Assembly (NCBI GenBank): GCA_951213105.1
Contig: OX578152.1
Coordinates: 73,733,680 to 73,797,679 of the forward strand
Reading direction: 5' to 3'
Source: Amaurobius ferox
Taxonomy: Eukaryota > Arthropoda > Arachnida > Araneae > Amaurobiidae
DNA length: 64,000 bases
In this document: one piece after another, positions 1 through 64,000 of the stretch
How positions within the stretch are numbered: the first letter of the stretch is position 1
Layout: every line of letters begins with the position of its first letter
Program-made: the position numbers and the translations under genes
Notes under the pieces: model-generated
Told to the model about the DNA's origin: nothing
The model's input: only the letters and a program-made list of their open reading frames with translations
Databases searched by the model: none

Positions 1-40
1 GTTCACTTCTATAAATCATTGGTGTAATATTGTTAAAAAT

Positions 41-850
41 TCTGATGTGGACAGCACATGTCTTTCTCTGCAGACTCATATTCGTTCTCTTTATTTATTC
101 AATGATAATTTGAGTTTATCTGCACAACATAAGTATTTTAAATGACATTGAATTTACACGTTAAACTTAAATTTGGTTCTCATTTGATAGCTTGACTTAT
201 TGTCAAAGGTGGCGTAGCGAAAACGCGAAAAAACTAGAATATCTCAAGAACGGCTAGTCCTAGAGTAATGGGGTTAGTCTTATTCTTTTTGTTGTCAAAA
301 ATCACATATAAAATAGGAATTTAATTGATATAATTGAGCACACGTAGTCTTTAATTTTTATATATAACGATTTTTGCTGGCCATTTCGCAAAAATAGCCC
401 GTTCCTTTTTCCCGAATCGTAGTAGAATAACCTACAAATGATTTATATACAAAATTTTGTTAAATTTGGTATATAAATCACTTGTTGGTTATTGAAATAT
501 TATACTCCAAATTTTGTTAAATTTGGTTCATTAGTTTTTAGCTAGAGTGGATAAAGGCAATTTCTGCGGCCATTTCGCAAAGAAGGCAGATTCTTTTATT
601 ACGAATCGTACTATAATCTAATGAACATCAGGATTTCCCACAAAAAACATACTTACCAAATTGTATGAAATTCGGTCCATTAGTTTTTCAATTAGAGTGG
701 ATGTAATATCCACACAGAAACATACACAGATACACCCTTACACACACAGACGTCTTCCTAAAAGTAGTTTTTTCGTGTTCTAGAAGTCCCAAAACGTGTA
801 GATCCTTTGAAAATTCGAGTTCCGATCTTCGGCACGATTCCAATACTTTG
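41..850 (+). mobile_element. Family A Helentron-like repeat, copy 1
   Basis: Non-coding repeat, oriented so that the TCTGATGTGGACAGCACATG end is 5'. It then carries the family's internal blocks (a 'ctcaagaacggctagtcctag' type block, and blocks containing 'ccatttcgcaaa' repeated about 200 bp apart), a short CA/CAGA-rich stretch near 720-755, and finally 'attccaatacttt', where the terminal hairpin is degraded. Other copies lie at 8001, 21530, 21647, 48553, 49745, 51056 and 52847. No protein-coding potential is visible. Assignment to Helentrons rests on architecture only. Confidence 0.6.
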
Positions 851-880
851 AGTACATACACATACACATATATATTATCT

Positions 881-1961
881 GTGTATTATCTGTGTATCTA
901 AATTCCGTGCCTATGCAATTACAATAGTTGTGATTTTAAATGATCCCTAAACTTTTATTAATTCTTCAAGGAAGCCTAATTTTAACATATGCAGAATGCA
1001 AATATCTCAAGCGATTGTAAGATGAATTACATAAGAATTGCTGAATTTTTTTCACACAAAATTATTTAGCTCTGGAGTCTGGAATACAAGTTATATGAAT
1101 GAAATATTCATTGATTTTGCATAAAGAATCAGATGATTTATATTTCGATACAGTTTTAAATATTTAAGTATAATAAATTACTGTAGTACTGTGATAATAT
1201 AAAAGATATTACCACTGAATGAATCACATTTTAGAAATTTTTAAATGAAATTACATTTCAGTTGGAAAGTGTTTCATAATCAATGCTTATGCATGATTGA
1301 TCTTTCTTGTTAAAATATAAATTAAAATAATAATTATACCCATATTATGTGAAGAGATCAAGTAACTCACTTTAAAATAAAATATGGCATCCATGTTTTT
1401 TTCGCTTAGTAAAAATCGTGATATTTAAGGAACGCTTATATTTATATTTAGTGTTTCATCCGTCATAAAACCGCTTTATTTTTACACATTATCTGTGTAT
1501 CTAAATTCTGTGCCAACGCAATTACAATATTTTTTATTTCAAATAATCACTGAACTTTGATTATCCCTTCAACGAAGCCTAAATTTAATGTTACAGCATG
1601 AAAAATGTAAACAAATCCAGCGATTGTAAGGTGAGTTGTATATAAATTACTGAATAATTTTTCAAAAATTATTTACTCTGGAATATAAGTGATATAAATG
1701 ACATAAATAGTCATTGATTTTACGAGAAGCAGACGATTCATATTTCGATGACGTCATTTGAATAAAATTAATTTTGTTTAACTAGCATTTTTTTTTCGTT
1801 GAAATTTAAGTTTTCAAGTATCACAAATTACTGTAGTACTGGGATAATTTAAAATATATCAGCGCTGAATGTATCGCATTTTAGAGATTTTTAAATAAAA
1901 TTGCATTTCAGTTGGATAGTGTTTCACGATCAATTCTCTAAGCTTGATTGATCTTTCTTGT
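881..1961 (-). mobile_element. Family D Helentron-like repeat, two partial copies
   Basis: Reverse-oriented family D sequence. The block 'tgtgtatctaaattc' followed by 'atgcaattacaat' occurs at about 889 and again near 1495. The family's 5' signature ('attgatctttcttgtt' on this strand) occurs near 1297 and 1947, so two partial copies lie head to tail. The 3' hairpin end is missing. Fuller copies are at 3920, 9288, 33683 and 36173. No coding potential. Confidence 0.55.
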
Positions 1962-2214
1962 TTTATTGTTTTTTTGTAGGTTTTTCAAAAATTATTTTAT
2001 ATGTGTTTTTATATTCTTGTTGACTTCCACCCGCAGCTCATTGGAAAAAGCTGTCAATGAAAATTTCCTATTGTATTAAGATGAAAACTATGAAATAATA
2101 TTTTCGATAGTTAAGTAACCAATTTGTGTGGATATCGCAGCTGCAACATTAAATAATCAACATCTACTGCAAAGGTTATAAAACTCGCTCCGAAGTCCAA
2201 CATCAGAGGACCTG

Positions 2215-2217
<3 letters not shown>

Positions 2218-2247
<30 letters not shown>
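2218..2247. repeat. (AT)n microsatellite
   Basis: Uninterrupted AT dinucleotides directly abutting the left end of the Tc1-like element. Together with the run at 3174-3258 this suggests the element inserted at a TA within an AT run. Confidence 0.9.
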
Positions 2248-2248
<1 letters not shown>

Positions 2249-2284
2249 TCTATAACAAAAACTTCGACGCACCCAGAAGGAGTT

Positions 2285-2417
2285 AAAGGAGGGTACGGTC
2301 CCTGCGTATGCCTCCCCCACTAGGTTCCAGTCCAAATTGGGTGGCACTTCCCGGCCGTTCAAACAGTTACCTTACACCTTTCTGGTAGGTCGGACGGTCT
2401 GGGTCTCAACAACAACA
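2285..2417 (+). mobile_element. SINE, 5'-truncated, inside the Tc1 element
   Basis: 3' half of the tRNA-headed SINE family: the 'ggtacggtccctg' block, 'cttcccggccg', the tail hairpin, 'ggtctgggtctcaacaac'. It is bounded by a perfect 16-bp target duplication, gcacccagaaggagtt, at 2269-2284 and 2418-2433. The site lies inside the Tc1 left terminal repeat. The tRNA head is absent. Related copies are at 18436, 25025, 41747, 53687, 54790 and 62024. Confidence 0.9.
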
Positions 2418-2546
2418 GCACCCAGAAGGAGTTGTCCGATTGTGATAAAAATTGGTGGGTGTGAAGAACATGCATAGAAAAAGAAACGATAAAAATTTCA
2501 GTACAATTTAGTGATTTAGAGTTTGACCATATACAAAGGAAGGAAG

Positions 2547-3051
2547 TCAATAAGGCGTTGGTCCACCTCTGGCTTGGATGCAAGATGTCACCCGGCGTGG
2601 CATAGACTGATAAATTTCACGGATGGTGTCCTGCGAAAGGTCTTGCCAAATTGTCTCCAACTGTCGGGCTAAATCGTCAACATTCCGGGATGGTTGCAAT
2701 CGCCTTCCCGTAACGTTCCAAATGTGCTCTATGGGGGAGAGATCAGGAGACCTAGCTGGCCAAGGAAGTGTTGGGCAAGCTTGAAGACAATTCATAGCAA
2801 CACGTGCCGTTTGCGGCCGGGCATTATCTTGTTGAAAAGTAAGTCCGGGGGTGTCACAAAAGGAACGGTAACACAACCGGTCGTAGAATGTTGTCTACGT
2901 ACCGCTGTGCTGTCAGTGTGCCAGAAATTACTACCAAAGGGTGTCCGGCTATCAAAGGAGATGGCATCCCAGACCATACCCACCTGCACATATACACCTG
3001 CCCAGATATACACCTGCTGAATGCGCAGTTCCGATGCGCTGGAGCTTCCAC
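2547..3051 (-). pseudogene. Tc1-like transposase remnant, frameshifted
   Basis: Two reading frames on the minus strand together cover the catalytic C-terminal half of a Tc1-type DDE transposase. One frame (about 3051-2854) contains RYVDNILRPVVLPF. After a frameshift the other (2876-2547) contains LTFQQDNARPQTARVAMNCL, then ARSPDLSPIEHIWN, the last DDE motif with its glutamate, and ends in a typical IQARGGPTPY tail. The helix-turn-helix region and first catalytic aspartate region are missing, and the right terminal repeat begins soon after. The Tc1 family assignment comes from these motifs. The copy cannot encode an active enzyme. Confidence 0.88.
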
Positions 3052-3172
3052 TATTTATTCATTGGACACCAAATTTTATTCATTTGCATGTTCGCTCAAA
3101 ATGTCTTTGCATACGAAATGTCATTACAATCGGACAGATCCTTCTTGGTACGTCGATTTTTTTTGTTATTGA

Positions 3173-3173
<1 letters not shown>

Positions 3174-3257
<84 letters not shown>

Positions 3258-3258
3258 G
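3174..3258. repeat. (AT)n microsatellite with ATAC/TTATA interruptions
   Basis: About 85 bp of AT dinucleotides adjoining the right end of the Tc1-like element. The 'YIYIYI' reading frames across it are repeat artefacts. Confidence 0.9.
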
Positions 3259-3572
3259 TACCGAATTTCACAGATGTGATTAGCTTTGATTTTCCATCCA
3301 CAGACAGACGAACAGAACAACAACATGTTTCTTTAGTATAAATAATTTAGCGAACTTTGCAGTTAATTTTATGCCTTAACTTTGCATTAACTTTGCAGTT
3401 AAATATATTAAGTCAAGAATTAAAATATACTAATGAGGCCCGAGAGCACTCTGGTCGAAAATAATGTATAAAACCTGTTTATTCGTGAAATATCTACTAT
3501 AATACTGTAATAAAAGACAACACTCAATCACTGTATAGCTACAACACAAACGGAGGTATTATAACATCCATT

Positions 3573-3752
3573 GTTGTAAATAAATTAAAAAGAGTCCAAT
3601 ATCTAGCTTCGTTTCAGTATTTAATGCCAAATGCAACGTAAAGCTCCAGAATTCCACATTGTTGTAAATAAGTTAAAAATGAGTTTATACATCTTCGTTT
3701 CCAGTATCTGATGTCATACGCAACGTAAAACTCCAAAATTCTTCATTGTCTA
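3573..3752. repeat. 90-bp satellite, two copies
   Basis: Two head-to-tail copies of a unit containing 'ttgtaaataagttaaaaatg' and 'gatgtcatacgcaacgtaaa'. The same unit forms the eight-copy array at 6240-6945. The intervening DNA is occupied by other repeats, so both blocks may be parts of one original array. Confidence 0.8.
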
Positions 3753-3915
3753 TATAAATAAAATTGAAAATCTGTCTGTCTGTATTTATGTTTGTCTCAT
3801 CATCGCGGGAGAGTGGCTGAACCGATTTAATGAAATTTTGTGGGTAGCCTTGAAATAGCTCCACTTAAAATTTAGTCCATGTTTCGTGTTTCTAGGACCA
3901 GGGGTTGTCTAGATA
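3753..3915 (+). repeat. Family E repeat fragment (CTGT-containing)
   Basis: Sequence 'tctatataaataaaattgaa' followed by CTGT repeats, then 'gagagtggctgaaccgattt' and 'aaattttgtgggtagcc'. The reverse-complement counterpart at 45470-45800 has a longer CAGA run and two successive copies of the 'ggttcagccgt' block. The layout resembles the ends of other microsatellite-bearing non-autonomous elements. Class unknown. Confidence 0.5.
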
Positions 3916-3919
3916 TTAA

Positions 3920-5330
3920 TTAACAAGAAAGATCAATCATGCTTAAAGCATTGATTATGAAACACTATCCAACTCCAATGCAATTTTATTTAAACATCTC
4001 TAAAATGCAATACATTCCTATGTAATATTTTAAAACTTATCACAATACTACATTAATTTATTATATTTGAAAACTTAAACCTTCATCGGAAAAAATGAAC
4101 TTCATTCAAATGACGGCATTAAAATATAAATTGCCTGGTTTAAACATCTCTAAAATGCAATGCATTCCTCGGTAATATTTTTAAAACTATCATAATACTA
4201 CGATAATTTATTATATTTGAAAACTTCATCGAAAACGACTGAAATTCATTCAAATGACGTCATAGAAAAAATAACACGCCTGGATCTCTCTATAAAAACA
4301 GCATTTCATTCATAACATTTTCCCATTCATTTCATTCATCACAATACTATAATAATTTATTTTATTTAAAAACTATGACCATGGAACTACAAATAATTAA
4401 ACTCCTTCGAAACAAACTGCTTAAAACTTCTTCGAAAAAAATCGTCCTTCTCTGATAAAATCAATGAATATTTCATTCATATCAGCTATGCAGACTCCAT
4501 GATCTAAATACTTTTGCGTTAAAAAAATACAGCAATTCTAATACAACTCATCCTACATATTTTGCTGTTTACATTTCACATAAGTGAAAAATAGGCTTCG
4601 TTATAGAAATAATCAAAGTTGGATGCTCATTTAAACTCAAATATATTGTGATTGCGTTGTTTCAGTATGTAGATGCACAGAATTTAAGCGAAAATAAAGA
4701 GGTTTTACGACGAATTCAACACTCAATATGAATTAAAAAGAACTTTAAAAATGACGATTTTGAGACAAGATGGATGCCGTATTATATTTTGAGGTTGGTC
4801 ACGTGATCGCTTCATATAAAAGGTGTAATTATTATTTTATTTTTATTGAAAAACTACTGAATATATTTTACTGAAATTTTTTTTATATATTTTATGGAAT
4901 AATTTAAATATTTCCTAAAATTTTCCAAGCAATTTATGAATTTTAAATCCGCTTAAAAAATGTTTGAAAAATTAGGTCCCGTAGGGTTCAATGTATTTCA
5001 TTTTTTCAACCCGGGTTCAATCCAAAACTAATTGGGTGATATTATTCATTTATATTTCCATAGGTCCCACGAACCGTCTGAGCAACATACTAAAATTTCA
5101 TTTTGATAAACCATTTTTACGGCAGTTATCATGCTACCGGACAGACAAACAGACAGACAGAATGAACAAAGTCATAAACACTTTTCAACTTTGTTGTAAA
5201 GTGTTAAAAAGTCATAAACACTTTTCAACTTTGTTGTAAAGTGTTGAAAAGTCATAAACACTTTTCAACTTTGTTGTAAAGTGTTAAAAAGTCATAAACA
5301 CTTTTCAACTTTGTTGTAAAGTGTTAAAAA
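3920..5330 (+). mobile_element. Family D Helentron-like repeat, near-complete
   Basis: Begins 'aacaagaaagatcaatcatg', passes a small palindrome (catgcttaaagcattgattatg) and the subterminal 'aaacactatccaact'. The interior includes 'gaggttggtcacgtgatcgc' and 'cccgggttcaatccaaaac'. It ends with a GACA run (5140-5160) and a terminal hairpin 'aacacttttcaactttgttg' plus its complement 'taaagtgtt', then an A-run. Two successive 'tttaaacatctctaaaatgc' blocks near 3990 and 4140 show an internal duplication. No open reading frame of interest. Confidence 0.65.
5171..5330. repeat. Four tandem 40-bp copies of the family D terminal hairpin
   Basis: Unit gtcataaacacttttcaact + ttgttgtaaagtgttaaaaa repeats at 5171, 5211, 5251 and 5291 with almost no change. 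Each unit is the stem-loop that ends the family D element. Other copies have one hairpin, so the end has been amplified here. Confidence 0.92.
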
Positions 5331-5339
5331 CGAACTATT

Positions 5340-6235
5340 AAACCTTCCATAGAGATAGCATTATGCACACGATATATTTTCGCCAATTTATTTGAAGAAT
5401 ATTATATCATGTCGCTTAGCAACGGATTATAATCCAATGTGTTTATGCGGCAGGCGATTTTTATTAAATATTTTCCAATTTAAATAATAAAGATATGTAT
5501 ATAAAATAAATTTTACCGATATTGCATTTTTGACTGCATTATATCAATTACGGTTTTCAGGTTTAAACATTATTATTATTATTGATATTTACGGAGATTA
5601 TTAATATTTTCAATTTATTACGTCATTGTTTTATTTTGGCAAAACTTGTTGAAACTCATATATTGAACGTAGTACGGGTAATCTTCTCCAAATACACGGG
5701 TGTATCTTCTAATCTGCGAGAATATAAGTAGTACAGGTATATTGACATATATTTTGACTTATATTGGCATATATTGGAATGATGCGGGTTTAAAGATTAC
5801 GTGATTATTGATACTTTCAATTTATTACGTCATCTGTTTAATTTTGGCAAAGATTTTAGAAATTTATATGTTGTAGTAAGTGTAATCTTCTACTAATACA
5901 CAGGAATATATTTTAATATTCGCAAATATAAGTAGTACGGGTCCCATGCAATTTTAGCGCTTTTATTTTGCATATATTGGTTCAATTTCATACTATTTGT
6001 ACATTTGTTTGCAAACGGGACCAAGATGCTTTATTCTTCAGATCTACCCATAAAGATAATTTTGTATAGCTAGAATTATTAGGAGCATTAAATAACTCCT
6101 TAGAAGCATTACATTAAATATATTAATAGAATATTTTGATTAGCAATATCATTTAGTATACCATAGGAACTTGCACATGATCATGAATTTTAAATTTATT
6201 TATATTATATACTCCGTACGAAGAACAGATTTACT
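5340..6235 (-). repeat. Family F repeat, copy 1
   Basis: Reverse-oriented copy of a non-coding repeat whose hallmark 'cgtacggagtatataatata' appears here as 'tatattatatactccgtacg' near 6200. It also has 'gggaccaagatgctttattc', repeated 'ccaatatatgcc'-type stretches and Y-shaped 'attattaatatt' blocks. Two + strand copies are at 42388 and 44337. No coding potential; element class not recognised. Confidence 0.55.
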
Positions 6236-6239
6236 GCTA

Positions 6240-6945
6240 GTTGTAAATAAGTTAAAAATGAGTCCAATAACCATATTCGTTTTCAGCATCTAATGCCATA
6301 CGCAACGTAAAGATCCCGAATTCTGCATTGTTACTAATACATTAAAAATGAGTCCAATATCCATATTCATTTTCAGCATATGATGTCATACGCAACGTAA
6401 AGATCCAGAATTCTGCATTGCTATTAATACGTTAAAAATGAGTCCAATATCCATATCCGTTTTCAGCATATGATGTCATACGCAACGTAAAGATCCAGAA
6501 TTCTGCATTGCTATTAATACGTTAAAAATGAGTCCAATATCCATATCCGTTTTCAGCATATGATGTCATACGCAACGTAAAGATCCAGAATTATGCATTG
6601 CTATTAATACGTTAAAAATGAGTCCAATATCCATATCCGTTTTCAGCATATGATGTCATACGCAACGTAAAGATCCAGAATTATGCATTGCTATTAATAC
6701 GTTAAAAATGATTCCAATATCCATATTCGTTTTCAGTATTTGATGTCATACGCAACGTAAAGATCCAGAATTCTGCATTGTTATTAATACATTAAAAATG
6801 AGTCCAATATCCATATTTGTTTTGAGCATATGTCATACGCAGCTTAAAGCTCTAAAATTCTCCATTATTGTAAATAAGTCAAAAATGAGTCCAATATCCA
6901 GCATCGTTTTCAATACCTGATGTCATGCGCAGCGTAGAACTCCAG
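6240..6945. repeat. 90-bp satellite, eight copies
   Basis: Period 90 bp is plain from 'ctattaatacgttaaaaatg' at 6421, 6511 and 6601. Each unit carries 'agtccaatatccatatccgt' and 'gatgtcatacgcaacgtaaa'. The inner units are nearly identical and the outermost ones are diverged, as expected if the array grows by unequal exchange in its middle. Confidence 0.92.
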
Positions 6946-8000
6946 AGCACTGATTTTTATATGTAGGTATATTTAAGTCATGCAATATACATCAAGTTAT
7001 GTATATCCAATATCAGTTAAACTGTATGTCCTAAACGATGCACTGTTTCATTTTATACGCAACAAGAAATAGCATCATTTCCAATCTCCAGAGTAGATGG
7101 GGAATAAAAACAAGTGGTTTCCGAGAAACATTTCATTCCCTTTAATGTCTACGTGGAATATCAATTATTGAAGGTAAATGGATGTGAATGTCCCAACACT
7201 CGGAGTAATGAATTGATCGGGGAAAAGAGATGGACAATCGATAGCACCGCTGTTACAGAAGGTTTCGAACAAGAAACTAAAATAAAAAAAAACTCCAAGT
7301 ACATCTGCAACGTAGAATACGTATTGTCACACGGGTGCTTGCGAATGGAACAACTGTTTACATAAAAATTTCTTTTGTTTCTACAAAACTGGCGACAGTG
7401 GTTTATGAGAAGAAAAATATATTGCAAAGTTAATTATTACGAATTGCTAATTAAGCACAAAAGTTATAAAATTAAAACTTGGAGAATCGATTACTGCTTG
7501 GTATGTTTTATCTGATATCGCGTTCAGCCGCATTCTTCTCTCAAGCACGTCACGCCGATTAGCCATCCCTCATCGCATATGTACATCCCGGCCTAACACT
7601 TAAAACCACAATCCCCTCCGATTATTACACGCCGAGATACAATCTATTTTTTTGTCAGACATGATCCGCCGCCATAGCCCCCATACCGGGTGCCGACAAA
7701 AGCGTTATTCTAAGTCAAGAGGGGAAAAACTAGGAGAAATGTGTAGTTTTCGTAAGATAGGCCGCATCATAGATAATAAAGCTGAACTGCTGTAAATAAA
7801 GCTGAAAACCGATTGTTAATGATGTAGGTGTAGACACGATATCTCTCAAGGGGAAAGGGGGTACAATTGGAACTCTAGTCATAGCACAATCAAAGATTCG
7901 GAAACATACTATTTTTTTTTTAATGATTTACTGAAAAAATCATCCAAAAATAATTTAAGTCAGAAATCTTAAATAAACAATTATTTTACACGCAATTTTT
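6946..8000. other. Apparently single-copy intronic or upstream DNA
   Basis: No recognisable gene. Open frames on both strands at 7114-7427 (83 and 88 codons) overlap each other and match nothing I know. The stretch 7500-7740 is clearly less AT-rich than its surroundings (for example 'gatccgccgccatagccccc') and could be a regulatory island or an unrecognised exon. No splice-bounded frame stands out. Confidence 0.4.
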
Positions 8001-8150
8001 TACTTTCCCTGCAATACATGGTAATGTATAGGGAAAGTATTGGAATCATGCCGAAAATCACAACTCGAGTTTTCGACGGATCTACACGTTTCGAGACCCC
8101 TAGAATACGAAAAAACCATTTTTAGCGTGACGTCTGTGCGTGTGTCTGTG

Positions 8151-8189
<39 letters not shown>

Positions 8190-8202
8190 GTGTCTGTCTG
8201 TG

Positions 8203-8233
<31 letters not shown>

Positions 8234-8823
8234 GCAGATTTTGTATCCACTGTAACTAAAAAACTAATCGACCGAATTTCACAAAATTTGGTAGGTAAGT
8301 CACTTGTGGCCGGGGCTAGTGCTGATTAGTTTTGGGTACGATTCGGAATAAAAGAACCCGCCTTTTTTTGCGAAATGGCCCGCAAAACCTTGTATCCACT
8401 CTAGCTGAAAAACTAATGAACCGAATTTCACAAAATTCGGTAGATGAGTCACGTATAGGTCACTCTGGTGCTGATTAGATTTTGGTACGATTCGGAAAAA
8501 AATAACCTGCCTTTTTTTGCAAAACGGCCCGCAAAAATCTTCAAAATCTAAACTAAAGAACTTGGTATACTTAGATATATCCATTAAATGCCCGTTTAAT
8601 ACGTAATGTTTAACGACGAAAAGAATAAGACCAACCCCATTACACTAGGACTAGCCGTTCTCGAGATATTTTAGTTTTTCGTACTTTCCCTACGCCACCT
8701 TTGAAAATAAGCCCGGTTACCGAATGAGAACGAAATTTGAATTAAAAGTGAATTACATTTAATTGAAATAAATAGAACGTGGATATAAGTTTGCAGGGAA
8801 AGTCATGTGCTGTCCACATCAGA
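8001..8823 (-). mobile_element. Family A Helentron-like repeat, copy 2
   Basis: Starts on the + strand with the terminal hairpin (tactttccctgcaatacatg / catgtat-type arm closing in 'tagggaaagtattgg'). A TGTC microsatellite follows (about 8148-8233), then two internal 'gaaatggcccgcaaaa' blocks, and it ends 'gggaaagtcatgtgctgtcc' 'acatcaga'. Read on the minus strand it runs TCTGATGTG, subterminal ACTTTCCCTGCA, microsatellite, hairpin. The 'SVCLSVCLS' reading frame is a TGTC artefact. Confidence 0.7.
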
Positions 8824-9058
8824 TTTTTTTTATTAGAAAATGAATGTTATTCATTTTAGAATCACTTTAATGAGTATTCGCTGCACTTTTTTGTACATAT
8901 TTACACCAAAAGTCTTAAATTTAATATATCAGTTTTGCCTTTAGAAATTATCTGATTCCAATCGAAGAATAATTTTCTTTCAAATTACTTTTTATGTACG
9001 AAAAGGAAATTTTCTGCTTCTTCTTTCTTATCCCTAGCCTATCTAGACAAGCCCAGCC
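8824..9058. other. Unassigned AT-rich sequence
   Basis: No gene, repeat family or RNA recognised between the family A copy and the tRNA-like sequence. Confidence 0.4.
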
Positions 9059-9270
9059 GTCCCGGTAGCTAAGAGGTATAAGGGAAGCGTTTCCTCGTGC
9101 TCCCTTGACTGCCGGCGTATGGGTTCGAATCCCATTTGCGAGCATGGATGTTGTAGTGACCGTTTAGGGTGTAATGTGATACGCCCCTCATGGTGCACCA
9201 GGGTAATGTCATGTGAAGGCAAAATAGTTCACAATCCGTCAGCTAAAATTTGACGAATGATTAAATAATA
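9059..9270 (+). mobile_element. tRNA-headed SINE, second family (single copy)
   Basis: The first about 86 nt look like a tRNA with a long variable arm: A-box-like 'tagctaagaggta', and a perfect T arm, atggg/ttcgaat/cccat, at 9118-9134. It continues into an unrelated body ('gtagtgaccgtttagggtgt', 'ctcatggtgcaccagggtaa') and fades in an A-rich stretch. A true tRNA would end after the T arm and acceptor stem, and the acceptor ends here do not pair well, so a SINE is more likely. No target duplication found. Confidence 0.5.
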
Positions 9271-9287
9271 TAGAGGCCGGCCATTAA

Positions 9288-10251
9288 AAAACAAAGTTTA
9301 ATCATGCATAAAAAATGATTATGAAACACTTTCCAACTGAAATGCAATTTTATTTAAACATCTCTAAAATGCGATACATTCAGCGGTGATATCTGTTAAA
9401 TTATCACAGTCCTCCAATAATTTATTTTACTTGGAAACTTAAAACTTCATCAAAAAAGGCAATGCTAAAAAATCGTCTGCCTCGCCTCTCTATGTAAAAT
9501 CAATGAATATTTCATTCATATCATTTATATGCTAAACTCCAGAGCTAAATAATTTTGCGTTAAAAAATTCAGCAATTCTTACACAACACATCTTACAATC
9601 GCTTGATGTGTTTACATTCTGCATACGTTAAAATTAGGACTCTTTGTAGAAATAATAAATTTAGCGATCATTTAAAATCAAAAATATTGTAATTGCATAG
9701 GCACAGAATTTAGATACACAGATAATATGCAAAAGTAAAGAGGTTTTAGGACGGATGCAACACTAAATATAAATATAAGCGTTCCTTAAAAATCACGATT
9801 TTTACTAAGCGAAAAAAAAATGGATGACATATTTTATTTTGCAATGAGCCACGTGATCTCTTTATAATATGGTTGTAATTATTATTTCAATTTTTATTTA
9901 AAGAACTAATTCACATAATTTGATGAAATATTTTTTTACACATTTTACATAATAATTTGACTATTTTCTGAAATTTTCAAAACAATTCTTGAATTTTAAC
10001 TTCGCTTATAAAATATTTGAAAGATTAGATCCCATAGGGTTCAATGCATTTCATTTCTGCAAGCAGGATTAAATTCAAAACTGATTGGGTGATATTATTC
10101 TCTCACACATTCCCATAGACCGTTTCAACAACTTACTAAAATTTCATCTTGATAAAGTCATTTTTACAGGAGTTAACGTGCGAACGGACAGACAGACAGA
10201 ATTAACAAAGTCATAAACACTTTACAATTAAGTTGGAAAGTGTTAAAAACT
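9288..10251 (+). mobile_element. Family D Helentron-like repeat, copy 3
   Basis: From 'agtttaatcatgcataaaaa' and subterminal 'aaacactttccaactg' through the family D interior to a short GACA run (10188-10200) and the terminal hairpin 'aacactttacaattaagttg' closing in 'gaaagtgttaaaaac'. The 5' subterminal 'aacactttccaac' is nearly the same as the hairpin arm, a feature shared by all full copies. Confidence 0.65.
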
Positions 10252-11012
10252 AGATGAGTGAAGTTAATCAAAACTTCATAGGATTCCCTCAAAATCGTAA
10301 GTAATTCAAATATGAGAAATCCCCGTTGCAAGATACAATATATTCTGTGGAAGAGGCTTCACTATTACATTTAATATATACAGGGTGTCCAAAAAGATTG
10401 AAAAGCGCTTTAATTCTTTACCTGTTGGAGATAAATGGGCAATGTAAATTGTAAAAATGCTGAAAGTAAGGTAGGAAATAAGACTACGTTAATGAAATAG
10501 TTCTCCCATTAATTTTTAAAAGTAAAATTCTAAATTTTTATACGACCCCCTTAGACAAATTCCGTCAATTTAAAATTTTTTATTTTTAATGCAACAAGAT
10601 CATTAAAAGAACCGCATATCTGTATCTTTAAAATCAACTGAATTATGATAAAGGAAAAAATCTGACTTATGCCAATTTTCCGTACCATGTGAAAGGCTGT
10701 TTCATCAGTGGAAATAGGGATCATAAACAAATTGGCGATGGAAATTGTCTAAATCAGAAATACGTTAATATGTGTCAAAATTTTTTATCGCAAATGCATC
10801 TAAATAAAGCATTACACAGACAGAGGTCATATAAAGCAATGGTCTCACTACGATGTTGGGTATCCTATGCCTATTATCATCCAGTTTTATCTATTTTGTG
10901 ATATCTCACAAATTTTCATTTCTAATTTGATATAGGGTCCCCATTCACAATGTTCAATTTTCAATTAAATATAACTCGCGCAATTTTAAAGATACAGATA
11001 TGCGGTTTTTTT
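10252..11012. other. Unassigned sequence with a possible transposon end
   Basis: Mostly featureless. At 10381 'acagggtgtccaaaaagatt' looks like the terminus of many DNA transposons, but I found no matching inverted end downstream. A 70-codon frame at 10689-10901 is unrecognised. Confidence 0.3.
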
Positions 11013-11382
11013 AACCTCCAATAAAGTTACGCAAATAGACATTTCTTATGAAATTTTCCCTTAGAGAACTATTGACATAAACCTTAGAACGCTAGCATGA
11101 ACCGTTCTCGAGATATTGCACAATTTTCAAATAAATTTATAAAAAAATCCCATAAATTAAAAAAATATATTAACTGTTGAGACACATGTTCACTTTTCAT
11201 ATGTAATATTATGCGATAAATTGGGTGACATCATTCTCGTGGATATAGCTCGTTCCATTCATAAGAAAAGATACTTTGAGTAATACATTTGTATTTGAAC
11301 GCCAATAGTCATTTATCTGCTATAAAAATAACTGATTTCTCCGTCCATAACGCTTGGAGAGATTTTGGCGACGAATTTGAGA
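11013..11382 (-). mobile_element. Family B Helentron-like repeat, internal fragment
   Basis: Contains family B blocks: 'aaatagacatttcttatg', 'gcatgaaccgttctcgagat', 'cgttccattcataagaaaag', and the start of the 'ttggcgacgaattt' block. Both ends are lost. Full copies are at 28560, 47266 and 57926. Confidence 0.6.
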
Positions 11383-11394
11383 GAATAAGACAAC

Positions 11395-11671
11395 ATTTGG
11401 CATAGTCATATATAAAAGGGTTTATTTATGGTTCAATGATCGTGAGACTTTATAGTTTCATTAATTGTTGTAAAAAATAGTCGCGATACAGTTTTTTTGT
11501 TTGTGACGTCATTAGCCTCCTCGGAGGACAAGTTGCCCGTCCCTGGGGGGGTACATTATCAAATATGGTATCAATCGAATTATTTTTTCATGCTTTTTAA
11601 AGTGAGGGGTAACACGCTATAATTGTAATCATTCAGATCGATGAGACCAACGATACCGAATTTTCAAATTT
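11395..11671 (+). repeat. Family C repeat, copy 1
   Basis: Shares 'gggtttatttatggttcaat' and 'gtgacgtcattagcctcctc' plus the following GGGG-rich stretch with 52200-52448 (+) and 53990-54546 (-). Non-coding; class unknown. Confidence 0.55.
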
Positions 11672-13752
11672 TTTTCTTTTAAAATTTGAAAAGAAAAGCC
11701 ACTAAAAATGGATTCTGCTGTGGAACAGTCAAGTTAAGCCACACCCTGATAATTTAAATCGAAATGAAGAACATGTTCTGCTTTTAGAAACCATGAGGTA
11801 GAAGGTGTGTAATACCTATGGAAGAGGGTAATACTTATTTAAAAAGAGGGGGATATTTGTCCAAATACCACCGAAAATGCTAAATTGCAATATCACCACT
11901 TTAAAAATATAAAAATCTGATATGGGCAGCACATAACTTTCCTTATATAATGCAATAAATTTACTACTTTTACAGTTAAAAAACATGTTATTCTTTTAGT
12001 AGATACTTATAATAATACAATATAAAATATAACTGAAGGTGCGCTGCATCGACATCAAAATAAATATAAAACATAACTGAGGGTGCGTTGCATCGACACC
12101 AAAGCTAATATAAAAAAATCTGATGTGGACAGCACATGACTTTCCGTATATAATACAATGAATTTACTACTTTAACAGTAAAAAAATAGGTTATTCTTAT
12201 AGTAGATACTTATATTATTTCCAAGATATTGAATTGTCGTCAATGAGTCGTCATTTTCATTGATTTAGCTTCATTTTGATCCATTTGGCGTAAATTTCCT
12301 TAATTTGGCAGCATTTACAAATGTCGCCAAGTTGGCGACATTCCTCCAAATTCTTCGCCAAAATCTCGTCAAGCGTTATAGATGGAGAAATAAATTATTC
12401 TTACAGCTGATAAATGACTATTGGCTTTCAAATACAAAAGTATTACTAAGTATCTTTTCTCGTGAATGGAACGAGTTACATCCACGAGAATGATGTCACC
12501 AAATTTATTGCATGATATCACATATGAAAAGTGAACATGTTTCTTAACAGTTAATATATTTTTTTAATTTATGGGATTTTTTGATACATTTATTTGAAAA
12601 ATGTGCAATATCTCGAGACCGGTTCATGCTAGCGTTCTAAAGTTTATGTCAATCGTTTTCTAAGGAAAAATTACATAAGAAATGTCTATTTGCGTAACTT
12701 TATTAGCGGTTTTTTTCTTTTAAAATTTGAAAAGAAAAGCCACTAAAAATGGATTCTGCTGTGGAACAGTAAAGTTAAGCCACACCCCAGATAATTTAAA
12801 TCGAAATGAAGAACATGTTCTGCTTTTAGAAACCATGAGGTAGAAGGTGTGTAATACCTATAGAAGAGGGTAATACTTATTTAAAAAGAGGGGGATATTT
12901 GTCCAAATGCCACCGAAAATGCTAAATTGCAATATCACTACTTTAAAAATATAAAAATCTGATATGGGCAGCACATAACTTTCCTTATATAATGCAATGA
13001 ATTTACTACTTATACAGTTAAAAAACATGTTATTCTTATAATAGATACTTATAATAATACAATATAAAATATAACTGAAGGTGCGCTGCATCGACATCAA
13101 AATAAATATAAAACATAACTGAGGGTGCGTTGCATCGACACCAAAGCTAATATAAAAAAATCTGATGTGGGCAGCACATGACTTTCCGTATATAATACAA
13201 TGAATTTACTACTTTTACAGTAAAAAAATAGGTTATTCTTATAGTAGATACTTATATTATTTCCAAGATATTGAATTGTCGTCAATGAGTCGTCATTTTC
13301 ATTGATTTAGCTTCATTTTGATCCATTTGGCGTAAATTTCCTTAATTTGGCAGCATTTACAAATGTCGCCAAGTTGGCGACATTCCTCCAAATTCTTCGC
13401 CAAAATCTCGTCAAGCGTTATAGATGGAGAAATAAATTATTCTTACAGCTGATAAATGACTATTGGCTTTCAAATACAAAAGTATTACTAAGTATCTTTT
13501 CTCGTGAATGGAACGAGTTACATCCACGAGAATGATGTCACCAAATTTATTGCATGATATCACATATGAAAAGTGAACATGTTTCTTAACAGTTAATATA
13601 TTTTTTTAATTTATGGGATTTTTTGATACATTTATTTGAAAAATGTGCAATATCTCGAGACCGGTTCATGCTAGCGTTCTAAAGTTTATGTCAATCGTTT
13701 TCTAAGGAAAAATTACATAAGAAATGTCTATTTGCGTAACTTTATTAATGGT
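11672..13752. repeat. Tandem duplication, two nearly identical units of about 1.04 kb
   Basis: Units 11672-12711 and 12712-13752 match almost base for base with an offset of 1041-1042 bp. Examples are 'aagaaaagccactaaaaatg' at about 11690 and 12731, and the frame starting atggca-like at 12305 and 13347. Only scattered single-base differences are seen (aagttaagccacaccctg versus aagttaagccacaccccag). It is therefore a recent segmental duplication within a family B element. An identical 62-codon frame in each unit is a by-product. Confidence 0.93.
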
Positions 13753-14072
13753 TCTGATTTTTTGATGATTTTTTCAAAATTTCACTCGGATATTTAAGGG
13801 GGTTCTGAAGATTCGATTGTATTTTAAAACAATAGGCTTCCAATATTCACGGATTGTGATTTTTGTACCAAATTTCATTCGAATCGCTTCATTCATTCGT
13901 GAGATATCGTCTCCACAGTCTCACTGACACACACACACACACAGACATCACTTAAAAATGTTCGATTCGTGATTAGGGATGCTTGAAACGTGATCTCCCA
14001 TCGAAAACTCGAATTCAAATTTTCAACCCCGTCACAATACTTTCCTTATACATTATGTATATAAGGAAAGTA
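11916..14072 (+). mobile_element. Family B Helentron-like repeat enlarged by duplication
   Basis: The 5' signature TCTGATRTGGGCAGCACAT occurs at 11916, 12119, 12958 and 13160. The single 3' end is near 14035-14072: a CA microsatellite at 13926-13942, then 'actttccttatacattatg' paired with 'tatataaggaaagt' and an A-run. The element body contains the 'gtcgccaagttggcgac' palindrome typical of family B. Confidence 0.65.
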
Positions 14073-16391
14073 AAAAACACCAAAAATTGGCTATCATTAA
14101 AAGTCTTTAATTAAAATCTCCACCCACGACGTACACAAAAAAATACAAGCATAGCGCTTCCGGGTATTATTATGCCATTCAGCAGTGGCAAAGTGAGAAT
14201 AAGTGGAAAACAGGAGCTTAAATACACAGGCCACAACCTCCAGATACAATCTTAATAATAGACAATTTTCGTTTGCTCTTATATTTTTAAAGTGTTGATG
14301 ATTTGATGTATTTTCCATGCAATTTTTTTTTACAATATCACTTTCAGGAGATTTTGGTTGAAAATATTGCAACTTGGGGTTGTTGATCTCCTCTTAAATA
14401 CATACCCTGACTGTAGAGATCAAATAAGATGTTTAATACTTTGCCAAACTTTCCAATATCTTTACTGGACAAACTTTCTCTGAGTAAAAACGTCCTTAGA
14501 TCTCCACATCTTAGTTTCTAAAAGAAAAACTTACGAAAACATCTGTTCGCCTCATTTGGAACATTTGCTTAACAATAGTCTTCGAGTAGTCATTACTGAA
14601 AACCAAAAATACCCACCAGTTGCTATGGGAACTCACAAAGGAAAGCCTTTGCGTGAGAAGATATAAAAAAGTTGCTTCCTACTTTATTTAAATTAAGCGT
14701 GATTAAATGCTTACGTCATAACATCACCGTGTCGTTTCGTAAGAAATAGACGTGAGTTGCTTACTTGATGCAGAAATGTGGCAAAAGTTTTTAGAATTAT
14801 GCATTTGTGGCAGTACTACCGGGTTGGGAAGTTTTGTCCAGACTAATTAATCTAGGGCGAATGAATTTATGAGTCAAAAATGGGAAATAAAATAGGGCAT
14901 CACATAATGGCTCTGGCACACACAGAAATCTATACAGTGGTACAAACGGTTATCAGCCATCTTTAGCATCTTAAGAGGCTGTAGAAGCGCCATATTTTAA
15001 AGAGAGTTAATTCCATGTTAACATCATTATCTATATAAGTAAGCGAACCTAAAACATTTAGACACTTTTAAAATTTGGGAACTCATCAAGACCAAAATAT
15101 GTTTGGTTCACAGATTCCCAATATTTTTTCTTTCCCTATGTACACCCGCGGGAAAAAAAACGCCCACCCTCTGTTAATCGAGCATCGTTCATCGTAGAGA
15201 AAATTGAAAGATACCATTCGATTAGGAATAACATCCTCTACAAATTAATGTGCGTAAAATTTGCATAATGCGCCGTCTTCATATCTAAACGCGCACATAC
15301 TTTGAAATTTTGAATGGCAACACCCAAGTTTGACAACATAGTTCGAAACTAGAGCAAAATTCAACCTGTGATACCAAATTTCAAGTCATTTGGTTGAAAC
15401 GTTTCTGAGTTGTGAGTATGTAAAGTTTTGAGCTCCTAATGTTAAATTAGTTTCCAAGACTCCCATTCATATCTTCTGTAATAATTACCTGCTCACACTG
15501 ATTACTTGTATGACGTTAGTACTAAGCAACCCAAACACATTTACGTGATTTTTATTTTTGTAGAATAAATTGTTTGTATGAAATATTAATTATGAAATCA
15601 ATAATCAAAAAAATAGGAATACAAACCTGAACACGTTTTCATAAAAATCGATTCACGAGTTTTTATAGGTTTATATAAAATTCTAGGTGTTTCCTCCCAC
15701 TAGTTCTTTCGAAATGTTTAAATATTCAGCATCACGATGACTTTAGGGGTCGTATATTAGTTTAAAAAATGACTAATTTGAAAAAGTTATATTAATTGTA
15801 AGTTAATCTTTATTTAAGAAAACGGGCATTTATTTTTACCCAGTTTTAATAAAAACTTTGTATAAACAGTGTTGTTTAGATGCAACCTAATCAACCTGAT
15901 ACTGTATTGAAGGGTGCAAACTTGTACTGTTATAAATGGGATATACTTATGTTACTGCCGATTAATAGTTCCTGAACTACTGCGAGTTGAAATCGTCCAC
16001 AAAATGTAATAATTTATAATAAAAAAATATTTATATAAAACAATAACAAATTATAAAATTATGTGATACTAAACACCAACAAGACTTCAAACGGTGATTG
16101 ATAATGACGGATTGATACTTTTAAATTCGTCACCAAGTTCCAACGGAGTTGTTTTGTCGCGTCATCTGCAGATATTTGTTAGTCTCATAAATTGATATTG
16201 AAACAGCCTTATAAAATGAGATTTGAAAATAAACATTTCATTCTTCTTTATTTTTTCTTCGTTTTCTCGACCCTGGCATTAATGCCCCATTAGATTTTAG
16301 CAACGTACCCAGTACGACTTTTTACCCCTAATAATCGTGCCCTATTTGAGGCTCACATAATCCTACCAATTACAGGCCCACTACCTTAGTA

Positions 16392-16424
<33 letters not shown>

Positions 16425-16919
16425 AGACAACACCACACATAGCCATGAAAATATCACCCTCTCATGCAGCAATCAAACCTGCGACCCTTTGGCTGTGAGG
16501 TAAGTTATAATGCTGAATGTCAAGAGGATAGTTCAATAATTTACAACAGTGCTGTGGTCAATCAACGAAACATCACCCTTCAAATTGCGGTTTTCAATGT
16601 GGAGCTGATCCCCGAAAATTGCACATTCCGGAATATTGAATATCTTCGGATATAAAGATAGAAACGTCGTGAAAATTTGAATTTAGACTAATTTGGGGAT
16701 CTAGAACTTGTGGGTGACGTCAAAATTGGGTGTTGCCATTGAGAATTTCAAAGTCTTTGCGCGTTCAGATATGAAGACGGCCACTTATGCAAATTTTACG
16801 CACATTAATTTGTAGAAGATGTTATTCCTAATCGAACGATATCATTCAATTTTCTCTGCGATGAAAGATGCTCGATTAACAAAAGGTAGGCGTTTTTTTT
16901 TTCCTCGGCTGTACGTGTA
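14073..16919. other. Largely single-copy AT-rich DNA
   Basis: No gene recognised. It includes a 91-codon minus frame (14097-14372) with no known motif. An inverted similarity links about 15190-15310 with about 16760-16880: 'ctacaaattaatgtgcgtaa' versus 'ttacgcacattaatttgtag', and 'gatatgaagacggc' in both orientations. These could be the two terminal inverted repeats of an unrecognised element about 1.7 kb long (about 15120-16910). A CA microsatellite lies at 16398-16423. Confidence 0.45.
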
Positions 16920-17967
16920 CATAGTATAATATATAGGGAAGTTATTCTAAAGGTGTCGAGAATTCGAGTTTTCGAAGGAAGAGTACGTTTCAAGCATCCA
17001 TGAACTCGAATCGAATGTCTTTGAGGTGATAGCTGTGTGTATATGTGTATGAGAGAGAAAGTATGTGCGGGTGTCCGTAAATCTGTGGAGAAGATATCTC
17101 ATAAGCGAATGGAGCGTTTCCATCGAAATTTGGCACAAAAATTACAATCTGCGATTACTGGAAGCCTATCAGTTTTAAACGCAATCGAATGTTCAGAACA
17201 CCCCTAAATTTACGAATGAAATTTTGAAAAAAATCATCAAAAATCTATTTTTATATAATTTGTCATTAGAAAACGATAGATATAAACTTCAGAACGCTAA
17301 AATGAACCTTTCTCGAGATATTGTACTTTTTCAAATAAATGTATAACAAAATACCGTAAAATAGAAGAAAGTAACTATTGGAAATATGTGCGCTTTTTAT
17401 ATGTAATATTATGCAATAAATTTGTTAACATCATCTTCGTGGATCTGATGTGTTCCATGCATCAGAGAAGATAATTTGGGTAATAGTTTTGTATTTTGAA
17501 GCCTAACAGTTGACCACGGTCATTTATATATAAGAAATGCCCTTTTATTCGTTTGTCTGTAACGCTCGGCGATCAATTTAGCAAACTTGGCGACTCATTT
17601 AGCAAAATATCGGCAACATGACAATATTTTGCGCCATATTTACGAAAACATTGTTAAAATTACAAAAATGACGCTAAGTTAACGAAAATTGAGCCATATT
17701 GATGAGTTAATTATTAAAATATTTTAATATATTGATTATATTGCTTATTACTGATGTTATCAATATAATTGTCAATTTAAAGTTGCAGGAAATATAAGTT
17801 AATTGGGTACTTCGAAATAGCTTTATATGTTGTTATCCGGAAAAGAGCAAAATGTACAATTCAACATTAAAATCATTGTGCAGTGGGTGTTATACAAAAT
17901 TTTTTCAGTGTAAAAGAAGTAAATTGATTGCATTGTACAGGAAAAAGGATGTGCTGTTCATATGAGA
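16920..17967 (-). mobile_element. Family B Helentron-like repeat, diverged copy
   Basis: Begins with a degraded hairpin and 'gtgtcgagaattcgagtttt', a GT-rich tract, 'tctgtggagaagatatctca', then the 'tttggcaaa/ttggcgac' block near 17580 and the end 'gatgtgctgttcatatgaga', a diverged form of the TCTGATGTGGGCAGCACAT signature read in reverse. Confidence 0.6.
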
Positions 17968-18419
17968 TTTTTTTTTCAAATGGATTTTTAATGATATTAA
18001 TATATTGCCTCAATAACGATATTCATGGTATGGAATGCAAGAAGGGTGAAGATGAAATAAAAAGAAAATAGAAGAACTATATTTAACTAAGTACAGAGCT
18101 ATAGATTTGAATTAAGGTTCGCAATTCACAATACAGGAATCCCAGAAAAGTTCCTAAGCACCCCAATGACTTTGAGAGGAAAAGTCCTTGAGTGCACACG
18201 TAATATTTGTCTATAGTAAAGTGACCGTATCCAACAGAATAAAAGGGATTGCAACGATCCCAGCGGAGAATTTTAAAAGTTAGTGTGAATAACTCGACAG
18301 CAAAACGATATAAATGAAAAAAGTCAATTTCAAAGTTATAGGGCATTGTTTACTTAGTAAAACAGGAACAAATTAAATGTGCATACGGAAGCCAATAAGT
18401 AACAGACGAAAAGTTTTGT
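17968..18419. other. Unassigned intronic or upstream sequence
   Basis: An 87-codon frame on the minus strand (18083-18346) lacks recognisable motifs. Nothing else supported. Confidence 0.35.
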
Positions 18420-18435
18420 CACCTGTAACAAGGTG

Positions 18436-18722
18436 GGCGCGGTAGCCCAGTGGTTAGCGCGCGGGAATTGCACTCAGTACGCTCGGGTTTGATTCCCGTC
18501 GTTGCCAAAACTGCAGCCGTGTTCACGTGGAGTACGATCACGTTAAACATGTAGGTCCGTAAGTCCTTTCGAGAGGTTGGCGGTAGGGGAAAGAGAATAC
18601 GGTCCCTGTGGATGCCTCCCCCACTGGGTTCCGGTCTAAATTGGGTGGCACTTCCCGGCCGTCCAAACAGTTACCTTACACCTTTCTGGTAGGTCGGACG
18701 GTCTGAGTCTCAATAACAACAA
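18436..18722 (+). mobile_element. Full-length tRNA-headed SINE
   Basis: Bounded by a perfect 16-bp target duplication, cacctgtaacaaggtg, at 18420-18435 and 18723-18738. The head begins 'ggcgcggtagcccagtggtt' with an A-box-like 'tagcccagtgg' and B-box-like 'ggtttgattcc'. The body has 'gtgttcacgtggagtacgat' and 'aagtcctttcgagaggttgg'. The tail has a stem-loop (ccggccgtcc ... ggtcggacgg) and ends tctgagtctcaataacaac. RNA polymerase III transcription from the tRNA head is inferred. This is the reference copy for the tRNA-only form. Confidence 0.93.
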
Positions 18723-18738
18723 CACCTGTAACAAGGTG

Positions 18739-19316
18739 ACACCGATAATGCTTGTCAAAGAATATATTATTCTTTCTCAGATGAATTCAAATGTTTGTTG
18801 CTCACGACGGGCATTTTGAGCAGGATGTAAATTAAATTCCTATGCATATAAATTTTGTTTATTTTTGAATAAGATAACAATTTACTGATAACTATATTGT
18901 GTCAAATAAGGGACATTTATATCAGTTTTATGGTCAATTGCTACTCACTGAACAATGCTCTGCAACTTTGGAATTGGCTTTTTTGCTGGGTTCCTTATCC
19001 AAACATCTTAAATTCTCTGCTAAGAACGCACTAAAATCCCTTTTATTCGAACGAGCATCACCATTTTGTCAGATACACTCGTGAACCTTTCATTACAAGA
19101 TTATTGAGGTATTTACTGAAGTTTAATATGAATCCTGTATAAGGGGGCACACCATTCATACAATACTTTACAATATTACAACTTTATCAACACTTTTTGA
19201 AACTTGCACAAAACGATCGATTCAGTGTGTTTCTTTCTAAGTCTAAAACCTTTTGAAAATAACTTCCTAATCAGTTCATCTTTTACTTTCAGGCATCTTT
19301 CTGAACCTTGATCCAG
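18739..19316. other. Intron upstream of the first visible exon
   Basis: No gene or repeat family recognised. It ends in a pyrimidine-rich tract (ttttactttcaggcatcttt) before the acceptor used at 19315-19316. Confidence 0.5.
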
Positions 19317-19488
19317 GGCGCCCGCGTGCCACGGTGACTATGTGACCGTGGATCGGCGTCGCCAGGTCCGGGGCGCTCTGCGGCTACCGCCCCTCATGAC
19401 GGGGGAGCGCCCTCAGGGGAAGACTAACCTCATGACCGCATGTGAGCAGGGCAGAACCCTCGAAGCCAAGATCATACTGCAGAAGAAG
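19317..19488 (+). CDS. Inversin-like ankyrin-repeat protein, exon 1 of 5 visible
   Basis: Internal exon of 172 nt: one base completing a codon, then 57 codons, ending in phase 0 at AAG|GTGAGG. The peptide starts APACHGDYVTVDRRR and runs into GKTNLMTACEQGRTLEAKII, the first half of an ankyrin repeat. The frame has a stop (TGA, 19309-19311) just upstream, so the earlier AG at 19291-19292 cannot be used with this frame and the AG at 19315-19316 is the better acceptor. GC content is far above its surroundings. The frame joins that of the exon at 21072 without a shift. The start codon and earlier exons lie outside the window or are unrecognised. The exact 5' border is less certain than the 3' border. 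Confidence 0.8.
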
Positions 19489-19690
19489 GTGAGGTGCATT
19501 TAATATGCTGTGCATTTTCTAAAAATATGATTCACTAAATATATCTTTGAGCTTTCTTTATTGCAGAGCAAAATTGACTGTTTTCTACTTTATTTGATTT
19601 ATTTGGATGCAAAAGTCATATGTATTCTACAACCATTGTGGTCAATATTACATCTTTAATAGTTACATGATTAAGGCATACAAGATTACC
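19489..19690. other. Start of intron 1
   Basis: AT-rich intron sequence; nothing recognised before the satellite at 19691. Confidence 0.5.
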
Positions 19691-20027
19691 TCTTAAATCC
19701 CTTTAACTCTCAATGGAAGTCCCTTTAACTTTCAATTGTAATCCCTTTAACTTTCAATTGTAATCCCTTTAACTTTCAATTGCAATCCCTTTAACTTTCA
19801 ATTGCAATCCCTTTAACTTTCAATTGGAAGTATCTTTAACTTTCAATGAAAGTCCCTTTAACTTTCAATTGAAATCCCAATTGAAGTCATCTCATTAACT
19901 TTCAATTGAAGTCTCTTTAACTTACAAATGGAAGTCCCTTTAACTTTCATTGGAAGTCCCTTTAACTTTCATTGGAAGTCCCTTTAACTTTCAAATGGAA
20001 GTCTTTTTAACATTTCAATTGAAGTGT
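19691..20027. repeat. 22-bp tandem repeat in intron 1
   Basis: About 15 units of 'ccctttaactttcaattg' plus a 4-base variable linker (taat, caat, gaag). Units vary slightly in length (20-24 bp). Each unit contains the short palindrome 'caattg' in many copies. Located 200 bp downstream of a donor site. Confidence 0.9.
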
Positions 20028-21071
20028 TCTAGAGCTACAAACGCAGGATCTATTAATAGGAAATCAACTGGATTAAGAACGTTTGCAGTACCTCTAGCGT
20101 CAAATTGAAGAAGTTAGAATTCCTATCTCAAAAACGAAGCAAGATAGGGGAACATTTTTAATCACACAGTTGCAGAGCATTCTCTATTTTGTACGGAAAA
20201 GCATGTAGTCCATACATAACATGTACACAGACAATAAGATATGAGCTCAACAATAATGGATAATTATTGCACTGAATCATTTATCTACCATTTTTATACA
20301 ACATTTATTGTTTACTACAAAAAGGATAATTCGAAATAAATTAAAATTAACGTATATCAAGGATTATTATTTTTTCTTGCATATTTCTTGCCATTTCCTT
20401 CTGAAGTACTTCAGTAGTAAACAAAATATTTACATAATTATACTTTTCCGTAGACTTCATTTTTTATCATCTCTGTACATGTTATGTTCAAACCGCACGT
20501 CTTTCCAAACTAAATAGAGAACATTCTACAACTTTTTAATTGAAATTTTTTGCTTATCCTGCTTTGTTTTCAAGATTGGAATTCTAATTCCTTAAATTTA
20601 TCGGAGTCGCTGTAAACCTTAAAGATTGGCAACTACCCTATTAGTGGAGATCTATCAGTAGAACTCTAAATCATTCCAATCCAATCCAATCCGAGAGCTA
20701 CAAGTCATCGGCTAAATCATACCAATTATTTATTTAATACAGTTCTTATCATTCATGTATATGAGCATGGCCAGCATACTGGTCACAAAAAAAACAGTTG
20801 CTAATTGACAAACATAATCATATATTTCATTTACTAATGATCGAGGAAAATAATTTACAGAACTGTGCCTTGTAGTTTAAAGACCCTTACTCGTGACTAC
20901 AGCAAGGGGAAATAGAAACCGTGTGACATCAGCTTCGTCAGGACTTCTCTTGTCGCAAGGTCGGAACTCCAGGTCCATTTTCGTCAAGCAATTTCCAACT
21001 CCTGGCTCTAAAAATCTCAGAGATTTATAAAATTTTAAGAATTTTGTAACATTTTGTATTCTTTTTCACAG
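20028..21071. other. Rest of intron 1
   Basis: No second element recognised. 'cctctagcgtcaaattgaag' near 20093 and a 69-codon frame (20308-20517) carry no known motif. An imperfect inverted relationship exists between 20120-20210 and 20510-20590 ('gagcattctctattttgtac' versus 'taaatagagaacattctaca'), consistent with a MITE of about 550 bp; class unknown. Confidence 0.4.
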
Positions 21072-21333
21072 CCCCAATCCATATCAACAAGGGATAAGTA
21101 TGGCAAGACCGCTCTTCACTACTGTGCAGAATCAGGGACCCTGGCATGCGCCCAGCTGCTGGTCAGCGGGGCAGACCGAACTCTCCTCGACGCCCCGGAC
21201 TCTGAAGGATTCACACCCTTGCATTTGGCGGTCATCTCAGGACACAGAGCCATCGCCAGGCTGCTTTTGCGGGCCGGAGCGGATCCGGACTGTGTTGACA
21301 AAGAGAGGCATTCCGCAGTACACTGGGCAGCAG
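21072..21333 (+). CDS. Inversin-like ankyrin-repeat protein, exon 2 of 5 visible
   Basis: 262-nt exon from a TTTTTCACAG acceptor to a GCAG|GTAAAT donor; 87 codons plus one base (phase 0 in, phase 1 out). It encodes consecutive ankyrin repeats with the diagnostic helix-turn pattern: DKYGKTALHYCAESGTLACA (residues 8-27 of the exon), DSEGFTPLHLAVISGHRAIA (about 41-60), DKERHSAVHWAA (about 75-87). Spacing is close to 33 residues. The following exon completes the last helix as AAVCGD. Ankyrin repeats are protein-binding scaffolds, so a cytoplasmic adaptor role is likely. The specific orthologue is not determined. Confidence 0.95.
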
Positions 21334-21529
21334 GTAAATCTATTGATTTGAAATTATGAGTTAAAATTGCCTCAAACGGGCATATAAAATATTTAAATTC
21401 AGAAGTAAGGAGATTACAGGATCCATGAATACCCACTCCTAAAAGATAACCTTATAGAAGGTGATGGGTAGAAACAGCAATTATATAGCAGCATCAAATG
21501 GCATAAAAACAGTTAGAGATAAAAAAAAA
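21334..21529. other. Start of intron 2
   Basis: Short unique intron sequence before the family A repeat. Confidence 0.5.
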
Positions 21530-22817
21530 TCTGATGTGGGCAGCACATGACTTTCCCTGCAGACTTAGATTAACGTTCTCTATATTTTAATTAAATTTAT
21601 TTCACTTCTAATTCAATTTTCGTTCTCATTCGGTAACCGGACTTATTACTTTCCCTGCAATACATGGTAATGTGTAGGGAAAGTATTGGAATCATGTCGA
21701 AAATCGCAACTCGAGTTTTCGACGGAACTACACGTTTCAAGACCTCTAGAATACGAAAAAACCATTTTTAGTGTGACGTCTGTGTGTGTGTCTGTGTGTC
21801 TGTCTGTGTGTCTGTCTGTCTGTGTCAGATTTTGTATCCATTCTAACTAAAAAACTAATGGACCGAATTTCACAAAATTTGGTAGGTAAGTCACTCGTGA
21901 CCGAGTCTGGTGCTGATTAGTTTTGGGTACGAATTGGGATAAAAGAACCCGCCTTTTTTTTGCGAAATGGCCCGCAAAAGATTGTATCCACTCTAACTTA
22001 TTTTACGAATTTCACAAAACAAATGGACCTAATTTCACAAAATTTGGTAGGTAAGTCACTCGTGAGCGAGACTGGTGCTGATTAGTTTTGGGTACGATTT
22101 GGGATAAAAGAACCCGCCTTTTTTTTGCGAAATGGCCCGCAAAAGATTGTATCCACTCTAGCTTATTTACCGAATTTCACAAAATTCGGTAGATGGGTCA
22201 CTTGTGGGCTACTCTGGTGCTGATTACATTTTGGTATGATTCGGAAAAAAATAACCTGCCTTTTTCTGCAAAGTAGTCCGCAAAAATCGTCAAAATTAAA
22301 ACTAAAGAACTAGGTATACTCAAATATATCCATTAAATGCTCGTTAAATGCGTAATTTTTAACGACGAAAAGAATAAGACCAACCCCATGACACTAGGAC
22401 TAGCCGTTCTCGAGATATTTTAGTTTTTCATATTTTCTCTACGCCACCTTTGAAAATAAGTCCGGTGACCGAATGAGAACGAAAATTGAATTAAAAGTGA
22501 AATAAATTTAATTAAAATAAAGAGAACGTGGATATAAGTCTGCAGGGAAAGTCGTGTGCCGCCCACATCAGATTTTTTTCAAAGGTGGCGTAGAGAAAAT
22601 ACAGAAAACTGAAATATCTCGAGAACGGCTGGTCCTAGTGTAATGGGGTTGGTCTTATTCTTTTCGTCGTTAAAAATTACATATTAAACGAGCATTTAAT
22701 GGATATATTTGAGTATACCTAGTTCTTTAGTTTAGATTTTGACGATTTTTGCTGACCATTTTGCAAAAAAAGCAGGTTATTTTTTTCCGAATCGTACCAA
22801 AATCTAATCAGCACCAG
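21530..22817 (+). mobile_element. Family A Helentron-like repeat interrupted by another copy
   Basis: The 5' part (21530-21646, TCTGATGTGGGCAGCACATG through 'cggtaaccggacttatt') resumes at about 22576 ('tcaaaggtggcgtagagaaa') and runs to 'aatcagcaccagggtc' at 22817, where it is truncated. The missing middle is occupied by a second, oppositely oriented family A copy. Uninterrupted copies read straight from 'ggacttatt' into 'ttcagaggtggcg' (near 49856), which confirms the nesting. Confidence 0.8.
21647..22572 (-). mobile_element. Family A Helentron-like repeat, nested insertion
   Basis: Complete copy: terminal hairpin at 21647-21690, TGTC/TG microsatellite (21780-21825), three rather than two 'gaatttcacaaaa'-type blocks, and 'gggaaagtcgtgtgccgccc' 'acatcaga' at the other end. 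Because it sits inside another copy of the same family, its borders can be read off directly: it lies within a T-run and no target duplication longer than the T-run is evident. Confidence 0.82.
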
Positions 22818-23266
22818 GGTCTTCAGTTGTTAAATGAGTAATGAACGAATAGGGAAAAGGTAAAGGAATCTTAGCCCCACCAGTGGCCGCAAGCTTCGCA
22901 TGGAAATCTCCAGTTTGATTACCCTTAGTCTCATCAGTTTTACTGTTTTGAAATGAAGGCGTACAAAATGAAGTTATCTTGACAAAGTTCATGGAAACTC
23001 TCTGTAAACATTTGACTAGGATCCTGCACTACCCAAGCATTTGGCTTGGATAGCGCAGGAGAGATCTTCTGCAACTGTTAAGCAGCCCATACACTAGAGA
23101 AACAAAGAGACGAAGAAAATTTCCAGACGATACGGGAACTACAGGGGGTCTATCTGTTGTCTTCCGTAGACTCCCGAGGTCATCAATCTTGAAAGGTCGA
23201 GAAAGTGACAGAGTGAAAGTGTGCTGATTTGGCGGGTTATCGCCAAAGAGTGATAAATAATAACTG

Positions 23267-23312
<46 letters not shown>
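22818..23312. other. Intron 2 sequence with (AT)n tract
   Basis: A 62-codon minus frame (22804-22992) is unrecognised. The segment 'acccaagcatttggcttgga' forms a small inverted repeat. An uninterrupted AT microsatellite occupies about 23270-23311. Confidence 0.4.
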
Positions 23313-23316
<4 letters not shown>

Positions 23317-23710
23317 TTCACAAATTTATCTCATAATATTACATATGAAAAATGAACGTATTTCGTAATAGTTAATACTTCTTTTTAATTTTATGTGACT
23401 TTTTGATACATTTATTTGAAAAAAAGCACAGTAACTCAAGACAAGTTTGTGCCAATCGTTTTCTAATTAAAAATAACATAAGAAATGATTATTCATGTAA
23501 TAAATACTATTGAAGATTCCGATTTTTTGATAATTTTTTTTCATTCGAAAATTGGAGGGGGGGGGAGTCTTCCGAATTTTGATTACGTTTAAAATCAAGA
23601 GTTATAGTAATCACTTATTGTAGTTTTTGTATCAAATTTCGTTCAAATCGCACCATTCGCTTGTGAGATATCGTCTCCACAGACTCACGGACACATACAC
23701 ACATATCATC
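23313..23710 (+). mobile_element. Family B Helentron-like repeat, internal fragment
   Basis: Matches family B from 'gatgttcacaaatttatctc' through 'ttacatatgaaaaatgaacg', 'tgatacatttatttgaaaa' and 'gagatatcgtctccacagac' to a short CA tract. The 5' signature and terminal hairpin are both missing. Confidence 0.55.
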
Positions 23711-25011
23711 TGGCAAAAAGGGTATGTGACAGAATGAAGGGTTATAGTGGTGAATTTGTTTTACAATATGGACTCCTTTGGATAACGAATGTAATTTTTC
23801 CATAATGAGGGTGAAACACCTAATAACCCCTCCCTCCCGTGTAAAAATGCAATTTTTAAGGAGCACCCTGAAAAAGTGTATTTTGAAAATTCGATGGTTA
23901 ATGTATGATTTTTCGAAAAAGTTGAGTAAAAATTAATGCCCAAAATAACTGTATAGATATTAAATAAGGTCGGATTGAAAGGATATGCATTCCTTTTCAA
24001 TTTATTTTTCATCTTAATCAATAGCTCATAAATTATAAGTAATTTTTTTTCAAAATTCCATTCAAAAATTGGGGGTAGGGGAGTTAGTTCAATTCGGTTA
24101 TGTCCACGATACCACAAGTGTGCAAAGTTTCACTCTACTGGAATTACTTAAGAACTTTACACATTTTCGCAGCCGAATACAGAAGCAAAAATATTTTAGC
24201 TAAATGAGTATTTTTTTAGCCCCAACGAAAAAAGACGTCAAAAGAAAATAGATCTGCCAAACGGTCATTAAACATACAACCCATCAACCACAAGGCCCCC
24301 CGCAGACCATCCAAATATCAAGCGGGACGAAGGAAAATGTTTCGTGTGCTCTCACCACCACACACAGGAAAACTTAACGCTCGTCCTTTGATAAATCCCT
24401 CTGTCTGTAAATAAAACTTTAGGTGTGTGGGGGTCCTTATTACATGCTACAATCTTCTTAACCCCCGGCGTCTGGAAAAATGAAGTGTTTATCAACAGAT
24501 TCCTCTTAGTACCTGCTATCTTTACATCGTACAAAAGCGATAAATGATTGCAAGTGTAAAGTACAGAGATACAATTATACTTCAAAAATTTTCATTTAAA
24601 CTCACGATGCTAATTTCGATGTAAATTGGATTTTATGTTAGACTTCTAATTTATCAGATTTTGTAGTGAAACTGAATTCTCATAATAAATTTCACTCTTT
24701 TCAACTATTTGATATCAATGGTTATATTTATCCAATGCAACAACAAAACTTACTTAAATCAGAGGTCTGCCAACTTTCACTACCTGCGAGTACTAACAGA
24801 CCGGGTAAAGCCCACATTATCCAAAAGGACTGGGTAAACCTAGGTTTATCCAGCTCTACTTGGGTAAACCTTGGTTTGACCAGTCTTGCTTGGATGAAAA
24901 TGATAAAAGAAACATTTACATTATTTAAATGTATGTGACTCTGCATATATCAATGTTTATCGTTCACCTCAGCTGATTCGCGCTCCTAACAGTTGTCGGT
25001 ATATTTAATAA
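23711..25011. other. Intron 2 sequence, no feature recognised
   Basis: Open frames of 77-118 codons occur on the minus strand (for example 23761-24117) but are AT-rich and lack motifs. Near 24826-24895 two related 'gggtaaacctaggtttatcc' style blocks sit head to tail. Nothing else supported. Confidence 0.35.
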
Positions 25012-25024
25012 AAGAGCTTTAGTG

Positions 25025-25409
25025 TTGTTGTTGAGACCCAAACCGTCCGACCTACCAGAAAGGTGTAAAGTAACCGTTTGAACGGCCGGGAAGTGACACC
25101 CAATTTAGACTGGAACCCACTGGGGGAGGCATCCACAGGGGCCGTACTCTCCTTCCCCTACTACCAAACTCTCGGAAGGACTTACGGACCCACATGTTTA
25201 ACGTGATCGTACTCCGCATGAAAACGGCTGCAGTTGTGGCAGCCTGCAAATCCAGCGCGCAAACCACCGGGCTACCGCGCCCGAGATGTGCCAACAGCAC
25301 GCGGTGTTCCCAAGTGGTCACTAACCCAAGTACTAACCGCTCCCGATGCTGCTTCACTTCGGTGATCTAACAAGAATCGGTGTTTTCTGCACGGTAGGGC
25401 CCTTGGCTC
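25025..25409 (-). mobile_element. Composite SINE with 5S rRNA and tRNA heads
   Basis: One insertion bounded by a perfect 13-bp target duplication, aagagctttagtg, at 25012-25024 and 25410-25422. Read on the minus strand it begins with a full-length 5S rRNA-like sequence (25407-25290), an 8-nt linker, a shortened tRNA-like head ('ggcgcggtagcccggtggtt'), the usual SINE body and the stem-loop tail ending in ggtttgggtctcaacaac. The tRNA part has lost its B box: 'gggttcgattcc' of other copies is missing. Polymerase III could start instead from the 5S internal control region. Other copies in the window have only the tRNA head. Confidence 0.9.
25290..25407 (-). pseudogene. 5S rRNA-derived head of the SINE
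   Basis: 118 nt, the normal 5S length. It contains the conserved blocks 'gatcaccgaagtgaagcagc', 'ggttagtacttgggt' and 'ttgggaacaccgcgtgctgt', with the two ends (gccaag..., ...gttggc) able to pair as 5S helix I. It is not a ribosomal gene: it lies inside the SINE target duplications, is fused to SINE sequence without a T-run terminator, and carries differences in loop regions. Confidence 0.88.
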
Positions 25410-25422
25410 AAGAGCTTTAGTG

Positions 25423-26055
25423 TGAAAAACTGTCAGTTATACAAAAATTAATACTATAATGACCCAAGTCTATCTGTTTATCTATCCTATTTATCTGTCT
25501 ATCTGTATAGAACCCTTGAGATGAAACATTTGGCGACCTTGATAATAAATTTGGCGGTATTTAAATGTCGCCAAATTTACGAAAATGTGGCTAAATTGAT
25601 GAAAACTGTGTTCAATTAAAGAAAAAGACACCAAATTAATAAAATTTAAAATCAATGCTTAAGCAGAATTTTGATGTTTAGTTTTAAGAATGGATTGGAA
25701 TTCAAACTAATTAATGAACAGTTAGTATATATTATGTTCCAATAGGGTCTGTCGGTCTGTTCGTATGTCTTATAATTGGCGACAAAATCGACTTTCAAAT
25801 TTATAATTGCACTTTAAATTATGAGTTTTTTTTTTCCGTATACACATACCATAACAATGTCTTATTACTGATTGCGCAAATTCCCCAAATCCAAACTTTG
25901 CATTGCACTGAGATTCTCAAATTTTCCTTCCGAGTAGTTTGTCCCGGCAATTGATGCATGGACCCCAAAAAGGGTCAAAATGATGCAGTTTTGAATATAG
26001 GTATGCTAATTTAAAACAAACACGTTATAGCTACTTTACTAGTTTATAAAATATT
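25423..26055. other. Intron 2 sequence
   Basis: Contains a short 'ctatctgtttatctatccta' microsatellite-like tract and 'tttggcgac'/'gtcgccaaattt' motifs that recall the core of family B (25530-25580). No gene. Confidence 0.35.
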
Positions 26056-26402
26056 ATATATGTTACCGACAATGTATGAAATGCCGGCATTTTATAGAAT
26101 ACCGGCCGTTTTTAGGTAAAGTATGAAATATGAGAATTATTATATACTTTCCCTAGAAATTGTATATAATACCTAGGCATTCTATAGAATGGCAAATGCT
26201 ATTTAGGCAAAATGTGAAAAAAGGAATGAATCAGAGATGTATTTCATACTTTGCCGGTTTGCCATTTGGCATTCTATAGAATGCCTAGGAAATGTGTGAA
26301 ATTTTAATCGTTTCATAGATTGCCGACCAGTTTTCGGCATTCTATATAATGCCTAGGTATTCTGTAGATTGCCGGATTTCAAACTTTACTGGTAACATAT
26401 AT
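26056..26402. mobile_element. MITE family G, copy 1
   Basis: Ends are inverted repeats: left 'tatatgttaccgacaatgta' and right, in reverse complement, 'tatatgttaccagtaaagtt', each followed by 'tgaaat' and 'ccggca'. The interior is a string of 'attctatagaatgcc' palindromes. A second, 5'-shortened copy ends at 27112. No coding capacity. Confidence 0.75.
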
Positions 26403-26583
26403 AATCCTATTTTTAGTCTTTATTTTTCGATATTGCAAAAGTTGAGTTTTATTTTACAAAATGTTATTCACGAAATTTCATTTCGGCCCCATCGGACTAG
26501 AGCCACCGCTGATTTTTTTTTTTTGAAATAAAGCTCAACTTTTGTAATATCGAAAAATAAAGACTCAAAATATGATTATATAC
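26396..26583. mobile_element. Palindromic MITE with about 58-bp terminal inverted repeats
   Basis: The left arm (26396-26455) contains 'agtctttatttttcgatatt' and 'gcaaaagttgagttttattt'. The right arm (26523-26583) is its reverse complement with few changes ('aatatcgaaaaataaagact'). The loop 26456-26522 holds 'cggccccatcggactagagc'. 'tatata' flanks both sides. It directly abuts the end of the family G MITE. Confidence 0.85.
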
Positions 26584-26741
26584 ACTCATAGGACTTTCAA
26601 AGAGTTAAAAATTATTGCTTATTGTTTATAGTTAAACTCTTTTTTAAGATGTAAGTATTACATTTTTTTTATATTTGGAATAGAATAATGAAACGCCCCA
26701 CTTCAAATACTTTTGTATATAAACCAAATGGTCTAAATTCA

Positions 26742-27112
26742 GGACATGAAGTATGAAATATGAGAATTATTATATTCTTTCCCTAGGCATTGTATATAAT
26801 ACCTAGGCATTCTATAGAATGACAAATGCTATTTAGGCAAAATATGAAAAAAGGAATGATTCAAAGATGTATTTCATATATTGCCGGTTTATGCATTCTA
26901 TGTATTTGGCATTCTATAGAATGCCAAGTATATTTTTGCCAATATATATTTGGAATACCTAAGAAAATCTATATCTATAGAATACCTAAGAAAGGTGTGA
27001 AATTGTAATGGTTTCATAGATTGCCGACCAGTTTTTCGGTATTCTATAAAATGTCTAGATGTTCTATAGAATGACGGCTTTCCTACATTACCGGTAACAT
27101 ATATATTTCACA
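26742..27112. mobile_element. MITE family G, copy 2
   Basis: Shares 'gtatgaaatatgagaattat', 'aatacctaggcattctatag' and the terminal 'taccggtaacatatata' with copy 1. The left terminus is missing and an extra block of 'atagaatacctaagaaa' repeats is present. Confidence 0.7.
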
Positions 27113-27344
27113 TATTATATGTACTCCTGCAGGGCTCGCCAGTTAAATCGCGGGTCGCATTCATACTGTGAAATAATTTTCTAACCCATAAATGCAGTAC
27201 GCTTTTAAATTATACACTTTAAACCAATTTAATTATTTGTATATTCTACCATTTTTTAATGAAAGGCTAACATACACTTGGCAACATTTTAAAAGTGACT
27301 CTTAACAGAGGCGAGTTTGCATGAGAAATTCCACACAATTAATT

Positions 27345-27430
27345 TCCCGACCGTCCAAATAGCTGCTCTATATCCCAAAGATGAGTCGGTCTTTGGGATA
27401 CAGAGCAGCGGTCGGACGGTCTGGGTCTTC
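27345..27430 (+). mobile_element. Hairpin mini-element with nested stem
   Basis: 86-bp insert between copies of an 'acacaat(t/c)aatt' target in family H. The stem accgtcc (27350-27356) pairs with ggacggt (27414-27420) and is followed by 'ctgggtcttca', as in the SINE tail. The loop itself contains a long second hairpin: 'gctgctctatatcccaaaga' pairs with 'tctttgggatacagagcagc'. See the other mini-elements at 42044, 42114, 43784, 55094 and 60545. Confidence 0.75.
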
Positions 27431-28559
27431 AACACAATCAATTCCGATATGCTAAGGAAAACATTGGTAATTGTTTACCATATAATAATGATAATTGTTA
27501 TGTCTCTAATCATAGTAATTGTTATAAATCCCCTCTAATAATATTATTTCCGCATGTGCTGAAAAATCCAAGGAAAATATCGAAATTGAAATATATTTTC
27601 GGTGTGAATTTGATATTGGTACTAATTCTACCATTTCAAGTTAAAATTTGATTTTTTTTTTCAATTTATAGACTGACATAATATAAGCAAAATGTGCTTC
27701 GACTGCAGCCATTTGGACAGCACATAGTTAAAGCACAAAACGGATAACATTATTATCTCTCCTCGTACACTTTTATAAAAACAAAAATTATAATATTTAT
27801 GAAAACATAAATATATATATAAAAAAAATATATAAATATATATAAATATAAACACAAATATAAATATTTATGAAAACAAAAGTTGCAATATTTGTGGGGT
27901 TACCACACCTTATATACCAATAATATTTAAATATTTCTTTTGTACATAATGAATGTTTTTGTTAATTTACCGTGTGAGTAATCGAGGCTTAGTCATTCAA
28001 GAAAGCTGGCTGCGGTATATATATGACCGTAACTAGTTGAACAAGAATCTGAGATAATCTGTTTTAGAACGCGTTGACTAGCCAGGATTATGAAAATTCA
28101 CTGTGTAATGAAGCTAAAAAATTCGACAATTTTAATTTTGAGCAAGCACGTCACAACTACTTCGCTATTTTATAACATATACTGCATATATTATATGTTC
28201 TTCTTCAGGGCTTGCTAGTTCTATAGCGGGTAGCGTTCATACTGTGAAATAATTTTGTAACCCGTAAACGAAGTACGTTGTTAAAATAAACATTTCAAAC
28301 CAGTTTAAATATGTGAATATTCTACCATTTCGGAATGAAATTCTAACATAAATTTGGTAAACATGACTTTTAATAGGGGCAAGTTGACATGAGAATTCTA
28401 CACAATCAATTGCGATATGCTAAGGTAAACAATGGAAATTGTTTACCTTATAATAATGATAATTGTTATGATTCTAATAATGGTAATTGTTATAATTCCC
28501 GTCTACTAATGACAATTGTTATAAATTCCCCTCTAATCATTGTAATGGGGGACTTGTAT

Positions 28560-29487
28560 TACTTTCCTTATATACATTGTATAATGTATAAGGAAAGTTT
28601 TGTTGCGGGGGTCGAAAATTCGAATTCGAGTTTCCTACGTGATAGCACGTTTCAAGCATCCCTGATCACGAATCGAACATTTTTGAGGCGATGTCTGTGT
28701 GTGTGTGTGTGTCATTGAGTCTGTGGAGGCGATAACTCACGAACGAATGGAGCGATTCGAATGAAATTTGATACACAAATTACAATTCTTGAATACTGGA
28801 AGCCTATTGTTTTTAAACATAATCGAAGGTTCAGAACCCCCCTAAATTTTCGAGTGAAATTGTAAAAAAAAATCATCAAAAAATCAAAACCTTTAATAAT
28901 TACGCAAATATACATTTCTTATGTAATTTGTCCTTAGAAAACGATTGATATAAACTTTAGAACGCTAGTATGAACTGTTCTGGAGATATTAAACATTTTT
29001 CAAATAAATATATCAAAAAAATCCCATAAATTAAAAAAAAGTGTTAACTGTTGAGAAACATGTTCACTTTTCATATGTAATATCATACGATAAATTTGGT
29101 GGCATCATTTTCGTGGACCTGGCTCGTTCCATTCATGAGAAAACATACTTTGTGTTATACTTTTGTATTTGAACGCCAATAGTCATTTATCTGCTATAAG
29201 AATAGCTTATTTCTCCATCTATAACGCTTGACGGTATTTTGGCGACGAATTTGGCGGAATGTCGCCAACTTGGCGACTTTTTTAAATGTTGCTAAATTCA
29301 CGAAAATCTCGCCAAATGGACAAAAATGACGCTAAATCAATGATAATGACAACTAATTGACGAAAATTCAATAACTTGCAAAGAATATAAGTACCTACTA
29401 TAAGAATAAGCTATATATATTTCTTTTACTGTAAAAGTATTAAATTCACTGCACTATATAAGGAAAATCATGTGCTGCCCACATTAC
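28560..29487 (-). mobile_element. Family B Helentron-like repeat, full copy
   Basis: The terminal hairpin (tactttccttatatacattg / ataatgtataaggaaagt) is at 28560-28598, followed by 'cgaattcgagtttcc', a GT tract (28694-28713), the 'tctgtggaggcgataactca' block, the 'ttggcgacgaatttggcgga' / 'tcgccaacttggcgac' palindromic block near 29240-29280, and the reverse of the GTGCTGCCCACAT signature at the far end. It is inserted in the second family H unit. Confidence 0.72.
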
Positions 29488-29826
29488 TTTTTTACTTCTG
29501 CTTTTTTTACTTCTGCATATGAGCCCACGCAATTATTACGGCAGTACTGCCTATTATAGGAAACTAAACAAATTGAATATCCTTATCAATTATGCTCAAA
29601 TATAGACAATTTCATTATTTAGAAAATATCTGCCACATTTATAACGAATAGCCGAGTTATATATTAATTGCGTATATAGCCACGCCCAAATTTCTTTCCT
29701 CCCATTTTTAACATTCGGGTATTTGGGGGGACATTGAAATAGTGTTTATTTGCCATAAATTTAAAACACGTTGGTAAAATTTTAAGCAATTATTTCGCTT
29801 CCAATCACAATTTCCGCATGTGTTAA

Positions 29827-31579
29827 CCTTCATACGTTGTTCAAATTTAGTATACACCTAAGGTCAAAGGTTTAGTAGGGTCAAAAATGACCCATGGTGT
29901 AATTTTCAATATTATTGAATTGAAGTCACACTTTATAAATATTAGTAATGTAAATATATAATATATGTAATGTAAATATATAATATATGTAATGTAAATA
30001 TATAATATGTATAAATGCAATGTAATATATAAATATATAATGTAATTCAATCATTCATTCCTGCAAATCACTGTAAACTTTCAAATACAATACAATGAAG
30101 TATTTTTCCTGTATTTATTACATATATTTATTTTTATATAGTAGATATTTTTATATTTTAGAACATTCGTTTAATGAAAGCAAAATTACACAGTACAGAC
30201 TAAATATTTGTGAAATATTTAGCTTACCGCCAACAATACAATTCTGGAAGTTGTTCCGTTTATATACAATTGTTACACATTTGAATGAAATGTTTCTTAT
30301 AAGTGAAGTGTCCACATTTGAAACACTTTATATAACTAGTGTTGTCAGTCTGTGGGCGCAAGTGACATCTTCCTTTTTGGCCAGCAGTTGCTACACTTCT
30401 GGATGCTTCAGGTCGGTATTCAGGCTGTCCTGAGTTTAGAATATTCATCGCCAATTCTCGGGCTGCCCTTGCTCTTGGCAGATGTTTTCTTCCGTCAATG
30501 TGGTGGGTTACCAAATTCATGCCAAGCTTCTCAATGATGATTCTCTTTTTGTGAAATTACCTCATTTTCCATGCTGGATTGATCTTGATAAACAATTGGA
30601 ATGCATTATACGCTGAAATGTCCAGGATGTTGGAGAAAGCTACAATGGGCCATCTGTTTGTTTTCCTCCGACAGGAATAGTGGGAGACCAGTTTATCTAA
30701 CGTGTCTACTCCTCCATTGGTGATGTTATAGTCCAAAATGATTTGAAGTTTCTTTGTGACTGTGTCTACTGTTTTACTGTCATGGTGATGAGAGCTCTGG
30801 AGAACCGAACACTTGCCTGTCTTCGGGATGTACGATACAAGAGTTGTATCCTCGGTGAATGCAAATCTCGATGTCTAGTTTGGGGCCTCTTTTGCAAGCA
30901 ACTGCGGAGGAATTGTTGCCTTATTCTTTCTCATTGTTCCAGTCATTGTCAGTTTAATTTTCAGAAAAAGCTGTTCAAGTTCATACGACATGAAAAAGTT
31001 ATCACATGTTACATTATGTCAATTCAAACCTTGAACGAGATCGTTGAAAACCCTGAGATCTTGGTTAGGTTCTGGTGCAGAACCAGGCTTATTTCCAAGG
31101 TAGGGCTGCATATTCCAGACAGAATTGATGGCGTTGTCCCAAAGTACCCAAAATTTTATGCTGTACATGGCTGGTTTCATGGACACGTACTGGCGGAATG
31201 AGCACCTTCCTCGGAAAGCTACCAGTTCTTCATCCACAGTAACGTACTTTTCAGGGTTATACAATTGTCACAGCAATAATAATTAATAGGGGCATTGTCA
31301 CAGAAGTAATAATTGAATAATATATTGGATTTTATATATTTTATTTTTCCTATGCACTAAAAATTCAACATGGGTCAAAATTGACCCGAACGACTTATGT
31401 GTTACAATTTTTACTGTAAAAAAACTACCACTTGAAAAAAAAATTACACATAACTGAATATTTACTATGACTATGAAAACAAAGTCACAAAATATTTTTG
31501 AAAAATTCCCCAAAATATAATAGAACTATACGAAATAAATTTGATATGGGTCAAAAAAGACCCGAACACTGTAGGAAGG
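29827..31579 (-). mobile_element. piggyBac-type transposon with intact ends
   Basis: TTAA target duplications at 29823-29826 and 31580-31583. Terminal inverted repeats: left 'ccttcatacgttgttc', right (reverse complement) 'ccttcctacagtgttc'. Both ends have an inner palindrome, gggtcaaaaatgaccc at the left and gggtcaaaaaagaccc at the right. The flanking repeat unit has an uninterrupted relative at 27547 ('tttccgcatgtgctgaaaaa'), so the insertion point can be seen. The interior holds a shortened piggyBac transposase on the minus strand; at 1753 bp the element is internally deleted. Confidence 0.93.
30200..31264 (-). pseudogene. piggyBac transposase remnant (PGBD4-like)
   Basis: Minus-strand frames give piggyBac features in order. 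First come YNPEKYVTVDEELVAFRGRC and KPAMYSIKFWVLWDNA (31264-31019), the region containing the second catalytic aspartate area. Next, in other frames, comes the part covering 'NVTCDNFFMSYELEQLF'-type sequence (about 31010-30560). The 30520-30260 frame follows, with HHIDGRKHLPRARAARELAM and a C-terminal cysteine cluster CFKCGHFTYKKHFIQMCNNC, the zinc-finger-like tail. Stops and frameshifts break it, and the N-terminal half is missing. Confidence 0.88.
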
Positions 31580-33520
31580 TTAAGAAAACCAAGGAAAATA
31601 ACAGAAATTCAAATATATTTTCAGTGTGAGATTCATAGTGGTACTAATTCTGCAATTCTAATCAAAATTTCATTTATTTTTTTTAATTTATAGACCGGCA
31701 TGTCATAGAATTTTTTTTTCATCTGCAGTTATTTGGGCAGCAATTACTTAAGCCCATAACGATTAACATTAATATATCTCCCTATAGACTATAAGATTAT
31801 GAAAACAAAAATAGAAATATATTCTGGAAGGGTGGGGAAGAGTACCGACTTTATATACCGATAATATTTAAATAATTTTTGTTTATTATAAATGTTTTCT
31901 TTAATTAATGTTAGTATTAATGTCCTTGGCATTTAAAGAAGCTAGCTGCTCTATATAAGCACAGAATACTATATTCAGAAGGTTCACTCCCATAGGAACC
32001 TATGGCAACATCGTTAACATAGGATTTCGCATAGACACTAGCGTTCGATGAGCCGACCATCCTCGACTGCTAGATTTGGCGACTATCGCTCAATTGGCGA
32101 TTTTATGTTAATGCGGCCAAAAAAAAAAAAAATAAATAAATACGGAACTGTACTTTTATAATTTTTTAAACTATAAACATGATCAGCATTTAAAAATACT
32201 TTTATCTGTAATATGTTTAACTTTAAATAAATAAACACAGATATATATATATTTAATTCATGCAATCATAAACTAAATAAAAAAATTGACGCATTGCATC
32301 ACTGTAAATCATTATACACCAAAAATTACAAGCTAACATACCCAAAAGACTAAAATATTATATAATATTTTCAGCCTAAAAAGTATACTAGCGTGTAGAT
32401 AGTTAAATTGCTTAGTTCTTAATTTATTCTGGGATGCTGTTATTATATATATATATATATATATATTTTTAAATACATTAATATTTTTATACTAAATATC
32501 AAATTTACATAAATGCATTATCAAAGGTGTCGAACTCAATCGTTAATTAGAAGGGGGGGGGGGGCATTATTTTCCACATTACGTCAGTTAGTAAAAAGCA
32601 TGTAAAATATATACACATCCAATATTATGTTCAACTTTCTCTAGAAAAAGCTATCTAAATATCAATTTTTATACATTTTATATAAATGCGGAAAAGGTTT
32701 TTTAACTAATAATGCCATTGTTTCTTAGAATTTAATCTAATGATAATACTGCACCAATTTCTTATGATGAACACGTGCATAGGATGAAATATGGGATAGA
32801 TAACACATAATGTTTTATTTAAATAAAAATAAATTACATACCTTTTAAACGTAATTCCTTTTCTTTTAGTAATCCATAAAATAGCAGCAAAAGTAACATG
32901 CGATGTGCAAGCGATGATAGAACAAAGTTCTAAGTTCCAAGTGTTTCGTTCAGTTCTAAATAGGGTTATATTAGCAGAACGTCTTGGCGAAAACCGTCAC
33001 AAACCATCGCCAAGCCTGCCAACCTTGATATTTTGGTTGGTGGTTGAGGGCGCTGAGGTCGAGTGAAATATCTGTATATGTTAATCTGTATATAAGAATG
33101 TAGTTAGTGGAAATAGGCAAGAATCTAGGATTATCTTCAGAACACGTTGACTAGCTTGAAGCATGAAAATCCACCGTATAAACTAGCTTCGCAAATGTTA
33201 ATTTAGAACAAACACACTTCACCGCAACTTTACTATTTTATAAAATATTATATATACTGAATATATTATATATACTTCTGCAGGGCTCGCCAGTTACATC
33301 GAAGTTTCGCATTCATACTGTGAAATAATTTTGTAACCCGTAAACGCAGTACGCTTTTACATTAAACATTTTAAACCAATTTTATTATTTGAATATTCCA
33401 CCATTTCTGAATGAAAGGCTAACATAAACTTGACAACATTTAAGCGTGTTGTTTGACAGGAGTGAGTTGGCATCATAAATCCCACACAATCTATTCCGAT
33501 ATGCTAAGGTAAACGGTTTT

Positions 33521-33682
33521 GGCGAAATTTACCCGTTTATGGGAATTTTAGGGATTTCAAGAAACAATAAATTACCAAGTAAAAATTGAATAACTAAAAA
33601 ACTGTAAATTCGAAGCAATTTGAAGTTAGACTCCACTTTATATAATACAGGAAATATATACAAATTGAACTGATATAAATAA
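33521..33682. other. Short unassigned spacer
   Basis: No feature recognised. Confidence 0.4.
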
Positions 33683-35035
33683 TAACAAGAACGATCAATC
33701 ATGCATAAAGCATTGATTATGAAACACTTTCCAACTTCAATGCAATGTTATTTAAACATCTCTAAAATGCGATACATTCCTCGGTAAAAATTTTAAAATT
33801 ATCCCAATAATACATTAATGTACTAAATTTGAAAACTTAAAACTTCACCGAAAAAAAAATGAACATTCAAATGACGGCATTGAAATATAAATTAACCTGG
33901 TTTAAACATCTCTAAAATGCTATAACATTCCTCGGTAATATTTTTAAACTTATTAACTTTTATTTGAACTTTATTTATTAAACTTTTATTTGAAAACTTC
34001 AGCGAAAACAAACGAACTTTTTCAAAGGAAGTCATCGAATTATAAAACGGCTGGCTCTTTTAAATAAAAGCCGCATTTCATTCATAAACATTTTTCCATT
34101 CATTACATTGATCGCAATACTATAATAATTAATTTTATTTAAAACTTAAAACCATGGAGATACAAGTAATTTAACTCTATGCTCAAAAAATCGTTTGCTT
34201 CTCTGTAAAATCAATGATTGTTTCATTCATATCAGCTATATAGCAGACTCCATGGGGTAAATAATTCTGCGTTATTAGTTTCAGTCTAAATATTACTGCA
34301 TTTCTTTACTGCGTTAAAGGAATGCAGTAATTCTTACACAACTCATTCTACGTATTTTGGTGTTTACCTTTTCCATAAGTGAAAAGTAGGCTTCGTTGTA
34401 GAAATAATCAAAATTGGATGATCATTTAAACTCAAATATATTGTAATTGCTTTGTTTCAGAACATTGATGCACAGAATTTAAGCAAAAATAAAACGGTTT
34501 TAGGACGGATACAACACTAAATATGAATTAAAAAGAACTTTTAAAATCACGATTTTGATACAAGATGGATGCCATATTTTATTTTGAAGTGGGTCACGTG
34601 ATATCTTCATATAATGGTCACGTGACCTCTTCATATAAAGGGTGTAATTATTATTTTAATTTTTATTTAGAAAAACTACTGAATATATTTTGCTGAAATT
34701 TTTTTATATATTTTATGGAACAATTTGAATATTTTATAAAACTTTCGAAGGAATTTGTGAATTTTAAGTTCGTTTAAAAAATGTTTGAAAAATTAGGTCC
34801 CATAGGGTTCAATGTATTTCATTTTTTCAACCCGGGTTCGATCCAAAACTAATTAGGTGATATTATTCATTTATATTCCCATAGGTCCCACAAACTGTCT
34901 GAACAACATACTAAAATTTCATTTTGATTCTTTGATAAAGTCATTTTTACAGCAGTTATCGTGCTAACGCACAGACAGACAGACGGAATTAACAAAGTAT
35001 TAAACACTTTTCAACTATATTGTAAAGTATTAAAA
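33683..35035 (+). mobile_element. Family D Helentron-like repeat, near-complete
   Basis: 'aacaagaacgatcaatcatg' palindrome start, subterminal 'aaacactttccaact', internal doubled 'tttaaacatctctaaaatgc' block, doubled 'ggtcacgtga' block near 34593 and 34618, GACA run (34974-34985), terminal hairpin 'aacacttttcaactatattg' closing in 'taaagtatt'. Confidence 0.65.
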
Positions 35036-35649
35036 AGAAAGAGATACAAATTAATGTGTAGGGAAAATTTAAGATTCTGCTCACATAATTTAGACTTTAT
35101 CTATTTATAAATCATTAAAAAAACTAACACTGCCTTGAAATGAGTATATCCCACCGTTGTGAAAGTATCAATTTTTATACAGAGTAATGTAAAATGATTG
35201 TCTATTAAATGTGTTTGCTTATTACTATTTTAATATATTACTTTATAAGTGGTTCTTAAATATTACATTTATACTAATTGTAATAATCAAGTGAAAATTT
35301 CATTTGAATAGCTTAATTTATTTTTTAATAATAATAGGCACTCTCTCACTTACACACATACATTGTCTCAAAAACATTCGATTTGTGTTCAGGCATATTT
35401 GTGTTCAGGCATGTTTAATTGACAAAATCTTGAATTATAACATTTACTGTGTCATGACATAATTTCTACATATATATGTCACGTTTTGTAGATTAATTCA
35501 GTGAAGATTTTCTTTACTTGTACTACATCCAATGTATTCATATTATGTAATTAGAATACAACTTTTTACATTAGCCGGGCTCTACGTCAGCTCTCCATCT
35601 CGTTCAAAGTCTCAAAGCATTGTGGTATTTACGTGCACGTTGCACTTAT
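35036..35649. other. Intron 2 sequence
   Basis: AT-rich, no gene or known repeat; 'ttgtgttcaggcat' is locally duplicated near 35390. Confidence 0.35.
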
Positions 35650-36137
35650 TACTTTCCTTATATGCATAGTATAATATATACATAGGAAAATATTGTGGAG
35701 GGGTCGGAAATTCGAATTCGAGTTTTCGACGGGAGAGCACTTTTCAAGTATCCCTGAGAACGAATCAAACGTTTTTAAAGTGATGTCTGTGTGTGTGAGA
35801 GAGAGAGAGAGGGAGGGAGATAGAGAGAGAGTGTGTGTGTGTGTGTGTGTCAGTAAGTCTGTGGTTACGATATCTCAATAAATTGAGCGATTTGAACGAA
35901 AAGTTTGTACACAAATTACAATCCGAAAATACTGGAATTCTATTGTTTTAAAACTCAATCGAATGTTCAGAACCCTCCTAAATTTCTAGTGAAATTTTGA
36001 AAAAATCATCAAAAAATTAAAACCTTTAAAGTTGTCACGCAAATAGTCATTTCTTATGTAATGTTTCCTTAGAAAACGATTGACATAAACTTTAGAACAC
36101 TAGCATGAACCGTTCTCAAGATATTGCGCATTTTTCA
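35650..36137 (-). mobile_element. Family B Helentron-like repeat, truncated
   Basis: Terminal hairpin (tactttccttatatgcatag / tatacataggaaa), 'cgaattcgagttttcgacgg', a GA then GT microsatellite (35793-35850), and the internal blocks up to 'gaaccgttctcaagatattg'. The rest of the family B body is missing. Confidence 0.65.
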
Positions 36138-36172
36138 GAAAGAGGAATATGGAGGTAACCACGCAAAATTTT

Positions 36173-37376
36173 AACAAAAAAGATCAATCATGCTTAAAGC
36201 ATTGATTATGAAACACTTTCCAACTTCAATGCAATTTTATTTAAAAAAGTCGAAAATGCAATACATTCCTCGGTAATATTTTAAAACTTATCACAATACT
36301 ACATTGATTTATTATATTTGAAAACTTAAACCTTCATTGAAAAAAATGAACTTCATTCAAATGACGGCATTGAAATATAAATTGCCTGGTTTAAATATCT
36401 CTAAATACCATACATTCCACGGTAATATTTTTAAAACTATCATAATACTACGATAATTATTATATTTGAAAACTTTATCTAAAACAACTGAAATAAATTC
36501 AAATGACGTCATATAAAAAATAACACGCCTGGATCTCTCTATAAAAGCAGGATTTCATTCATTTCATTCATCACAATACTATAATAATTTATTTTATTTA
36601 AAAATTAAGACCATGGAGCTACAATTCATAAACTCTATGCTTAAAACTTCATAAAAAAATATCGTCCTTCTGTTTATAAAATCAATTAATATTTCATTCA
36701 TATCAGCCATGCAGACTCCATGGACTGAATTATTTTGTGTTAAAGAAATACAGTAATTCTAATACAACTCATTCTACATATTTTGCTGTTTACATTTTAC
36801 ATAGGTGAAAAATAGGCTTAGTTGTAGAAATAATCAAATTTGAATGAGAATTTAAACTCAAATATATTGTCATTATGTTGTTTTAGTATGTAGATGCACA
36901 GAATTTAAGCAAAAATAAAGTAGTTTTAGGACGGATACAACACTAAATATGAATTAAAAAGAACTTTAAAAAATCACGATTTTGAAACAAGATGGATGCC
37001 ATATATCATTTTGAAGTGGGTCATGTGATCGTTTCATATCATGGTCACGTGATCGTTTCATATAAGATGTGTAATTATTATTTTAATTTTTATTTAAAAA
37101 ACTACTGAATATATTTCGCTGAATTTTTTTTTATATATTTCATGGAACAATTTGAATATTACCTAAAAATTTCGAAGCAATTTGTGAATTTTAAATCCGC
37201 TTAAAAAATGTTTGAAAAATTAGATCCCATAGGGCTCAATGTATTTCATTTTTTCAACCCGGGTTCAATCCAAAACTAATTGGGTGATATTATTCATTTA
37301 TATTCCCATAGGTCTGAACAACATACTAAAATTTCATTTTGATTAAGTCATTTTTACGGCAGTTATCATGCTAACG

Positions 37377-37410
<34 letters not shown>

Positions 37411-37460
37411 ATGAACAAAGTCATAAACACTTTTCAACTTTGTTGTAAAGTGTTAAAAAC
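36173..37460 (+). mobile_element. Family D Helentron-like repeat, near-complete
   Basis: Starts 'aacaaaaaagatcaatcatg', has the subterminal 'aaacactttccaact', the doubled internal blocks, a GACA run of about eight units (37377-37410) and a single terminal hairpin 'aacacttttcaactttgttg' / 'taaagtgttaaaaac'. It is the cleanest example of microsatellite followed by hairpin. Confidence 0.7.
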
Positions 37461-38040
37461 CGTTCTCATCAGGGCATGGGAACTATGCAGTCCTTACGGT
37501 TTCTATATTACAAAAATGTAACATAGATGCAGTTGCGGATGGGAAGATTAATCTTAAAAACATCTTATAGTCGCATAGTTATCGTAGAAATATCTTATAG
37601 TCGCATAGTTATCTTAGAACCATCTTAAAGATGCATGGTTATGATTATAGACCCATTCATGGCTGAGAGAGAAGAGAAATTCGAATGAGAAAGTTTACGT
37701 TGTGATTTTGATTAATGGCCAAATATGCTGTTGTAAATGAAAAGAAGGACTAAAGTATATTCGTGGGATAGAACTTAATATGATCACAATAAGCGTGTGA
37801 CATGAGACAGAAATTTGAAATAAGAATTGTGAAAGTAAATGGCACGTTAATTGAGGAAGCTTAAAATGTCTGTATATATTATGTATGTATGTATAGAAGG
37901 TTAAAATTATCAACGTTTCATTGAAAACTGTATTTTCCTGTAATACTCCAGATAATATATTCTAATTGAAGCTATATAATCGGAGCTGATGACTATTGAA
38001 GAGGGTTTAAAGATCATTCAATTAGAAACCGCTTTTAGTC
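37461..38040. other. Intron 2 sequence with a short tandem repeat
   Basis: Three imperfect 28-32 bp units, 'tcttatagtcgcatagttat', at about 37561-37640. A 72-codon minus frame (37695-37913) is unrecognised. Confidence 0.5.
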
Positions 38041-38640
38041 ATATGTTGGTACCGACAGTCGTAGTGGCATTCAGCATTTTGGCAATTGGTCTAGAGTTGG
38101 CTTGCAATCTTGAACAGTCTAAGACAACTTTCTTTACACCATGATGTGTATTTACAGAGCACCCTTTCCCATGTGGGACTAAGTGATAATGAAACTGTCG
38201 ATGCATTGGCAAAATAGTAAGCTACTACTCCTATGACCTCCAGTAATGACTTAACTTTTCTTGAAATCTTCTTAAGAAGGAAGGTTTTAAATCTTCATAC
38301 ATGAAGGTCCCCTCATGAGCATGATACGCACAGTTGAAGTAGACCGGGTGGTAGTCTCCCTTCCGGGAGCGACAGAAGTCTACAGACCACCATTTCCAGT
38401 TTTATTAGTGGACATATAAAGTGTCTTAAATTTAAACAAGGGCACGAGGTTTATACCGTTTGCTCCAAGTGTAATATTGAAAAGGCCTCCCCGCGGGTCA
38501 CCCCTTGTACTGTTTGGGGTTATCTAAAGATAATCTATACGAGAGTCCTTTATTGGTCCGTGATTTCTTGAGGATACGTGGACTTATGGACCTGGTCTAG
38601 CTCCTGGTTAAACCGGGTAGGATTAGTAGCAACCACAACA
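38041..38640 (+). pseudogene. Jockey-type LINE, RNase H and 3' end relic
   Basis: The frame at about 38110-38214 gives LHHDVYLQSTLSHVGLSDNE then TVDALAK, the C-terminal part of a retrotransposon RNase H, in which SHVG and the final D-A-L-A-K motif are typical. After frameshifts, 38397-38505 gives ISGHIKCLKFKQGHEVYTVC and SKCN, the cysteine-bearing tail seen in arthropod Jockey/R1-group ORF2 proteins. The 3' end runs into 'taggattagtagcaaccaca' and a CAA-rich end. No reverse transcriptase domain remains, so this is a 5'-truncated dead copy. Confidence 0.8.
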
Positions 38641-39340
38641 GCAAACATTTTATTATAAATCATCGGTGATCCTTAGTATCTTTTGTATGATAACTACGTA
38701 GGTGAACAAAATATTTTCGTCTGCTCGTCCTTTTATCCAAACATATGTCCATTGTCCTATATTTCTTTAGAAAAACCTTACATATATATTATTCGCATCT
38801 TCCCTATGAAGAAACAATAATGAACGTTTGCTTTAAAATATAGTTTCACTGTTTAATGACGAATGTATGAATTCTAAATACAATCATGTAACAAACATCA
38901 TTCTAGTTCGGCGTTAATTTTTACTTGGCATTATTAAATATACTGAAATCCCCGAAAGCGGTTTTAGTGCAGATAATTTATAAGTACGGATAAAACTGCT
39001 GCTAAAGCATAAAATTTAAATAACTTCATTAAAGCAGCATATAATAAAAAATTATTTAGTTAATAGTTTACTTTTATTTTATTTTAATATTTTATTATTT
39101 CTTATAATTTAATTTATTTTATTGTTTAATTTTATTTAAGAATTAGTTAATTAATTAGGTATTTTCTATTTACCCGAACCAGGCGATAATCGTTAAATAT
39201 GGTTTAAGTATGTTATTTATCTGTACAACATACGCTTTGAACATTATGTTCTTATGTTTGAAAATAAATAAAATTTCTATCTATATTTTATCAATATGTT
39301 TTTCGTATGTGATTTGGAGTTTCGATTCGTGATATTCTCC
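38641..39340. other. AT-rich intron sequence
   Basis: No gene recognised. 39050-39160 is almost pure A/T with 'ttattttattttaatatttt'. Confidence 0.4.
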
Positions 39341-39344
39341 ATTT

Positions 39345-40170
39345 CGAGCCTTGGGAAATATATGATTTTGAGCCCTGAGAAATATATGATTTCGAGTCCT
39401 GGGAAATATATGATATTCCAGCTCTGGGAAATATACGATTTCGAGCCGTGGGAAATATATGATTTCGAGTCCTGGGAAATGTATGATTTCGAGCCCTGGG
39501 AAATGCATAATTTCGAGCCCTGGGAGATGTATGATATCGAGCCCTGGGAAATGTATGATTTCGAGCCCTGGGAAATATATGATTTCGAGCCCTGGGAAAT
39601 GTACGATTTCGAGCCCTGGGAAATGTATGATTTCGAGCCCTGGGAAATGTATGATTTCGAGCCCTGGGAAATGTATGATTTCGAGCCCTGGGAAATGTAT
39701 GATTTCGAGCCCTGGGAAATATATGATTTCGAGCCCTGGGAAATGTACGATTTCGAGCCCTGGGAAATGTATGATTTCGAGCCCTGGGAAATGTATGATT
39801 TTGAGCCCTGGGAAATGTATGATTTCGAGCCCTGGTAAATGTATGATTTCGAGCCCTGGGAAATGTATGATTTCGAGCCCTGGGAAATATATGATTTCGA
39901 GCCCTGGGAAATGTACGATTTCGAGCCCTGGGAAATATATGATTTCGAGCCCTGGGAAATGTACGATTTCGAGCCCTGGGAAATGTATGATTGCGAGCCC
40001 TGGGAAATGTATGATTTTGAGCCCTGGGAAATGTACGATTTCGAGCCCTGGGAAATATAATTTCGATTCCTGGGAAATATATGATTTCCAGCCCTGGGAA
40101 ATATACGATTTCGTGCCCTGGGAAATATATGATTTCAAGCCCTGGGAAATATATGATTTCGAGCCCTGGG
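39345..40170. repeat. 24-bp minisatellite, about 34 copies
   Basis: Unit gggaaatgtatgatttcgag + ccct. Because 24 is a multiple of three and no unit creates a stop, long open frames run through it on both strands (285 codons on the minus strand, 240 and 180 on the plus). They give HFPGLEII, CMISSPGK and MYDFEPWE repeats. No initiation context, splice signal or flanking domain supports translation. Variants atatga and gtacga recur side by side (about 39573/39597, 39719/39745, 39887/39913, 39936/39961), which indicates a higher-order pattern. It lies 0.7 kb before exon 3. Confidence 0.95.
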
Positions 40171-40882
40171 AATTTTTATAGCGAGGAAGAGAAGATCCTA
40201 TTTAGGAACTGACAACTGACATGGCACTTTCCGTACAAGTGTTGGTATGCGCATCACGCACCAAGAACATTGAGGTCTGGGTTCTGGAGGGGGTCTTAAT
40301 GAGGTATCCATGAAAGCATCGGTAAACGAAGAATTGTACGAATAAATTTAACAGAGTTTTTAGAAGCAATTGTTTGTGTCCCAACCATTGGAATATGAGT
40401 CGCTGCAGATGACAAGCACTATAAGCCCATTCCACCCCAAACATTGTTTGAGAAAATACGACATGACTTCAACTGCCTTATTTTTTCTCGATTGCGCCCT
40501 GCAGAAACGTACTTAAAAACATGCTGCTTCTCATTAAACGTTAATTGAGAAGAAAATGTGAAATGTGACTTTACCTTCTTCGAAAACTACCAATTTATCA
40601 CAGCAGCACGCACGACTTGGCTACATTTCTCAGGGAAAAAACTATCAACGACGGACAGTAATAAGCACGTCCTTATTGGACGACGCACAGTGTACGAATG
40701 AAGAGTTTCAGAGAGTGCCAGCTGACTTCAGTGCCTCCATATGGGAAATAGACCCCTTACCCTGTTCTACTCTGGTTCCCCATTCCGACCTAGTCTCATC
40801 TACTTGGCATATAATTTCTGACTGAGTTTTAATTTTTTTTCATCCAGTCTCTAGTTTAAAATCGATAATGTATCTTTTTCAG
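40171..40882. other. End of intron 2
   Basis: Less AT-rich than average. An 80-codon minus frame (40202-40444) and an 86-codon plus frame (40565-40825) are present but unrecognised. The latter ends close to the acceptor (tatctttttcag, 40882) but is in a different frame from exon 3. Confidence 0.4.
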
Positions 40883-41122
40883 TGTGTGGTGACATCGAGA
40901 GCCTTGATCTCCTCCTAAGTCAAGGAGCTAATCCGTCCACCCCAGACATTCTAGGCGCCTATCCAATCCACTACGCTGCCCAGATGTGCGGAACAAATAA
41001 CCTGAACGGAAAGGACCCTGAAACCGGGCTGAATACTCTCAGGAAGTTGGTGCAGAGAGGTGCATCCATTCAGTGCAGAGATCGCGACGGAAGAGAACCC
41101 CTGCTGTGGGCTGCAAGTGCAG
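40883..41122 (+). CDS. Inversin-like ankyrin-repeat protein, exon 3 of 5 visible
   Basis: 240-nt exon between TATCTTTTTCAG and GTGCAG|GTAAGA. The first two bases complete a valine codon with exon 2, and the exon ends with one base (phase 1). It encodes CGDIESLDLLLSQGANPSTP (rest of the repeat begun in exon 2), DILGAYPIHYAAQMCG, a roughly 15-residue insert with GKDPETG, then LNTLRKLVQRGASIQCRDRD and GREPLLWAASAG. The insert between repeats (TNNLNGKDPETG) is unusual for canonical 33-residue repeats and may be a family hallmark. The frame stays open only across the exon. Confidence 0.95.
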
Positions 41123-41734
41123 GTAAGATACAAAAAAAGTTATAATTTTACCTTACCTGCAATACATATTAAACAATTGTCTTAGTTGTACATAGTTGTT
41201 CCTCTGGTTTCCCTCGAATCTTGACGTTTGCACAATTCGAGCATTATGACTCTTCTGCTGAATCTAAACTCACGAAAACATCACATCAGGGTAACATCAT
41301 TCAAATTTTCAAATTAACTCCAACTAAAAGGAGCTACGTGTGATTTGAAAGAGGATTAGTATACTTCAGGAAATATCCTTCCTCTCTCCCTTGACCTGAA
41401 ATTACAGCTCGAGTCCTCCGTTAATAAAAAAAACCCTCCATTTTAGAGTTCTTTTTTCTCCGATGTTACCGCACCAAATGCATTTATTTTTTGTTTTATT
41501 TTTCTCAACATTGTGACCATATTACAGAGAAAAAAAGAATCAACAACTTCTTTGAGGGCTGAGCTAAAAACCCCTAGAAATCGAGGTTGTCAAATAAAGT
41601 GTATTATACACTTGCCAGCTACGAATTCAGGCATGACGACTTCGCCAGACGGTACTCTGCCATGTTCCTAAAATTTCCTCTCTGAATTGTCCATATCTAG
41701 TTAGCTTTGTATACGCTCTTTACCAACTTTAGAG
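41123..41734. other. Start of intron 3
   Basis: No gene or repeat recognised before the SINE. Confidence 0.4.
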
Positions 41735-41746
41735 TACTTACTTTAG

Positions 41747-42027
41747 GGGGGGGGGACATCCCAGTATTTTGGTTGAAGCGATTGCACTCGGACGACCCAA
41801 GCTGGATTCTCGGCACTGCCTAAACTGCCCTTGTGTTGACGCTAAATACGGGCACGTTAAATATGTAGATCCATAAGTCCTTCCAAGAGGTTGGTGGTAG
41901 GGGTTGGAGAGTACGGTCCCTGCGAATGTGGCACCCATTAGATTCCGGTCTAAATTGAGTGGCACTTCCCGACCGTTCAAACAGATACCTTACACCTTCG
42001 GGTAGGTCTGTCAAGGTCGCAGAAAAA
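41747..42027 (+). mobile_element. SINE, diverged full-length copy
   Basis: tRNA-derived head degraded ('gcgattgcactcggacgacc'), body 'aagtccttccaagaggttgg' and 'ggtctaaattgagtggcact', tail 'cccgaccgttcaaacag' with 'taccttacaccttcgggtag'. Flanked by an imperfect duplication, tacttactttag (41735-41746) and tacctactttag (42028-42039). The tail stem is damaged, unlike in the other copies. Confidence 0.8.
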
Positions 42028-42043
42028 TACCTACTTTAGAGTT

Positions 42044-42100
42044 AAAGACCCAGACCGTCCGACTCATCCGAAGACTTGAGCAACTATTTGGACGGCCGGG
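42044..42100 (-). mobile_element. Hairpin mini-element 1
   Basis: 57-bp insert between identical 13-bp repeats, ctactttagagtt, at 42031-42043 and 42101-42113. Read on the minus strand: cccggccgtcc, loop, 'cttcggatgagtc', ggacgg, tctgggtcttt. The stem is ccgtcc (42055-42060) with ggacgg (42090-42095). This is the same layout as the last 60 bp of the SINE, without the SINE body. Confidence 0.8.
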
Positions 42101-42113
42101 CTACTTTAGAGTT

Positions 42114-42174
42114 GAAGACCCAGACCGACCGGCTCGTCAGCAAGGACATGAGCAACCGATTAGTCGGCCGGTGG
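42114..42174 (-). mobile_element. Hairpin mini-element 2
   Basis: 61-bp insert adjacent to mini-element 1, between ctactttagagtt at 42101-42113 and 42175-42187. The stem is ccgac (42125-42129) with gtcgg (42163-42167). Compared with element 1, the T:A pair has become A:T with both partners changed. The loop keeps 'ggttgctcatgtc' (sense), close to 'agttgctcaagtc' of element 1. Confidence 0.8.
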
Positions 42175-42193
42175 CTACTTTAGAGTTGTCGTA

Positions 42194-42320
42194 ACTCAAC
42201 AAATAATAGATTTATTGAATAGAAACTCAACAAATAATAGACTCAACATATAATAGACTCAACGAATATTAGACTCAACAAGTAATAGATTCAACAAATA
42301 ATAGATTCAACAAATAATAG
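42194..42320. repeat. 16-17 bp tandem repeat
   Basis: About seven units of 'actcaacaaataatag' with small changes (attcaac, aacgaatattag). Confidence 0.85.
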
Positions 42321-42387
42321 CTTCTTGTGGATTGTTATTTGGATTATTTTAATTCTAAAGTTAATACTCTTATGCAATACTAGCAGC

Positions 42388-43440
42388 ATACCCGTTCTTC
42401 GTACGGAGTATATAATATAAAGAAACTTGAAATTCATAATCATGCCCAAATTCTTATAGTATACTAAATGACATGTTTAATCAAAATATTCTGTTAAAAT
42501 ATTTAATACATTGCTCCTAAAGAGAAGTTTAAGAATCTCTGTTCTCGCTATATAAAATTATCTTCATGGACATATCTGAAGAATAAAACATCTTGGACCC
42601 CTTATGTAAGCAAATATAAAAAAAATATGGAATTGAATCAATATATGCAAAATAAAAGCGTTAAAATTGTATGGGACCCGTACTAATTATATACGCGAAT
42701 ATTAGAAAATATAACCTGTATTAGTAGATTACATGTATAAATTGAAAATACCAATAAACCCGTAATCTTTAAATCTGAAGACAGTCATTTATTCCAATAT
42801 ATGTCAAAATCAAAGTCCTAAATTATATGGGAAGATATACACGCACTACTTATAATGTCCGATTATTAGTAGAAGATTACCCGTTTTGCAATATGAGTCA
42901 CAAATGTTTTTTGGTAAAATGCAACAGACGACGTAATAAATTGAATATATAATTAATCCCCTTAATCTTCATACCAGAAGACTGTACTTGATTCCAATAT
43001 ATATGCCAATATATGTCAAAATATATGCCAATATACCTGTACTACTTATATTCTCGTAGGTTGGAAGATATACCCGTGCATTCCTAGAAGATTACTCGTA
43101 CAACGTACAATATGCGTGTGTCAGCAATTTTTGCCGCAATAAAACAATGGCGTAATAACTTAAAAATATCAATAATCCCTGAATCAATAATTCCGGAAAA
43201 TATCAATAATAATAATGTTTAAACATCAAGAGTATAATTGATATTATCCAGTCCAAAATGAAATGGCAATGAAATTTATTTTATATACATATCTTCGTTA
43301 TTCAAATCGGAAAGGATTTAATAAAAATCGTCTGCCGCATAAACACATTGGATTTAAATCCGTTGCTAAGCATGATATCATTTGCTTCAAATAAATTGGT
43401 AGAAAAAATATCGTCTAAATAGTTATATTTCTATGGAACA
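42388..43440 (+). repeat. Family F repeat, copy 2
   Basis: Starts 'agcatacccgttcttcgtac' then 'ggagtatataatataaagaa'. The interior has several 'ccaatatatgccaatatatg' blocks and 'tagaagattaccc' repeated every 100-200 bp, suggesting internal repetition. The end has 'gcataaacacattggattta' and 'gttgctaagcatgatat'. No coding frames. Confidence 0.6.
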
Positions 43441-44336
43441 TTTGGCGACAGTTTCGTCAAATTAGCGACATTTTAAAAAATCGCCAAATTTATCGCCAAG
43501 TGGGACTGTAGAACTGACAGTTCCACTTTGCGACAAATTGACGAAATATCATCACAATACTATCCCCTAACAAAAAACAATTAATATCATTTATGTAGCG
43601 CAATTTTATCAATTTCAAGATATTTTTATAGATTTCAAAAAAATTTTTATCAATTTGGTGACATTTTAAAAATTCGCTAAATGCATTACTAAGTAGAATG
43701 GTTGGTCTGACAGATAAATGCTAACCAAACATCATTTCAGTACTCTCTTCTAACAAAACAAAAAAAAATTTCATTGATATGTAGAAGACCCAAGCCACAC
43801 GACCAACCCGAAGGTTTATGGCAGCTGTTTGTGTGTCGTTTATATCAATTTGGCGAGATTTCCGTCAATTTGGCAAAGTTTAAGAAAAGTTGTCAAATTA
43901 GCGATATCCCTCCAAATTCGCAGCTTTGAATTTGCAGATCTGAATGAAACATTCTTATCCCGTTTCAATATACTAAATGAAAACACTACAATTGTATTAG
44001 AAGATATACCCGCTCTACTCTTTTCCTGTTTCAACAATCGGCTATATGAATTTATTGGCTAAACACAATATATGAGTTTAGTAGCAAAATACGATATAAG
44101 CTTGAAAACTCTTTGCCAAAATAAATGAAATTGATGTACGCAGTCAGCAATTAATATAATTAAAAGAAAAATCAAACTGTCCATTCATAAGATATACTTT
44201 TATATTCATTTATCCATTTATTTATTATTTAAATCGAAAGAAAATAATAAAAACATTAACAAACACATTTAATTTAATTGCGATGCCGAGCAACATGATA
44301 TATCCTCCTAAAATGTTAAAATTTATTAACCACTAA
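43441..44336. other. Intron 3 sequence with 'ttggcga' motifs
   Basis: Repeated 'atttggcgac' and 'tcgccaaattt' motifs near 43445-43500 and 43845-43900 recall the core of family B. A hairpin mini-element lies at 43784-43838. A 77-codon frame (43829-44062) spans this repeat material and is not considered a gene. Confidence 0.45.
43784..43838 (-). mobile_element. Hairpin mini-element 3
   Basis: Sense strand (minus): cgacacacaaacagctgcca, 'accttcgggttggtc', gtgtggcttgggtcttc. The stem is ccacac (43795-43800) with gtgtg (43831-43835). Close to the element at 55094 in loop and stem. No clear target duplication. Confidence 0.65.
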
Positions 44337-45170
44337 CAGCACACCCGTTATTCGTACGGAGTGTATAATTTAAAGAAACTTAAAGTTCGCAATCACGTGC
44401 AAATTCTGTTAAAATATTAAATTTATTGCTCCTAAAGAGAAGTTTAAGAATATATGTTCTCACTATGCAAAATTATCTTCACGATCAGATCTGAAGAATA
44501 AAACATCCTGCCCCCTTTTGTAAGCAAATTTACAGAAGAAAAAATAGGAATTGAATGAATATATGCAACCCCGTACTAATTATATTGTCGCAGATCAGAA
44601 AATATGCCAATGTGTTAGTAGAAGATTACCCGTATTACAATATGCGTCTCAAAAATATTTGCCAAAATAAAAGAGATGACGTAATAAATTGAAAGCATCA
44701 ATAATATCCGTACTCTTTATACCAGAAGGTCGTAATTGATTCCAATATATGCCAATATATATCAAAACATATGTCAATATACCTGTACTACTTATATTCT
44801 CGTAGATTAAAAGATATACACGTGTATTTGTAGAAGATTCGTACAACATGCAATATATGAGTTTAAACAATTTTTGTCATAATAAAATAATTGCATAATA
44901 ACTTGAAAATATCAATAATCCTTGAATCAATAATCCCCGAAAATATAAATAATAATAATTTTTAAACCTGAAGACCGTAATTGATATTATCCAGTCAAAA
45001 ATGCTATAAGAAAAATCAAATCGTTCTTTTCTAAAATATATTTTTATATCCATTTATTTATTATTCAAATCGAAAAAATAATTATTAAAATTAGCAGACA
45101 GATTTAATTTAATTGCGTTTCTGAGTAACATGATATAAGATAGAATCTTATAACATGTTAAATATGTCAT
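44337..45170 (+). repeat. Family F repeat, copy 3
   Basis: 'agcacacccgttattcgtac' start, then the same order of blocks as 42388-43440 with deletions. It shares 'aataaaacatcctgcccccttttgt' with 'aataaaacatcttgg' of copy 2. Confidence 0.6.
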
Positions 45171-45730
45171 GCCTTATAACATAAACTGCGAAATTAAATA
45201 ACGATTTTGATTTCTCTATACTTCTCATTGTTCCGTAAAAGCTTGTTTTAAATAAACCATGAACCATGGAGATAGATTTCCCCTTTAAATCATGTTTCAA
45301 ACAATTCATGTTTTCAGAAAGTGACTAATTAACGCAAAAAATCTCCCATCAAACTCAGAGATTAAATTTTAATTCACTTTCAAACGATTTTCAAGCTTTT
45401 CGTTTGGATAAACCACGGAGTTAGGGAGTAGAACTCCTAGGAAAAAGTTCCGTTTTTCATTAATATCTCGACAACCCCAGGTCTTAGAAACTCGAAACTT
45501 GGACAACATTTATGGGGGGATATTTTAAGGCTATTCACCAAATTTCATTAAATTCGGTTCAGCCGTTTTTCCGTGATGATGAGACAAACGAAAATTTCGT
45601 TTTTTACTAATATCTCGAGAACCACTGGTCGAAGAAACTCAAAACACGGATATAATTTTAAGTGGGGCTATTTCTGGGCTACCCACAAAATTTCATCAAA
45701 TTCGGTTCAGCCGTTCTCCCGTGATGGTGT

Positions 45731-45780
<50 letters not shown>

Positions 45781-45800
45781 TTTTCATTTTTATTTATATA
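45171..45800 (-). repeat. Family E repeat with CAGA microsatellite
   Basis: 45470-45800 carries two 'tatctcgagaaccac'/'tatctcgacaacccc' blocks, two 'atttcatcaaattcggttca' + 'gccgtt' blocks, and a CAGA run (45730-45780) before 'tttatatagattt'. It is the reverse complement of the layout at 3753-3915. Sequence before 45430 is not assigned. Confidence 0.5.
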
Positions 45801-47265
45801 GATTTCTTCATGAATTACATCACTACACAGTGAATAAAAAATTTATATTCGGAGTCATTTAAAAATCATATGTTGACCACAACTGTATATTTTATATAGT
45901 AGAGTGTTATAAAGATAAAAGAAGTTGTGCTAACTAGTTGCTTTCACATTCTAAACTATTATTTAAACATTTTGTTTCATATTATCTTCAAAGTATGGAT
46001 ATTTGTAAATATATCCATAAAGAAGTGTTTTAAAAACTGGAAAAGTAACAAACAATTGCAAAAGGAATCACAAAACTTATAAGTCATCTTTCTTCTGATA
46101 CAAAAGAAAAAGTTCATATTGTACTTCATAGATGGCAGCACCATTGAAGAAATTCAGAAATTTCAATTGCAGATGCTTATTATTTTTTTTTAAAAAATAC
46201 AATTACTATTTCCGATTTTTACAGTCGCATTTCTTTCGTCATAGTTGTATTCTACAATTACCTGCTTATCACAAAAATAGAAATGCTGCTTGTGAGAATA
46301 ACGCTGTCAATACTTCTTTAAAGAAAGCAAATTATGTTAACAATAATTGTTTCCAGGGAATTTTGATCCCAGGGAATTTCCAGGGAATTTTGATGTATTT
46401 TCAGTATAACTTTAGAACCGGAGAAACTAGAAAGCTCATATTAGGCATATCGTTACCTTTCATAGAATATTTTAATTATTGATTTGAATCTTATCCGTCT
46501 AGCCTGAACAAAGTTCGCCATAGAAAAGCTCATGTTTTTGGGGAAGTTCTAGCGATCAAAAACAAATATGAAGGAACCACACAATTATTTATTCTAAAAT
46601 GTACTAAAAAGTATAAAAGAGAGTAAAAATATTTTATTTGCTAATTTTACCCTTGGATTTTATGTCTCCTCAAATTATTTTATCACGTTTCACCTGTATT
46701 GGTAGCAGGTAGGTCTAGGCGATGAATTGAATTCTTTCTGCTGATTTATTTCAATACATTACTATTTTAAAACCTTTCACCCGCCTAACAAATTCCAAGC
46801 TATCTGTTTACTGGAGTGACCGTAACACAATCGATGATGGAAAATATTGCTTCTCCGAAGAAAATAATGCTATAAAAATCTTCAATTTCGAATAATTATT
46901 ATTCTAATCACGCGATTTGCGAAAAAAAAATTATATTTAGTTCTATGTTGAGCACATATATATGAGCACAACAACAAGCATACACACACAGACAAGTATC
47001 TGAAAGTGTTCTATAGGTAGGTAGAAAACCTTAAAAACTGCTATTAATCTCGGATTCTAAAAGGTTTCGTAGAATAATACTTTCTGTGGAGAAATCGAAA
47101 GTCAGCATTAAAAGTTCGCATTAATTATAACTAAATAAGTGAAATTCACTTCTAAATAAGAGAAATCTAACTTTTATATTTTATTCTAATTAAGTTATAA
47201 TGGCAACAAATTTCATTATCTTTTCACCTATAAAAGCAATAACTATGTAATCAATTCATGCGTAT
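45801..47265. other. Intron 3 sequence
   Basis: A 116-codon frame (46132-46482) is lysine/asparagine/phenylalanine-rich with no motif; its 'cagggaattttgat' repeats (46357-46395) suggest it is not a gene. Nothing else recognised. Confidence 0.35.
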
Positions 47266-48179
47266 TACTTTCCATATATACGTAATGTATAAGGAAAGTA
47301 TTGTGACGGGGTCGAAAATTCGAATTCGAGTTTTCGAAGGGAGAGCACGTTTTTAGCATCCCCGATCACGAAACAATCATTTTTGAAGTGATGTCTGTGT
47401 GTGTGTGTGTGTCTGTCAGTGAGTCTGTGGAGACGATCACTGACGAACGAATGGACCGATTTGAACGAAATTTGGTACAAAAATCACAATCCATAAACAC
47501 TGGAAGCCTATTGTTTTTAAACGTAATCGAATGTTCAGAACCCCCTTAAATTTTCGAGTGAAATTTTGAAAAAATCGTCAAAAAATCAAAACGGCTAATA
47601 AAGTTACTCAAATAGACATTTCTTATGTAATTTTTCATTAGAAAACGATTAACATAAATTTTAGAAGGCTAACATGAACCGTTCTCGAGATATTGCACAT
47701 TTTTCAAAAAAATTATCAAAAGTCATATAAAATAAAAAATATATATTTCCTATTGAGAAACATGTTCACTTTTCATATGTAATACCATGCGATAAATTTG
47801 GTGACATCATTCCCGTGGATCTAGCTCGTTCCATTCATGAGAAAAGATACTTCGAGTAATACTTTTGTATTTGAACGCCAATAATCATTTATCTTCTATA
47901 AGAATAACTTATTTTTCCGTCAGTAAAGCTTGGCGAGATTTTGGCGGCGAATTTGGCGGAATGTAGCCAACTTGGCGACTTTTTGAAATATTGTCAAATT
48001 AACGAAAATCTCGCCAAAGGATTAAAATGACGCTAAATCAATGAAAATAACAAGTAATTGTCGAAAATTCTATGTCTTGGAAAGAATATTAGTATCTACT
48101 ATAAGGAAAACCTATTTTACTGTAAAAGTAGTAAATTCATTGCCTTATATAAGGAAAGTCATGTGTTGCCCACATCAGA
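47266..48179 (-). mobile_element. Family B Helentron-like repeat, full copy
   Basis: Terminal hairpin (tactttccatatatacgtaa / tgtataaggaaagt), GT microsatellite (47395-47416), the 'gtctgtggagacgatcac' block, the 'ttggcggaatgtagcc' block near 47950, and at the far end 'aaggaaagtcatgtgttgcc' 'cacatcaga'. Same layout as 28560 and 57926. Confidence 0.72.
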
Positions 48180-48552
48180 TTTTCTTTTTTAATGAAAACG
48201 AATGATACAAATTTCAAAAAACTATTGTAAACTGTTCTCGAGATATTAAACAATTTCCGATTTCATTTTTAAACACCCTTCCCCCCCCAAAAAAAAAAAA
48301 ATCTTTTAATACTGTTAAATAAATAATTGTTTCATACGATTTTCATTATAAAACGAATAACGTAAACTTTACAATATCAGCATGAATCGTTTTAAAAATA
48401 TCAAACGGTTTTAAAATACATTCATCAAAAAAATTACGTAAAATTTAAAAGTAGTAAGTATATCGTCAAATATACTCACTTTCCGCATGCAATATTATGC
48501 AACTATTATTATGAGTATCCACTTCATTCCGTTCGCAGGAAAAGTTATTTTT
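48180..48552. other. Intron 3 spacer between two Helentron-like copies
   Basis: Diverged sequence with 'atcgttttaaaaatatcaaa' that weakly resembles family B internal blocks. No gene. Confidence 0.35.
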
Positions 48553-49388
48553 ACTTTCCCTGCAATACATGGTAATGTATAGGGAAAGTATTGGAATCAT
48601 GTCGAAAATCGCAACTCGAGTTTTCGACGGAGCTACACGTTTCGAGACCTCTAGAATACGAAAAAACCATTTTTAGCGTGACATCCATGTGTGTGTCTGT
48701 GTGTCTGTCGGTTTGTGTGTGTGTCTGCGTGTCTGTCTGTCTGTGTATCTATCTGTGTGTCTGTCTGTGTGTCTGTCTGTGTGTCTGTCTGTATGTGCAG
48801 ATTTTGTATCCACTCTAACTAAAAAACTAATACACCGAATTTCACAAAATTTTGTAGGTAAGTTACTTGTGGGAAGGTCTGGTGCTGATTAGTTTTGGGT
48901 ACGATTCGGGATAAAAGAACCCGCCTTTTTTTGCGAAATGGCCCACAAAAGCTTTTATCCACTCTAGCTGAAAAACTAATACACTGAATTTCACAAAATT
49001 CGGTAGATGAGTCACGTATAGATCACCCTGGTGCTGATTAGATTTTGGTACGATTCAGAAAAAAATAACCTGTCTTCTTTTGCAAAATGGCCCACAAAAA
49101 TTGTCAAAATCTAAACTAAAAAGCTACGTATGCTCAAATATATCCATTAAATGCTTGTTTAATACGTAATTTTTAACGAAGAAAAGAATAAGACCAACCC
49201 CATTACACTAGGACTAGTCGTTCTCGAGATATATTTGTTTGTTTCGTATTTTCTCCACGCCACCTTTGAAAATAAGTCCAGTTATCAAATGACAACGAAA
49301 ATTGAATTAAAAGTGAATTAAATTTAATTGAAATAAAGAGAACGTGGATATAAGTCTGCAGGGAAAGTCATGTGCTGCCCACATCAGA
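48553..49388 (-). mobile_element. Family A Helentron-like repeat
   Basis: Hairpin at 48553-48592, TG/TGTC microsatellite (48688-48800), two 'gaatttcacaaaatt' blocks, 'ctaggactagtcgttctcga' and the reverse of the TCTGATGTGGGCAGCACATG signature at the right end. Confidence 0.72.
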
Positions 49389-49744
49389 TTTTTTGTAATA
49401 GTTTTATATGTTGAGACCAAAGAATTCGTCAATAATTCATTTCAAGGAATATTAATTGTCAATTTAATTTGGATGGGGAATTTATATGCGAGTAAAATAT
49501 AAGCTCCATTCTGTTTATAAGTTCTATTCGGACTTATAAGCAGTCAGAAAAGCTTAATTTCAATGTATGTGGTGTTGATTTTATTTCAAAAACAAATGTG
49601 CCTTGGGTTTTGCATGTCTATGAAGGAAATAAAGCCATTTCATTATGTAAGAAAAGTCATGTGTTTCTCATATCAAAGTTTTAAACATAGTGAAAACTAA
49701 TAATTGCAGTTTAAAATAAAGAATTGTGAGTACAGTATAAAAAA
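49389..49744. other. Intron 3 spacer
   Basis: No feature recognised. Confidence 0.35.
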
Positions 49745-50543
49745 TCTGATGTAGGCAGCACATGACTTTCTCTGCAGACTTATATCCACGTTCTCTTTAT
49801 TTCAATTAAATTTATTTCACTTTTAATTCAATTTTCGGTCTCATTCGATAACCGGACTTATTTTCAGAGGTGGCGCAGAGGAAATACGAAAGAACTAAAA
49901 TATCTCGAGAACGGCTAGTCCTAGTGTAATGGGGTTGGTCTTATTTTTTTCATCGTTAAAAATTACGTATAAAACAAGCATTTAATGGATATATGTAAGC
50001 ATACCTAGTTTTTATTTTAGATTTTGATGATTTTTAGAGGTCATTTCGCAAAAAAAAGACAGGTTATTTTTTTCCGAATCGTACTAAAATCTAATTAGCA
50101 CCAGGGTGATCCACAAGCGACTTATTTGCCGAATTTTGTGAAATTCGGTCCATTAGTTGTTCAGCTGGAGTGGATATAGGCAATTTTTGCAGGCCATTTC
50201 GCAAAAAATGGCGGGTTCTTTTATCCCGAATCGTACCCAAAACTAATCAGCACCAGGGTCACACATAAGTGACTTACCTACCAAATTTTATGAAAGTCTG
50301 TCAATTAGTTTTTTAGTTAGAGTGGATACAACATCTGCACAGGCAGACATACAGATCGACAAACACACATACCTACATACAGACAGACAGACTGACAAAC
50401 ACACAGACAGACGTCACGCTAAAAATAATTTTTTCGCATTCTAGAGGTCTCGAACCATGTAGATCCGTCGAAAATTCGAGTTGCGGTTTTCGGTATGATT
50501 CCAGTACTTTCCCTATACATTACCATGTATTGCAGGGAAAGTA
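49745..50543 (+). mobile_element. Family A Helentron-like repeat, head-on to the previous copy
   Basis: TCTGATGTAGGCAGCACATG, subterminal actttctctgcag, internal blocks, CAGA/CA microsatellite (50340-50412), 'gattccagtactttccctat' and hairpin to 'gcagggaaagtaaaaat'. Opposite in orientation to its neighbours at 48553 and 51056. Confidence 0.72.
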
Positions 50544-51055
50544 AAAATTGCAATACATATTTAACCAGACAGAAATTCTAAAATCAATAGAACTAAGCCT
50601 TTCTTCGTGGGGCTAATTATAACCATTAAATCAAAAGTAATTGATAGGAAAAACCTAATGACATCATGAAAGAACGTGCTTTTGTATCTAGGCCAATTAG
50701 GGAGGAGAATTTAGTCACGTGGCTTCGCCCATAATAGGCGGTCTTTATGTTATTGAAATAGAACTTCTGGAAGAGAAATTTAGCACTATCTCATCTGCGT
50801 ATAGCAATTTTGTTTCTAGGCTGTGTAATCAATCAAAGTTTATCAATATGGGGTAAGGCACGCAAAGCTGGTCCTGATTTGTGTGCACTTAATAAGCATG
50901 GAAAATTAATTATACCTTGGATTAGGTAAATATATGAATGATAGCTTAAAATGGAACACAATTTTTAACTTTCTCGCCCTGTTGTATAAAGAAAGTATTG
51001 TTTTTCAGAAAATTTTTGAATTCGAACTTTTGACGAACAAGTTTTGGGTTATTTT
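50544..51055. other. Intron 3 spacer
   Basis: No gene or repeat recognised. Confidence 0.35.
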
Positions 51056-51817
51056 TACTTTCCCTGCAATACATGGTAATGTATAGGGAAAGTATTGGAA
51101 TCATGCCGAAAATCGCAACTCGAGTTTTCGACGGATCTACACGTTACGAGACCTCTAGAATACGAAAAAACCATTTTTAGCGTGACGTCTGTCTGTGTGT
51201 CTGTGTGTCTGTCTGTGTGTCTGTCTGTGCAGATTTTGTATCCACTCTAACTAAAAAACTAATGGCCATAATTTCACAAAATTTTGTAGGTAAGTCACTT
51301 GTGGGCGAGGCTGGTGCTGATTAGTTTTGGGTACGATTCGGAATAAAAGAACCCGCCTTTTTTGTGAAATGGCCCGCAAAAGCTTGTATCCACTGTAGCT
51401 GAAAAACTAATAGACCGAATTTCACAAAATTCGGTAGATGAGTCACGTATAGGTCACCCTGTTGCTGATTAGATTTTGGTACGATTCAGAAAAAAATAAC
51501 CTGCCTTTTTTTGCGAAATGGCCCGCAAAAATTGCCAAAATCTAAAATAAAAAACTGGGTATACTCAAATATATCCATTAAATGCTGATTTAATACGTGA
51601 TTTTTAACGAGGAAAAGAATAAGACCAACCCCATTACACTAGGACTAGCCGTTCTCGAGATATTTTAGTTTTTCGTACTTTCCCTACGCCACCTTTGAAA
51701 ATAAGTCCGGTTATCGAATGAGAACGAAAATTGAATTAAAAGTGAAATAAATTTAATTAAAATAAAGAGAACGTTAATATAAGTCTGCAGGGAAAGTCAT
51801 GTGCTGCTCACATCAGA
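51056..51817 (-). mobile_element. Family A Helentron-like repeat
   Basis: Hairpin 51056-51095, TGTC tract (51187-51230), internal blocks and 'gggaaagtcatgtgctgctc' 'acatcaga' at the right end. Confidence 0.72.
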
Positions 51818-51917
51818 TTTTTTTAATATTATTTAACAATATTTAAAAGTTTATTCATTTAATCGGGTTCAGGATATTAATATTCCATTTTCTTAAATAT
51901 ATTTACTCAAAAAATTT

Positions 51918-52448
51918 TTACTTTCACATAAGTAGAAATGAAAAGGTATTGTTTTTACGAAAATTTTCGATTTCGACGCCAGTATATGTTTTAAGCCCTC
52001 CTGGACACGCTTTAACTATTTTCGGAGCGATGTTAGACTGTCCCTCTGTCTGTCTGTCTGATGTCTGTGGTCAATTTTTTGTGTACATGATAGCAGCCAT
52101 AAATATTATTGGATTTTCACGAAACTTTATTTCCAGCTTTGTTATCAAAAAATCTGGAACTAGATAGATTTTTTTTAATTCGAGCGAAAACTTTGAAATT
52201 TATTCGAAATGTTATATTTCTTAACATGGCAGCATAGGACAAAATTTGATATAATCATGCATGAAAGAGTTTATTTATAGCTCAATAATCACGAGACTTA
52301 ATAGTTTCAATCATTGTTGTGAAAAATAGTCACTATACATTTTTCGCTCGTGACGTCATTAGCCACCCCCTCGGAGGGCAAGTTACCCTCCCCCGGGAGG
52401 TACATTTTCAAATATGATATTAATCAAAAGATTTTTTCAAGCTCTTTA
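51918..52448 (+). repeat. Family C repeat, copy 2
   Basis: Starts 'tttactttcacataagtaga', has a short TCTG tract near 52044, 'gagtttatttatagctcaat', 'gtgacgtcattagccacccc' and the 'cccgggaggtacattttcaa' stretch. The reverse-oriented relative is at 53990-54546, about 1.5 kb away, making an interrupted inverted pair around a family A copy and a SINE. Confidence 0.6.
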
Positions 52449-52846
52449 ACCTTTTGCATGCGGGTGGGACAGCGTCCATCCCAAACAAAGAATCTCTCAA
52501 AAAGACAGATATTTGACATAGTCTATCCCAAACAGTTCGATCCCCCTTTGCAGGCATTAGCGTCCATGGACGAAAACTACCTACCATAACCGTAAACAGA
52601 CCTACATTCCATAGTAGTTGTGGTTAAAAATGGAGAAAATTCGTTTTTTTTTTGTTTGGTTTTAGTGATATAGATTTATTAAATTAGCTAAAATGCGATT
52701 TTTTACTTCCTATTTTCATTTTCTTTCATTTAGTACTAAATTTATTCTTTTCAGTTAAGAATTTATTAGTTTATAGCGTATTTCTACTTTAGTAAAAACG
52801 CATATTTATGTAGTATTAGGAATTTCTTGTCACATGGTACATTTTC
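52449..52846. other. Intron 3 sequence with a possible piggyBac-type terminus
   Basis: Family C similarity breaks off exactly at a TTAA (about 52447-52450). The next bases, ccttttgcatgcgggtggga, resemble the terminus of the piggyBac at 29827 (TTAA, CCTT, then a GGG...CCC palindrome). No matching right end was found. Confidence 0.3.
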
Positions 52847-53558
52847 TACTTTCTGTACAATACATGGACATGTTAATGTATAGGGATAATGTAGGAATCG
52901 TGTTAAAAACCGGAAATCGTAACTTGAGTTTTTGACATATCTACACGTTTCGAAATCTATAGAACACAAAAATAATATTTTTAGCTTGCCGTCTGTGTGT
53001 GTGTGTGTCTGCGTGTGTGTGTGTCTGAGCGATTTATATATCCACTCTAGATCAAAACTAATCGACAAAATTTCACAAAATTTAGTGCATAAGTCACTTG
53101 TGGGATACCTTAGTGCTGATTAGATTTTGATACAATTCAGATGAAAATACTGTCTTGTTTTACAAAATAACCCTAAAAAATCATCAAAATCTAAAATGAG
53201 AAACTACATAGACTAAAATGTATCGATTAAATGTTTGTTTTGTAATTGTTTATTACGAAAAGAATAAAACCAAGCCCATAACTCTAGGATTAATCGTTCT
53301 CGAGATATGTCAGTTTTTTTTGTTGTTGTTGTGTGTTTTTTTTTTTTTTTTTTTTTGCATTTTTGATACGTCGCTTTTGAAAATACGTCCGGCAGTCAAA
53401 TGTAAACGTTAACTGAAATAAAACTGAAAATCCGGTGTAATTTTAAACAATTTTGCGTGCTAATTTGTGCAATTAAACTCAATTTAATGAATTACGAAAG
53501 AAAAATGGAGAAAAGGAATTTGAGTCTGTAGTAAAAGTCCTGTGCAGTTTTCATTAAA
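52847..53558 (-). mobile_element. Family A Helentron-like repeat, diverged
   Basis: Degraded hairpin 'tactttctgtacaatacatg', GT tract (52993-53025), 'gaatttcac'-type blocks, a poly-T insertion (53335-53356) and a worn 5' signature near 53545. Older than the other copies judging by divergence. Confidence 0.55.
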
Positions 53559-53686
53559 GTTTGTTTTGTGCGTGTATTTTAGGTGTACTTTAAAGGTTTT
53601 TAAAGATTTAAAAACTGCTTTTCTGCCCGTCATAAGTACGTTTAAAGAACTTGTGTTTTCGATCACTTCTTGAATTGGCTGAAGTG

Positions 53687-53881
53687 TTGTTGTTGAAACC
53701 CAGACCGTCCGACCTACCAGAAAGGTGTAAGGTAACTGTTTGGACGGTCGGGAAGTGCCACCCAATTTAGACCGGAACCCAGTGGGGGAGGCTTCCACAG
53801 GGACCGTACCCTCCTTCCCCTACCACCAACCTCTCGGAAGGACTTTCGGACCCACATGTCTAACGTGATCGTACTCCGCAA
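53687..53881 (-). mobile_element. SINE, 5'-truncated
   Basis: 195 bp of the 3' part: starts (on + coordinates) with 'gttgttgttgaaacccagac', the tail stem (ccgtccgacc ... ggacgg), and ends within the 'gatcgtactccgc' block, before the tRNA head. Perfect 14-bp duplication aattggctgaagtg at 53673-53686 and 53882-53895. Confidence 0.92.
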
Positions 53882-53989
53882 AATTGGCTGAAGTGTGTCT
53901 CAACTCGACTTTCTCATACCTGAATCCAGAATCCATTTTTATTAGCTTTTTCATTTCAAATTTTGCAAGAATTTTTTTGAAAAATCGAA

Positions 53990-54546
53990 GTTATGGGTCC
54001 AAATGATTACAGTTACGTATTACCCTACACTTTAAAAAATATTTCGATTGATACCATACTTAACACTATACCTCGCCACCCCTCCCCGGGGGGAAGTGGC
54101 ATCTCGAGGGAGCTAATGACGTCACGAACAAAAAAATTGTATCGCGGCTATCTTTCACGACAATGATTGAAACTGTGAAGCTTCGTGATCATTAAGCCAT
54201 AAATAAACCTTTTAATACATGGTTCTGTCAAATTTTGTCCTATGCTGCCATGTTAAAAAAATATATAATTTTTTGCTCGAATTTAAAAAAATTCTACCTA
54301 GTTCTAGATTTTTTAATGAAAAAACCGGATATAAAGTTTCATGAAAATCCATTTATATTTATGGCTGCTATCGTCTACACGAGAAATCGACCGCAGACAT
54401 ACAGACGGGCATCACTCCAAATATAGTCAAAACGTATTCAGGAAGTCTTAAAACATATATTGACATCAAAATCTCGGATTCGAAAATTTTCGTGAAAGCA
54501 ATACTTTCTTTATAGTATATTACATATTAGTATGGGAAAGTAAAAA
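53990..54546 (-). repeat. Family C repeat, copy 3
   Basis: Reverse complement of 51918-52448: 'gagctaatgacgtcacgaac', 'tgaagcttcgtgatcattaa', and the closing 'catattagtatgggaaagta'. Confidence 0.6.
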
Positions 54547-54789
54547 TAATCATCTGTGTGTGTGTGTGTGTGTCTGGTTTGGACAAGATAGCCCAAGAAC
54601 ATGCATCTATTCCCATAAAACTTCATGTGTTGATAGATCATGTGGAAAACTAGAAATTGATAGTATTTTAAGCAAATCTTATTATTAGAACTCGAATTAA
54701 TAGAAGTTTAAGATTTTCATAGAATTATTTCCTATCGAAAACAATAACGATTTTTAGAATATTGATGGTAGTACGTACATTAGTATATG

Positions 54790-55073
54790 CTGTTGTTGAG
54801 CCCCAGACCGTCCAACCTACCAGAAAGGTGCAAAGTAACTGTTTGGACGGCCGGGAAGTGCACCCAATTTAGACCGGAACCCAGTGGGGGAGGCATCCAC
54901 AGGGACCGTACCGTCCTTCCCCTACCACCAACCTCTCGGAAGGACTTACGGACCCATGTGTTTAACGTGATCGTACTCCGCGTGAACACGGTAGCAGTTT
55001 GGGCAGTGGCGGGAATCGAACCCGGGCCTACCGAATGCAATTCTCGCGCGCTAACCACTGGGCTACCGCGCCC
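54790..55073 (-). mobile_element. Full-length tRNA-headed SINE
   Basis: Tail at the left ('ttgttgagccccagaccgtc'), tRNA head at the right. On the minus strand the head reads gggcgcggtagcccagtggt and contains 'gggttcgattcccg', a good B box. Target duplication tacattagtatatg at 54776-54789 and 55074-55087. The 122-codon frame across it (54787-55155) is an artefact of the SINE sequence. Confidence 0.92.
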
Positions 55074-55093
55074 TACATTAGTATATGTGAAAA

Positions 55094-55147
55094 ACCCAGA
55101 CCACACGACAGACCCGAAGGCTTACTGTAGCTGTATGTGTGGCCGAA
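55094..55147 (-). mobile_element. Hairpin mini-element 4
   Basis: 54-bp insert flanked by tacattagtatatgtgaaaa at 55074-55093 and 55148-55167. The stem is ccacac (55101-55106) with gtgtgg (55137-55142). Sense strand: ggccacac, loop with 'gccttcgggtctgtc', gtgtggtctggg. It abuts the SINE and uses the same target sequence. Confidence 0.82.
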
Positions 55148-55674
55148 TACATTAGTATATGTGAAAAAAAAATTTCACATATACTAACTACTAAATTACA
55201 TACCGGGTACATTAGTATATGTGAAAAGAAAATTTTCACATATACTAACTACTAAATTACATACTGGATACATTAGTATATGTGAAAAAAAATTTCACAT
55301 ATACTAACTACTAAATTACATACCGGGTACATTAGTATATGTGAAAAGAAAATTTTCACATATACTAACTACTAAATTACATACTGGATACATTAGTATA
55401 TGTGAAAAAAAATTTCACATATACTAACTACTAAATTACATACCGGGTACATTAGTATATGTGAAAAGAAAATTTTCACATATACTAACTACTAAATTAC
55501 ATACTGGATACATTAGTATATGTGAAAAAAAATTTCACATATACTAACTACTAAATTACATACCGGATACATTAGTATATGTGAAAAAAAAAAATTTTTC
55601 ACATATACTAACTACTAAATTACATACCGGATACATTAGTGTATGTGAAAAAAAAATTTCACATATACTACTAC

Positions 55675-55690
<16 letters not shown>
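55148..55690. repeat. Palindromic 60-bp satellite, nine copies
   Basis: Unit starts at 55148, 55208, 55269, 55328, 55389, 55448, 55509, 55568 and 55632. Each unit contains 'tagtatatgtgaaaa' and its inverted complement 'ttttcacatatacta', so every unit can fold into a hairpin, followed by 'actactaaattacatac'. Units alternate between endings ccgggtac and ctggatac, giving a 120-bp dimer pattern through the first seven. A poly-T run (55676-55705) follows. Confidence 0.93.
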
Positions 55691-55705
<15 letters not shown>

Positions 55706-56257
55706 CATATACTACATTATTATATGAGAAAAAAATTTCATTTGTATTACGCTATGGATACAAATGGTTTCAAAATAGTTTATAATACGGATAAACCAAA
55801 AGCATCCAATTCCTTTGGCGTCTAAGCTGTTTACATCTTGAAATAAAAACTTCGAAAAGCTTTTTACGAAATATTTTAAAATAATAACTTGGGAAAGAAA
55901 TCTGTAAAAGATATATACTTTTTTCATTCTGATAATCATTGCGATAAAAGAACTATACACGTATGGCATCGAATTCCAGAGGAGATGGAGGGTTCACCAA
56001 GGATTTCCATTTCCGGTATTGATGATGCCACTTCCTGTTTTTTCGAAAATGCATACGAAAAAGTATACAAAAGAAAAATGCATATTATTTTCTTCCAATA
56101 TAAAGTGTACGTTCCTTTTCGCACCATATGGATGCTTCTTTAAAAATTTCTTGTCTTGAATTATTTAGTTTTTATATATTCGAAAAAATAAATATTGTCA
56201 AAATCTATTTGACAATATTTATATATTGTCAAATACTGTGAATAATAAACTATAAAC
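55706..56257. other. Intron 3 sequence
   Basis: Overlapping frames on both strands at 55712-56143 (63-85 codons), none recognised. 'tctatttgacaatatttata' forms local inverted repeats near 56200. Confidence 0.35.
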
Positions 56258-56490
56258 TGTAACGGCGTATCCTCTGAAATCGTGGGAGTGCTCTCAGTGC
56301 AAGAATGGGTTCAAATTTCTGGATAATTAACACGTTTATTCAGAAGCACAACGTAAACCGGAGCAATATTCAACAGTTGCAGAATATAAATATTCTCTGA
56401 TACATTTCCAAAGTATTTTATTTGATATTTAATGTTCATGCGCTCTGCCACTTTATTAATGTTTTGCTAACCTGCATTATTTTCCATCAG

Positions 56491-56565
56491 GTAGCAGTGA
56501 GGCAGCGCTTATACTTTTTACAGCAGGTGCCAACATCGCAGCTTCGGATAAAGATGGACTTACAG
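56491..56565 (+). CDS. Inversin-like ankyrin-repeat protein, exon 4 of 5 visible
   Basis: 75-nt micro-exon between TTTTCCATCAG and CTTACAG|GTAAAT. Two bases complete a glycine codon with exon 3; 24 codons follow; one base is carried on (phase 1). It encodes SSEAALILFTAGANIAASDK then DGLT, i.e. the second helix and loop of one ankyrin repeat and the first strand-turn of the next. The join reads ...LLWAASAG-SSEAALILF... and ...DKDGLT-ALHCAAS..., both perfect repeat continuations, which is the main reason to accept so short an exon. Confidence 0.92.
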
Positions 56566-56621
56566 GTAAATATTATTGTTATGAACTTGTAAAATGCACG
56601 GAAGTCTCTTTCTTCCCCTTC

Positions 56622-56852
56622 TCACCTTCGTTTCTTTGTTTCTTGTCCGGCATTAATCTCTTCTTTCATCGTTTCTTGTCCGGCTTTTATCTCCTTTTGT
56701 ACGGATTTAATGACTTCTTGTCCAACTTTCATCAATTCTTTCATCTCGTCTTGTCTGGCTTTCACCTCGTCTTTTCCGGCTTTCATAGCTTCTGGCATAG
56801 CTTCTTGTCCGGTTTCCATAAATTCAATCATTTCGCTTAACTGTTCCTCCAT
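56622..56852 (-). pseudogene. Gag-like coiled-coil fragment of the LTR element
   Basis: 76 codons beginning MEEQLSEMIEFMETGQEAMP, then repeated 11-residue-like units built on 'AGQE-MK-EI', strongly charged and probably coiled coil. The start lies about 60 nt after the primer-binding-type sequence, where Gag is expected. The frame ends after ETKKRR with no capsid or zinc-knuckle region. The DNA is itself a degenerate tandem repeat of 'ttcttgtccggctttcat'. Confidence 0.6.
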
Positions 56853-57240
56853 CTGTTATCTATTTGGGGGAGCCATAACCCCTTGTCAAGTTTCCAGAAA
56901 CCCCACTCCTGACACCAATTTGTTTCAAAGTATCCTCTACAATCGTGGGTGTACGCTCAGGATACAAGAATGAGTCCAAATTTCCGGATAACTAACACGT
57001 TTATACACAAACACCGTGTAAACAGGAATAATATGCAGTAAAACAACACTTAAATGCTTCACTAATTTCACAAAATAACTGATACTATTATCAAAACATT
57101 GACGAAAGTCACAGTTCAATGTAGCTTGTATCTTGCCAATTTCAGCACTGAGTGATGACTTCATTTTATAGACTCTCCATAGCAACTTCTGGAAATCTCT
57201 CATATCACGTAGAATATTGGTTATTTTGAGATGTTATTCG

Positions 57241-57616
57241 AACCTTCGCGAAGTCCCCAAATGTCGCCAAATTGGCGATAAATCGTCGAATCTGGTATCC
57301 CTTTCTTCAAACTTCGGCGTAAGGCTAGATTCACGTCATGGGATAGGATTGTGTGTACTGGTGTTTGCCCTGTCTGGTCTTCAAAAAAAACGAAAGTGAG
57401 AAGAGGAAAATAGACTTCAGACCGTTTTACTAGTTCATAACATTATTTATTATCACAGATGGGTAAAGTTAATTTGTAAGTATACGAATTAGTTATCATT
57501 ACTGATAAATAACTAAAGTTCAGTGGCAGATACAGTTGTAAAAATATAGAGTACATGCTCTTTACCAGTTACGAGGTTACAGTCACATTATAATATGCCA
57601 ACTCATGTAACAACTC
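57241..57616. other. Intron 4 sequence
   Basis: Contains 'aatgtcgccaaattggcgat' (57259-57278), a palindromic motif shared with family B cores. No gene. Confidence 0.35.
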
Positions 57617-57693
57617 ATGTTTCTGCTTGGAATCGAACGACCGATCATTTCCGAACTCGATAACGCTCAACCTTTGAGCTATTGAGACGATTA
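57617..57693 (-). repeat. tRNA-like sequence (pseudogene or SINE head)
   Basis: On the minus strand: gtctcaatagctcaaaggtt + gagcg, an A-box-like D arm, and 'ggtcgttcgattccaagc', a B-box-like T arm, at tRNA spacing. The acceptor stem does not close well and the anticodon arm is irregular, so a functional tRNA is unlikely. Confidence 0.45.
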
Positions 57694-57925
57694 TCTTTCT
57701 GTCTATATTTGCAGTCCTTTATATTCTCCTAAGTGATAATTCAGCTCGGAGTGCAACTTCTAATCTGGATGACCTACCAAATCCATTTCTCTTTACTTTT
57801 CTCGTATGGAGAGCTAGAGAAAAGTATGGTGATAGTAATTGTGACTTATACCACTTTTCTTGATAGATATGCTTTTAGCAGTAGATTAAGAAATCATTTT
57901 ACTTTAACCGATGTAGCATAAAAAA

Positions 57926-58832
57926 TCTGATGTGGGCAGCACATGACTTTCCTCATATAACAGAATTAATTTACTACTTTTACAGTAAAAAGAAATAGAT
58001 TATTATTATAGTAGATATTTATATTATTTCCAAGATATTGAATTTTCGTCAATGAGTCGTCATTTTCATTGATATAGCATCATTTTTATCCATTTGGCGA
58101 GTTTTTCGCTAATTTAGCAACATTGAAGAAGGACGCCAAGTTGACGACATCCCACCAAATTTGTCGCCAAAATCTCACCAAGCGTTATGGACGGAGAAAT
58201 AAGTTATTCTTACAGCAGATAAATGACTATTGGCATTCAAATACAATAGTATTACTTAAATTATCTTTTTTCATGAATGGAACGAGCTAGATTCACGAGA
58301 ATGATGTCACAAATTTATCGCATGGTATTACATATGAAAAGTGAGCATGTTTCTCAATAGGAATTTCTTTTTATATGATTTTTTGATAATTTTTTTGAAA
58401 AATGTGCAATATCTCGAGAACGGTCCATGTTAGCGCTCTAAAATTTATGTCAAACGTTTTCTAATGAAAAATTACATAAGAAATGTCTATTTGCGTAACG
58501 TTATTAGAGGTTTCGATTTTTTGACGATTTTTTCAAAATTTCACTCGAAGGGGGGGGGGGGGTTCTGAACATTCAATTGCTTATAAAAACAGTAGGCTTT
58601 CACTGCTTATGGATTGTAATTTTTGTGCCAAATTTAATTCGAATCGGTCCATTCATTCGTCAGTTATCGTCTCCACAGACTCACTGACACACACACACAC
58701 AGACATCACTTCAAAAATGTTCGATTCGTGATCAGGTATGCTTGAAACGTGCTCTCCCGTCGAAAACTCGAATTCGAATTTTTGACCCCGTCACAATACT
58801 TTCCTTATACATTATTGTATATAAGGAAAGTA
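57926..58832 (+). mobile_element. Family B Helentron-like repeat, full copy
   Basis: TCTGATGTGGGCAGCACATG, subterminal actttcctcatataac, 'ggacgccaagttgacgac' block near 58130, CA microsatellite (58687-58702), and the terminal hairpin 'tactttccttatacattatt' / 'gtatataaggaaagt' followed by AAAAA. The G-run at 58551-58562 is a local addition. Confidence 0.75.
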
Positions 58833-59433
58833 AAAAGTATGGTGATCGTGATTTAGTCGCAAGTCGAATTTTCACCGCAAATACGGATGGGATCTCGTAG
58901 ATACCAGAAATGACTCTTGTCGGTCTATTGTGTCTGTAGATATCAAATTGTTGGCCCCTCATAATTTCGACAACCACAGCAGTGATTTGAATCACATTTG
59001 GGTGACAAGTTTCATGTATTATGTAGATGTGAAAGCAGATAAAACATCCGAAAATGTGTATAATTTAGCTATAAAACAGAAATTTATCAAAATCGTTAGC
59101 CCTTCGTAATCTCAAAAACTGCTGATTTGGTTCAAATTTGAGTAGTATATTGCGTATATTGTCTAAATGAAAACGTAGAAAAAAATTCCGAAATATATAT
59201 ATAGTTTAGCTATAAAGAGAAATTTTGCCAAAGCCAGCGATCCATTATAATCTCAAAACCACTGAATCTATTTGGACCCAATTTAGGTGTTATACTGAAT
59301 ATATTGTGCAAATATGAATGCAGAAAAACTTTTTAAATGCATTTAGTTTGACTCAGAAGTCGAATGTCCGCTTGTTTCGTGAGAAAAGTCTTTTGATTGC
59401 CCCAATCCTCTAATTTAAATACAGGATAGCATC
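58833..59433. other. Intron 4 sequence with three degenerate repeats
   Basis: Three blocks of about 125 bp share 'ataatctcaaaaccactga' / 'gtaatctcaaaaactgctga', 'tttagctataaa' and 'atgaaaacgtagaaaaa' (near 58955, 59105, 59250). Ancient tandem repeat; no coding frame. Confidence 0.5.
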
Positions 59434-59720
59434 CTCTACGGCAGTGACATTCAAACTGGGTTCCGCGGAACCCCGGGGTTCCGCTAAACGTTTTCAGGGG
59501 CTCCGCGACTTTTTTAATAAATTTTAGATTTTTGTTATGTTATAAGATTTTATAACACTTTTATTAAATTTTTTGTTACTCAAAAATTTCGATAATTAAA
59601 TTTAATTTTTTTTTTAAAAACTGAAATTCATAAATTGTATGCACATTTCAAAATATCTATACTGTGCTATAGAGATACTGATTCCCTCTCTTTCTTCCAA
59701 TTACTAGTAAAGTTAGTAAT

Positions 59721-60215
59721 ATATTCTCCTCTTGCTGCTCAAAGTTTTCAGTTCTTAGTCTTAATGAAACTGTCCAAAAGTTCATTATCGAACATTTATC
59801 GAATTTGCAGGAAAGTTTCAGAGAATATTTCCCGACTCCCAAACAGTCATATAACTGGGCTCAAAATCCATTTCTACAAGTCGAAGATGCTGATCTACCG
59901 CCGATGGAAAGAGAACAACTGATTGATATATCCATGGATTCTACTTTAAAAATGCAATTTGAACAAGAAGAACTATTGGGTTTTTTGCTGAAAGTTTACA
60001 AAGAATACCCGGAAGTGTCTAATCGAGCAGTAAAAATTCTTATGCCCTTTATTACTACCTATCTTTGCGAACGATCTTTTTCGAGTTATGTCAGCACTAA
60101 AACTAAATACAGGAACAAATTAGATGCAGAATTTGAAATGAGTTTGCAGATAACAACAATTAAGCCTGATTTTCAAAAGTTGGGTAGCAAGAAGCAAGTG
60201 CATTCAAGTCATTAA
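59721..60215 (+). pseudogene. hAT transposase C-terminal fragment (ZBED5/SCAND3-like)
   Basis: Open frame of about 165 codons without its N-terminus. It contains ETVQKFIIEHLSNLQESFRE, WAQNPFLQVEDADLPPMERE, LKVYKEYPEVSNRAVKILMP, FITTYLCERSFSSYVSTKTK and YRNKLDAEFEMSLQITTIKP. The YLCERSFS(S) ... KTKYRNKLD block is the hAT dimerisation domain as found in the ZBED5/SCAND3-like group. The BED zinc finger and catalytic DDE residues are not present. It lacks a promoter or start of its own and is enclosed by the hAT ends. Confidence 0.9.
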
Positions 60216-60544
60216 ATTTAGTTACTTCTAGTATTACTTCTGAATTAGATATATTCCGAATTTTGTATTTTCTTGCATTTATGCCTACAAATATGCTTGT
60301 ATGTTTCACTGCAGTGGCGGCTTTTTAGAGCCAGCAAATTCACCTCAGCTGTATTCAATAAAAAATCGGAATAACATGTTTTTAATAATTTATTTTTGTA
60401 TTTAGTATTTGGTTTTATGATTATAATGGTCAAAATTAATTTGCAGTCTTCGGTAGTTAATTGTTGTAAATGTAGCCTCAAAACTTTTTTGCGGAGGGGG
60501 AGGGGGCACCGAGATTTTCTGTTACGTCACTATACTTACGGGGG

Positions 60545-60613
60545 GGGGGGGGGTCCCGGCCATACACTAAACTGCCACTAACCCCTGGGTTGGCTGTATG
60601 GTCTGGGCCTTTA
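60545..60613 (+). mobile_element. Hairpin mini-element 5, inside the hAT element
   Basis: Inserted between copies of actatacttacgggg (60529-60543 area and 60614-60628). The stem is ccatac (60560-60565) with gtatgg (60596-60601), then 'tctgggccttta'. The left duplication is blurred by a G-run. Confidence 0.75.
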
Positions 60614-60734
60614 ACTATACTTACGGGGCATATTTTTTGTACTAGGGTTCCAAAAAAAATTTTTTTTAAGCGTAGGGTTCCGAAGGCGTTAGAAGTTTGA
60701 AGACCACTGCTCTACGGCATTACTTTTCGCGAAT

Positions 60735-61400
60735 TTTCTTGTCTGCTGTAGAAAACTAGTCAAATCTACCGATCTACTGTAGAAGATATGTCAAATCTAC
60801 CGGTCAACTGAAGAAGATTTCTTAAATCTTCTCGCTCAGTGTGGAAATTTGTCAAATCATCCGATCTGCTGTAAAGCGTTTGTTAAATCCACCGGTTCTT
60901 TGTGGAAGTTTTTTCATATCTATCGGTCCTTTGTGAAAAAATTGTCAAATCTAGCAGTTTTCTGTAGTAGATTTGTCAAATATATCAGTTCGCTGTAGAG
61001 AATTTGTCAAATATATCGGTAAGCTGTAGAAAATTTGTCAAATCTAGAAATCCACAGTAGAAGGTTCACCAAATTTACTGATCTGTAGTACAATATTTAT
61101 CAATCTTCTGGTCCACTGCAGAAATTTTGTCAAATCTTCCGATCCGCTGCAAAAAATTTGTCAAATTTACAGGCCCTTCGGGGAAGATTTTTCAAATATA
61201 GCAGTTTGGTGTAGTAGATGTGACAAATCTGTCGGTTCGTAGTAGAGAATTTGTCAAATCTACAGGTCCACAGTAGACGATTTGTCAAATGTATCCATGG
61301 TACAAGATTTGTGAAATCTATTAACTCGCAGTGGAAAATTTATCAAGTCCAAAAAATCTAACGATCCACGCTAGAACTTTTAAGAAATTACTGGTTCGCG
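60735..61400. repeat. Degenerate tandem repeat of about 36 bp before exon 5
   Basis: About 18 units of the form 'gtagaaaatttgtcaaatct' + 'accggtccact', each with several changes. It runs to within 60 bp of the exon 5 acceptor. Too diverged to be a recently active satellite. Confidence 0.85.
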
Positions 61401-61453
61401 ATATATTAAGTTGAGAACTATTGATTTAATCAATATCATTTGTTTGTTATCAG

Positions 61454-61652
61454 CTCTTCATTGTGCTGCTAGTCGGGGCCACACTGCTTGCATGGAAACT
61501 CTTATTGCACTGTGTGGAGCGAGAGTGGACACAGGAGACCACATTGGTTGCAGTCCTCTCTTTTACGCTGCCGCTCAGGGTCAAGCAGATTGTGCTCAAG
61601 TTCTACTCAAACACTGTGCAGACCCCAATCGGCAGGATGATAAAGGGAGAAC
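61454..61652 (+). CDS. Inversin-like ankyrin-repeat protein, exon 5 of 5 visible
   Basis: 199-nt exon between TTTGTTATCAG and AGAAC|GTAAGT. Two bases complete an alanine codon, 65 codons follow, and two bases are carried on (phase 2). It encodes LHCAASRGHTACMETLIALC, GARVDTGDHIGCSPLFYAAA, QGQADCAQVLLKHCADPNRQ, DDKGR: two full ankyrin repeats and the start of a third (DKGRT). The next exon should begin with one base completing threonine and continue the repeat; it is not found in the remaining 2.3 kb, so the gene continues beyond the window. Confidence 0.95.
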
Positions 61653-62012
61653 GTAAGTACATTAAAATTAATTTCAGTGATTTTTGTAAATTTGATTTTC
61701 TTGTCACAAACGATTTCAACAGTAAAGACAATTTTGACTTTAAAATAATTCTTTCACACCAAAACCAGCATCAATGGACCGATTTCACGCTTCTTAGCAA
61801 TCATTGTCATCAATAGCAAAAAAACGCAAAATAGCCTGTAATGTGTCACAATTTTTCAAAATTCATAGTAAATAACTAAAAGTCAATTTTCATCACGTAG
61901 CATTATTTGACAAAGCATTATGCTGAAATTGCAATGAGGTTGAAGGGCTAAGTTTATAGTCACAAAATCCCTCTGATCAAAATTATCTAAAAAATATTGG
62001 CATTTTACACAC
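61653..62012. other. Start of intron 5
   Basis: Unique AT-rich intron sequence. The open frame that reads on from exon 5 in a shifted frame is not coding. Confidence 0.45.
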
Positions 62013-62023
62013 GCGCCGATTGC

Positions 62024-62317
62024 AAGGCGCGGTAGCCCAGTCGTTTGTGCGCGGGAATTGCACTCGGTAGACCCGGGTTCGATTCCCACCACTGCAAAAA
62101 CCGCCACGTGTTCACGCGGAGTACGATCACGATAAACATGTGGGTCCGTAAGTCCTTCCGAGAGATTGGTGGTAGGGGAAGGAGGATACGGTCCCTGTGG
62201 ATGTCTCCCCCACTGGGTTCCGGTCTAAATTGGGTGGCACTTCCCGGCCGTCCAAACAGTTACCTTACATCTTTCTCGTAGGTCGGACGGTCTGGGTCTC
62301 AACATCAACAACAACAT
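62024..62317 (+). mobile_element. Full-length tRNA-headed SINE
   Basis: Head 'ggcgcggtagcccagtcgtt', B box 'gggttcgattccc', body 'cgcggagtacgatcacgata' and 'ccgagagattggtggtaggg', tail stem (ccggccgtcc ... ggtcggacgg), end 'tctgggtctcaacatcaaca'. Target duplication gc(g/t)ccgattgc at 62013-62023 and 62318-62328. Confidence 0.9.
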
Positions 62318-62328
62318 GCTCCGATTGC

Positions 62329-63019
62329 TACAGAAGAATCATGCTTCTGTTGCTGCAGTGGGATCATACCCTGTACAAGTTGCTAAAGTGTGATTATTCC
62401 CGAGCTAGTTACAATAAGTATTGCTGATTAGGCAATAAGTAGTAATAACCAATGTATAAAACGAAATGCTATCATATATCCACTCAAATATTTATAGAAA
62501 CAAGAATCTCCAAGAAACAAAAGTTTAAGAAAAGAACTGGCAACGTTCGAAGGAATAACTAGTGAACCAGAGCCTTAACGTCATGCAGCTTGGATTACAG
62601 AATATCCTCTATAATTCATCGAGACCCTAGCTCTAACTAAACCTACAAAATTGAGAGTGGATATCGGATATGTCGGCATTGGATACTAAGTAGACCTACG
62701 CTCAAAGGTTCCTCATTCAAGCGGGTAGAAAGCTTGCTGATTCGAGCCTAGAAAATAAGCCCTTGGACTCCAGTAAGTAGGATATTGAGGCATTATCTCA
62801 GATGTTGATTATTCGAGACCAAACAAGGTTGATTTTTCATTTTGTATGCTACTGTAGCATGGTTTTCTAATTTTTTTTCCTAAGTTTCATAATGATTTTT
62901 ATGTACGTTTTTTATTAAAGACATTTTAATTAGCCAACTTTGGTTGTCTTTATTTTTAAAGTTTTCGCTAAATTGGCGTATTTTCCATACAATTTTATTG
63001 TGGTTTTTCTTGTTCAATA
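62329..63019. other. Intron 5 sequence
   Basis: No gene or repeat recognised; the ankyrin continuation expected after exon 5 is not seen here. Confidence 0.4.
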
Positions 63020-64000
63020 TACAGGGTAGCCATAATTAAAGTAGAGGTATTTAGAATCCGATAGTGAGAAAAATATTGGGCCAAACTCAACAAAATTTGC
63101 AGTAAATACTATTTAGACCATGGGATTTTGATTTTTAAAAGAAAAAAAAATAGTTCGGATTTTTGTCACAGCGGGCCAATGTGGACAAGGTAAGGTCCAT
63201 TTTTCCACGGGCCAAAGTGGTAAGGTCCATTTTTGGAGTAAAATAAGCATGGGAAGTACAGAGAGTTAACATTTTACGTGCATTTTGAAAAGGACATCAC
63301 ATTTACATCTTATCCGTATTTGGTACATTTTATATTTACATTTGCATCTTACATTTACATACGTATGACATTAATTTTTAAATTGGCATCATTTACATGT
63401 GTGATTCAATATGTTTACCTTGCATATATTCCAAAAAGCGCATTCTCTGAACAGCATTCTCTACTGCAGAATGCAGCAGATCTCCATTGATTTGTTTGAC
63501 TTGCAATGTTATTGGGTCCTTCAAAGTGGCTAAATTATCCAAATTCCTTTGGTATACGAAGCGCTTTACATGACCCCACAACCAAAATTCACAAGGGGTC
63601 AGATCAGGCGGACGGACTGGCTAATTCATAGGAAGCCCTCGACTAATTATTCGGTTGTTGGTAAAATGCTGTGGTAGGACTTCCTGTAAGCGTAATCTAA
63701 TATGAGGAGGTGGTCCATCCTGCATAAATATCGTAGATTCAAGACATCCACGCTGTTGAAGTTCCGGAATAACAAAGTTCAGCAGCATTGTTCAACACCT
63801 TTCAGCATTGACGGAACTTTCTGTACTTCCTATGCCTAGTTTACTCCAAAAATGGACCTTATAGCGCCACTTTGGCCCGCGGTGTCAAAAATCCGAACTA
63901 TTTTTGTTTTCTTTTAAAAATTAAATCCCCATGGTCTAAATAGTACTTACTGCAAATTTGGTTGAGTTTGGCCCAACAGTTTTCTCACTATCGGGGCTCC
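63020..64000 (-). mobile_element. Tc1/mariner-superfamily transposon with long inverted repeats, cut by the window end
   Basis: The left arm (63020 to about 63245) begins 'acagggtagccataattaaa' and contains 'ccgatagtgagaaaa', 'gggccaaactcaac', 'tatttagaccatggg', 'atagttcggatttttg' and 'gtccatttttggagtaaa'. The right arm (63829-64000) is its reverse complement ('ccaaaaatggacctta', 'aatccgaactattttt', 'gggcttggccc'-type end, 'ctcactatcgggg'). The left arm has a 38-bp internal duplication around 'aaggtccatttttccacggg'. The outermost right end lies beyond the window. A transposase relic sits between the arms. Confidence 0.85.
63393..63790 (-). pseudogene. Tc1/mariner-like transposase remnant with internal stop
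   Basis: The minus-strand frame gives LQQRGCLESTIFMQDGPPPH, in which the D of MQDG.PPH is a catalytic aspartate. It continues with LQEVLPQHFTNNRIISRGLP and MN, then a stop codon where a tryptophan is expected, then PVRPPDLTPCEFWLWGHVKR, in which the final acidic residue (PPDLTPCEFWLWG) completes the DDE/D triad region. It ends with LDNLATLKDPITLQVKQING. The N-terminal DNA-binding part and the first catalytic aspartate are missing. Dead copy. Confidence 0.85.

What the first reader, a model, noticed from the sequence alone, without database searches (positions are those of the whole stretch)
42044..42174. Family of about 55-85 bp hairpin elements with covarying stems and their own target duplications
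Six small inserts (27345-27430, 42044-42100, 42114-42174, 43784-43838, 55094-55147, 60545-60613) share one plan: (c)ccGGCC, stem, loop ending near 'cTTCGGgTnnGTC', stem', then GGTCTGGGTCTT. The stem sequences differ but stay paired: ccgtcc/ggacgg, ccgac/gtcgg, ccacac/gtgtgg, ccatac/gtatgg. Both sides change together, which points to selection on the folded RNA or DNA. Four or five are flanked by direct repeats of 10-20 bp. The 5' edge is constant at (c)ccggcc, so they do not look like random 5' truncations. The last 60 bp of the local SINE has the same fold. They may be minimal retro-parasites: just the 3' recognition hairpin of a LINE/SINE system, mobilised alone.
Basis: partly seen in the sequence, partly recalled or inferred. 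Interest (0 to 1): 0.9.

Follow-up and report, generated by a model that had tools for sequence, protein, structure and literature searches.

The report
Retrotransposon tail hairpins inserted alone
Six 55-87-base hairpins in this eukaryotic DNA fit one folded shape, also found at the end of a local SINE, while their stems change in matched pairs, and four of them are flanked like separate insertions; they are likely copies of just the recognition tail of a retrotransposon, which would make the tail alone enough to jump.

Summary
A covariance model built only from six SINE tails finds all six inserts (E 3e-11 to 4e-4, next match 0.37); without base pairs four of them weaken and E60 sinks into noise. 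In ten core pairs 59 of 60 cells pair. E42a, E42b and E60 abut perfect 13-15 bp target duplications; E27 has an 11/12 one, and two related sites in the window lack the insert and hold one copy. E55's flank is a satellite unit; E43 has no duplication. Perfect duplications beside elements only 62-79% alike imply that the stems diverged in source lineages before insertion. Best reading: target-primed copies of the 3' recognition hairpin of a 'stringent' LINE/SINE system, the RNA likely trimmed to the hairpin's 5' edge. Partner LINE, source genes and copy numbers are unknown: the whole-genome search did not complete (15 tries), and no reverse-transcriptase domain was found in 134 ORFs scanned. Covarying 3' hairpins are a known kind (PMC3747384, PMC4176376); hairpin-only insertions with one 5' edge would be a new variant.

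The parts
42044..42100 (-). E42a: hairpin-only insert (CCCGGCCGTCC..GGACGGTCTGGGTCTTT), UUCG loop
   Evidence: flanked by 42031-42043 and 42101-42113
42114..42174 (-). E42b: second hairpin-only insert at the same target site, different stem
   Evidence: flanked by 42101-42113 and 42175-42187
42031..42043 (-). target duplication copy 1 (AACTCTAAAGTAG in element orientation)
   Evidence: this 13-mer occurs only at the three junctions
42101..42113 (-). target duplication copy 2, shared by E42a and E42b
42175..42187 (-). target duplication copy 3
27345..27431 (+). E27: hairpin-only insert, 93% like E42a over aligned letters, with a 26-nt fold-back insertion at 27390-27415
27333..27344 (+). left duplication of E27 (ACACAATTAATT); right copy 27432-27443 (ACACAATCAATT), 11/12
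   Evidence: sites without the insert near 28400 and 33484
43784..43838 (-). E43: hairpin insert without a clear duplication; 5' edge not fixed
55090..55147 (-). E55: hairpin insert between two copies of a satellite word and next to a full SINE
60554..60613 (+). E60: hairpin insert, preceded by ten extra G (60544-60553)
60529..60543 (+). left duplication of E60 (ACTATACTTACGGGG); right copy 60614-60628
   Evidence: only these two copies in the window
18435..18713 (+). full-length tRNA-headed SINE with the same 3' hairpin (18652-18713), followed by an AAC-rich tail
54796..55073 (-). full-length SINE copy beside E55
62026..62302 (+). full-length SINE copy
25031..25407 (-). SINE copy with a 5S rRNA head (25289-25407) before the tRNA head
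53693..53877 (-). SINE copy truncated at SINE position 95
2286..2409 (+). SINE copy truncated at SINE position 156
41781..42022 (+). older divergent SINE copy (79%) whose decayed tail has the UUCG loop

Best explanation
The six inserts fit one covarying RNA hairpin that is also the 3' end of the local SINE, and they are likely reverse-transcribed copies of that 3' recognition hairpin alone, made by the enzyme of an unseen 'stringent' LINE. Shown here: the common fold (basal stem, 6-bp stem, asymmetric internal loop, 4-bp stem, apical stem), its compensatory changes, target duplications beside four inserts, and a stop of similarity at the hairpin's 5' edge in those four. Inferred: a LINE protein binds the hairpin and primes at its 3' end. 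Inferred: longer tail-bearing transcripts are degraded 5'-to-3' until the folded, perhaps protein-bound hairpin blocks the nuclease, and the protected fragment is copied to its end and inserted. That would explain one 5' edge in several source lineages with different stems, and the lack of a pol III promoter in the inserts.
For: Fold and homology: R2, built from SINE tails only, finds 6 of 6 inserts at E <= 4.2e-4 with noise from 0.37; without base pairs E42b goes from 1.9e-7 to 0.0019, E43 from 4.2e-4 to 0.0034, E55 from 3.3e-8 to 0.027, E60 from 8.4e-7 to 0.30. Covariation: 19 two-sided cells against 6.9 in shuffles, 0 of 500; one pair (columns 26-41) shows AU, CG, GC and UA in six sequences. 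Insertion: duplications, uniqueness; for E27 two related sites in the window read through without the insert and with one copy of the duplicated word. Edge: no similarity to the SINE body or between sites above shuffled controls in the 200 nt upstream of five insert sites; duplication-backed 5' ends lie at alignment columns 2, 3, 3 and 4, while two truncated SINEs begin at SINE positions 95 and 156. Several sources: three duplication pairs identical over 41 compared positions beside elements 62-79% alike; rough chance 3e-6 if the divergence came after insertion (E27's 11/12 left out). Precedent for parts of the mechanism: stem-loop binding by LINE ORF2 (PMC4176376, abstract and passages); R2 work linking template decay from the 5' end with 5'-truncated insertions and proposing a stable fold as a barrier to 5'-3' exonucleases (PMC11331408, abstract and passages).
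Against: No LINE with this tail was seen: no RT or endonuclease family among those listed for 134 of 155 ORFs. RNA trimming rests on four 5' ends. E43 has no duplication and its 5' edge cannot be fixed, as the repeat it interrupts resembles its first bases. E55's flank is a satellite unit. The SINE tails end in TCTC plus AAC repeats, the inserts in TCTT without a repeat, so one enzyme for both is not proven. Structure does not help every copy: E27 scores the same with and without pairs (1.5e-6 and 1.0e-6), its R2 match uses the fold-back in place of its true 3' arm, and the decayed SINE tail scores better without pairs (1.2e-10 against 5.5e-6); the two models also weigh their sequences differently. 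Single-sequence folding is weak for E43 (z +0.08), E42b (-1.69) and E55 (-1.55). Flank matches as good as those of the duplications occur at 6-11 of 400 random places in this repeat-rich window.
Confidence: 0.5

Rival explanations
1. They are ordinary, extremely 5'-truncated copies of several LINE or SINE families that share this 3' hairpin; the reverse transcriptase fell off early, and the equal 5' edge is a small-number coincidence or a drop-off just past the bound hairpin.
For: 5' truncation is normal for this class and occurs for the local SINE in the same window (positions 95 and 156). Different stems would be different families. Only four 5' ends are fixed by duplications.
Against: Four of four duplication-backed 5' ends fall within 3 columns at the base of the stem; uniform ends over a 278-nt template would put three further ends within 5 nt of the first with chance about 6e-6 (rough; copies cut inside the hairpin could be missed). 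No longer copy with a non-SINE tail was recognised in the window, though an unknown LINE body upstream of E43 would not be recognised.
Confidence: 0.28
2. They are a self-standing class of miniature retroposons: small source genes transcribe just the hairpin, and lineages of these genes evolve under selection for the fold.
For: Sequence groups (E27/E42a 93% alike; E42b; E43/E55 78%; E60) share one plan; clean duplications show the divergence predates insertion; two copies of one group (E27, E42a) lie at separate sites.
Against: No pol III A or B box in the inserts except one weak A-box-like match in E42a, no source gene seen; each group could equally come from a longer parent.
Confidence: 0.17
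3. They are DNA elements: fold-back or MITE-like palindromes whose arms stay matched by template switching rather than by selection on RNA.
For: E27 carries a fold-back insertion of template-switch type, so arm-copying does happen here.
Against: The 3' TCTT end is unpaired, so there are no terminal inverted repeats; duplications are of unequal length, 12-15 bp; G-U pairs stand in the helices; the same fold ends a tRNA SINE that is plainly a retroposon.
Confidence: 0.04

Closest known systems
Stringent-type LINE/SINE 3' tail hairpins (zebrafish ZfL2, eel UnaL2; plant L1/SINE ~50-nt hairpins)
   Same: 3' terminal hairpin of about 50-60 nt shared between elements, variable stems with compensatory changes (PMC3747384, passages; PMC4176376, abstract and passages)
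   Different: Here the hairpin is present alone as an insertion; the fold has stacked stems with an asymmetric internal loop; the partner LINE is unseen
5'-truncated LINE or SINE insertions
   Same: 3' end intact, target duplications of 12-16 bp, upstream part missing
   Different: Same 5' edge at the base of the stem in four of four duplication-backed cases; tails unlike the local SINE's
RTE-clade LINEs and their SINEs ((CAA)n or other microsatellite ends)
   Same: Local SINEs end in AAC repeats and most duplications here start with A or CA, read off without statistics; in reptiles the LINE and the SINE of one system end in different repeats (PMC13295347, abstract, passages and section 3.3)
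   Different: The thymine stretch ten bases upstream was not tested; no LINE found, so the clade is a guess

Membership tests
tRNA-derived SINE | tRNA-like 5' head with pol III A and B boxes | tested here: not met
   Inserts start at the hairpin; pattern search found no box but one weak A-box-like match in E42a; the full SINE has both, its A box by a looser pattern
5'-truncated copies of the local SINE | tail sequence like the local SINE's (90-97% among six SINE copies) | tested here: not met
   Inserts are 64-80% identical to SINE tails and lack the TCTC(AAC)n end
Non-LTR retroposon inserted by target-primed reverse transcription | variable-length target duplication abutting the element | tested here: met
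   E42a, E42b, E60 perfect, E27 11/12 with two sites lacking the insert; E55 uninformative, E43 absent
Stringent LINE/SINE 3' tail | conserved 3' hairpin with compensatory stem changes | tested here: met
Stringent LINE/SINE 3' tail | a partner LINE with the same 3' end | tested here: inconclusive
   No RT family in 134 of 155 listed ORFs; the whole genome could not be searched (15 unanswered tries, last)
MITE / fold-back DNA transposon | terminal inverted repeats and fixed-length duplication | tested here: not met
   3' end TCTT unpaired, duplications 12-15 bp
Known Rfam RNA family | match above gathering score | tested here: not met
   Only a 5S rRNA match in the window; best E 1.5 at 41950-42200; the other inserts were covered only

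The most novel reading that the evidence does not exclude
The reverse-transcriptase recognition hairpin is itself a mobile unit: several lineages of hairpin-only retroposons, mostly 55-60 nt, with no head, no promoter and no terminal repeat, keep their fold by compensatory change, jump with their own target duplications and re-enter the same target site.
Probability: 0.2. Interest if true: 0.85.

Novelty: new variant of a known kind. Interest (0 to 1): 0.58.

Why it matters
If it holds genome-wide, these are natural experiments showing the least RNA that a LINE machinery will copy and insert: a folded tail of about 60 nt whose stems may change as long as they pair. The 5' edge would be a genomic record of how far template RNA is degraded before insertion, and the stem variants would trace LINE tail evolution even where the LINE is gone. 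Inserts this small would probably escape ordinary repeat annotation.

Tried and rejected
Local-SINE truncation: rejected, tail sequence and terminus differ. DNA fold-back/MITE: disfavoured. Known RNA families: none. A LINE in the window: none seen; Pfam on 134 ORFs (62 aa or more, low-complexity ones left out) gave only ankyrin repeats and fragments of DNA transposases. Outside sequences: exact-pattern scans of viral contigs and of bacterial/archaeal genomes gave 0 matches; these collections are not expected to hold the host. Literature: searches and the sequence-string search 48 listed, by titles and abstract starts, no paper on hairpin-only insertions or on these sequences; only open-licence PMC text was searched and few of the terms named this exact thing. 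E55's duplication was first counted as clean and then withdrawn when its flank proved to be a satellite unit. The G-run before E60 was considered as untemplated addition; it may equally be slippage of the target's GGGG, and the G-run before the old SINE near 41.75 kb may be decayed SINE head; left open. E43: four related repeat copies lack the hairpin, but the flank beyond the insert matches three of them only weakly (29, 3 and 2 of 500 shuffles as good), so this is suggestive only.

Full report
What is there. The window looks eukaryotic: ankyrin-repeat ORFs and fragments of DNA transposases, tRNA-headed SINEs and satellites. The organism was not identified. Six small inserts lie at the stated places: E27 (+), E42a, E42b, E43, E55 (all -) and E60 (+).

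The shared fold. Aligned in their own orientation, five inserts and six SINE tails fit one hairpin: a basal stem CCC/GGG, a 6-bp stem, an asymmetric internal loop near AAACAG[CT]T, a 4-bp stem, and a short apical stem whose loop is UUCG in E42a, E43, E55 and in the decayed old SINE tail near 42.0 kb. With five inserts and one SINE tail (E27 left out because of its insertion), 90.7% of 108 cells pair and 19 cells have changes on both sides; shuffles give 6.9 on average and 0 of 500 reach 19; sliding the partner gives 0-5. Two further measures are weaker: 7 pairs with two-sided change (shuffle mean 4.6, 27 of 500 as high) and 18 further pair types (16.3, 108 of 500). With all six SINE tails the picture is the same (20 cells, 0 of 500; 29 and 35 of 500 for the weaker two). 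In the ten core pairs 59 of 60 cells pair; the exception is in E43. Shuffle counts are not probabilities, and rows within a group are related.

Independent test of the fold. A model trained on SINE tails alone (R2) ranks all six inserts and the old SINE tail directly after the training set: E42a 2.8e-11, E55 3.3e-8, E42b 1.9e-7, E60 8.4e-7, E27 1.5e-6, old SINE tail 5.5e-6, E43 4.2e-4 (over model positions 9-49); the next match is 0.37. The same six tails as a sequence-only model (R3) give E42a 5.9e-8, E27 1.0e-6, E42b 0.0019, E43 0.0034, E55 0.027 and E60 0.30, the last behind a noise match, while the old SINE tail does better (1.2e-10). So pairing carries much of the signal for E42b, E55 and E60, some for E42a and E43, none for E27, whose R2 match ends at 27403 and so uses the fold-back instead of the true 3' arm. 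E-values are rough, and the two models weigh the sequences differently. Single-sequence folding is strong for E27 (z -9.40), E42a (-2.60) and E60 (-2.19), modest for E42b (-1.69) and E55 (-1.55), and E43 prefers another fold.

Insertion anatomy. E42a and E42b sit between three identical copies of AACTCTAAAGTAG, a word found nowhere else in the window; E60 between two copies of ACTATACTTACGGGG, also unique; E27 between ACACAATTAATT and ACACAATCAATT. The second E27 word also occurs at 28400, which led to a direct test: with the insert and one duplication copy left out, the E27 flanks align straight through to 28177-28510 (81%) and 33251-33514 (84%), each holding one copy of the word and no hairpin. 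E27 is thus an 87-nt insertion with a 12-bp duplication. E55 is flanked by CACATATACTAATGTA, but that word occurs nine times because it belongs to a roughly 60-bp satellite that E55 adjoins, so it cannot be counted. E43 has no flank match above chance; it interrupts a repeat that has other copies without the hairpin, but the match beyond the insert is weak and the repeat resembles E43's first bases, so its edge is open. Clean SINE duplications are 14-16 bp. In one search, flank matches as good as those of the inserts occurred at 6-11 of 400 random positions, mostly, I infer, through the window's tandem repeats. At 42 kb two different hairpins share one site, and at 55 kb E55 and a full SINE adjoin the same word; re-use of the intact upstream nick site would place the newer insert upstream (inference).

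The edge. In the four duplication-backed cases the element begins at alignment column 2 (E42b), 3 (E60, and E27 by analogy) or 4 (E42a), the base of the stem; E60 has ten further G of unclear origin. The 200 nt upstream of five insert sites show no similarity to the SINE body, nor between sites, above shuffled controls (E42a was not tested, as E42b lies upstream of it). Of seven SINE copies, two clearly truncated ones begin at SINE positions 95 and 156.

Several sources. E27 and E42a are 93% identical over aligned letters; all other insert pairs are 62-79%. Local SINE tails are 90-97% alike. If the insert differences had arisen after insertion from one source, the duplications should have diverged as much; 41 compared positions beside E42a, E42b and E60 show none, chance about 3e-6 under simple assumptions. 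E27's pair, with one mismatch in 12, was left out. So the compensatory changes most likely happened in source lineages that were still being copied, which is where selection on the RNA would act.

Mechanism. The fold, the target duplications and the SINE link point to a stringent LINE system, in which the LINE protein binds a 3' stem-loop (PMC4176376, abstract and passages). In plants, about 50-nt 3' hairpins shared by L1 LINEs and SINEs show the same kind of compensatory stems (PMC3747384, passages). What needs explaining is the constant 5' edge. A reverse transcriptase enters from the 3' end and would already have copied the whole stem before reaching that edge, whereas a 5'-3' nuclease would be stopped there. 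I therefore favour trimmed RNA copied to its end. R2 experiments report that template instability goes with 5'-truncated insertions and propose that a stable fold is a barrier to 5'-3' exonucleases; they also describe snap-back products and untemplated additions (PMC11331408, abstract and passages). The fold-back in E27 (19 of 20 nt complementary to its own loop arm) is of template-switch type; whether it arose at insertion is unknown. The trimming step is inference.

What was not possible. The whole-genome search did not complete in 15 tries (first, last), so copy numbers, 5'-end distribution, the partner LINE and R-scape statistics remain open. With 64 kb and four duplication-backed cases, ordinary truncated tails of unseen LINE families remain a serious rival.

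Noticed in passing
window 25031-25407 (-): One SINE copy has a full-length 5S rRNA-like sequence in front of its tRNA head, all inside one target duplication (ACACTAAAGCTCTT): a 5S-tRNA composite or a template switch.
   Followed up: partly
window 27362-27415 (+): E27 has a 26-nt insertion that copies its own loop arm in reverse complement (19 of 20), turning the tail into a very stable hairpin (z -9.40).
   Followed up: partly
window 55164-55660: A satellite of about 60 bp with internal inverted repeats; E55 and a full SINE sit at one end of it, next to the same word.
   Followed up: partly
window 60544-60553: Ten extra G between the target duplication and E60; a G-run also precedes the old SINE near 41.75 kb.
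   Followed up: partly
window 27100-27750, 28177-28510, 33251-33514: A repeat family around E27 with copies that lack the hairpin, useful as empty sites.
   Followed up: yes
window 39272-40195: A 24-bp tandem array of about 38 units, open in several frames on both strands.
   Followed up: no
window 21039-21356, 40855-41142, 61384-61653 (+): Three ORFs that read like ankyrin repeats in the same orientation (Pfam matched three unnamed members), perhaps exons of one gene.
   Followed up: no
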